Positions 1-32,283 of a stretch of 32,283 nt of DNA are shown piece after piece. Every line of letters starts with the position of its first letter. Position 1 is the stretch's first letter. A program made the translations under genes and the position numbers. The notes under the pieces were generated by a model. The model saw nothing but the letters and a program-made list of their open reading frames with translations. It ran no database searches and was not told where the DNA came from. The stretch spans positions 1 through 32,283 of IMG/VR virus record IMGVR_UViG_3300029787_000202; one strand, written 5' to 3'. This DNA comes from a virus.

Positions 1-1229
1 TCAAGACGCTCTCCAATAGACGCTGAGTAGTGTGCTACCAATCGAGGCTCCTGCTGTGAATAATCAAATGAACCCCACTGTCTGCCCTCCTCTGGAAGAA
101 ATAGAGACCTTATTTTGTTACCGTACTCTTTGTTTCTTGCTGGTATTTGTTGAAGATTAGGATTTGCATAAGATAATCTTCCTGACACAGTTCCGCCTTG
201 ATCTGATCTTAATTGGTTAATCTCTGCATGTATTCTTCCCTTGTGCACATATCTTTGTATTGAATCTATAAATGTTGAGTGAAACTTATTTATTTCTCTA
301 GCTTCTCTAACAAGGCCAGCTATTGGGTGCTCACAGTTTTGTAACCAGTTGGTTGTAAAAGATGGTTCATCAGACTTTGCAGTTCTTGGATACTCCACAC
401 CTAATCTGTCAAATACTTGTGCTACACTTCTTGCAGCCCAAATATCAACATCTAAAGTAGTTTCTTTTTTGATTTTATGCAAAACTTCTTTTTCTTTTAA
501 TCTAAATTCTTTTTTTAGTAATGCTGCCTTTCTTTCATCTACTCTAATTCCTGTCTGTCTCATTTTAATTAGAATAGGTAGAAGCTCCATTTCCATCTCC
601 CACACATCATTGATTGATTGTTTTTGTATTTCACCTTTAAATCTCTGCCATAATTTTAAAGTAAGTGCAGCATCTTGCTCTGCATAAAAACCAACATATC
701 CTGCAGGCATTTTCCAAAGATCCTGTTTAGGATCTATGCCCCACTCTTTAGCTTTCTCTTTTAAAAAGGTTTCATTTTTTATCTCACCTAAATAATCCTT
801 AGCACATGCATTAAGTGAGAAGCTCCATCTATTTTCATCAATCAAAGCTGCAGCTACCATTGTATCTACAATCTTACCGTTTATTTCAAAACCGTTGGCA
901 AGTAACCAACCTACATCGTAAGAGGCGTTGTGAAAAATTTTAGTGCTTGGTCTTTTTAATAAATCAACCATAAACGCTGTTGTTACAGCGAGATCCATAT
1001 TACCACCAGCATCGTGTTGTATTGGAAAATACCATTGCTGACCTAATGCAGCTACAGCAAAACCAACAATACCACCATCAAATGTGGCCCAGCCAGATCC
1101 TTTCGTTTTTAAATTTGGATCTTTTGTTTCTAAATCTATTGCAACTTCGTCTGCCTGTCTTAAATCAGGATACTCTGACGGTGCTACCCAGTCGCTATCG
1201 TTGTAAATAAAATTTAATTGATGACTCAT
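1..1229 (-). CDS. Family A DNA polymerase with 3'-5' exonuclease domain (C-terminus cut by window edge)
   Basis: Replicative or repair DNA polymerase of the Pol I/T7 type. 409 codons are visible and the frame is still open at base 1, so most of the polymerase domain is missing. The exonuclease domain (residues about 25-195) shows D32-L-E34 (Exo I), N101-x3-D105 with D122 (Exo II) and Y182-x3-D186 (Exo III), so proofreading should be active. Polymerase motifs follow: SGRLSYANPNLQQIPAR near residues 349-365 and motif A, D389-Y-S-Q-Q-E-P-R-L. The usual small residue after DYSQ is Gln here. No 5' nuclease domain precedes the exonuclease. The ATG overlaps the TGA of the upstream DUF3310 gene (ATGA), pointing to translational coupling. 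It is the last gene of the replication block. Confidence 0.95.
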   Translation of the reverse strand, partial: MSHQLNFIYNDSDWVAPSEYPDLRQADEVAIDLETKDPNLKTKGSGWATFDGGIVGFAVAALGQQWYFPIQHDAGGNMDLAVTTAFMVDLLKRPSTKIFHNASYDVGWLLANGFEINGKIVDTMVAAALIDENRWSFSLNACAKDYLGEIKNETFLKEKAKEWGIDPKQDLWKMPAGYVGFYAEQDAALTLKLWQRFKGEIQKQSINDVWEMEMELLPILIKMRQTGIRVDERKAALLKKEFRLKEKEVLHKIKKETTLDVDIWAARSVAQVFDRLGVEYPRTAKSDEPSFTTNWLQNCEHPIAGLVREAREINKFHSTFIDSIQRYVHKGRIHAEINQLRSDQGGTVSGRLSYANPNLQQIPARNKEYGNKIRSLFLPEEGRQWGSFDYSQQEPRLVAHYSASIGERL

Positions 1230-1507
1230 GCGTCCTGCATTTGAGCTACCATTTGTGCCCACTCCTCTTCTTTCTCAATAGAATCATCTGGAAGTTCTAC
1301 TTTCTTTTTCTTCTTCATAAAATCTATCTCCATTTCACAATAATGAATTATTTTTTCTAAATCTTGAATTCCACCTTTGTTTTTGTATCTGCACGTATAT
1401 CTTATTACATTGGCTTGAAAAGGATTAAGTTGATTTTCTTGAATAAATGTCCAAGGTTCGATGACAAAAGATTTATAGTGAGATCCACCAATTTGTTTCT
1501 TAGGCAT
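1226..1507 (-). CDS. DUF3310 family small phage protein
   Basis: A 93-residue protein. The N-terminal half carries the DUF3310 pattern: GGSHYK at residues 7-12, then I-x-P-W-x-F-I, then N-x-I-R-Y-x-C-R-Y-K-x-K-G-G-x-x-D-L-E-K near residues 34-53. Family members are common in phage replication regions and are sometimes labelled nucleotide kinase, but no Walker motif is visible, so I do not assign that activity. The C-terminal third is Lys/Glu-rich. The start overlaps the end of the helicase gene by 8 bases, and its stop forms ATGA with the polymerase start. It sits between helicase and polymerase, which suggests a role in replication or nucleotide supply (inference). Confidence 0.85.
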   Translation of the reverse strand: MPKKQIGGSHYKSFVIEPWTFIQENQLNPFQANVIRYTCRYKNKGGIQDLEKIIHYCEMEIDFMKKKKKVELPDDSIEKEEEWAQMVAQMQDA

Positions 1508-3110
1508 AATTACTTTTATACAATTTATAATATTTAGACAAGGGAAAATGATACCTATGATATGTGCCTAGTAAGTGTAAAGTATTTATACTTCTAGTAA
1601 CTCCTGTATACCAAACACGTAATTCTTTTACTCTGTCTTCTAAATTTTTTCTATCAAAATGAGACGGAAAGTTACACTTAGCTGAAATCACAACATTGTC
1701 AGCTTCACCTCCTTTAACTTGGTGTATAGTATCTATAATGATTCTTGCTTTATCATCTAAGTTAATTTCGTTGTTTAGAAGCTTTCTAAAGTAGGATTTC
1801 TCTTTATCCTTAAACTTTCTTTGAAAAGCATCTACCCAAAGTTTACGCTCTTCCACCATTCCACCTTGTAAATGTAATTGCTCAAAATTAAACACTTGAT
1901 TTGGATGAGCAAAGCTCCACTTTTTACTGTCCGCTGATCGGTAGCCGTGGTCTATGTTTAATAAATAGTTATACATATTGCAGGCATCCTCTCTAGTTAT
2001 AGACCCACCATCGCAAATAGTTTGCCAATCACAGATAGCTTTCCATTGATTAACATCAAATGATTTGTTTCCACGCATATCTTGAAAGTATAAACCTAAT
2101 TTTCGTGCTTCATCTTGCATTTCTTTCTTTACATCATTGATTCGTGCAAGAACCATCCAAGATCCTTGTATCTCCCAAGGTATTTTTTTTAACGTGCTCC
2201 ATTTATAAATCTCTCCATCACTTCCATTTGATGTGAATTCTTTTTGAATTCTATGTCCTTCCATACCGTTTAACAGACACTTAGAAAAGAAATGTACTTT
2301 TTTATTTAGTCTTCTAGATTGTTTTAATATTTTTACTTTACCAGGAAAGGTTTGAAAGAATATGACATCAGCACCATTCCATTCATAGATAGCTTGATCA
2401 TCATCACCTGCAATGTAAACTTTGTCTGCATTCATGGCTAACTTAACAACCATGTCCCATTGTAAAGGAGTAAGATCCTGAGCTTCATCCACCATTAATA
2501 TTTTAAAAGGTAATGCTAAACCCGATTCAATATACTTCTGCACCATATCTGTAAAATCTAAACGATCGTTTTTAAACTCTCCTGGTTTTGATTCATAAGT
2601 TTTATATTGTTCATACCCATAAATAATAGATTTGAATTGTTGTAATCTAACTTTTTTACGTGGCTCCTTTTTATATAAATCTATGGGGTCCATCTTCATG
2701 TTTCTTGCTCTATCATAAATTTGTAAAGACCAATTGTTATAAACTTTTTGATCATCCCAAGTAGGTTTGTAATTAATCTTTACTGTTCCATACTGTGTAT
2801 GAAACTGCAGCATATCTACTTTAGGGTCTAATACGGGTATGTCTGAAAATTGTTGTCTAGCTAAACTATGTAAGGTTCTAAAATATTTAAAATCATCTTC
2901 ATCGTAACCTTTAAATTGTTTACGAACTCTATCTCTACATTCTTCAACAGCTTTATTTGTAAATGAGATATAACAAATCTCATCAGGAGAGATACCTCTT
3001 TTTAAAAATCTTGCTACTCTTTTTAAAAGTCTATGGGTTTTACCTGTTCCTGGCGGACCAAAGAACTTAATTGTTTTCCCATGGAGCTTTTGCTTTAGTA
3101 AATTTGACAT
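1500..3110 (-). CDS. UvrD/Rep-like superfamily 1 DNA helicase
   Basis: ATP-dependent DNA helicase, 536 residues from the chosen ATG. All SF1 motifs are readable: Walker A GPPGTGKT (18-25), Ia SFTNKAVEE (49-57), a TLHSLA element (80-85), Walker B DEAQD (208-212), motif III GDDDQAIYEW (235-244), motif IV QSRR (264-267), motif V TIHQVKGGEADNVV (461-474) and motif VI VWYTGVTRSI (499-508). It is shorter than bacterial UvrD. The start is uncertain. A GTG at 3194, with AAGGAG six bases upstream, would add 28 residues but overlap the primase gene by 128 bases. The ATG at 3110 keeps the overlap to 44 bases and fits the short N-terminus usual before Walker A. The primase in this phage has no helicase domain, so this protein could supply unwinding. 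Confidence 0.93.
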   Translation of the reverse strand: MSNLLKQKLHGKTIKFFGPPGTGKTHRLLKRVARFLKRGISPDEICYISFTNKAVEECRDRVRKQFKGYDEDDFKYFRTLHSLARQQFSDIPVLDPKVDMLQFHTQYGTVKINYKPTWDDQKVYNNWSLQIYDRARNMKMDPIDLYKKEPRKKVRLQQFKSIIYGYEQYKTYESKPGEFKNDRLDFTDMVQKYIESGLALPFKILMVDEAQDLTPLQWDMVVKLAMNADKVYIAGDDDQAIYEWNGADVIFFQTFPGKVKILKQSRRLNKKVHFFSKCLLNGMEGHRIQKEFTSNGSDGEIYKWSTLKKIPWEIQGSWMVLARINDVKKEMQDEARKLGLYFQDMRGNKSFDVNQWKAICDWQTICDGGSITREDACNMYNYLLNIDHGYRSADSKKWSFAHPNQVFNFEQLHLQGGMVEERKLWVDAFQRKFKDKEKSYFRKLLNNEINLDDKARIIIDTIHQVKGGEADNVVISAKCNFPSHFDRKNLEDRVKELRVWYTGVTRSINTLHLLGTYHRYHFPLSKYYKLYKSNYA

Positions 3111-4638
3111 CTTTGTTTCTGTGTTCTGTTTGTTTTGGTAATGTTGCAACCCAATGTCTTGCTTGTATGCCTTGGAATTTTGCTTTCTTTTCACAACCTG
3201 CTCCTTGTAAGAATATAGTACAATCTTTTTCCGACCAATTGTAGCCTTGTTTTTTCATAAACTGTCTAAAAGTCTCAAGTTTAAATCTAATTTCTTTACC
3301 ATCTTGAAAAATATTATCATGTTCAATTTGATCAAACTCTGTAATGGTATCGGTATCTTCAAAGAATTTTATTATCCTTGTATTAAATACTTCTTTTTTT
3401 TCTTCTTCTCCGTCAAAACCTTCCATATCTTGTTTGTTAGTTATTAATTCTTCAAGCCAGTCTCTATATGGATCGGGATCTCTTTTGCTTGGTTTTAGTG
3501 GTCTCCAAACAATATCATAATTTAATAATCTTTCCCCAAGTAATTGTTGTTGGTAAAGTTGTTTTGTATCTAACTTTACCACTTTACCTTGTATGGGTAA
3601 TAACCAATAAGGATCGGGATATGAATTTACTTTAACTAATTTACCAACTTCAGGAATAGCTTCATTCAACCCTATACCGTATTTTCTTTTGGCGCATTGT
3701 GTAGATCCATTACAGTACATTCTAGCTACTGATGTTCCACATTTATATGAATAATCTTTTTTATCTACTTGATCAATTACTTTAGCTATCTCCTTTGGTG
3801 TTAGTGGTGGAACACAAATGGTTTTGTTCATCTCTCTAATCTCTGCTTCCCAATAATCTTTATCTTCATTTATTTTTTTACATAAGACCCCAACGTTAAA
3901 CATAGCATCATTACGACCTTCACCCTCTCTTATTTGGTTTCTTACAAATTTGTTAACACAATTAGGCCACTGCTTGTTTTCGTTGTCCGTTGCTGTTTTA
4001 AGTTTAGTAAATTGTTCTTTTGTAATTATAAATTGTTTTACATACTCTATGTATTTATCAAATGATAAACTTTTTGCTTCATCATCCATTGCGCATCGTG
4101 TTGGAAACTTTGCATTGTGATAAGGTAAGTTTACAAATTGACCTTTTTGTTTGTCATCCCATTTCTCAGGAGATAAATCTACTGTATCTTGAGCAGGAAA
4201 TATATCAGTCTTCGTATCATTGACACCAAGATCAGATGCGATTGCTATCATCTTTTTTCTCATGTCAGCTGCAGCTACAGGTTCTGATAAATGTATTATT
4301 AAATGTAAACCATTTGATTTAGATCTATAAGGTACAAATGGATATTTTCTTTCTCTAATTGTTTTAATAAATTTTTTATGATCGATATTGTATCTATCGA
4401 CATCTATGACACCCCAACTTGTTGTTGAGTCGTCTCGTATTGGCACAGTTCCAAAACTATCTTTACCTTCCAAATGATCTAACCAATTTTGATCGGTTAT
4501 TGGGATTGGGTTTATCCAACTACGCCATTCGTCTTTTCCGTCAGATCTTTGCTTACCTAACTTCTTAGATTGACCGTGATATGTATCAGACCCCTGGAAC
4601 AGCTTTTTAAACTGCTCCAAGGATTTATTAAAGTCCAT
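3067..4638 (-). CDS. Archaeo-eukaryotic-type (AEP) DNA primase with cysteine cluster
   Basis: A 523-residue protein. The N-terminal AEP/PrimPol-like catalytic fold shows the acidic pair D79-V-D81 in a GVIDVDRY strand and the conserved histidine H112 in SKSNGLHLII. A helical PriCT-like region with EGEGRNDAMFNVG follows at 238-250. Next comes a cysteine group, C300-x8-C309-x5-C315, with C227 upstream, ending in KYGIG; this could bind zinc or an iron-sulfur cluster (inference). Unlike D5-type primases there is no fused helicase domain, and unlike T7 gp4 no TOPRIM domain. The C-terminal third (330-523) is unassigned, with a charged linker near 400-415. It probably makes primers for the family A polymerase. 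It starts three bases after the SSB-like gene with no clear Shine-Dalgarno, so coupling is likely. Confidence 0.82.
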   Translation of the reverse strand: MDFNKSLEQFKKLFQGSDTYHGQSKKLGKQRSDGKDEWRSWINPIPITDQNWLDHLEGKDSFGTVPIRDDSTTSWGVIDVDRYNIDHKKFIKTIRERKYPFVPYRSKSNGLHLIIHLSEPVAAADMRKKMIAIASDLGVNDTKTDIFPAQDTVDLSPEKWDDKQKGQFVNLPYHNAKFPTRCAMDDEAKSLSFDKYIEYVKQFIITKEQFTKLKTATDNENKQWPNCVNKFVRNQIREGEGRNDAMFNVGVLCKKINEDKDYWEAEIREMNKTICVPPLTPKEIAKVIDQVDKKDYSYKCGTSVARMYCNGSTQCAKRKYGIGLNEAIPEVGKLVKVNSYPDPYWLLPIQGKVVKLDTKQLYQQQLLGERLLNYDIVWRPLKPSKRDPDPYRDWLEELITNKQDMEGFDGEEEKKEVFNTRIIKFFEDTDTITEFDQIEHDNIFQDGKEIRFKLETFRQFMKKQGYNWSEKDCTIFLQGAGCEKKAKFQGIQARHWVATLPKQTEHRNKDVKFTKAKAPWENN

Positions 4639-4640
4639 AT

Positions 4641-5420
4641 TTAAAATGGAGTTTTTTCTGATGCTTCTTCTTGGCCGTGTTTTACTTTAACACTTCCAGA
4701 CATTAAAGATTGTCTAAACTTATAAGCTCTATTTACTAAGCTTTCGTCTTGAACTAATCCTTCAGATGTAATTTCCCAACCATACCAAGAACCTAATTGG
4801 TTTTTCTCCAACACAGTTTTTAGTCTATATTGTTGAGTAAATGGTGCAGGTCTAAAGAAACCTTTGCCGTCTTTTTTAGGCACTTGCATCATATTCATCA
4901 TTGAATTCCACTTTTTAGATTTTTTTCTTTGAGTAGATTTCATTGTGATTAATGCTTCGCTAGCCATACTTTCTTCGACTACGACTACAAAATGAGAAGC
5001 TGTCTCCTCAATGTAGTTACCAGATTCCAATCTATCTTTGCCGTCATCACCTCTATTTGTTTTAGACATAATATCGCTGTCAGCTGGATAAATATTTCTA
5101 GGTGCATTACTACCTTCTTGTCCTCTGTCTGCCCATTCAATGTATTCAAATTTGTAATAAGCAGGTATTACCAGCATGCCCTTATTACCATCATAGAGTT
5201 TATCTGTAACAGTATTGTAGATCATTCCTGGTTTAGCAGCATCAATATACTTAGAATCCCCAGCTGTCACTTGCGGTGATAACTGTCCTAAGATTTTAAG
5301 AAATGGTAACTGCAATGATTTGCTATCAATGTTTTCAAAACCTTGATCTGCAAATTTTTCGATGTCGATTGTTGCTACTTCGTTTTTCTTTTTTGTAGCT
5401 ACGTCTTTCGCGTTAGACAT
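4641..5420 (-). CDS. Putative single-stranded-DNA-binding-like replication protein
   Basis: A 259-residue protein with no family I can name securely. After a Lys/Glu-rich start it has a compact, aromatic-rich core (residues about 38-225), beginning with LPFLKILGQLSPQ and containing VIPAYYKFEYIEW. The last residues, GQEEASEKTPF, are acidic and end in Pro-Phe, like the C-terminal tips by which bacterial SSB and T7 gp2.5 recruit partners. Position supports this: it lies directly upstream of the primase gene and downstream of a coiled-coil protein gene. It has one of the best ribosome-binding sites in the block, GAAGGAG five bases before ATG, formed by the final codons of the upstream gene, implying high expression. 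The SSB role is inference from the tail, the context and the strong RBS; no OB-fold motif was proven. Confidence 0.5.
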   Translation of the reverse strand: MSNAKDVATKKKNEVATIDIEKFADQGFENIDSKSLQLPFLKILGQLSPQVTAGDSKYIDAAKPGMIYNTVTDKLYDGNKGMLVIPAYYKFEYIEWADRGQEGSNAPRNIYPADSDIMSKTNRGDDGKDRLESGNYIEETASHFVVVVEESMASEALITMKSTQRKKSKKWNSMMNMMQVPKKDGKGFFRPAPFTQQYRLKTVLEKNQLGSWYGWEITSEGLVQDESLVNRAYKFRQSLMSGSVKVKHGQEEASEKTPF

Positions 5421-5422
5421 GT

Positions 5423-5965
5423 TTACTCCTTCGTTTTTAGTTTTGCTTTATTTGCAATATAGATACCAAATAAATCAAACGGGAGTTCCTTTCCTTTTTC
5501 AACTTGTTCTTTAGCAAATGCTTTTAAAGTCATTGGTTCTACCTTTTGCTTTTGCAAATATTTAAAACCAAAGTTCTCGCAAACCTTTACTAATTCTGCA
5601 ACTTGATTGTCTTGTCCTCTGTTAAAAGTTGTAGTGACTGTATTCTTAATTAAATCTCCAAAACCTTTATTTCGAAGCCAACTAAAAGCCTCATCGGTAC
5701 GACTCTCAGGTATCCTAGCACCATAAAAGGGCTTTACTTCAACTTGCGTACCATCAGCAAGTTTAATTGCGTTAACACCTGCTTCTTGCATAAGCTCTGG
5801 TATTTTACGTTCCTGATAATCTTTGTATTTAGCTTTTTTAAGAGAAAGAACTTCCTCAGCTTGGTCTATTTCATTTTCAAGTTTTTTCATTTCATTACAA
5901 GCATCCGAGATTGATTTCGTGCTCGCAGTATCCACTTCTAAATTTGAAAACTTTTCGATATCCAT
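5423..5965 (-). CDS. Coiled-coil protein of the replication block, function unknown
   Basis: 180 residues. Residues about 20-60 are a heptad-rich, charged helix that reads as a coiled coil. The remainder is a mixed alpha/beta region with AIKLADGTQVEVKPFYGARI (near 66-85) and KNTVTTTFNRGQDN (near 106-120). I do not recognise a family. Being first in the leftward replication operon and only three bases ahead of the SSB-like gene suggests a partner in DNA metabolism or recombination (inference). Its last codons contain the Shine-Dalgarno of the next gene. The ATG at 5965 lies 11 bases after a good -10 box and has no Shine-Dalgarno of its own. Confidence 0.7.
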   Translation of the reverse strand: MDIEKFSNLEVDTASTKSISDACNEMKKLENEIDQAEEVLSLKKAKYKDYQERKIPELMQEAGVNAIKLADGTQVEVKPFYGARIPESRTDEAFSWLRNKGFGDLIKNTVTTTFNRGQDNQVAELVKVCENFGFKYLQKQKVEPMTLKAFAKEQVEKGKELPFDLFGIYIANKAKLKTKE

Positions 5966-5976
5966 ATCTGATTTGG

Positions 5977-6004
5977 TTTATAGACTTTCCTCTTGCAAAG
6001 TCAA
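5977..6004 (-). promoter_or_regulatory. Sigma70-like promoter for the leftward replication operon
   Basis: On the minus strand TTGACT (6004-5999) is followed by a 16-base spacer and TATAAA (5982-5977): five of six matches to the -35 consensus and five of six to the -10. The ATG of the coiled-coil gene begins 11 bases after the -10, so the transcript would have a leader of only a few bases. It lies in the short gap between the two divergent genes, where a promoter is expected. A weaker plus-strand arrangement (TAGACT, 19 bases, TATAAA) overlaps it and might serve the SNF2 gene. Confidence 0.6.
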
Positions 6005-6031
6005 ATATAAAAATATACAAGTTATTTGGAT

Positions 6032-7465
6032 ATGGCTGAATGGAAATACCCCTATAAGACAAAACCCTATGAGCATCAAAGACAAGCATTAGCCGAATCA
6101 GCTGATAGAACGACTTATGCATTGTTTATGGAAATGGGGACAGGTAAAACTAAAACTACAATAGACAACATTGGTTACCTATTTTTTAAAAAACGTATAG
6201 ATGCTGCGCTTATTATTGCCCCAAAATCTGTTTATACAGTTTGGCGTAATGAGATAGACACACATTTACCCACAGAGATAGATAGATCTATATTCGCGTG
6301 GAAGGTTGATAAACCAAAACAATATAAAAAATTTTTAACAGAAAAAAATAAATTAAAGTTTTTTCTAATTAATGTTGAAGCTTTGTCAACAAAGAAAGGT
6401 TTAGATGAATGTAATAAATTTTTAGTTAACCAGCCAAATAATATAATGGTAGTTGATGAATCCACGACCATAAAAAACCCAAAAGCAAAACGAACAAAAA
6501 ACATTTTAGCGCTAAGATGGCGAGCGCGTATGAGGCGTATACTAACAGGATCACCAGTAACAAAATCTCCATTAGATCTTTATACACAATGTGCCTTCCT
6601 TGATCCAGCATTATTAGGTTTCAAAAGCTTTTATGCATTTAGAAATAGGTATTGCACCTTTGATGAGGTCTATGTAGCAAGAGGAGAAGCTATTATGGTG
6701 CCTGACGGATTTACTAATTTAGATGAATTAGAACAAAAGTTAAAAGCATTCTCATTAAGATTAACAAAAGATGAGTGTTTAGATATTCCAGAAAAGATCT
6801 ATCAAAAAAGAGAAATCGAATTATCAGGAGAACAAAGAAGAGTTTATCAAAGACTCAAAATAGAAGCTTTGGCTAAGTTTGAGAATGAAACAATATCAGT
6901 GCATAATCAATTAACTGAAATACTTAGACTACATCAAGTTGCAAACGGTTATTGTAAAAGTGATGATGGTGAAATACTTGAATTTGAAAATGAGAAACTT
7001 AAAGCTCTTCTAGAGATACTAGAAGAAACAGATCAAAAGGTGATCATATGGGCAACATATGTACACAACATTCATGAAATAATTGGTAAACTTAGTGAAA
7101 AATATGGAAGTGAATCAGTAGTGTCTATTTTCGGTGAAGTTTCACAACAAGATAGAATGACAGCCGTTGATCGTTTTCAAAAAGATCCTAAATGTAGATT
7201 CTTTGTAGGAAATCCTACTACAGGAGGGTATGGCCTTACATTAACTGAGGCCAAGTATGTAATCTATTTTTCAAACAATTATAATCTTGAAGTGCGTTTG
7301 CAATCTGAAGATCGTGCTCATAGGATTGGACAAACTAAAAATGTGGTCTATATAGATATTATAGCAAAAGAAACAATTGATGAACGAATCGTTCAAGCTC
7401 TTAAAAAGAAAATTCAATTATCTGCTAAAACTTTAGGTGACAAAGCCAAAGATTGGCTACTTTAA
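6032..7465 (+). CDS. SNF2-family DNA helicase/ATPase
   Basis: A 477-residue SF2 ATPase of the SNF2/Rad54 type. Motifs in order: Q-type HQRQAL (15-20), Walker A MGTGKT (35-40), Walker B-like D142-E-S-T with IKN following (147-149), motif III LTGSP near residue 175, motif V GGYGLTLTEAKYVIYF near 400, and motif VI QSEDRAHRIGQ (424-434). The core is short, with no large insertions or accessory DNA-binding domain, as in other phage members. ATG at 6032 is preferred to an in-frame TTG six bases earlier. It is the only gene on the plus strand, divergent from the replication operon and overlapping the nuclease gene tail to tail by 4 bases. Likely roles are DNA translocation, branch migration or displacement of bound proteins. 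Confidence 0.94.
   Translation: MAEWKYPYKTKPYEHQRQALAESADRTTYALFMEMGTGKTKTTIDNIGYLFFKKRIDAALIIAPKSVYTVWRNEIDTHLPTEIDRSIFAWKVDKPKQYKKFLTEKNKLKFFLINVEALSTKKGLDECNKFLVNQPNNIMVVDESTTIKNPKAKRTKNILALRWRARMRRILTGSPVTKSPLDLYTQCAFLDPALLGFKSFYAFRNRYCTFDEVYVARGEAIMVPDGFTNLDELEQKLKAFSLRLTKDECLDIPEKIYQKREIELSGEQRRVYQRLKIEALAKFENETISVHNQLTEILRLHQVANGYCKSDDGEILEFENEKLKALLEILEETDQKVIIWATYVHNIHEIIGKLSEKYGSESVVSIFGEVSQQDRMTAVDRFQKDPKCRFFVGNPTTGGYGLTLTEAKYVIYFSNNYNLEVRLQSEDRAHRIGQTKNVVYIDIIAKETIDERIVQALKKKIQLSAKTLGDKAKDWLL
7444..7458 (+). terminator. Possible weak terminator hairpin at the 3' end of the SNF2 gene
   Basis: AGCCAA-AGA-TTGGCT is a perfect 6-base-pair stem with a 3-base loop inside the last codons of the SNF2 gene, followed by an interrupted T-rich stretch (ACTTTAACCTTTT). 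It lies at the convergent junction where a terminator would be useful. The short stem and broken T tract make this tentative. Confidence 0.25.
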
Positions 7466-8127
7466 CCTTTTACCATAGCTTTTTTATATTGTTCCAACCT
7501 TTCAAGGAATTTTTCTGCATATTCGTGTAATACAGGCTCTGAGAGCTTAAATTCTTGATATTGTAGGTCTCGGGTCGCGATAGCCACTACACCCTGCTCT
7601 ATGGGCCCGTAATGCGTTTTATGGGCTAAATAATAGGCCCCTAATTGACACTTGTAGTCCTCGATCCATTCTTCTCTTTTGGGCTTATTAGACTGTTTAA
7701 AATCAACTATTGATGGCTTTCCATATGCAATAGCAACTAAATCTGTAGTTCCTGCGTATTCTTTTTTATAAGCTAATGAAACTTCATTACCCCATACCTC
7801 ATCTATTCTTAAAGAATCTTTAATGACTTCAGCCATCTTTCTAGGTTTGATACCTTCTTCAGTTTCATTGTAATATTTTTCACCATTATAGTAATACTCT
7901 AAAACTCTATGCATTTCAGTTCCTACTGTAGATGCATTGTTCATAATTCTATCGGCTTCTTGATGACCGACTCTTCTTCGCCAATCATCCAAAAACTTTT
8001 TATCTTTTGTAGCAGATAATATCGTTGTTACACTTGGAACAGGAGCTTCATCTACTAAATACTTTCTTCCTGTTTCTGATTGAAATCTGTTATGTTTTTT
8101 GTAAGGATATTTTTTTATGATGTTCAC
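7462..8127 (-). CDS. RecB/Cas4-type PD-(D/E)XK exonuclease
   Basis: A 221-residue nuclease of the PD-(D/E)XK superfamily, RecB/AddB/Cas4-like branch. Visible motifs: H73 in GTEMHRVLE, E115 in GNEVSLAY, D129 in GTTDLVA, the catalytic D142-F-K144-Q, and the Q161-x3-Y165 motif typical of this branch. The cysteines needed for a Cas4-like iron-sulfur cluster are not present in the expected arrangement. It would process double-strand ends in recombination, replication or host DNA degradation. The start is a GTG at 8127; the next in-frame Met is about 60 residues in and would lose conserved sequence. It is convergent with the SNF2 gene, overlapping 4 bases at the stops. Confidence 0.88.
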   Translation of the reverse strand: MNIIKKYPYKKHNRFQSETGRKYLVDEAPVPSVTTILSATKDKKFLDDWRRRVGHQEADRIMNNASTVGTEMHRVLEYYYNGEKYYNETEEGIKPRKMAEVIKDSLRIDEVWGNEVSLAYKKEYAGTTDLVAIAYGKPSIVDFKQSNKPKREEWIEDYKCQLGAYYLAHKTHYGPIEQGVVAIATRDLQYQEFKLSEPVLHEYAEKFLERLEQYKKAMVKG

Positions 8128-8136
8128 AATATTCTT

Positions 8137-8355
8137 TTAGAATATTTTTACAATAAGTGCAACAATTAAACCGACTAGTGATGTAATTACAAACCCAGAG
8201 CTAGCTAACATAATTTTTTCTAATCTATGTACGTCAGTATGCAAATCATCAATTTTTTTATTAGTTTCTTTTTGCATAATCAGACACAGTTTTTCGTGGT
8301 CCGTTATTCTTTGGTGAGCTAATACGTCTTGTTTTACTATTTTACGTTTGACCAC
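8137..8355 (-). CDS. XhlA/holin-like small membrane protein, copy 1
   Basis: 72 residues. A basic N-terminus leads into an amphipathic helix (about residues 17-48, with DHEKLCLIMQK and RLEKI), then one hydrophobic C-terminal segment (about 50-72). This layout matches the XhlA-type haemolysin/holin-associated proteins. It is clearly paralogous to the protein at 30220-30408: about 22 of 39 aligned residues are identical across the helix, sharing DHEKLC, IMQK and RLEKI. The GTG start has GGAG eight bases upstream and overlaps the end of the 1022-residue virion gene by 14 bases. Unlike copy 2 it is not next to the endolysin gene. It may act in lysis, as an antiholin-like partner, or as a membrane anchor for another process. 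Confidence 0.7.
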   Translation of the reverse strand: MVKRKIVKQDVLAHQRITDHEKLCLIMQKETNKKIDDLHTDVHRLEKIMLASSGFVITSLVGLIVALIVKIF

Positions 8356-11300
8356 GATTCTGTCTCCTTTGAGCTATTGCAGCTGAAGTTGTATCAAATG
8401 GAAATAGTGATTGAACATCTTGTGCAGTCACCTGGCCTTGTGGTGTTTGTGGTGCCTGTTCCATTTGTTGACCAAAAGCAGGTTGTAATTGAAGATCATC
8501 TGTAATACTCGGATCATCTGCTTCTTGATCTCTTTGAGCTTGTTCTAAAACTGTTTCAGTATCTGCTTCAACAACTCTATTTAGATAAGCAACCATATCA
8601 TTATCTAATGCAGTATCTCCTGATGGTTTTGAGAAGTCTCCAGCAAACATAGTCTCAACAACATCTTTAGGTAAGTTTTTATCATCATAAATAGGTTGTG
8701 GTATTTGAAAAGATAAATTTAATAGTCTTTCCTGTATTTCTTTTGGGTCTACATTTCTTGGATCAACTCTCGGTAAATCTTGTTCTTGATCTGCAAAGTA
8801 ATTATATAATCTTGCAAATGCATCTCTTTTTCTTGTAAGTCCTACTGCTGTAAGTTTTGGATTAATACTTCTACCAGTAAACTTTCTTGTAGTTCCAAAC
8901 AAACCTTTTTGAACTTCACCTATAGATTTACCTTTTAATAATTTTAATTGTTCCTCAGGTAGTAATGCATCATTCATATATCTCAAAGCTGTTGGATCTG
9001 TAAGCATTAGACCTGCTCTTCTTGCCATCAATAAGAATATTGCAGGTGCAAATGGATTGACAGCAAAAGCTGCACCACCAATAAACATACCACCAGCTAC
9101 TGATCCAAAAGAACCTAGTGTAAATCTTCTTTGTAAGAATGTAGATGTATCTGATACTGGTATGTCAGATATTGATTTCATGTAATTAGTAAATCCATAA
9201 AAATCTTTTGCTCCCTCTTTTCCTAACATCTCAATCATTTTATCTCGACCAAGATCTTCAGTCGCTTTACCAATACCAAGTTTATTCATAAATTTGTTAA
9301 TGTTAAATTGAGCAAAGTCTTCTGGAGAGAATCTGATGTCTTTTACATCAAATATTCCATTACCTTGTCTAACATCATCAATGCTAAAACCTCTCGCTCG
9401 TTCTATTGTGTCAGTTCCTAGTCTTTCCATAGCATCTTGTGCATATTCAGTCCCAGCTTTGACACCTGGAGCTAAATCAATTGTATCTCTGAAAACAGAT
9501 TTGGCTTGTGGCGCTGTCGCTGAATCAAAAGAATCTAGAAATGCATTAAACATATATCTAGCTTTAGCTGCTTTAAATAATTGTTTGCCATTCTCTGTTG
9601 CGTATTTACCCTCTGCACCTATTAAAGTTTTAAAACTTTTTAATGCTTCAGGAGAGTTAGATTGAAACACATCTCTTTCCATTGTAGAAAACAATAAATC
9701 TCTAGGCATAGCTTCTCTACCCACAATTCCAAATGTGCCTTTGTTAGTGAATAATGTTCTATCAAACTTCTGTAATGATCTTGCTGCAGCAGGAGTTGTG
9801 TACATGTTTAATACTTTATTAAATGTAGCATTAGCATCGTATAACTTATCTCTTAATTTTTCTGCATTTCTTATATTACCTTGTATAAAAGCCTCTGCTC
9901 TTTCTGGACTTTGTTTGGCTAGACCATCAAATGTAGCCTTAATACCTTGGTCTTGTAAAAAAGCACCTTTTGTAAGGTTTGCACCAAAGGCATTAAAATC
10001 ATTTTCTAATGCTTCTCTTATCATAAACATTTGTCTGCCTAATGTTCTATAATCTGTGCCTTGTATTGCGTTATTTAACATTTGTATAACACCTTTATAT
10101 TGTTTAGGTGTAATCATGTTAGTTCCAATGGCATCCATTGCATCATAGAATAAATTAATGGGGTCACCTGATTGCTTTAATACTTCGTCTATATTTTTAG
10201 ATGTAAAAGCTCGTTCAGTCGAAGGAAATAAATCACCAAAAGAAGATTTTAATTCTTGAGCTTTTGCTACAGTTTTATCCAATTTAATTATTGCAGGATT
10301 TCCTACGGTGTCCGCTAGCCGTTCAAAAGCATCATACTTAGAACCAATAAGATCCATGTTATCGTTAAATACTTTAGCAGCTTGATTGTAAATAGAATGA
10401 GATAAAGCTCCTGTTTTCATCAATGGTGCGTAAGAAGCTAATTGATCTAAATACATTTTACCTGCTTTTTGTTCTGCACCTTGAAAAGCTTGGTTAGCTA
10501 TCGGGCCTATGAATGGAAATACACCAACAGTTTTAAAGAAACCTTTTCCAACACTTGTTAAAGGACCATCATTCATAGCCTGAATTAATGGAATAGGTAA
10601 ACCCTTGTCTCGTGCGTACTCTGCCAATTCTTTTTGTTTAGCTCCTGTTGTACCAAATAATTTTTTACCTGCTTTACCTAAAGGTCCTGCAATTAATGGT
10701 GTAAGTAATGATGCACCTGTATTCCACATCAATGCTGATTTCATTTCATTTAATGCATTAAGTGTTATGTCTGCATCTACCTCGCCTGGCTTAAGATCTG
10801 CAAATTGATCAGATATTTGAGATGCTATAAATGTTCCTGCTTGCTCATTCAACATATCATATGTAATTGAACCCGCTCCTGCTCCTGCCGTCCCACCTAA
10901 AATAGAATATATCTCAGCTCTACCTAATGGACTTTGTAAAACTTTTGTTGGTACATCTGCAACTCTACCTAATAATTTAAATGCACCGCCTAATAATTTT
11001 AATCTACCTGGTAATTTATCTGCTACTGCTCCAGCCACCTGTGCCATTTTACCAGGACCTTTTTTCCAAAGATTACCTGATTTAGCTGCACCGTAAATTT
11101 GTTCTCTCATTGTTAAGTAAGGGGCTATAGAGCCTGTTATATCTCCAGCGAATACAGCTGTTGGTCTACCTTTAAAAAAAGAATCTTCTGCAGCTAACGC
11201 TGTAGCTATGGGATCTCTTCTAAACTCTTCTTCTGTAGCTAATTGATTAGCTACTGCCTTTCTTTGTTCAGATAGTTGAGACATTGAAGGACCCGTAAGT

Positions 11301-11410
11301 TTTTTTCTTCTGATTAACTCATCAATAATTTTTCTTTGCTTAGGACTAAGTGTATTAGGGTCCAAAGATCTATTATCAAGTTGTTGTTGTAATTGTTCTA
11401 TTGTTGCCAT
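8342..11410 (-). CDS. Large internal virion / DNA-ejection protein
   Basis: 1022 residues. The N-terminal 80 residues are charged and helical; most of the rest is helical and Ala/Lys-rich. Two hydrophobic, Gly/Ala-rich stretches are visible, near residue 175 (SILGGTAGAGAGS) and near 760-800 (GSVAGGMFIGG and onward), which could insert in membranes. The C-terminal 60 residues are Gln/Pro-rich and end with QSLFPFDTTSAAIAQRR. It follows another virion gene with a one-base TAATG overlap. Size, composition and position match ejection proteins such as T7 gp15/gp16 or P22 gp16/gp20 in role rather than sequence. No lytic transglycosylase motif was seen. Function is inferred from context. Confidence 0.6.
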   Translation of the reverse strand: MATIEQLQQQLDNRSLDPNTLSPKQRKIIDELIRRKKLTGPSMSQLSEQRKAVANQLATEEEFRRDPIATALAAEDSFFKGRPTAVFAGDITGSIAPYLTMREQIYGAAKSGNLWKKGPGKMAQVAGAVADKLPGRLKLLGGAFKLLGRVADVPTKVLQSPLGRAEIYSILGGTAGAGAGSITYDMLNEQAGTFIASQISDQFADLKPGEVDADITLNALNEMKSALMWNTGASLLTPLIAGPLGKAGKKLFGTTGAKQKELAEYARDKGLPIPLIQAMNDGPLTSVGKGFFKTVGVFPFIGPIANQAFQGAEQKAGKMYLDQLASYAPLMKTGALSHSIYNQAAKVFNDNMDLIGSKYDAFERLADTVGNPAIIKLDKTVAKAQELKSSFGDLFPSTERAFTSKNIDEVLKQSGDPINLFYDAMDAIGTNMITPKQYKGVIQMLNNAIQGTDYRTLGRQMFMIREALENDFNAFGANLTKGAFLQDQGIKATFDGLAKQSPERAEAFIQGNIRNAEKLRDKLYDANATFNKVLNMYTTPAAARSLQKFDRTLFTNKGTFGIVGREAMPRDLLFSTMERDVFQSNSPEALKSFKTLIGAEGKYATENGKQLFKAAKARYMFNAFLDSFDSATAPQAKSVFRDTIDLAPGVKAGTEYAQDAMERLGTDTIERARGFSIDDVRQGNGIFDVKDIRFSPEDFAQFNINKFMNKLGIGKATEDLGRDKMIEMLGKEGAKDFYGFTNYMKSISDIPVSDTSTFLQRRFTLGSFGSVAGGMFIGGAAFAVNPFAPAIFLLMARRAGLMLTDPTALRYMNDALLPEEQLKLLKGKSIGEVQKGLFGTTRKFTGRSINPKLTAVGLTRKRDAFARLYNYFADQEQDLPRVDPRNVDPKEIQERLLNLSFQIPQPIYDDKNLPKDVVETMFAGDFSKPSGDTALDNDMVAYLNRVVEADTETVLEQAQRDQEADDPSITDDLQLQPAFGQQMEQAPQTPQGQVTAQDVQSLFPFDTTSAAIAQRRQNRGQT

Positions 11411-13593
11411 TATTTATTAAACTCCTCTAATAAACCAGCATCATCTAAAGTTTTTATAAATGTATCAGTTACTGTTTGACCTTCTTGCAATCTAAATTGA
11501 TTTTGAACTCTCATATTTTGAAGTGTTCTCTCTAGTCCGCCTATTCTTCTATAATCATTTTCGTATCTAATAATATCATCTTGAAGTTGTTTACCAATCG
11601 CTCTTATTGATGCTTCAACTGAATCAGAACCTCTAGTTAATGTAAATAGGTTTACAAGTTTTTCAGCAGCTGCTACGTCTCTAGCAGTCAATCTATCTTT
11701 ATCTTTAAACGAGTTAGCTAAGGCATATACTAATGTTGTTTCTGCAACGGCTAGGGATTCTAAAGTTTCAGCGTCTACTTTTTCTCCTCTATCCTTTGCT
11801 GCATCTCTAATTCTATCTTCTGCATCTTTATAAAGTTTATTAAATTTGGTGCTTTTCAATAATCTATTTTTAGTATCTTCTGGTAAATCAGAGGCTTCTA
11901 TTTGAGCTCTATATGCATCTGCAATACCTCTTGCCTCTTCTTTTGAAGAACCAAACGAGAATCCTAAATCAGATAAAGCAGATCCAACACGTGTTTTAAA
12001 TAAATTTATAACACCACCAGGACCAACAGATTTAGGAAATTTAGCTATTGTATCTAACACATCATTGGTAATTTTAAATGTTTTATATCTATTAGATAAA
12101 GTATCACCAATTTTAATTGTTTCTTGATCTACTGTTTTCTTATTTAAAAATTGATTTACTTTACCAAAACCAGGAACATTTGCTTGACTAGAAATAGATG
12201 CATAAATTTCATTACCTCTAGGACCTATTTGACCTGTAGCAAATTCAATTGTTCCGTCTTTTGTTTGTCTACCTTTTACATTTATTGTATTACCGTTGTC
12301 GTCAATGAATTGTACGACACCTAGTTCACCATCAAAAGGTTCTCCAGCTGCAGCTTCATTAAATAATTTCATTTCATCCAGAGCAAACCCTAAATAAGTT
12401 TCCATAGATTTATTTTCTAATTCATTTTGTTTAAGTTTCATTACAGCATAGTTATTTACTGCTGGACCTAAGGCATTACCTAAAACTTCTAAAGCACCGC
12501 CCAAGCCACTTTTTCTTGTTGTGCCTGCCATAAGACCAGCTGCTAAAGATGATAAGAAAGTTGTTCTTGCAAGATCGCCTTGTGGGTCTTGTCCTAATTC
12601 ACTTCTTATTTGTTTAGCTCTTTCAATTAAACTTGTTGTATATAATTTACCACCAATAGGTTTTTCTGTGCCTTTACCTTGTCGAGATTGATTATAAATT
12701 TGTTGGGCTTTTTGTAAAGGTTTTGGTTCTTCCACAGGAGCAGGTGGTTTAGATGAAATATCTTTACCTTCAATACCTACAGGATCACTAAGTCCTCCAT
12801 CTATACCACTAGGTTGAGTTACTTGTGTAATTGTTTGAACTGGTACAGTTTCTTTTAAAATTTCACCACGTTTATTTTTTACTACTTTATTTAAATCAGC
12901 AACTTTTGTTTTACCAATTTGTGTTTCGTTTTGTGATTCTTTCAATGCATCAGGTTGTATTATTCCCATTTCTGATCCCTCTGCTTGAGCAAGTTTTTTT
13001 CTTTCTTCTTGTGCTTTTTTGATTGCACCTCTACCTTTTGGTTTAGATGGATCTATTGCACCAAACAAATTTGAAGTGTCTATATTTGCTAATGGTTCAC
13101 CGCCTAAACCAGTTACCTGACCAGCAGTCGTTCCGTATTCTAAATTAGGACTAAAGTTATCTCTTCTTATTTTATCCGCTAATAAACCTAAACCTTTTAA
13201 ACCTAAGTAACCTGTTCCAACAGCTCTTCCAATTGGAGTAACTCCAGCAAAACCAGCTAAAGTATTTATACCTGTAGCAACTGGCCCTGTTACACCAAGT
13301 TTATTCATAATGTCACTTGATAACTGATATGTTCCTGATGCTCCTATTAAAGGACGTAATCCGAATTGGCTTTTTAAAAATCTACCAGACCTTTGCATTG
13401 CAGGTCTAATATTCCTTCCAAAAAATCCTTGTTGATTTACAGTTAAAGGAAAATTTCTTGCCATCTGACCTGTTGTGTTAATAGTTGGTGCACCTACCAT
13501 TTGACCTATTCTAGCTTTAACAGGTTTCAGTGCACCTTTTCTTAAAGCTTGTTGTCGAAACAATGGTCTGTTTAAAACTTTATCGAGAGACAT
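11410..13593 (-). CDS. Internal virion protein, function inferred from context
   Basis: 727 residues. The N-terminus (1-150) is basic and rich in Gly/Leu with hydrophobic patches (for example GYLGLKGLGLLADK near 127-140). A charged, Pro/Lys-rich low-complexity middle follows (about 180-310), then SLAAGLMAGT near 350, and a helical C-terminal half. No catalytic motif recognised. It is joined to its neighbours on both sides by one-base TAATG overlaps, so the ejection-type proteins are probably made in fixed ratios. It likely works with the 1022- and 288-residue proteins in the virion core or in DNA transfer through the cell envelope. Confidence 0.55.
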   Translation of the reverse strand: MSLDKVLNRPLFRQQALRKGALKPVKARIGQMVGAPTINTTGQMARNFPLTVNQQGFFGRNIRPAMQRSGRFLKSQFGLRPLIGASGTYQLSSDIMNKLGVTGPVATGINTLAGFAGVTPIGRAVGTGYLGLKGLGLLADKIRRDNFSPNLEYGTTAGQVTGLGGEPLANIDTSNLFGAIDPSKPKGRGAIKKAQEERKKLAQAEGSEMGIIQPDALKESQNETQIGKTKVADLNKVVKNKRGEILKETVPVQTITQVTQPSGIDGGLSDPVGIEGKDISSKPPAPVEEPKPLQKAQQIYNQSRQGKGTEKPIGGKLYTTSLIERAKQIRSELGQDPQGDLARTTFLSSLAAGLMAGTTRKSGLGGALEVLGNALGPAVNNYAVMKLKQNELENKSMETYLGFALDEMKLFNEAAAGEPFDGELGVVQFIDDNGNTINVKGRQTKDGTIEFATGQIGPRGNEIYASISSQANVPGFGKVNQFLNKKTVDQETIKIGDTLSNRYKTFKITNDVLDTIAKFPKSVGPGGVINLFKTRVGSALSDLGFSFGSSKEEARGIADAYRAQIEASDLPEDTKNRLLKSTKFNKLYKDAEDRIRDAAKDRGEKVDAETLESLAVAETTLVYALANSFKDKDRLTARDVAAAEKLVNLFTLTRGSDSVEASIRAIGKQLQDDIIRYENDYRRIGGLERTLQNMRVQNQFRLQEGQTVTDTFIKTLDDAGLLEEFNK

Positions 13594-14459
13594 TATCTCC
13601 CTCCCTGCATACCTTGGAATGCTTGAAAGGCACTTATACCAGTTCCAATAGATTGTGCTAATGGACTAGTTTGTGGTGAAGTTGCAGCTGTTACTGTAGA
13701 TTGAGATTTAGGTCCAGCAGCATAAATATTAGATAAAAACTCAGCTCTTTGAAAAGGTTCAAAAGATTGTTGTAATGTTGATTGTCTAGCTGCGTCTAAT
13801 GTAGTTTGTGCCAACTGTCTTTGTAAACCTCCAGCTTGTAATAATTGATTCAAATCTGCTTGTGCCATTTGTTGTTGGCCTTGACCTATGTTAGCTAGTT
13901 GAGAACCTATTTGGCCTTGCATTTGTTGTTGCTGTTGTGCAGCAGTCAACGCTTGACCAAAACCTTTTTGTTGAGCTAGTCCAACTTGACCTAATCTTGC
14001 TCTTTCTAATTCTGCTTGAGCAACTCCTTCTCTTCCCCCACCAAAAGCTCCTGACAAGACAGCTTGTGCACCTAACCTGTTTTGAGCTTGTGCTGCTTGT
14101 CTATTAATTTCATCTACCACATATGATTGATAAGGATTTAAAAATTGATTTATGTTTGGTGTTTGTGCTGCAAGTAATTGTCCGATGCCCGATGTTACTG
14201 TTGGTTGACCCACTCCTGTAGTTCCTGCTGCTGTCAATCCTTGTTGCTCTAAAGCACTAAAAGGTGCAACCTGCATAGCAGGTATTGTTACTGGTTTTCC
14301 CGCAACACCACGAGCTAAATCCATTAATTCTATTTTTCGTTCTTCGATACCTGGAGCTTCTCTAATTACAGATTGAGTAAATTGATTTCCACTTGAAGCT
14401 GCTGGGGCAGGTGCATTACTACCACCTCCACCAAATATACTTGATACTATAGATCCCAT
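13593..14459 (-). CDS. Gln/Ala-rich ejection-type virion protein
   Basis: 288 residues, starting MGSIVSSIFGGGG. Residues about 110-240 are strongly helical and rich in Gln and Ala (QAAQAQNRLGAQAV, TAAQQQQQMQGQI), a composition typical of P22 gp7/gp20-like or T7 gp14-like ejection proteins. A glycine patch, SGAFGGGREG, sits in the middle. The C-terminal part is Ser/Thr/Gln-rich. No enzyme motif. One-base overlaps link it to the genes on both sides. The assignment rests on composition and context. Confidence 0.6.
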   Translation of the reverse strand: MGSIVSSIFGGGGSNAPAPAASSGNQFTQSVIREAPGIEERKIELMDLARGVAGKPVTIPAMQVAPFSALEQQGLTAAGTTGVGQPTVTSGIGQLLAAQTPNINQFLNPYQSYVVDEINRQAAQAQNRLGAQAVLSGAFGGGREGVAQAELERARLGQVGLAQQKGFGQALTAAQQQQQMQGQIGSQLANIGQGQQQMAQADLNQLLQAGGLQRQLAQTTLDAARQSTLQQSFEPFQRAEFLSNIYAAGPKSQSTVTAATSPQTSPLAQSIGTGISAFQAFQGMQGGR

Positions 14460-14914
14460 TATAAATCTTTCTCCATTTGTATATGTTTAGCTTTCCAACC
14501 CCATTTTTTTGATACTTTGGACCAACCTGGTCTTACCCAAAAGCTAAGCTTTTTGCATCCGTTTAGTTTAGCAAACTTTGTGACTGTATTCACTATCTTG
14601 TCCTCCCATAAATGTCTTTTTCTCCCCGTACATATTATAGCTTCAAGTTGAGAATAATTAGGTAGAGCTGCAATACGAGTTACAAATAATGCGAAGACTT
14701 GATTAAGCTCTTCTTCATCACTACCAAAGACAAGAAACATTTGTGCTTCATCTTTTTTTAATAAATCTTTAATATCTTTAGGTTCTGCAAAACCGCCTGA
14801 ATATTTCAAGGCCTCTGCAATCATAAAATCGCATAATGGCCAAAACTTATCTATGTATTTTGGCTCTACTGATAAAACAGATATGTCAGGTTTAATTGGC
14901 TTGGGCTTTTGCAT
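14459..14914 (-). CDS. GNAT-like protein resembling T7 gp13 internal virion protein
   Basis: 151 residues with the alpha/beta layout of a reduced acyltransferase (GNAT) fold: an early helix (YIDKFWPLCDFMIAEALKYSGG), a strand with QMFLVFGS, a strand ALFVTRIAALP, LEAIICTGRKRHLWEDKIVNTVTKFAKLNGCKKLSFWV, and a C-terminal RPGWSKVSKKWGWKAKHIQMEK. This pattern, ending in a GW-x-K element, is typical of phage gp13-like proteins that are packed in virions or chaperone internal proteins, with doubtful catalytic activity. The acetyl-CoA loop is degenerate (CTGRKRHLW). It lies within the internal-virion block and overlaps the upstream gene by 23 bases. Confidence 0.6.
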   Translation of the reverse strand: MQKPKPIKPDISVLSVEPKYIDKFWPLCDFMIAEALKYSGGFAEPKDIKDLLKKDEAQMFLVFGSDEEELNQVFALFVTRIAALPNYSQLEAIICTGRKRHLWEDKIVNTVTKFAKLNGCKKLSFWVRPGWSKVSKKWGWKAKHIQMEKDL

Positions 14915-15926
14915 TTCTACTTCCTTCTAATAAATCAAAAACTCTTTTGTATCGTTTCTGTTGTTCGTAGAAGTATTGTGCACCTTTTTCTCTCATATCT
15001 TTCATGCTACTTGGATTTGCACCAGCTATGATTCCTGCGCCTAATACTCCATCTGCTCTTGTTACAAACTCTCCGTCCGCTAGTTGAGCTAACATTGTAT
15101 CTTCGTCTTTATCTCCTGTGCCAGACCCATCTTCGACATAACCTGATGCTCTTACATAATTATTTGCATCGTCTTCACTATGAGATCTTTTACTTGGAAG
15201 GTAGTTTATACCACCTTCATTAAATTTTTTAATCTCTGCTAAACCTCCCTCTTTTAATCTATTTCTCTCAATTGCATAAGGACCCATTCTAAAGTCACCT
15301 TGATTTGCAGGATCAGCTTCGGGTATGTATGGTTGTTCAAAAGTTTTTTCTGTACCGTCTACTGGGTCAATATATTTAAATCCACCTCTTTGTTTTTGTA
15401 ATTCTGCTACTGCTAAGTTATATGTAGGTGTAAACACATCTTGTGGTTGAGGTTCAAAAGCACCTGAAAGGTATGTTCCAAGACCAATCGCTGTTGCAAC
15501 TTTACCAGGACTGAATTGCATTTCTCCTGTTGGCTTACCATTCACATATCTTTTTTGTCTTAATAATTTATTAAAAATATCTGTGATACCACCTGTTGAT
15601 TGTCCAGCTTGTTCGTAATTTGGATTAGGAACTAAATTTCCAAATTTATCCACGCCTAAATTTTCGGGATTAGCTGCTCCAGGAATTGATGCAAACTGAG
15701 GTAAAAAATTTGATATAGGTGTAAATGATTGTTGGGCTCCAGCGAAACCAGGGAGATTTAAAGCTGAACCTCCACTTAAAACTCCTTTACCACCATAGTA
15801 GCCAGCAGCAGCTCCAGTAGCTCCTGCCAATAATCTTTGAATTCCTGATCCACCAGCGTCTTTGGATCCTTTATAACCTTTGTATCCTCCGTAAGCGGCT
15901 AGTGCGTAGGGTAAAAATTGTAACAT
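14892..15926 (-). CDS. Virion protein with glycine-rich N-terminus and conserved 'LADGEFV' domain
   Basis: 344 residues. The N-terminus (1-55) is Gly/Ala/Tyr-rich and hydrophobic (LPYALAAYGGYKGYKG, GATGAAAGYYGG), possibly membrane-seeking. The C-terminal region (about 255-310) carries SGYVEDGSGTGDKDEDTMLAQLADGEFVTRADGV, a segment I recall as common in marine phage structural proteins. A GGLAEIKKFNEGGI element lies near 235. No catalytic motif. It is the first gene of the internal-protein block, preceded by a 46-base gap holding AAGGA 11 bases before the ATG and a small palindrome (15946-15955). Probably a virion component; the exact role is unknown. Confidence 0.6.
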   Translation of the reverse strand: MLQFLPYALAAYGGYKGYKGSKDAGGSGIQRLLAGATGAAAGYYGGKGVLSGGSALNLPGFAGAQQSFTPISNFLPQFASIPGAANPENLGVDKFGNLVPNPNYEQAGQSTGGITDIFNKLLRQKRYVNGKPTGEMQFSPGKVATAIGLGTYLSGAFEPQPQDVFTPTYNLAVAELQKQRGGFKYIDPVDGTEKTFEQPYIPEADPANQGDFRMGPYAIERNRLKEGGLAEIKKFNEGGINYLPSKRSHSEDDANNYVRASGYVEDGSGTGDKDEDTMLAQLADGEFVTRADGVLGAGIIAGANPSSMKDMREKGAQYFYEQQKRYKRVFDLLEGSRNAKAQAN

Positions 15927-15972
15927 ATATTATGTATTCCTTAAAATTAGCTAATTAGAAAATATTACCATT

Positions 15973-16803
15973 TTAAGAGGTCTTTGACAACTCATCCCAA
16001 AAAGAAGATCTATACTGATGTTCTCCGACATGAGTTATTTTTTCAGTAACTAACGCATGACATTTACCACCTATATCTCTCCACCTCTTACAGAAAGCAA
16101 AATCTTCACCTAAATATTGCTTTTTTATTGGATCAAAGTCAGTATCAAAAAGATTATAGAAAAAAGGTCTATTGGTAAGTTTACCATTAATGATGGTTTG
16201 TTGAATAATTTCTTTCTCAGGATAAGCTTTTATCATCTTTTCTATTACTTCTCTTTTTATCAACATACATCCAGTTGGCGAATGTGTAACTTCTATAACT
16301 CCATTTTTAATAGTGATATCTTTCTCGTTTGGTAATTTCATCGGGTATTGGTATAAAGCTTTATATTGTAAGTCATGTTCATTTTTAATTTTGCCACTTT
16401 TTATTTTCTCCCAAGCTTTATTCCAATTAAGACTCTTTAATGGGTAAGGCACTGAAATGACATCCTTCTGAGCTGCAATCATTTTGAATATAGATTCAGA
16501 AGAAAAATCTATATCAGAATCAATAAACAATAAATGTGTACTATCTGTTTCCATAAAACTAGATACACATAAGTTTCTACCTTGTGTAACCAAAGAAGAT
16601 TTCATTACTTGAAAACAAACTAACACGCCATTCTTCATGCATTGTTTTTGAAATTCTAGACAAGCTTGAAAATAATGTAAAGACACATCACTATGACAAG
16701 GTGTTGCTACAAATATTGAAAACTTTTTAGGTTTCAACATATGTGTCTTAATAGGTTTTTCTTTTGGTTTATCAAACCAGATAGGTTTACTAGGGTCTTC
16801 CAT
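15973..16803 (-). CDS. GT-A fold (family 2-like) glycosyltransferase
   Basis: 276 residues. The nucleotide-sugar-binding N-terminus starts at FSIFVATPCH (28-37). The metal-binding D95-S-D97 lies in LLFIDSDIDF; a GCMLIKR strand is near 178-184, the acceptor-side G-E-D-F-A-F-C-K-R-W (232-241) follows, and a late histidine is in ITHVGEH (256-262). These are the expected elements of an inverting or retaining GT-A enzyme. The substrate is unknown; modification of virion proteins, phage DNA or the host surface are all possible. It lies between the internal-virion block and a second glycosyltransferase and overlaps a small coiled-coil gene by 14 bases. An alternative start at Met22 would remove a Lys/Pro-rich leader but none of the motifs. 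Confidence 0.85.
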   Translation of the reverse strand: MEDPSKPIWFDKPKEKPIKTHMLKPKKFSIFVATPCHSDVSLHYFQACLEFQKQCMKNGVLVCFQVMKSSLVTQGRNLCVSSFMETDSTHLLFIDSDIDFSSESIFKMIAAQKDVISVPYPLKSLNWNKAWEKIKSGKIKNEHDLQYKALYQYPMKLPNEKDITIKNGVIEVTHSPTGCMLIKREVIEKMIKAYPEKEIIQQTIINGKLTNRPFFYNLFDTDFDPIKKQYLGEDFAFCKRWRDIGGKCHALVTEKITHVGEHQYRSSFWDELSKTS

Positions 16804-16990
16804 TTACATCCCATTTATTTATTAATTTTATTTTTTCTTCAGCATCTACTATTACTTGTAATAATTTATCTATTTCGTCTAGATGTTGTGGGTGTTCTCC
16901 AATCCCTACTGAATTACTAAGATATATTTTTATAGTTGTAGAGGCTTCTGCTATTTGTGCTTCATATCTTTTCTTAAGTGCTTTTAACAT
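16790..16990 (-). CDS. Small helical protein between two glycosyltransferases
   Basis: 66 residues: two charged amphipathic helices (about 1-20 and 36-60) joined by a loop, SVGIGEHPQHLDE. No family named with confidence, although the type recurs in marine phage contigs as I remember them. It overlaps the upstream GT-B gene by 17 bases and the downstream GT-A gene by 14 bases, so it is translated with both and may be a partner or a spacer subunit. Confidence 0.7.
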   Translation of the reverse strand: MLKALKKRYEAQIAEASTTIKIYLSNSVGIGEHPQHLDEIDKLLQVIVDAEEKIKLINKWDVNGRP

Positions 16991-17909
16991 TTTGTAGTGC
17001 TCCTTGTAAAAAACCAGTCCAATGACCAGCTATAACTTTCCAATTATAGAAGTGATTGAAAAAGGATTGTTGAAATTGAAGATGATTTTTACAACCATCT
17101 GTATTTATTTGACTTGGTATTCCATCTATGACTGCTGCAAATTGTTTTGCAAGATTTTTCCAATCTTTATCATAAGGTATATAGATTGGAAACTCTGAAC
17201 AAGTTTCATAAAGTGCTCCGTTGTCCGTTGTTGCTACATAGAGACCACAAGCCAGAGCTTCGATTGCAGATATACAAGATGTTTCTTCCCAAGTGTTAGG
17301 GTATACAAAAGCATCATAAGTATGAAGATTATCTAAAATATACTCATGTGGTTTGTATCCAATGTAATTTACATTAGGTAATTTTTTAGCTTGATCATAT
17401 AAGTCTTTATAAGTTTGATCATTTTCTTTTTTAAAATCATCACCATAAACCTGTGTGCTACTATATACGTCTAAAATTATATTAGGATTATTTACTAACT
17501 GCATTGCTCCTAATAAAACAGACAAACCTCTCCAAGGAGTTGGATGATAGATTAATTTTATTTTATCTCTCCTAGGCTCAAAGTCTCTTTTTACAATATC
17601 AGGTATACCATTTTTAATAACTGTACAACGGTGTTCAGGTAAAGAAAATGTTTTTCTAAACTGTTCATAGTTCCAATGACTGTTAAAAACATAATAATCA
17701 TATTGATTAATTTTTTCTTGATCTTTAAAAAAATCTTGAAAATGTGGTTGATCAGGTGCCATCTTTTGCCAAAGAATATTTATCTTATCTTTAGATAAAG
17801 GAACCTTACCTGGTACTGATGTGCAGATTTGAAACTTGTCTAATAGGTCTTTAGAAACATATTTTTCTAAAAAACCGTGTTGTAATTCTGTTCCACCTAA
17901 TGGTTTCAT
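16974..17909 (-). CDS. GT-B fold (family 4-like) glycosyltransferase
   Basis: 311 residues. It begins directly with the conserved GGTE turn (residues 5-8), so the N-terminal domain is short. The Rossmann-like C-terminal domain shows KLIYHPTPWRG (118-128), ILDVYSS, NYIGYKPHEYI (181-191), and the diagnostic E209-x7-E217 pair in EETSCISAIEALACG. This fits retaining GT4 enzymes that use a nucleotide-activated sugar. The acceptor cannot be told from sequence. The start is fixed by an ATGA overlap with the 58-residue gene upstream. With the GT-A gene two genes away it makes a likely glycosylation pair. Confidence 0.9.
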   Translation of the reverse strand: MKPLGGTELQHGFLEKYVSKDLLDKFQICTSVPGKVPLSKDKINILWQKMAPDQPHFQDFFKDQEKINQYDYYVFNSHWNYEQFRKTFSLPEHRCTVIKNGIPDIVKRDFEPRRDKIKLIYHPTPWRGLSVLLGAMQLVNNPNIILDVYSSTQVYGDDFKKENDQTYKDLYDQAKKLPNVNYIGYKPHEYILDNLHTYDAFVYPNTWEETSCISAIEALACGLYVATTDNGALYETCSEFPIYIPYDKDWKNLAKQFAAVIDGIPSQINTDGCKNHLQFQQSFFNHFYNWKVIAGHWTGFLQGALQNVKST

Positions 17910-18082
17910 TTTTGTGTTTTACTAAATATTGGTAAATCAGGTACTTGTACTTCTACATCAGTAGCCAAATCTTCTTTTGGATGTTCAGCTAAAAACGCTT
18001 TTTCAGTTTCGTATCTTTCACCTGTTTTAATGCTTCTGTAGATTGTTTTAGTTTCGCATTTAATTTTTTGTAAAATTGCCAT
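17906..18082 (-). CDS. Small conserved-looking protein of unknown function (58 aa)
   Basis: A 58-codon ORF, starting MAILQKIKCETKTIYRSI. It reads as basic N-terminus, RYETEKAFLAEHP in the middle, and an acidic DVEVQVPDLPIF end. Support comes from the tight join: its TGA overlaps the glycosyltransferase ATG as ATGA, and it fills what would otherwise be an empty stretch. The type (short protein, acidic C-terminus with a P-x-L-x-x-F end) resembles small proteins found next to virion genes in marine phages, from memory. No enzymatic motif. Confidence 0.75.
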   Translation of the reverse strand: MAILQKIKCETKTIYRSIKTGERYETEKAFLAEHPKEDLATDVEVQVPDLPIFSKTQK

Positions 18083-18101
18083 ACGAATTTAGTATACCAA
18101 A

Positions 18102-18236
18102 CTATCGCCCTTGTCCACGATATTTCTTACGATGTGATTTTCTTTTGTTTCGTCTTTTAGTGTGTACACCTGGGCGTTTTTTTGGTGTACGCTTATGATA
18201 ATTATTTACTCCGTATAGTGGTTTCTTTTTTGCCAT
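18102..18236 (-). CDS. Very basic small protein (44 aa), nucleic-acid-binding-like
   Basis: A 44-residue ORF, starting MAKKKPLYGVNNYHKRTPK, with roughly 40 percent Lys/Arg and no acidic residues. It is connected upstream by a TAATG overlap with the dioxygenase-like gene. The composition suggests binding to DNA, RNA or a polyanionic virion surface, or DNA condensation in the capsid (inference). A second unrelated but similarly basic 44-residue protein lies at 29617-29751. A 19-base gap separates it from the next gene. Confidence 0.72.
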   Translation of the reverse strand: MAKKKPLYGVNNYHKRTPKKRPGVHTKRRNKRKSHRKKYRGQGR

Positions 18237-18805
18237 TATTTCAAAGGTTCTAATATATTAAAGTTAAATGCAATAGACACCCTAGGTTCATCAGACATAC
18301 TTTGTGATACAGCATGTAAATATGTTCCAGGAAAAATAGCTAATAAGCCTGGTTCAGGCTTTACTTTATAAGTTGTACGACTATCGATTGATTTATAAAA
18401 GTCCTCTAAACACATAAATGCTGTCGCATCATTTCTTTGAAATACTAAATCACCACTGTTTTTAGGAACTTTGTAATAATAAACTCCTGAGAATTGACTC
18501 TTACCGTGAAAATGAAGTGTATTATGAGAATATTTATAATTTTCATTTATCCATAAATACATCAATTGATACTTAAAATTTGTGCTTGTAAAATCTTTCA
18601 TGGCTTCCGCTATATACTTACCAAGTATTTCAGTAATTTTTTTATCTACAACGCTAGGAGTTTGATACCCACCTACATTAGAAAAATTAACACCCTCATC
18701 TTTTTTCTTTGTTTGATCTAAAGTTGTTTGTATCCAATTATCTAATTCAAAGTCTTGAAATTTATTCAAAGAAATCGCGTCACTAAAAATAATATGTTTA
18801 GCCAT
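18236..18805 (-). CDS. Putative 2-oxoglutarate/Fe(II) dioxygenase-fold protein 1
   Basis: 189 residues of double-stranded beta-helix type. The active-site region reads LHFHGKSQFSGVYYYKVP (97-114), with H98 and H100 and the SGVYY strand typical of the 2OG-FeII_Oxy_5/TIGR02466-like group. The distal end reads LHAVSQSM (163-170), then PRVSIAFNF (174-182), giving distal H164 and the 2-oxoglutarate-binding R175. The canonical H-x-D is not seen; H-x-H stands in its place. It may hydroxylate proteins or nucleic acid, or be a structural double-stranded beta-helix. It lies between tail genes, overlapping upstream by 8 bases and downstream by 1. Confidence 0.8.
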   Translation of the reverse strand: MAKHIIFSDAISLNKFQDFELDNWIQTTLDQTKKKDEGVNFSNVGGYQTPSVVDKKITEILGKYIAEAMKDFTSTNFKYQLMYLWINENYKYSHNTLHFHGKSQFSGVYYYKVPKNSGDLVFQRNDATAFMCLEDFYKSIDSRTTYKVKPEPGLLAIFPGTYLHAVSQSMSDEPRVSIAFNFNILEPLK

Positions 18806-19148
18806 TCTCCTGCGATCTGTCTATTTGTGCGTAACTTATAGAGCCTTGAATTTTATTACTGCCTGTGGCTGCGGTTATTGTTACTGAATCACCTGCCTCA
18901 AGGTTTAAACCCTGTGGTGTTGCATTGACTTGAGATTTAGCTGCAACATCATTTCTAAAAAATTCATATTCAGCATTTGAATCAGAAGAATCTACTAAAT
19001 TCATATTTACTACAATAGCTGATGAGGCATCATTATTAGCAACATAAATACTTTTAATTATAAGTGTTGCATTTGACGGACAGGTTAGCACTGTTGTTTT
19101 ACCTGTGCTTGCTTGTTTATATCCCTGATTTTTATATTGTATTGTCAT
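18798..19148 (-). CDS. Small beta-rich virion-type protein
   Basis: 116 residues, beta-strand rich, starting MTIQYKNQGYKQASTGKTTV. It contains IIKSIYVANND, a Ser/Asp loop (LVDSSDSNAEYEFF) and a closing LEAGDSVTITAATG-x-GSISY pattern typical of small jelly-roll or Ig-like phage decoration or tail-tip domains. No catalytic residues. It is joined by ATGA to the 54-residue gene upstream and lies just downstream of the tail-nozzle gene, so a tail accessory role is likely. Confidence 0.6.
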   Translation of the reverse strand: MTIQYKNQGYKQASTGKTTVLTCPSNATLIIKSIYVANNDASSAIVVNMNLVDSSDSNAEYEFFRNDVAAKSQVNATPQGLNLEAGDSVTITAATGSNKIQGSISYAQIDRSQENG

Positions 19149-19309
19149 GATAAAAAATAATTAAACGCATCTGCTTCATTTTTTATATCATTCTCATAAG
19201 AAAAGTTCAATTGAGTCTGAAGCGTTCGTAATGCTTGTAAAATTTGTCTTTGATCTTCTTGCGTATATTTTTCTTTTGGCTCAGGTATTTGTATAATAAT
19301 TTTGGCCAT
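19145..19309 (-). CDS. Small helical protein downstream of the tail nozzle gene (54 aa)
   Basis: A 54-residue ORF. It starts MAKIIIQIPEPKEKYTQED and continues as an amphipathic, Gln/Leu-rich helix (DQRQILQALRTLQTQLNF), then an acidic tail. It fills exactly the space between the nozzle gene (TAATG overlap) and the 116-residue gene (ATGA overlap), the strongest sign that it is real. It could be a tail or neck accessory or assembly factor (inference). Confidence 0.75.
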   Translation of the reverse strand: MAKIIIQIPEPKEKYTQEDQRQILQALRTLQTQLNFSYENDIKNEADAFNYFLS

Positions 19310-21492
19310 TATCTTCTACCATCTATTCTTACATCAAATCTAAATGTGCCATATCTCCAACTTTCATTCAAACTTTCATTTTCTATTTGTACAGCTGCCA
19401 GTCTTGCTCTAGCTCTTGTGTTAATTTTAGTTGTTGTGCTACTTACTGTAAAAGGTCCTAGGGGACTCGAAGCTGCTGTGGAACCTTGTGGAAACGAATT
19501 TACAAATATAGTTACTTTTGCATTACCTGCTATTCTTTTAAAGTCAGGTAAAAATCTACTTATACTCATCAAAAACTCTCCGTCACCTGGAACTCCAGCA
19601 TTACCATTTAAATCAAACTCTCCTGATTTAATAAAAGAGGTAATTGCAGTTTCAGTGCCATCTGCATTTGATTGATTTACGCCTACCTCATGAGCATAAT
19701 AAATAGACGCTCCATTTGAGACACCACTTACAACTGGGAATGTTGGCGTATCTCCTGAATTGAAATCTGTCGCGTACGGTTTTTCATAAACGGTAGAACC
19801 TATCCATGTTGTTCTGTCTAATGTTCCTGTGGTCCAAACATTTTCAGCGAAGTTATAAGTAACTACTTTATCAATGACATTTGAACCAGATGAGGGATAA
19901 AACCAATTTATTTCAGAATACAGTTCATTAATACCACCAAAAACTAATTGACCTGAGTTATAGTTTAAACCAGGATTGTTACCCTCTGTGGTAAACACAA
20001 AGTCTTCTACTAAACACGGAAGCGATTTGACAGTCCCATCATAAACATAAAATCCTCCTGTTTTACCCATCCAATACACTGCACCGTTTGCAAACACTCC
20101 TGCATGATTTCCTAACAATCCATTATTAGAACCAACTTTACGAATAGAAAATGTAAAAGGGGGTCCAACAAATTGCATTTCGTATGCAGCAGTATCGGTT
20201 AAAACTAAAATATAATCTTTACCTTTGAAAGCTCCCATGATTCTAGTCCCGTCATCTAACCTAAATGTTCCTGCGGTGTTCGTTGATGTTGGTGCATAAT
20301 CACTTGTGCTTTCTTGATCAGAAAATCTAATAAACATTTTATCTTGTGTTGACGGAGTACCAATAGTTGTTTCAGTTCCTAAATGAAATAAATGCCTGTC
20401 TCTATCTGATACTATTGTCATTACAGATCTTGTTGGCATACCTGTGCCAATGACTGCTCTCGTATTTAACGCATTGCCCGTTGCAGGGTTCCAAGTAAAT
20501 GTTTTTCCGTTGTGTATTGTAGCAATTAAAATACTTCCAAAATTATCAAAAGACCAGTTGGCAGGCTCAATTGTTACTGTGCTTGATGCAGAAGCATCAC
20601 CCCAACCTACAAAATCTGTAATGTCAGTCACAGTCGCTCCGTTAGTGTGCTCTGCTGCTGTCGTCCCGTTTATGCCTCTAGTTATTCCACTGATTGTGTT
20701 TGTCCCTGTGGTATTGGTTGTATAGCTCATATCCTCAGATCCAATTCTTAATTTACCGTTAGTCAAAGGTAAGTTTGCTGTGCTTGTAAGAACAACAGAA
20801 GATGCGCCAACAAGCATATTACCACCGTTGTTTATCGTTGTTGTAGTTGCTGCAATAGATCGTCCTCCAAAAAGGTATGTGCCCCAGCCATATCCATAAG
20901 TTTGATTTAGTGGTCCAACAGGCTCGTAGGGATTTACATCTAATGTTCCATCTGTAGTAACACCAGATTTACTTTCAGCTGAAGGCATTGTTATTGTAAA
21001 TGTCGTAGTCGTTGGAACGCTTTGAACTTCAAAAAGTTTGTCATCAAAGTCAGTTGCTGTGTAAATTGTATTGGCAGTAGTAAAGGATCCTGCGTTTGCG
21101 AAGGTAGTTATTTCTCCTACTTCTAAGTTATGAGCACCTGTTGTTGTAATTGTGACTGTTGTTTGTCCGCTGGTCGTTGTTATACTCGCACCTGTTTGAA
21201 AGTTATCTGTCTCTAAAGGAGTAACATCGTAGAAAGCACCTTCGTAATAAATAATTAAAACTTTGTCAGTGCCTATTGCAGCATATCTTTTACCGTCAGT
21301 ATCTGCCCAAACATGTTGACCCCTAGCAGCTCCAACTATTTTATCATCTACCAAAGCTTCCCAACCACCTATTTTTTCAGGCTCGCCATATCTAAATCTT
21401 ACGTTATCACCATCTACCCAACGACCCTCTGCGTCTGCTGGTGTAGATTGTTTATCAAATCCTGCTGCTATTTTTACTTTTGCTAAAGGCAT
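19309..21492 (-). CDS. Tail nozzle / DNA stabilisation protein (P22 gp10-like)
   Basis: 727 residues. The N-terminal signature, with GFDKQSTPADAEGRWVDGDNV (11-31), GGWEALV, GQHVWADTDGKRYAAIGTDKVL and YYEGAFYDVTPL, is that of phage stabilisation/tail hub proteins such as P22 gp10, which act like T7 gp12 tail tubular protein B. A Thr-rich insertion domain (about 95-300) follows, then beta-propeller-like repeats (RLDDGTRIMGAFKGKDYILVLTDTAAYEM, GAVYWMGKTGGFYVYDG). The C-terminus ends in a beta-rich domain with many Arg residues. It would form the tail tube below the adaptor ring. A good promoter lies just upstream, placed for a near-leaderless start. Confidence 0.78.
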   Translation of the reverse strand: MPLAKVKIAAGFDKQSTPADAEGRWVDGDNVRFRYGEPEKIGGWEALVDDKIVGAARGQHVWADTDGKRYAAIGTDKVLIIYYEGAFYDVTPLETDNFQTGASITTTSGQTTVTITTTGAHNLEVGEITTFANAGSFTTANTIYTATDFDDKLFEVQSVPTTTTFTITMPSAESKSGVTTDGTLDVNPYEPVGPLNQTYGYGWGTYLFGGRSIAATTTTINNGGNMLVGASSVVLTSTANLPLTNGKLRIGSEDMSYTTNTTGTNTISGITRGINGTTAAEHTNGATVTDITDFVGWGDASASSTVTIEPANWSFDNFGSILIATIHNGKTFTWNPATGNALNTRAVIGTGMPTRSVMTIVSDRDRHLFHLGTETTIGTPSTQDKMFIRFSDQESTSDYAPTSTNTAGTFRLDDGTRIMGAFKGKDYILVLTDTAAYEMQFVGPPFTFSIRKVGSNNGLLGNHAGVFANGAVYWMGKTGGFYVYDGTVKSLPCLVEDFVFTTEGNNPGLNYNSGQLVFGGINELYSEINWFYPSSGSNVIDKVVTYNFAENVWTTGTLDRTTWIGSTVYEKPYATDFNSGDTPTFPVVSGVSNGASIYYAHEVGVNQSNADGTETAITSFIKSGEFDLNGNAGVPGDGEFLMSISRFLPDFKRIAGNAKVTIFVNSFPQGSTAASSPLGPFTVSSTTTKINTRARARLAAVQIENESLNESWRYGTFRFDVRIDGRR

Positions 21493-21497
21493 GCTAG

Positions 21498-21526
21498 ATT
21501 ATATCATCTAATAGTAGAGTTTTAAA
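21498..21526 (-). promoter_or_regulatory. Promoter candidate for the tail nozzle gene, leaderless geometry
   Basis: On the minus strand TTTAAA (21526-21521), a 17-base spacer and a perfect TATAAT (21503-21498). Only CTAGC separates the -10 from the ATG at 21492, so transcription would start at or very near the start codon. There is no Shine-Dalgarno. This is the only gap of more than 40 bases between 15973 and 26300 other than coding sequence, which adds weight. AT-richness makes chance matches possible. Confidence 0.5.
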
Positions 21527-21539
21527 TATCTCAAAAATC

Positions 21540-22076
21540 TTAATCAGGCTTGAAGGAATTGTGTACTGCTGCGTTTAAATTGAAAGGAATTGCATATTTT
21601 GTTTCACCTTGATTTGGATCTGCCCCATGTTTTAACCATGATGAAAAACTTACAAAAGTTCCTTTTCTGGGAGTTACACTCATACTTAGCTCTGGAAAAT
21701 TTAATTTTTGATCTACATCATTTAAATACAATATACCTGAATACATGGCCGATGCATGATCATGTAATTTTGTGTAATCATCTTTATCAATCTTTATACC
21801 CCAAGCATCTGCTATATACACATGTTCATAATTTATATGTTTTGATAAAGCATCTAATCCCAATTTAAGCACCTTTATAAAATTAGGGTCATTTACAAAT
21901 GCATTCCATGTAGTCATTTTACCCTTTACATTAGTTCTATAATTTAAATTGTTCTCTGATATCTTATTTTCTATTTGTTGTATAAAATATTCTGAATCAA
22001 TATCTAAAGTAATTTCATGAAGAAATACCTCACGTTCTATCTTTTTTTGTATAATTTTATTTATCTGTTTTAACAT
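21540..22076 (-). CDS. Putative 2-oxoglutarate/Fe(II) dioxygenase-fold protein 2
   Basis: 178 residues. The active-site strand KLHDHASAMYSGILYLND (103-120) provides H105/D106/H107 and the SGILYL pattern of the 2OG-FeII_Oxy_5-like group, the same layout as the protein at 18236-18805. Distal elements are WLKHGADPNQGETKYAIPFNL (147-167), with H150 as distal metal ligand; K160 occupies the place where Arg usually binds 2-oxoglutarate. Activity is therefore uncertain. It overlaps a small gene upstream by 20 bases and is followed by the 47-base promoter gap. The substrate is unknown; context suggests virion proteins or phage DNA. Confidence 0.72.
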   Translation of the reverse strand: MLKQINKIIQKKIEREVFLHEITLDIDSEYFIQQIENKISENNLNYRTNVKGKMTTWNAFVNDPNFIKVLKLGLDALSKHINYEHVYIADAWGIKIDKDDYTKLHDHASAMYSGILYLNDVDQKLNFPELSMSVTPRKGTFVSFSSWLKHGADPNQGETKYAIPFNLNAAVHNSFKPD

Positions 22077-22299
22077 TCGGATTTACTAGATCTTCTTTTT
22101 TGACCTCACCTACATCTTTAATATCAGGATTATCAAAATATAAATTCCAATCCATAATAATTCGTAAAAGTCTGCCGCTAAAACCTTGAAAACTTTTTTG
22201 ATCAAATCTTAATCTTCTGTATTTTATTATTATCCAAACTTCTCTCCAACTAAATACTATATCTGCCCCACCTGTTTTTTTGTTTTGTTCTATTTTCAT
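22057..22299 (-). CDS. Small protein of unknown function between dioxygenase-like genes
   Basis: 80 residues with a Trp/Ile/Arg-rich central stretch (FSWREVWIIIKYRRLRFDQ, 16-34), FSGRLLRIIMDWNLYFDNP (40-58), and a charged C-terminus. No signal peptide or membrane segment is convincing, although the 22-28 stretch is hydrophobic. No family recognised. It starts immediately after the stop of the third dioxygenase-like gene and overlaps the next gene by 20 bases, so it is co-translated with this enzyme-like cluster and might be a small partner of it. Confidence 0.65.
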   Translation of the reverse strand: MKIEQNKKTGGADIVFSWREVWIIIKYRRLRFDQKSFQGFSGRLLRIIMDWNLYFDNPDIKDVGEVKKEDLVNPNVKTDK

Positions 22300-22845
22300 T
22301 TAACCTTTTGTGATGCCTAACATTATTCTTTTATCTTTAAACCATTCTTTGTGTGGACCGTCTGCATTTACATAATGTAAAAAAACTTGTGCGTGCCAAT
22401 CACCTTCAAAGTCATTTCTCCAATGTGCAAGTTCACATCCTTTATAGATTACTGCATCTCCAACATCTAATTCTATTTCTGCGCCCTCCATAAAAATAGG
22501 CCATTTAACCCCACAAGAATTTATTTTTACAGTCACACTATATTCACATGATGGTCTATCTTTATGTGATTTTAAATCTGCACCGTAACTATACATTCTC
22601 CAAAAAGTATAAGTGGGTAGTAATTTTAATTTTGTTTCTCTCTCCATCAATTTCTTTTTAGTAATCAATAATGAGTCAGTTACAGGATCTCCATAAAACA
22701 TAGTATCTCCTTGATCACTTTGTTCTGTATCAAAACTATTAAAATTAGTTCTGTGCTTTAATCTTGTATAATGAGTAAGTAACTCTATTTCCTCTTTTGT
22801 AAGAAAATTTTTAATGTGTTTATATCCGTTTATTAACGCATCCAT
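22300..22845 (-). CDS. Putative 2-oxoglutarate/Fe(II) dioxygenase 3
   Basis: 181 residues. FWRMYSYGADLKSHKDRPSC (81-100) gives the canonical iron-binding H94-x-D96 following the usual Y-x-x-G element. IELDVGDAVIYKGCELAHWR (124-143) provides the strand pair and distal H141; WHAQVFLHYVNADGP (150-164) follows, as in the prolyl-4-hydroxylase-like phage family. The expected 2OG-binding Arg/Lys after the distal His is not certain. N-terminal helix: FLTKEEIELLTHYTRLKH. It overlaps the fourth dioxygenase gene by 13 bases and abuts the 80-residue gene. Probable oxidative modification of a protein or small molecule. Confidence 0.82.
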   Translation of the reverse strand: MDALINGYKHIKNFLTKEEIELLTHYTRLKHRTNFNSFDTEQSDQGDTMFYGDPVTDSLLITKKKLMERETKLKLLPTYTFWRMYSYGADLKSHKDRPSCEYSVTVKINSCGVKWPIFMEGAEIELDVGDAVIYKGCELAHWRNDFEGDWHAQVFLHYVNADGPHKEWFKDKRIMLGITKG

Positions 22846-23408
22846 GATACTACTGAATATCTCACTCCTTCGGTTAATGGCTCTACTGCATGAGGAAACA
22901 TGAAATTACTTGGCCAAATAACTACATGTCCAGGTTTTGTTGGCATTTTTATAATCTTGTCACTATCAGCTAATTTAAAACATAAACTACCACCTTTGAA
23001 ATCATTATTTAACATTAAAATAGAACTATACTTTCTATTGAATGTTGGGCCATCATCGACATGAAATTTGTAATGACCTCCTATTCCGTACCTTAAAGCT
23101 TGCATGTCAAAAATAGCTGCTCTGTGTATGTCTGGAAAATCCCTTATATATTTATTCATTTGTTGAATAATTAAATAACTTAAATAATTATACCAATGCA
23201 CATTACTTAAAGAATCGTGTAATGGACCTAAACCTAAAATTTCAACATTTCTAATTTCTTTATTTACAATATCTTCTTTTTCACCAGCTACAGAACCTGT
23301 AACAAATTTTTTTTCTTTAAAGGTTTTGTTTAAATATTTTAAAAACTTAGTAATAGTTTTTGCATCAGGAATTGCTGGATAAATTCTTATATATTTTTCT
23401 AAAGACAT
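22833..23408 (-). CDS. 2-oxoglutarate/Fe(II) dioxygenase 4 (prolyl-4-hydroxylase-like)
   Basis: 191 residues and the most canonical of the four. YGIGGHYKFHVDDG (107-120) gives H116-x-D118, SSILMLNNDFKGGSLCF (128-144) is the signature P4Hc strand pair, KPGHVVIWPSNFMFPHAVEP (158-177) gives distal H173, and R183 in GVRYSVVSWM is the 2-oxoglutarate anchor. All iron and cosubstrate ligands are therefore in place. It would couple 2-oxoglutarate decarboxylation to hydroxylation of an unknown substrate. It is first of the cluster, with a possible promoter in the 37-base gap upstream and no clear Shine-Dalgarno. Confidence 0.9.
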   Translation of the reverse strand: MSLEKYIRIYPAIPDAKTITKFLKYLNKTFKEKKFVTGSVAGEKEDIVNKEIRNVEILGLGPLHDSLSNVHWYNYLSYLIIQQMNKYIRDFPDIHRAAIFDMQALRYGIGGHYKFHVDDGPTFNRKYSSILMLNNDFKGGSLCFKLADSDKIIKMPTKPGHVVIWPSNFMFPHAVEPLTEGVRYSVVSWMR

Positions 23409-23416
23409 AAATAATA

Positions 23417-23443
23417 TTTATAGAAAAATGTTGTAAAAGTAAA
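23417..23443 (-). promoter_or_regulatory. Weak promoter candidate upstream of the dioxygenase cluster
   Basis: On the minus strand TTTACT (23443-23438), a short 15-base spacer and TATAAA (23422-23417), followed after 8 bases by the ATG at 23408. The spacing is below the optimum and the whole gap is A/T, so this may be chance. Its geometry matches the two better candidates at 5977-6004 and 21498-21526. Confidence 0.28.
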
Positions 23444-23445
23444 CT

Positions 23446-23934
23446 TTAAACGAATAAATCTTTATGAAAACTTTCAACAGATTCGTTGTTAATATAATGT
23501 CTCATAAAATTTACACTTTGCGGAAAAGTCACAGAAGACAGATCAACATTTTCTAAAGCTGTTTTGTAAGCTTCTATTCTTGTTTTAATACTTGAAAATT
23601 CAGCTGAATTTAATTTAGCAGTATGTCTTGATAAAAATTTAGTAATATTTTCAATGAGTTGATTTTTTTCTTTTGTAAAATCTTCAGATGAGCAACTTAA
23701 AACATCATCTCCACTCCCAGGGTGAACTAAAGGTGCCTCTAAAACAACATTGTCCCCATCTAAACTAGCAAACTTTTCTCCACAAATATAACTATTGAAA
23801 TCATCATCACTTACAGTTTTTAATCTTCCGTCAGCTTTGATTATATCGAAATCTCCTCTTAAAAGTTTGAGATCATTCTCATCTCGAAGACCTAAAACAG
23901 CTCCTCCACTCATATTAAAATATATTACAGCCAT
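23446..23934 (-). CDS. Protein downstream of the tail fibre, possible fibre assembly partner
   Basis: 162 residues, starting MAVIYFNMSGGAVLGLRDEN. The first 80 residues are beta-rich and acidic; residues 85-135 are helical (FTKEKNQLIENITKFLSRH, SIKTRIEAYKTALENVDL). No named family. It starts at the tail fibre stop with a one-base overlap, a place where phages often encode a fibre chaperone, and its size is right for that. Equally it may be a small virion protein. Function is inferred from position only. Confidence 0.6.
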   Translation of the reverse strand: MAVIYFNMSGGAVLGLRDENDLKLLRGDFDIIKADGRLKTVSDDDFNSYICGEKFASLDGDNVVLEAPLVHPGSGDDVLSCSSEDFTKEKNQLIENITKFLSRHTAKLNSAEFSSIKTRIEAYKTALENVDLSSVTFPQSVNFMRHYINNESVESFHKDLFV

Positions 23935-25316
23935 TAGCTTAATTTATCCTCTAGTATTAAAAGTGCACCTGGACGGCCACTATTTGCATTCATACTTATA
24001 CCTACTGCTTCACCACCAACACCATAAACACCAAATTCAGAAGGGCTCGATGGTGAATCAGGATCAGCTACGAAAGTTGCTCTGAATGGAGCAGTAGCTT
24101 CATCTGCTCTATTACTTACGTTTCCTGGAAATCCACTAGGTGCTGTTAAATTTAATAACAACGCTGGGCCACTCGCAGTACCAGGTGCTCCGCCTCTCGC
24201 ATAGCCTTGTTGGTTTGTTGGAGGTTGATTGGGTGCTGGAACTGAAATACCACCTGCTGCTCCAGTAGCAGTCATTGTTGCTGGGTTAGCAAAAGTCGAA
24301 TCGCCACCCGCCTGTCCTGAGCTTGTACTTGATCCTGTTCCTTGTCCGCCTCCACCAGCTCCAATTGTAAAGGGTGCAGTAAAAGGTGATGGTGCTGGAG
24401 AAGATACAGTGGCAGAAAATATTCCTATACCACCGTTTCCACCTGGTCCTGTAGTATTCGAACCCGATCCAGATCCTCCACCGCCACCTCCACCACATAA
24501 GTAAGCTAAAATTTTTGTTGTGCCAGGTTGTGCTGTGAAAGTTGCAGTTGTTGGACTACCTCCTGCCATAAATGTTCTAACAAAATCATTTGATCCTGCA
24601 GCTCCTGTTGCTGCTGAAGTAATTCTTCCATCTTCATCGACTGTAATGTCAGCTGTTGTGTAAGACCCTGCCGTTACAGCAGTAGATTGAAGTTGATTAG
24701 GTCCAACAGAGTTGGCTGCCATTTTTGTAAGTGTTACATTTGATTGTAAAATTTTTGCTGTAGTTACAGCGTTTGATGAAATATTTGCTGCACGGACGGC
24801 ATTGTCGGCTATTTTATTTGTAGTTACATTTGATTGTAAAATTTTTGCGGTTGTAACAGCGTTATCTGCAATTTGTGCTGCAGCCACAGTTCCCCCCAAA
24901 GTATCAAGAGAAACTTCATTTAAATTTGTACCATCAGCATATGCTGCAAAGATGGCTGCTCTGTCAGGAGAAAAACCTGTTCCTGATGCAGTTTTAATTG
25001 TAAGGTTAGTTGGATTAGTTAATCCTGTACAATCAAATATATAAAATTTTTCAATACTGTCAGGTATTGTACAAACTGTGCTGGCTGCGATTGATGCAGT
25101 AGCAAATTTAATTACCATGTTTCTAGCATTTGATAATGTAGCGTTACTCATCGCTAAAGCTAAAGTTCCACCACTAGATAGTGTAACTTGTTCAAATCCT
25201 GCAATAGCTTGTTGAACTAAATTTAAGTTGGTATTTGTTTTATCACCCCATGTACCAGCGTTTTCGCCAGTTACCATAAGTTCTAGTTTTAGATCTGCTG
25301 AATAACTTGATGCCAT
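23934..25316 (-). CDS. Tail fibre / receptor-binding protein with glycine-rich distal domain
   Basis: 460 residues. The N-terminal attachment-like domain (1-110) opens with SYSADLKLELMVTGENAGTWG, a pattern common at the start of marine phage fibres. Residues about 145-215 are a chain of short repeats (IADNAVTTAKILQSNVT and variants), probably a trimeric stalk. The distal half (about 265-460) is very rich in Gly, Pro and Ser, with runs such as GGGGGGGSGSGS and GAGGGGQGTGSS, recalling polyglycine-helix adhesin domains such as T-even gp38. This part likely contacts the host receptor and would vary between relatives. It has its own Shine-Dalgarno (AGGAG) before the ATG. The 162-residue gene follows directly. 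Confidence 0.82.
   Translation of the reverse strand: MASSYSADLKLELMVTGENAGTWGDKTNTNLNLVQQAIAGFEQVTLSSGGTLALAMSNATLSNARNMVIKFATASIAASTVCTIPDSIEKFYIFDCTGLTNPTNLTIKTASGTGFSPDRAAIFAAYADGTNLNEVSLDTLGGTVAAAQIADNAVTTAKILQSNVTTNKIADNAVRAANISSNAVTTAKILQSNVTLTKMAANSVGPNQLQSTAVTAGSYTTADITVDEDGRITSAATGAAGSNDFVRTFMAGGSPTTATFTAQPGTTKILAYLCGGGGGGGSGSGSNTTGPGGNGGIGIFSATVSSPAPSPFTAPFTIGAGGGGQGTGSSTSSGQAGGDSTFANPATMTATGAAGGISVPAPNQPPTNQQGYARGGAPGTASGPALLLNLTAPSGFPGNVSNRADEATAPFRATFVADPDSPSSPSEFGVYGVGGEAVGISMNANSGRPGALLILEDKLS
24733..24848 (-). repeat. In-frame direct repeat in the tail fibre stalk
   Basis: The 26-base plus-strand sequence at 24733-24758 (beginning gttacatttgattg) recurs exactly at 24823-24848, 90 bases or 30 codons apart. 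Shorter related copies lie between them and beyond. In protein this is the TTAKILQSNVT unit of the stalk. The identical bases point to recent duplication or gene conversion; copy number could change by slippage or recombination, altering stalk length. Confidence 0.8.
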
Positions 25317-25337
25317 ATAACTCCTATATTAACAAAA

Positions 25338-26225
25338 TTAAGCTGCTCTATCAACCTCAGTCCAAACATTATTTACACCAGGGTCGATCTCGCTCCATGC
25401 GGTTACATTAACCGAGCCAATATTTGCTGTCAACCCTATACCAGAAACGCTTATGTTTGCTGCACCTGATACTGAAACTTGACCAATAGATCCTGTCAAT
25501 AATCCAGCAGTCGTTACAGGATAAACAGCTATAGGTATAACCGTGCCTTGTGAAATTGTTGCAGCTTGTCCTGAAACTGATTCATTTGTAGTTTGAATTA
25601 ACGTAATACTTCCTAGAGAAGCACTCATTGAAATACCTGTTACATCAACAGGTATTTTAGGTTCAGGGACAACTTGACCAATAGATCCTGATAAAGCTTG
25701 GCCATTAGGTGAAACGACTGCAGTTCCAGTTACAGAAGATAAACTTCCAATAGAACTTTGCATAGCATCTTCACCAACAAACACAGTGACATTACCATCG
25801 ATTTGAATTGAATTTACACCTTGTGTAATTGTTAATAAATCTAATCCAGAAACTTGAACAGTATGATCAACTACTGGTGTTACACTTCCTTGTGATAAAG
25901 TTGCTTGTTGTCCAGCTGGTAAAACAGAATATGTTTCTCCCCAAGCTCTGTTACCCCAACCGCCTCGGCCCCAACCAACTTCAACTAATGCTTCAACAGT
26001 AACTGACCCTAAACTTGATGTTAAACTTTGACCATCAGCTAAAACAGAGCCAGTAATACCCCAAGCACCAGAACCCCATTCTGCTCGACCCCAGCCGTTA
26101 ACAGAAATACCTTCTGCGCTACCTTGTGATGATGTTAATGAAAGACCTGTAACTTCTACAGCATTTGAATCTTGATCACTCCAAACACCTTGTCCCCATG
26201 TTTCTGCTCCCCATGTTTTAGCCAT
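25338..26225 (-). CDS. WG-rich, 'GSV'-repeat virion protein
   Basis: 295 residues of Gly/Ser/Thr/Val-rich beta sequence with no Cys. The N-terminal third has tryptophan-glycine blocks: TWGAETWGQGVW (4-15), GWGRAEWGSGAWG (44-56) and GWGRGGWGNRAWG (84-96). About ten copies of a 14-residue unit, G-x-x-L-T-x-S-x-G-S-V-x-V, run from residue 26 to 277. The protein ends in AWSEIDPGVNNVWTEVDRAA. The regular strands suggest a beta-solenoid or a stack of small beta domains exposed on the virion. It sits immediately upstream of the fibre gene and follows a 20-codon leader ORF that overlaps its start by 8 bases. Likely a tail or capsid-surface protein. Confidence 0.7.
   Translation of the reverse strand: MAKTWGAETWGQGVWSDQDSNAVEVTGLSLTSSQGSAEGISVNGWGRAEWGSGAWGITGSVLADGQSLTSSLGSVTVEALVEVGWGRGGWGNRAWGETYSVLPAGQQATLSQGSVTPVVDHTVQVSGLDLLTITQGVNSIQIDGNVTVFVGEDAMQSSIGSLSSVTGTAVVSPNGQALSGSIGQVVPEPKIPVDVTGISMSASLGSITLIQTTNESVSGQAATISQGTVIPIAVYPVTTAGLLTGSIGQVSVSGAANISVSGIGLTANIGSVNVTAWSEIDPGVNNVWTEVDRAA
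25395..26150 (-). repeat. About ten degenerate 14-residue coding repeats
   Basis: Units in protein order include TGLSLTSSQGS (26-36), ADGQSLTSSLGSVTV (63-77), AGQQATLSQGSV (104-115), SGLDLLTITQG (126-136), EDAMQSSIGSL (152-162), NGQALSGSIGQV (174-185), TGISMSASLGSI (196-207), SGQAATISQGTV (218-229), TAGLLTGSIGQV (239-250) and SGIGLTANIGSV (261-272). Spacing is near 22 residues in much of the protein, longer where WG blocks intervene. DNA identity between units is low, so these are old repeats kept at protein level. Confidence 0.75.
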
Positions 26226-26280
26226 GAAGAACTCCGTTCGGAAGACCCGCTATAGAAAACAAATTAGTAATGTTTGCCAT
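26218..26280 (-). CDS. 20-residue leader ORF coupled to the WG-repeat gene
   Basis: ATG at 26280 opens a 20-codon ORF reading MANITNLFSIAGLPNGVLHG, ended by TAA at 26220-26218. It has one of the strongest Shine-Dalgarno sequences in the window (AAAGGAGG, 8 bases before the ATG). Its stop overlaps the first 8 bases of the WG-repeat gene, which has no Shine-Dalgarno of its own, so ribosomes finishing this peptide could restart at that ATG. It may be a translational coupler only, or a tiny functional peptide. Nothing else explains the 74-base gap. Confidence 0.6.
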   Translation of the reverse strand: MANITNLFSIAGLPNGVLHG

Positions 26281-26288
26281 AGCAGGCA

Positions 26289-26296
26289 CCTCCTTT
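26289..26296 (-). promoter_or_regulatory. Near-perfect Shine-Dalgarno for the leader ORF
   Basis: AAAGGAGG on the minus strand, 8 bases from the ATG at 26280. Most genes here rely on overlaps or weaker AGGA-type sites, so this one stands out as a probable point of high translation entry into the tail-protein cistrons. Confidence 0.75.
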
Positions 26297-26299
26297 TAA

Positions 26300-26737
26300 T
26301 TATGCGATTCTCAATATTGCTGCGCTCGTTGTAAATGCTGGAAACTGAATTGTAAAAGTTCCTGCAGATGCAGTTTTCTCACCGCCAAAATCTAATACAG
26401 CTACAGCTTTATCACTGTTAGTGTCGTTGTAAATCAAAGCACCTCTTGCTGTGATTGTTACACCAACAAATGATAAATCAGAAAAATCTGTGATAGCTGT
26501 GTTAGTTGCTAAAGATGTTCCTGTGTTTACAAGTGCTTTACCACCTGAAGAGTATCCACCTGACGGTGAAGTTACTTGTCCTCCAGTTGTAAAAGATGTC
26601 GTTGATTTTCCTAGCGTAGCAGGTGTTCCGTACAAAGCTAGTTTGAAACTGTTACCACCTGGGTTACTAAAATTATGAGTCGCTTCTAATAATTCTTTTT
26701 TAAAAGAATTACATATTGCGTTAGTTGTTATTGCCAT
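26300..26737 (-). CDS. Small beta-rich virion protein
   Basis: 145 residues, Thr/Ser/Gly-rich, starting MAITTNAICNSFKKELLEATH, then a beta-rich body: FKLALYGTPATLGKSTTSF, GGKALVNTG, FSDLSFVGVTITARGALIYND, and a closing GTFTIQFPAFTTSAAILRIA. This type is frequent in marine phage structural regions (from memory) and is usually called virion structural protein. A strong AAGGAG lies five bases before the ATG, implying a high copy number. It may be a decoration or tail-surface protein. No catalytic motif. Confidence 0.65.
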   Translation of the reverse strand: MAITTNAICNSFKKELLEATHNFSNPGGNSFKLALYGTPATLGKSTTSFTTGGQVTSPSGGYSSGGKALVNTGTSLATNTAITDFSDLSFVGVTITARGALIYNDTNSDKAVAVLDFGGEKTASAGTFTIQFPAFTTSAAILRIA

Positions 26738-26752
26738 TTTATCTCCTTAAAT

Positions 26753-27406
26753 TTATGGTGACGGTGAAGGTATTTTAATTCGAGGAACTCCACTGTCGTA
26801 TTCTCCTCTTCTTCGTCTACCCATTTGTTGTAGACCAAAAGCTTGTATGCTTTGATTATACCTGTCAGAATACAATTTGTATAGATCTTCAGGTCCTTTT
26901 AAAAATGAAAAAGCTTCTTTCAACACTCCATATAAGAGCATCGCCTCATGATGCTGGGATAGATATGTATTTGTAGAGCTATCAAAATGTGGTGGGTCTT
27001 TGATATAGTTAATTTGTATATCAAAAGCTGCATTAGGAGTTGGTGCTAGTAATATATTTGTTTCGTCCCAGTTAGCATAATATTTTGGTGTTCCTGTTAC
27101 TGTATCGTTTGGTGAAAATTCAGATATAAAACTAGTATCTCTTTTTTCTAAAAAGTCCCTTACATTAGAACTAATAATTTGAACAGATCTTAATGTTAAT
27201 GCATCAGCAGGCATAGAAACATACCTGTTTCCGCTTGTTGTTTGAGAGTTTGCATATTTTCTCAAATCATCGTAATCAACTTGACCAGCTATATCTAATT
27301 CTGTGTTTCTTATAAACTGATCTAACAGAGTATCACTTAATACATTACTATCTACTTCTGTGTAGTTTCTTACTTGAGTTAAAAATGCTGAATATGTTAT
27401 TGCCAT
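26753..27406 (-). CDS. Head-tail adaptor-like protein (connector ring), second copy type
   Basis: 217 residues. The N-terminal helical part (FLTQVRNYTEVDSNVLSDTL, then LDQFIRNTELDIAGQVDYDDLRK) is followed by SGNRYVSMPADALTLRSVQI, a strand pattern common to phage neck adaptors (T7 gp11 and P22 gp4 functional group), and DETNILLAPTPNAAFDIQINYIKDPPHF. The C-terminus is basic (MGRRRRGEYDSG), possibly facing DNA. A two-gene gap separates it from the better P22 gp4-like candidate at 27846-28544. Likely a ring component of the neck or tail tube top. Confidence 0.68.
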   Translation of the reverse strand: MAITYSAFLTQVRNYTEVDSNVLSDTLLDQFIRNTELDIAGQVDYDDLRKYANSQTTSGNRYVSMPADALTLRSVQIISSNVRDFLEKRDTSFISEFSPNDTVTGTPKYYANWDETNILLAPTPNAAFDIQINYIKDPPHFDSSTNTYLSQHHEAMLLYGVLKEAFSFLKGPEDLYKLYSDRYNQSIQAFGLQQMGRRRRGEYDSGVPRIKIPSPSP

Positions 27407-27846
27407 TATGATATACTCACTGTTACAGATCCTACTCGAGCTGAAGCTTCTCTTCTTCTATTCTGTAAAGAAGGATCTCTTGGTTGCATAGTTTGTAAGG
27501 ATGTTGTTATCCCATTGCTAGTAACTTCTGTTTCAAAAGTCTCAAAAGCAAAGTCTCCAGGTAAAGTTAAATTAGCAACTCCTACAGAAGTGCCTCCTGA
27601 ATCAGCTAATGTAACATCGTTAGAAGCCACAGTTTTAGGTTGTTGAAATCTTTGTGGTCTTACCTTTTGTAAGGCAATCGCATCTGCAACTGTTCTCTTT
27701 CTTCTTATTTGTGGATGCTTTTCTTCAAATTCAGATATGTGTACAAAAGAACCATTCCATTCTGTAACCATTTCTTGATAAGGAAAAGCTTGGCCACTTC
27801 TATCAGATATTGCTTGTGATCTAGTACCGTTTGCGTATTTAGCCAT
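27406..27846 (-). CDS. Neck-region protein of unknown function
   Basis: 146 residues, starting MAKYANGTRSQAISDRSGQAF, then PYQEMVTEWNGSFVHISEFEEKHPQ, and a basic, Gln/Pro-rich middle (RRKRTVADAIALQKVRPQRFQQP). The second half is beta-rich, ending in GSVTVSIS. The SDRSG-x-x-F-P-Y-x-E-M-V-x-E-W-N-G-S element recurs, as I recall, between adaptor genes of marine phages. No enzyme motif; the middle could bind DNA. It has one-base overlaps with adaptor-type genes on both sides, so it is probably a neck or head-completion protein. Confidence 0.6.
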   Translation of the reverse strand: MAKYANGTRSQAISDRSGQAFPYQEMVTEWNGSFVHISEFEEKHPQIRRKRTVADAIALQKVRPQRFQQPKTVASNDVTLADSGGTSVGVANLTLPGDFAFETFETEVTSNGITTSLQTMQPRDPSLQNRRREASARVGSVTVSIS

Positions 27847-28544
27847 TATGATAAATTTGGATAGTACGATTGTGGAGATACATACAATGATGTTCTCTGT
27901 CCATCTTCTTCCAAAGCCCTTTTTAGTTCATCCTCATAAATTAATTTCATAGGTTGTATTCTGTCAGGTGCTTTTTTCATAGCTAAGTAATAAGCAAGAC
28001 CTGCACACATACATGGTAAAAATCTATATGCTACATCTGCTTGTTGATCATTATAAGCTGTAGCATCTTCAATTCTGTTTATAGTATAAAATTTTAAAGT
28101 TGTGTAAGTTGAAGCATCAGGCGCAACATACAAACTTATTTTTGGAGTTGTTTGTCTATCTACATAATACTGTGAGGGTTGACCTGTAGCTAATTTATTT
28201 GGCAAAGCTGAATAAGCAGATCTATCTATTTTTGTAAGCGCTACATCTTGCGTATTAGCATTATCACCTGCAGCAGCCGTAGTAGAAATATAGGCTTCTA
28301 AAACATCATTTACATTTGCAGCAACTGTGTATGTTGCGGTTCCAGCAGTAAGTGCTTGTTCATTTAATTCAACTTTCCATAAATGGATACCTCTATTACC
28401 CCAATCAGCAAATAATAAATTTAAAGATCTTCTTGCTGTTTTCAAATCATAACCAGCCATTGGTCTTAAACCACATCTTTCGTATCCTTCGTCTATTACC
28501 TCGTCAATGTTTAAATTAAATGCTGTTGATCCTGATGTTGCCAT
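27846..28544 (-). CDS. P22 gp4-like head-to-tail adaptor
   Basis: 232 residues. The helical N-terminus NIDEVIDEGYERCGLRPMAG (12-31) and TARRSLNLLFADWGNRGIHLWKV (35-57) match the tail accessory factor pattern of P22 gp4 (two helices, then a W-x-x-x-G-I element). Next come beta strands (ALTAGTATYTVAANVNDVLEAY) and a C-terminal helical part (FLPCMCAGLAYYLAMKKAPD, LIYEDELKRALEEDG), ending in a flexible tail. It would bind the portal and start the tail. A Shine-Dalgarno-like AGAGG lies 8 bases before the ATG. The presence of gp4- and gp10-like proteins supports a podovirus tail. Confidence 0.75.
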   Translation of the reverse strand: MATSGSTAFNLNIDEVIDEGYERCGLRPMAGYDLKTARRSLNLLFADWGNRGIHLWKVELNEQALTAGTATYTVAANVNDVLEAYISTTAAAGDNANTQDVALTKIDRSAYSALPNKLATGQPSQYYVDRQTTPKISLYVAPDASTYTTLKFYTINRIEDATAYNDQQADVAYRFLPCMCAGLAYYLAMKKAPDRIQPMKLIYEDELKRALEEDGQRTSLYVSPQSYYPNLS

Positions 28545-28546
28545 AA

Positions 28547-29131
28547 TTAAAACCTCTTTTTAATTCCTATTCTAGCTCTACCTTTTGATGATATTCCAAG
28601 ATCTAGCTCTACATTGTTTTTATAAATTTTATTATAATTTAAGTTTGGATCAATAGTAACTTTTGTATCTTCAACCGCAGTTATAATATTATCTCCATAT
28701 TTTGTTTTAGGCATATCAAAAGTAAACAAATTAACTTTGTACTTTCCTTTACCACTTGGTATTTTTATATCTCCCCCTTGATCTCTCTTTAAAATTGTTT
28801 TTACATTTGTAGGTTTACCACCTACTCCTTGAGCCTTAGCTCTTTTTCTTACAACGGCACTCCTCCTTTGAGAGTCTGTCATGCTTGCTGCTTTTGCAGC
28901 AGGCACGCACTTTGGATATTTTCGTTTTGATGAACTCGCAGATTTTCTTCCACATTCTCTAAATCCTCCACCTTTTTTCTTTGATCCTATGTCTACCCAT
29001 TTTTGAGCAAACCAATCTTTTAAACCACCTTTTTTCATTCCTGCTGGAACACAATTTGGAACCATTTTATTTCCTTTTTTCTTCATTCCTTTTTGTTCGT
29101 ATCCTACCCAGCAAGTACCTCTTTTAGACAT
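28547..29131 (-). CDS. DUF5872-like Cys/Lys-rich protein
   Basis: 194 residues from ATG at 29131 (an in-frame TTG one codon earlier is less likely). The N-terminus has paired patterns, TCWVGYEQKGMKKKGNKMVP and NCVPAGMKKGGL. Next is the DUF5872-like core, DWFAQKWVDIGSKKKGGG, FRECGRKSASSSKRKYPKCVP and AASMTDSQRRSAVVRKRAKA (about 40-100). The four or more Cys residues with many Lys/Arg look like a metal-binding, nucleic-acid-associated module (inference). The C-terminal 80 residues differ in style: KVNLFTFDMPKTKYGD, TKVTIDPNLNYNKIYKNN. Function is not established. It overlaps the related upstream gene by 8 bases. Confidence 0.7.
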   Translation of the reverse strand: MSKRGTCWVGYEQKGMKKKGNKMVPNCVPAGMKKGGLKDWFAQKWVDIGSKKKGGGFRECGRKSASSSKRKYPKCVPAAKAASMTDSQRRSAVVRKRAKAQGVGGKPTNVKTILKRDQGGDIKIPSGKGKYKVNLFTFDMPKTKYGDNIITAVEDTKVTIDPNLNYNKIYKNNVELDLGISSKGRARIGIKKRF

Positions 29132-29513
29132 CAATCATTCCTTTGTAATAAGACTCGAGAGACTTATTAGAAATTGTCTTTCCACCTACTTCACTTTTAA
29201 TGTATGAACCTATGTACTTACCATCGCTAGCTTTTACAGTGCTTAAAACTTTTGCTTGTGCGGCATGTAGTTTAGATGCTTTTCTCAAAGCTCCAGCAAC
29301 TTTATTTACTTTTACCTGATCACCTTTAGCATACTTCATCATACCACCCTTCATAGCAGGTTTTGGACCTCTAAAATCTTTTCTTTTTTTACCAGAAGGA
29401 TCTTTTATTTTACCTGCACAAATTTTAGATGCGTAGGCATTTGCATATGCGCTTGGATAAACGGCAAATTTTCGCTTCGCTGCTGCTTTTCCTCTCGGAC
29501 AAAGTTTTGTCAT
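29124..29513 (-). CDS. Basic DUF5872-type companion protein
   Basis: 129 residues, starting MTKLCPRGKAAAKRKFAVYP, then SAYANAYASKICAGKIKDPSGKKRKDF. The motif L-C-P-R-G-K-A-A-A-K-x-K-F-x-V-Y-P-S-A-Y-A-N-x-Y-A-x-x-x-C recurs in marine phages and giant-virus-like contigs as I recall. The C-terminal half is Lys/Ala-rich (KVAGALRKASKLHAAQAKVLS), ending LESYYKGMIDV. With the gene downstream it forms a Cys/Lys-rich pair. A strong AAGGAG lies 6 bases before the ATG, suggesting abundant synthesis, as for a DNA-associated virion protein. Function unknown. Confidence 0.72.
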   Translation of the reverse strand: MTKLCPRGKAAAKRKFAVYPSAYANAYASKICAGKIKDPSGKKRKDFRGPKPAMKGGMMKYAKGDQVKVNKVAGALRKASKLHAAQAKVLSTVKASDGKYIGSYIKSEVGGKTISNKSLESYYKGMIDV

Positions 29514-29573
29514 TATTTACTCCTTAATTTCTTGTGCGGCCGCATTGGAAGAGATATTCTTCTCCTTTTTACG

Positions 29574-29612
29574 GTTGTACAACTTTTTTGATTGTATCAC
29601 TTTCGATCGAAA
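29574..29612. promoter_or_regulatory. Two perfect palindromes in the gap upstream of the DUF5872-like pair
   Basis: The 103-base non-coding gap at 29514-29616 contains GTTGTACAAC (29574-29583) and TTTCGATCGAAA (29601-29612). The second is flanked by ATCA and TGAT, giving an extended arm with one bulged base. Neither is followed by a T run, so they do not look like intrinsic terminators. They could be operator half-sites or an RNA hairpin after the 44-residue gene. The gap also holds a second AAGGAG with no suitable ATG nearby, and a NotI site (GCGGCCGC), unusual in such AT-rich DNA. Confidence 0.35.
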
Positions 29613-29616
29613 TGAT

Positions 29617-29751
29617 CTAGACCTTACGAGTTTTGCGATTGGATTTACGTTTGATGGCTGCAATAACTCTTCTTTTTTTCTTTTTTTCATCTCTAGCCCC
29701 TCTTAGTTTGCCGTCTATTTGAGCTGGAATTGATCCTCTACCTATTGCCAT
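29617..29751 (-). CDS. Small basic protein after the endolysin gene (44 aa)
   Basis: A 44-residue ORF, starting MAIGRGSIPAQIDGKLRGAR and continuing as a Lys/Arg-rich helix (DEKKKKRRVIAAIKRKSNRK). It begins one base after the endolysin stop. Short proteins opening with a G-R-G-S-I/M-P-x-Q-I pattern are common in marine phages by memory; some small basic proteins of this type are assembly or DNA-binding factors. The function here is unknown. No Shine-Dalgarno is evident, so translational coupling to the endolysin is likely. Confidence 0.7.
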   Translation of the reverse strand: MAIGRGSIPAQIDGKLRGARDEKKKKRRVIAAIKRKSNRKTRKV

Positions 29752-29752
29752 A

Positions 29753-30223
29753 TTATTCTAACCATGGTGTATATGAAACCTTACCATCTATTCTTTGAGC
29801 ACGCAACGATTGATTTCTATTTTGATCTGTAGAATAACTACAGTGTATCCATCCAGATGTCGGTTCGTTATCTTTGTAAAATTCTAAGATGAGCTGGTCA
29901 TATTCCAACTGTGATTTGATATAAAGAGCTAGCTCTCTATTATCTACACCAGGTATTTCAAAGTCTGCTGCAGCTGCATTATCGTCTGCCACATGTTGGC
30001 TGTTCACACTGCTACCAATTTCTACACACAGCTGAGCACAACGAAATCCGCTGGATATTATTAGTGGTTTGCTATAATGCGAACGTATCGGTTGTAATAT
30101 ATTTACTGCAAGAGCTTTTAAATTTTCTATTTGTTCTGGTGATGGATTGTTATTGATGCCCTTACGTTCAGCCGTTTGGCTTTTGGTAAGCTCGTCAAGA
30201 GTTATGTTAGCTGTAAGTTTCAT
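29753..30223 (-). CDS. Peptidase M15 endolysin (zinc D-Ala-type carboxypeptidase/endopeptidase)
   Basis: 156 residues, a single M15_3-type catalytic domain without a wall-binding module or signal peptide. ISSGFRC (56-62) supplies R61; the metal ligands are H77 in NSQHVAD, D87 in AAADFEI and H127 in GWIHCSY; E114 in YDQLILEF is the catalytic acid/base. All expected residues are present. It would cleave peptide stems of peptidoglycan at the end of infection. Without a signal peptide it needs a holin for export, which fits the adjacent membrane protein gene, to which it is joined by ATGA. The 44-residue basic gene follows after one base. Confidence 0.9.
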   Translation of the reverse strand: MKLTANITLDELTKSQTAERKGINNNPSPEQIENLKALAVNILQPIRSHYSKPLIISSGFRCAQLCVEIGSSVNSQHVADDNAAAADFEIPGVDNRELALYIKSQLEYDQLILEFYKDNEPTSGWIHCSYSTDQNRNQSLRAQRIDGKVSYTPWLE

Positions 30224-30408
30224 TTTGTTAATAGCATAAATATCATGTTTGCCATGCCCATAATTAACATACCGGCAGACACTAACACAATTTTTTCTAA
30301 TCTACTTATTTGTGCTTCGATCTTGTGTATCTTGTCATGCGTTTGCTTTTGCATAATTCTGCATAGCTTTTCATGATCTTCTATTTTTTGTAACGCGTTT
30401 TTTTTCAT
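30220..30408 (-). CDS. XhlA/holin-like small membrane protein, copy 2, next to the endolysin
   Basis: 62 residues from the ATG at 30408, chosen because CAGGA lies six bases upstream and it starts one base after the previous stop; an upstream in-frame start at 30450 would overlap that gene by 41 bases. The amphipathic helix (KIEDHEKLCRIMQKQTHDKI, then RLEKI) precedes one hydrophobic C-terminal segment (about residues 41-61, LVSAGMLIMGMANMIFMLL). Its ATGA overlap with the endolysin gene points to a lysis cassette. About 22 of 39 residues in the helix match the protein at 8137-8355. Likely a holin or holin-associated anchor. Confidence 0.78.
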   Translation of the reverse strand: MKKNALQKIEDHEKLCRIMQKQTHDKIHKIEAQISRLEKIVLVSAGMLIMGMANMIFMLLTK

Positions 30409-30409
30409 A

Positions 30410-32283
30410 TTAAGTCCTGATAAATCTATCGTACCTGTCAAACAAGTCAAGTTTTTGTTGATTTGTTAAACTGGCATATCTACTAGTTGGGAAAGAACTA
30501 CTTAATTGAGCTTGCGTAACTTCACCTAAATTAGGAATAGTGTTAGGACCTGTGACAGGATTACTTTGTGTTTGTGTAACAAAAGGATTTTCAAATACAG
30601 GAAACTCTGCGTTTTCTAACGACACATCCATCATCAAATCTCTTAAATCAGATATAACATCATCAGCTGCATCTAAAGGATTATCAAAACCTATTCTTTC
30701 TGCATTTTCTTCAAAAGCTTTTCTAACTTCAGCTGATAAATTAATAGGTCTAAACTCGTTTTCTTCAATAGCATTTAATTCAACTCCTGAAACCCTGTCT
30801 GTTGCAGAATAAAATCCGTCTTCTGAAATATTTAAAAGTTGAGCTGCTTCTAAATCTAGTTTAAAATTTTTCTTAACATTAAATAAGGCTCTGTTTGCAT
30901 TTATGTATGCATCTACAATTTCTGTTGGCTCAATTGGACCACCTTTAAGTGTAAGTCTAGTGAACAAAGATCTAGAATCCCTAGATCCTCTTTGGAAGTC
31001 TGCAACTTTATATCTTAAAGTTCTTTCAGGATTTATGTTAACTGCTCTAAAACCAAACAGTCCACCAAACTCATCACCAAATTCATAATCCTGACCATAC
31101 TCATCAAATTTACTTTTAGTAAACACACGGTTTTCTTTTAATGATCTATCTAATCTTTTTAATTGATTAAAAGAGAAAGGCATTTGTGCTTTAACTAAGT
31201 GAGCCATAATCTTACTGTTCTTATCACCTTGTGTATCTTCTGGATTATATACTTGGAAACCATCTCTAGTTCTACCACCTCTAGCTATAATATCTAACAC
31301 AGCCTCGGTCCAAATAGATTCTGATATGAATGGTTGACCAAATTCTGACATAGCTGTGAACATACCTTTAGCAAAGTCATCCATCATTCCGTTTTGATCT
31401 GTGTTACCTTCAGCAACAGCGTTAATTACAGATTGTATAGGTCTAATTAAAGTATCGTAAGCGTTAGCATGACTAAAATCTATGTATTTAAAAGTTCCAT
31501 CCTCTTGTTTGATTGGTAAGAGAGTAGAGTTTTTAGACCATTTTGCAGCGTATCTTCTAATAGCTTCTCTTTCTTCATCAGTTACATCGTATAGAGCTTG
31601 GAACATTGCAGCTGTTCCCATAGGAACTGCAGCTACTGTTGTACCAAAACCAAACAATCTTGTGTAACCTGTTTTAGCAAAAGGTTTAAATGCTTTGCCA
31701 TCAATAATAATTTCTTCGTTAATTTCTCTTAAGGCTCGAGCAACAATGTTTGTTCCTGTTCTTGCAATCTCTGCAGGAAACGATACGAAGTTACCTATCG
31801 GTAATTTTCTTAATCCTTTTACAAAGTCAGATACATAATCATAGTTAGGTATATTATTTCTTACTATGTCTGCAGCTTCTTGTTCTAAAAAATCTTCCGT
31901 TAATCTTACTTCTGAACCATCTGCTCGTTTAAAAAATTGTCCTCTTGTTAAACCTATTTTTTCAAAAGATTTTTCCATTCTTTGTTTTTCCATAGCCCAT
32001 GAATATATTTTCCAAAAGTCATCTTCAGCTGTGTATAAATCTTGTGATACAGATTTTAATTTTGACAAAGGCTTTAATAATAATCTCATTCCTTTGTCTG
32101 ATGTCATAGTCTCACCAAAGTTTACATCTTCCATTAGTCGAGATAGATCTCCTAGTCTTACGTTTGAGTTTACTACACCTAGTCTTAAAAGTTTTTGATA
32201 CAATGCGTTTTGTTGCATTGTTCCTTTAAGAGGTGTTTGTAATGCTTGGTATGCTTGTTTAATAGCTTGTTTATCTGCAAAGG
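30410..32283 (-). CDS. C-terminal part of a very large virion/polyvalent protein (N-terminus beyond window)
   Basis: The reading frame is open to base 32283, so an internal Met at 32218 is not the true start; 624 codons are seen. The sequence is helical and charged. A conserved-looking block, DIVRNNIPNYDYVSDFVKGL then RKLPIGNFVSFPAEIARTG, recalls the C-terminal regions of giant phage proteins with 'large polyvalent protein associated' domains (LPD38-like; from memory, unverified). A hydrophobic stretch, GFGTTVAAVPMGTAAMFQALY, follows. The tail is low-complexity, with VTQAQLSSSFPTSRYASLT near the end. Such proteins are packaged and ejected. The enzymatic domains, if any, lie outside the window. 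It is immediately upstream of the lysis genes. Confidence 0.6.
   Translation of the reverse strand, partial: FADKQAIKQAYQALQTPLKGTMQQNALYQKLLRLGVVNSNVRLGDLSRLMEDVNFGETMTSDKGMRLLLKPLSKLKSVSQDLYTAEDDFWKIYSWAMEKQRMEKSFEKIGLTRGQFFKRADGSEVRLTEDFLEQEAADIVRNNIPNYDYVSDFVKGLRKLPIGNFVSFPAEIARTGTNIVARALREINEEIIIDGKAFKPFAKTGYTRLFGFGTTVAAVPMGTAAMFQALYDVTDEEREAIRRYAAKWSKNSTLLPIKQEDGTFKYIDFSHANAYDTLIRPIQSVINAVAEGNTDQNGMMDDFAKGMFTAMSEFGQPFISESIWTEAVLDIIARGGRTRDGFQVYNPEDTQGDKNSKIMAHLVKAQMPFSFNQLKRLDRSLKENRVFTKSKFDEYGQDYEFGDEFGGLFGFRAVNINPERTLRYKVADFQRGSRDSRSLFTRLTLKGGPIEPTEIVDAYINANRALFNVKKNFKLDLEAAQLLNISEDGFYSATDRVSGVELNAIEENEFRPINLSAEVRKAFEENAERIGFDNPLDAADDVISDLRDLMMDVSLENAEFPVFENPFVTQTQSNPVTGPNTIPNLGEVTQAQLSSSFPTSRYASLTNQQKLDLFDRYDRFIRT

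Follow-up and report, generated by a model that had tools for sequence, protein, structure and literature searches.

Four predicted Fe(II)/2-oxoglutarate oxygenase-type proteins in the tail region of a pelagiphage, and the predicted oxygenase fold of its 'ferrochelatase'

A survey of HTVC023P-type phages reported eight non-orthologous 2-oxoglutarate (2OG) families (PMC9599517), and 24 2OG genes have been described in cyanophage S-SCSM1 (PMC9602691). Phage 'ferrochelatases' have been read as haem or iron partners of oxygenases, or reported as a seasonal signal (PMC9599517, PMC11561400). CanE of canucin A is an experimentally known lasso-peptide hydroxylase of the 2OG class (PMC9266682).

The stretch of DNA analysed here (32,283 nucleotides, IMG/VR record IMGVR_UViG_3300029787_000202; hereafter the window) comes from an HTVC023P-type pelagiphage, an ocean virus related to SAR11 viruses, and covers part of its genome. 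It shares with these phages the gene families and their place beside tail genes, and homologues of genes D, C and A and of the nozzle gene were recognised. In the HTVC023P-type records (HTVC023P gp65-67 and gp71; 023Pt_psg01; PMC9599517) D and C are separated by an A-type gene, C carries the name ferrochelatase and the label hypothetical is given to some B- or A-type genes. The features of the window are as follows.

15973..16803, minus strand: putative glycosyltransferase 2, GT-A-like (phrog_1574, 1e-38; Pfam Anp1, 0.0036, below cut-off)
16974..17909, minus strand: glycosyltransferase 1 (PF00534; Pfam 1e-13)
18236..18805, minus strand: gene A, 189 aa, PF13759/TIGR02466 oxygenase with an HxH...H...R site; accessory
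19309..21492, minus strand: tail nozzle/stabilization-like structural protein, 727 aa (phrog_3287, 9e-85)
21540..22076, minus strand: gene B, 178 aa, PF13759-type oxygenase fold with an HDH...H...K site; accessory, clade-variable
22057..22299, minus strand: 80-aa protein between C and B, no Pfam or PHROG family
22300..22845, minus strand: gene C, 181 aa, 2OG-oxygenase fold; PHROG 2954 / T4-GC615 'ferrochelatase'
22417..22425, minus strand: codons of the C distal motif H141-W-R143 (79/79 sequences)
22558..22566, minus strand: codons of the C metal motif H94-K-D96, read from the sequence; invariant columns
22833..23408, minus strand: gene D, 191 aa, 2OG-Fe(II) oxygenase (PF13640), EGLN/PKHD-like, with a complete HxD...H...R site
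23055..23063, minus strand: codons of the D metal motif H116-V-D118, read from the sequence; invariant columns
23446..23934, minus strand: 162-aa protein between the fibre gene and D, no PHROG
23934..25316, minus strand: Gly-rich tail-fibre-like protein, 460 aa (PF21722, 5.7e-7; tail fibre PHROGs)

All four oxygenase-type open reading frames were found on the minus strand where a sequence-only reading of this DNA had placed them. That reading had proposed four 2OG/Fe(II)-fold genes among the tail genes, and Pfam, PDB sequence matches, AlphaFold and Foldseek, and invariant ligands agree: A to D are, by predicted fold, all Fe(II)/2OG oxygenases sited among tail genes. In the profile searches it had called for, A and B matched PF13759 and D matched PF13640, and C had no Pfam match. 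In structure prediction, the C and B models were double-stranded beta-helices whose best PDB matches were mostly 2OG oxygenases (Foldseek); for A and D the fold was assigned from PDB sequence matches. The two ligand subgroups proposed were upheld, HxD in D and C and HxH in A and B. Purifying selection was seen on all four genes (dN/dS). Their predicted folds and invariant metal sites suggest that the four proteins are catalytic.

Gene D was assigned by Pfam (PF13640, 1e-16, 62.1 bits, cut-off 27) and PHROG search (phrog_61, 1.7e-32), and a PDB sequence search returned PHD2 entries at 3e-10. H116, D118, H173 and R183, which had been named as its complete set of iron and 2OG ligands, were all invariant in an alignment of 43 homologues. 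D resembles the EGLN/PHD2, Pseudomonas PPHD and PKHD/PiuC hydroxylases in sequence profile and has every ligand. Its dN/dS was 0.15-0.30.

Genes A and B resemble the TIGR02466/PF13759 proteins (PDB 3bvc, 2rg4) in fold, in the HxH...H pattern and in an FN ending. A matched PF13759 at 7.8e-21 (74.8 bits, cut-off 27), TIGR02466 at 66.1 bits, over the cut-off of 62.5, and the PDB entries 3bvc (3e-16) and 2rg4 (1e-15). B matched PF13759 at 1e-9 (39.1 bits, cut-off 27) and differs in scoring 31.7 bits against TIGR02466, under that family's cut-off; its AlphaFold model (pLDDT 90.5) was a double-stranded beta-helix closest to vCPH 5c5t (4e-8) and 3bvc (1e-6) by Foldseek. The H-x-H and H-D-H ligands ascribed to this subgroup held in alignment: H98-x-H100...H164 was invariant in 23 A sequences and H105-D-H107...H150 in 19 B sequences, and HxH...H is the norm of the PF13759 family. 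In the window sequences a basic residue follows the last His by 10-11 positions (R175 in A, K160 in B).

Gene C is by sequence a member of the family named ferrochelatase in cyanophages S-PM2, Syn9 and ACG-2014f (PHROG 2954/3531, T4-GC615), with a match to phrog_2954 at 5.6e-49. A PDB sequence search with C returned nothing beyond chance matches to thymidylate synthase (E about 0.5). HHalign found no alignment between the C and D profiles, and comparison of the C and A profiles returned nothing; fold was therefore needed, and the kinship of C with D rests on it. The AlphaFold model of C (pLDDT 94.6) was a double-stranded beta-helix with 444 Foldseek matches in the PDB at E<=0.001, and the best 50 of the 444 were all 2OG-oxygenase-fold proteins. 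The best match was the Pseudomonas prolyl hydroxylase PPHD, solved with EF-Tu (1.7e-8). H94, D96 and H141 were invariant in 44 phage homologues. In a wider alignment of phage and bacterial relatives the triad H94xD96...H141 was kept in 80/80, 80/80 and 79/79 sequences, so that the H94-x-D96 pair noted earlier is extended by a distal His across about 80 relatives.

These results bear on whether C is a true ferrochelatase, in which case the pair would couple haem or iron supply to an oxygenase, as published for pelagiphages. The names in PHROG 2954/3531 and GenBank say so, and C homologues are so treated in PMC9599517 and PMC11561400. Against this, the Pfam ferrochelatase profile was unmatched in 44/44 members, the model with its nearest PDB matches is that of a 2OG oxygenase, the HxD...H triad is invariant, and some cellular C homologues are housed in peptide clusters. 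A ferrochelatase function is extremely improbable, and the family's functional name misfits its predicted fold. Since C has a predicted oxygenase fold with an invariant HxD...H, the published pelagiphage pair of 'ferrochelatase + 2OG oxygenase' is best read as two oxygenase-fold proteins.

C has the same fold as EGLN/PHD2, PPHD and PKHD/PiuC, and differs from them in lacking the strand-VIII Arg/Lys and in having invariant R143 and C100 and a near-invariant R97. When this Arg/Lys 2OG anchor was sought about 9-14 residues past the distal His, the position in C was H151, which is variable. In the 2OG-Fe(II) oxygenase superfamily the anchor is common and not universal. The invariant R143 is a candidate anchor in place of the usual residue, and R143, R97 or R83 could stand in for it. 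We infer that C uses 2OG, which is not certain because the usual strand-VIII anchor is missing.

In some 2OG enzymes built of two domains, such as Tpa1/OGFOD1, one of the domains is inactive. Such a precedent, and the lack of a canonical 2OG anchor, would fit C (perhaps also B and A) being a catalytically dead or cupin-like partner that scaffolds D. We consider this improbable: about 80 sequences all keep the triad of C, the dN/dS of C (0.08-0.21) is the lowest among the four genes, and bacterial C homologues in peptide clusters also occur without an adjacent D.

D and C form one conserved unit: the genes overlap, occur as fusions in other phages and in bacteria, and coevolve. In the window, the last 13 bases of D are shared with C. 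D directly precedes C in 84 of 87 loci, and in 25 of the 27 clusters obtained at 70% identity. The two form a single open reading frame in four cases, namely contigs L131, L137 and L151 and cyanophage ACG-2014f, where the product is one 362-aa protein. D and C distances were correlated (r 0.88), with a partial correlation of 0.82 given the nozzle gene; that between C and the nozzle gene given D was 0.08. Coevolution of the pair thus owes little to the neighbouring nozzle gene.

Among the bacterial C homologues, some are encoded in clusters for lasso peptides, lanthipeptides or NRPS products, a setting that suggests hydroxylation of a peptide or protein. A Brevundimonas homologue (L172) lies in a lasso-peptide cluster with PqqD-like, cyclase and B2 protease genes. 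These partner types match those of CanE, a likeness in cluster setting. A Mycobacterium homologue (L156) lies beside a LanM-type lanthipeptide synthetase, and three further lineages (L134, L144, L174) have C homologues near NRPS or NRPS/PKS genes. Of about 45 cellular C loci, few lie in a recognisable peptide cluster; the others have mixed neighbours. The equal length of the Mycobacterium homologue and its adjoining LanM had raised the idea of the cinnamycin hydroxylase CinX. Orthology with CinX is not claimed: the C-terminal third of the homologue looks repeat-like, and no cinnamycin-type precursor was found.

The tail neighbourhood makes the Gly-rich tail fibre a candidate substrate. A fibre homologue was present upstream of D, two genes off, in 61/61 window-like loci with enough sequence; the 162-aa protein in between had homologues at the matching place in part of the loci. 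Nozzle homologues were present in HTVC023P, HTVC027P and CRP-902, the last with no such oxygenase gene nearby; the oxygenase genes of HTVC027P and HTVC008M were oriented opposite to their structural neighbours. In ACG-2014f the D-C pair lies away from tail genes, a few kb from nrd genes. This position, together with evolution apart from the nozzle gene, weakens the case for a tail-specific target. In the parts of the cyanophage virion proteomics literature consulted, these oxygenases were not found named as virion proteins.

The enzymes might instead leave the virion untouched and act on host proteins (e.g. EF-Tu, ribosomal proteins) or on 2OG/nitrogen signalling in the host. Such targets would suit the independence of the pair from the nozzle gene, the EF-Tu-associated best structural match of C and the 2OG-signalling role proposed for cyanophages (PMC3037559). 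The strict position after the tail fibre speaks against them, as does the lack of a pointer to any specific host target. We regard host action as a real possibility, if an unlikely one.

The sequence-only reading had further suggested that the neighbouring glycosyltransferases add sugars to fibre or capsid residues that the oxygenases have hydroxylated. Nearly every window-like locus with enough downstream sequence does contain the glycosyltransferase pair there. In 023Pt_psg01 (complete, circular), which carries homologues of all four oxygenase genes, and in HTVC033P, which has three oxygenase genes, a homologue of either glycosyltransferase was not found. An obligatory hydroxylate-then-glycosylate system is contradicted by these two phages, and two-step decoration of the virion is quite improbable. 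The hydroxylation half of the proposal, with a protein or peptide target, has indirect support from the prolyl-hydroxylase-like folds and from some bacterial C homologues in peptide clusters. Nor are four oxygenases in one such phage unusual, as had been thought: in sibling loci the interval from D to the first glycosyltransferase contained 2-6 such genes, and published counts agree (PMC9599517, PMC9602691, PMC9964418).

The explanation we favour, with some confidence, is a cassette in the tail region that encodes four oxygenase-type proteins of the Fe(II)/2OG class, in which D-C hydroxylates a protein or peptide and A and B are accessory. It draws on the predicted folds, invariant metal sites, purifying selection, pairing and neighbourhood. 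D and C together would use 2OG and O2 to hydroxylate side chains of a ribosomally synthesised protein or peptide; A and B would be PF13759 oxygenases of a broadly similar kind in an accessory role. The likeliest target would be a protein produced concurrently, the Gly-rich tail fibre being the first candidate and host proteins possible. In a bolder and rather doubtful version, D and C jointly make up a two-enzyme peptide hydroxylase encoded by the phage, and its mark falls on the virus's own Gly-rich tail fibre or on some other virion protein. The 'ferrochelatase' widespread in marine phages would on this view form a subfamily of 2OG oxygenases whose 2OG anchor has moved, one that bacterial RiPP and NRPS pathways share.

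Should PHROG 2954 prove to be an oxygenase family, the readings of phage 'ferrochelatases' as haem or iron partners or as a seasonal signal change: there would be no haem step, only a protein- or peptide-hydroxylase-like pair. The link to RiPP clusters offers a concrete, testable idea of the target for a widespread oxygenase family of marine phages.

Four oxygenase-type genes lie among tail-related and glycosyltransferase genes in the window:

15973-16803, minus strand: putative glycosyltransferase 2
16974-17909, minus strand: glycosyltransferase 1
18236-18805, minus strand: gene A, PF13759 protein
19309-21492: nozzle gene (tail nozzle/stabilization-like protein)
21540-22076, minus strand: gene B, PF13759 protein
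22300-22845, minus strand: gene C, 181 aa, PHROG 2954 'ferrochelatase'
22833-23408, minus strand: gene D, 191 aa, PF13640 protein
23446-23934: 162-aa gene between D and the fibre gene
23934-25316, minus strand: Gly-rich tail-fibre-like gene

The observation of four such genes in the sequence-only reading was sound: all are intact minus-strand ORFs with family or fold matches and conserved metal motifs. D matched PF13640 (1e-16), and profile searches also matched it to PHD2/EGLN1 PDB entries (3e-10) and to PKHD/PiuC. Its proposed complete iron/2OG ligand set (H116, D118, H173, R183) did not vary among 43 relatives sharing 31-81% identity. A and B matched PF13759 (7.8e-21 and 1e-9) and PDB entries 3bvc and 2rg4; the predicted model of B (pLDDT 90.5) matched 3bvc as well as the collagen prolyl hydroxylase of a Chlorella virus. 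The two had been set apart as an HxH subgroup, and HxH in place of HxD was indeed kept across their relatives. Because 3bvc and 2rg4 also carry HxH in the alignment, the motif is normal for the family rather than a defect.

C had no Pfam match, and 43 relatives had no meaningful one. PHROG 2954 is named ferrochelatase, as are the S-PM2 homologue (T4-GC615) and the family in a T4-like phage comparison (PMC3037559). For the AlphaFold model of C (mean pLDDT 94.6, pTM 0.90), each of the 50 PDB matches listed was a 2OG-oxygenase-fold protein, the best being Pseudomonas PPHD (1.7e-8), and a search of viral models returned 'ferrochelatase' C-family proteins and phage 2OG oxygenases in one list. By its predicted fold, C groups with oxygenase-fold proteins and not with ferrochelatases. 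The H94-x-D96 signature read from sequence held: H94, D96 and H141 were invariant in 44 phage sequences and, with R143 and C100, in essentially all 80 phage and bacterial sequences. The usual strand-VIII Arg/Lys was absent from C, which is therefore a variant whose use of 2OG is only putative. The correction is not wholly new, since recent GenBank records for S-CREM1 and S-SCSM2R already name C homologues 2OG oxygenases; the portions consulted of two ecological papers treat the family as ferrochelatase, without this correction (PMC9599517, PMC11561400).

The DNA endonuclease names of two further families are probably wrong as well, judging from profile matches. PHROG 274 and 2297 (DNA endonuclease V and DNA endonuclease) matched A (1.7e-10) and D (9e-13), and a 023Pt_psg01 gene bearing such a name (L122:6698-7180) matched the B profile (1e-6). 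HTVC027P gp72 and gp74 (L121:10093-11754), annotated hypothetical and oriented opposite to the tail genes, matched the B profile at 7e-14 and 1e-51; HTVC027P therefore has three oxygenase genes, not gp73 alone.

D and C form one unit. The end of D overlaps C by 13 bases, and D lay directly upstream of C in 84 of 87 loci (25 of 27 after clustering C at 70% identity). The three exceptions (HTVC023P, HTVC033P and 023Pt_psg01 records) have an A-type gene between the two. Single-ORF fusions, in the order C-D, occur in ACG-2014f and three contigs of bacterial bins. Among 42 loci, C and D distances correlated at 0.88 (0.82 with the nozzle signal removed), and C and nozzle distances, given D, at 0.08. 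Because window proteins served to retrieve these loci, which are related to one another, the counts and correlations hold for one lineage rather than for all phages. By Nei-Gojobori comparison with close relatives, dN/dS was lowest for C (0.08-0.21); it was 0.15-0.30 in D, 0.21-0.59 in B and approximately 0.5 in A (two pairs only). D-C is the constrained core, and A and B appear accessory.

Four oxygenases had been considered unusual. This did not hold: in 37 loci, the stretch from D to the first glycosyltransferase contained 2 to 6, most commonly 3, and the Pelagibacter myoviruses HTVC008M and Mosig have runs of oxygenase genes adjoining neck or tail-fibre genes. Marine phages with many 2OG oxygenases are a known kind of system. 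The glycosyltransferase pair was common, and was not found in 023Pt_psg01 or HTVC033P.

The window, a virus record of 32,283 bases, is a fragment of an HTVC023P-type pelagiphage, because its nozzle gene is closest to homologues in 023Pt_psg01, HTVC027P and HTVC023P. A second contig was 99.98% identical across more than 20 kb, including the entire four-gene region, which rules out an assembly error as their source. At 30225/30226, where the M15 peptidase gene begins, the near-identical contig (L019, L076) diverges abruptly; it carries an additional A-like oxygenase gene (L019:1234-1854), and the window has a second internal-virion-protein/small-protein pair resembling that of 023Pt_psg01. Each junction recurs in at least one further contig, which suggests natural mosaicism. 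The small proteins at 8137-8355 and 30220-30450, each adjoining a large internal-virion-type protein, share 48% identity across 58 residues (E 2e-16) and make up a duplicated or mosaic end-of-module unit.

C-family genes were also found at 60 loci in cellular genome bins, some phage-like. Four Maricaulis MAG IN14 contigs (L128, L169, L170, L176) have the phage nozzle gene together with either the D-C pair or all three of D, C and A, and two also carry glycosyltransferases; on account of these neighbors they are misbinned phage contigs or prophages. A chromosomal gene in Brevundimonas belongs to a probable lasso-peptide cluster:

L172:5551-9184: C-family oxygenase between lasso cyclase and lasso B2 protease

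The cyclase matched NF033535 at 6e-76, yet under its own curated cut-off, and the protease matched NF033537 over cut-off (8.9e-20). A PqqD-like chaperone is encoded upstream, and a 48-aa ORF (L172:7789-7932) may be the precursor. A Mycobacterium C-family gene follows a LanM-type synthetase gene, and those of two cyanobacterial lineages and a Cyclobacteriaceae bin adjoin NRPS or PKS-type genes; neighbors at the other cellular loci were mostly mixed.

In each of 61 phage loci, the second gene upstream of D encoded the Gly-rich tail-fibre-like protein (PF21722, tail fibre PHROGs); equally Gly-rich ORFs made up 13% of the background. This placement is not proof of a substrate, because D-C evolution is separate from that of the nozzle gene and the ACG-2014f fusion is located elsewhere. 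Since some cellular C homologues sit in peptide clusters, and the 2OG enzyme CanE beta-hydroxylates Asp of a lasso peptide (PMC9266682), we infer hydroxylation of peptide or protein side chains. The reassignment of the 'ferrochelatase' family is worth following, as are the D-C pair and its possible link to peptide hydroxylation.
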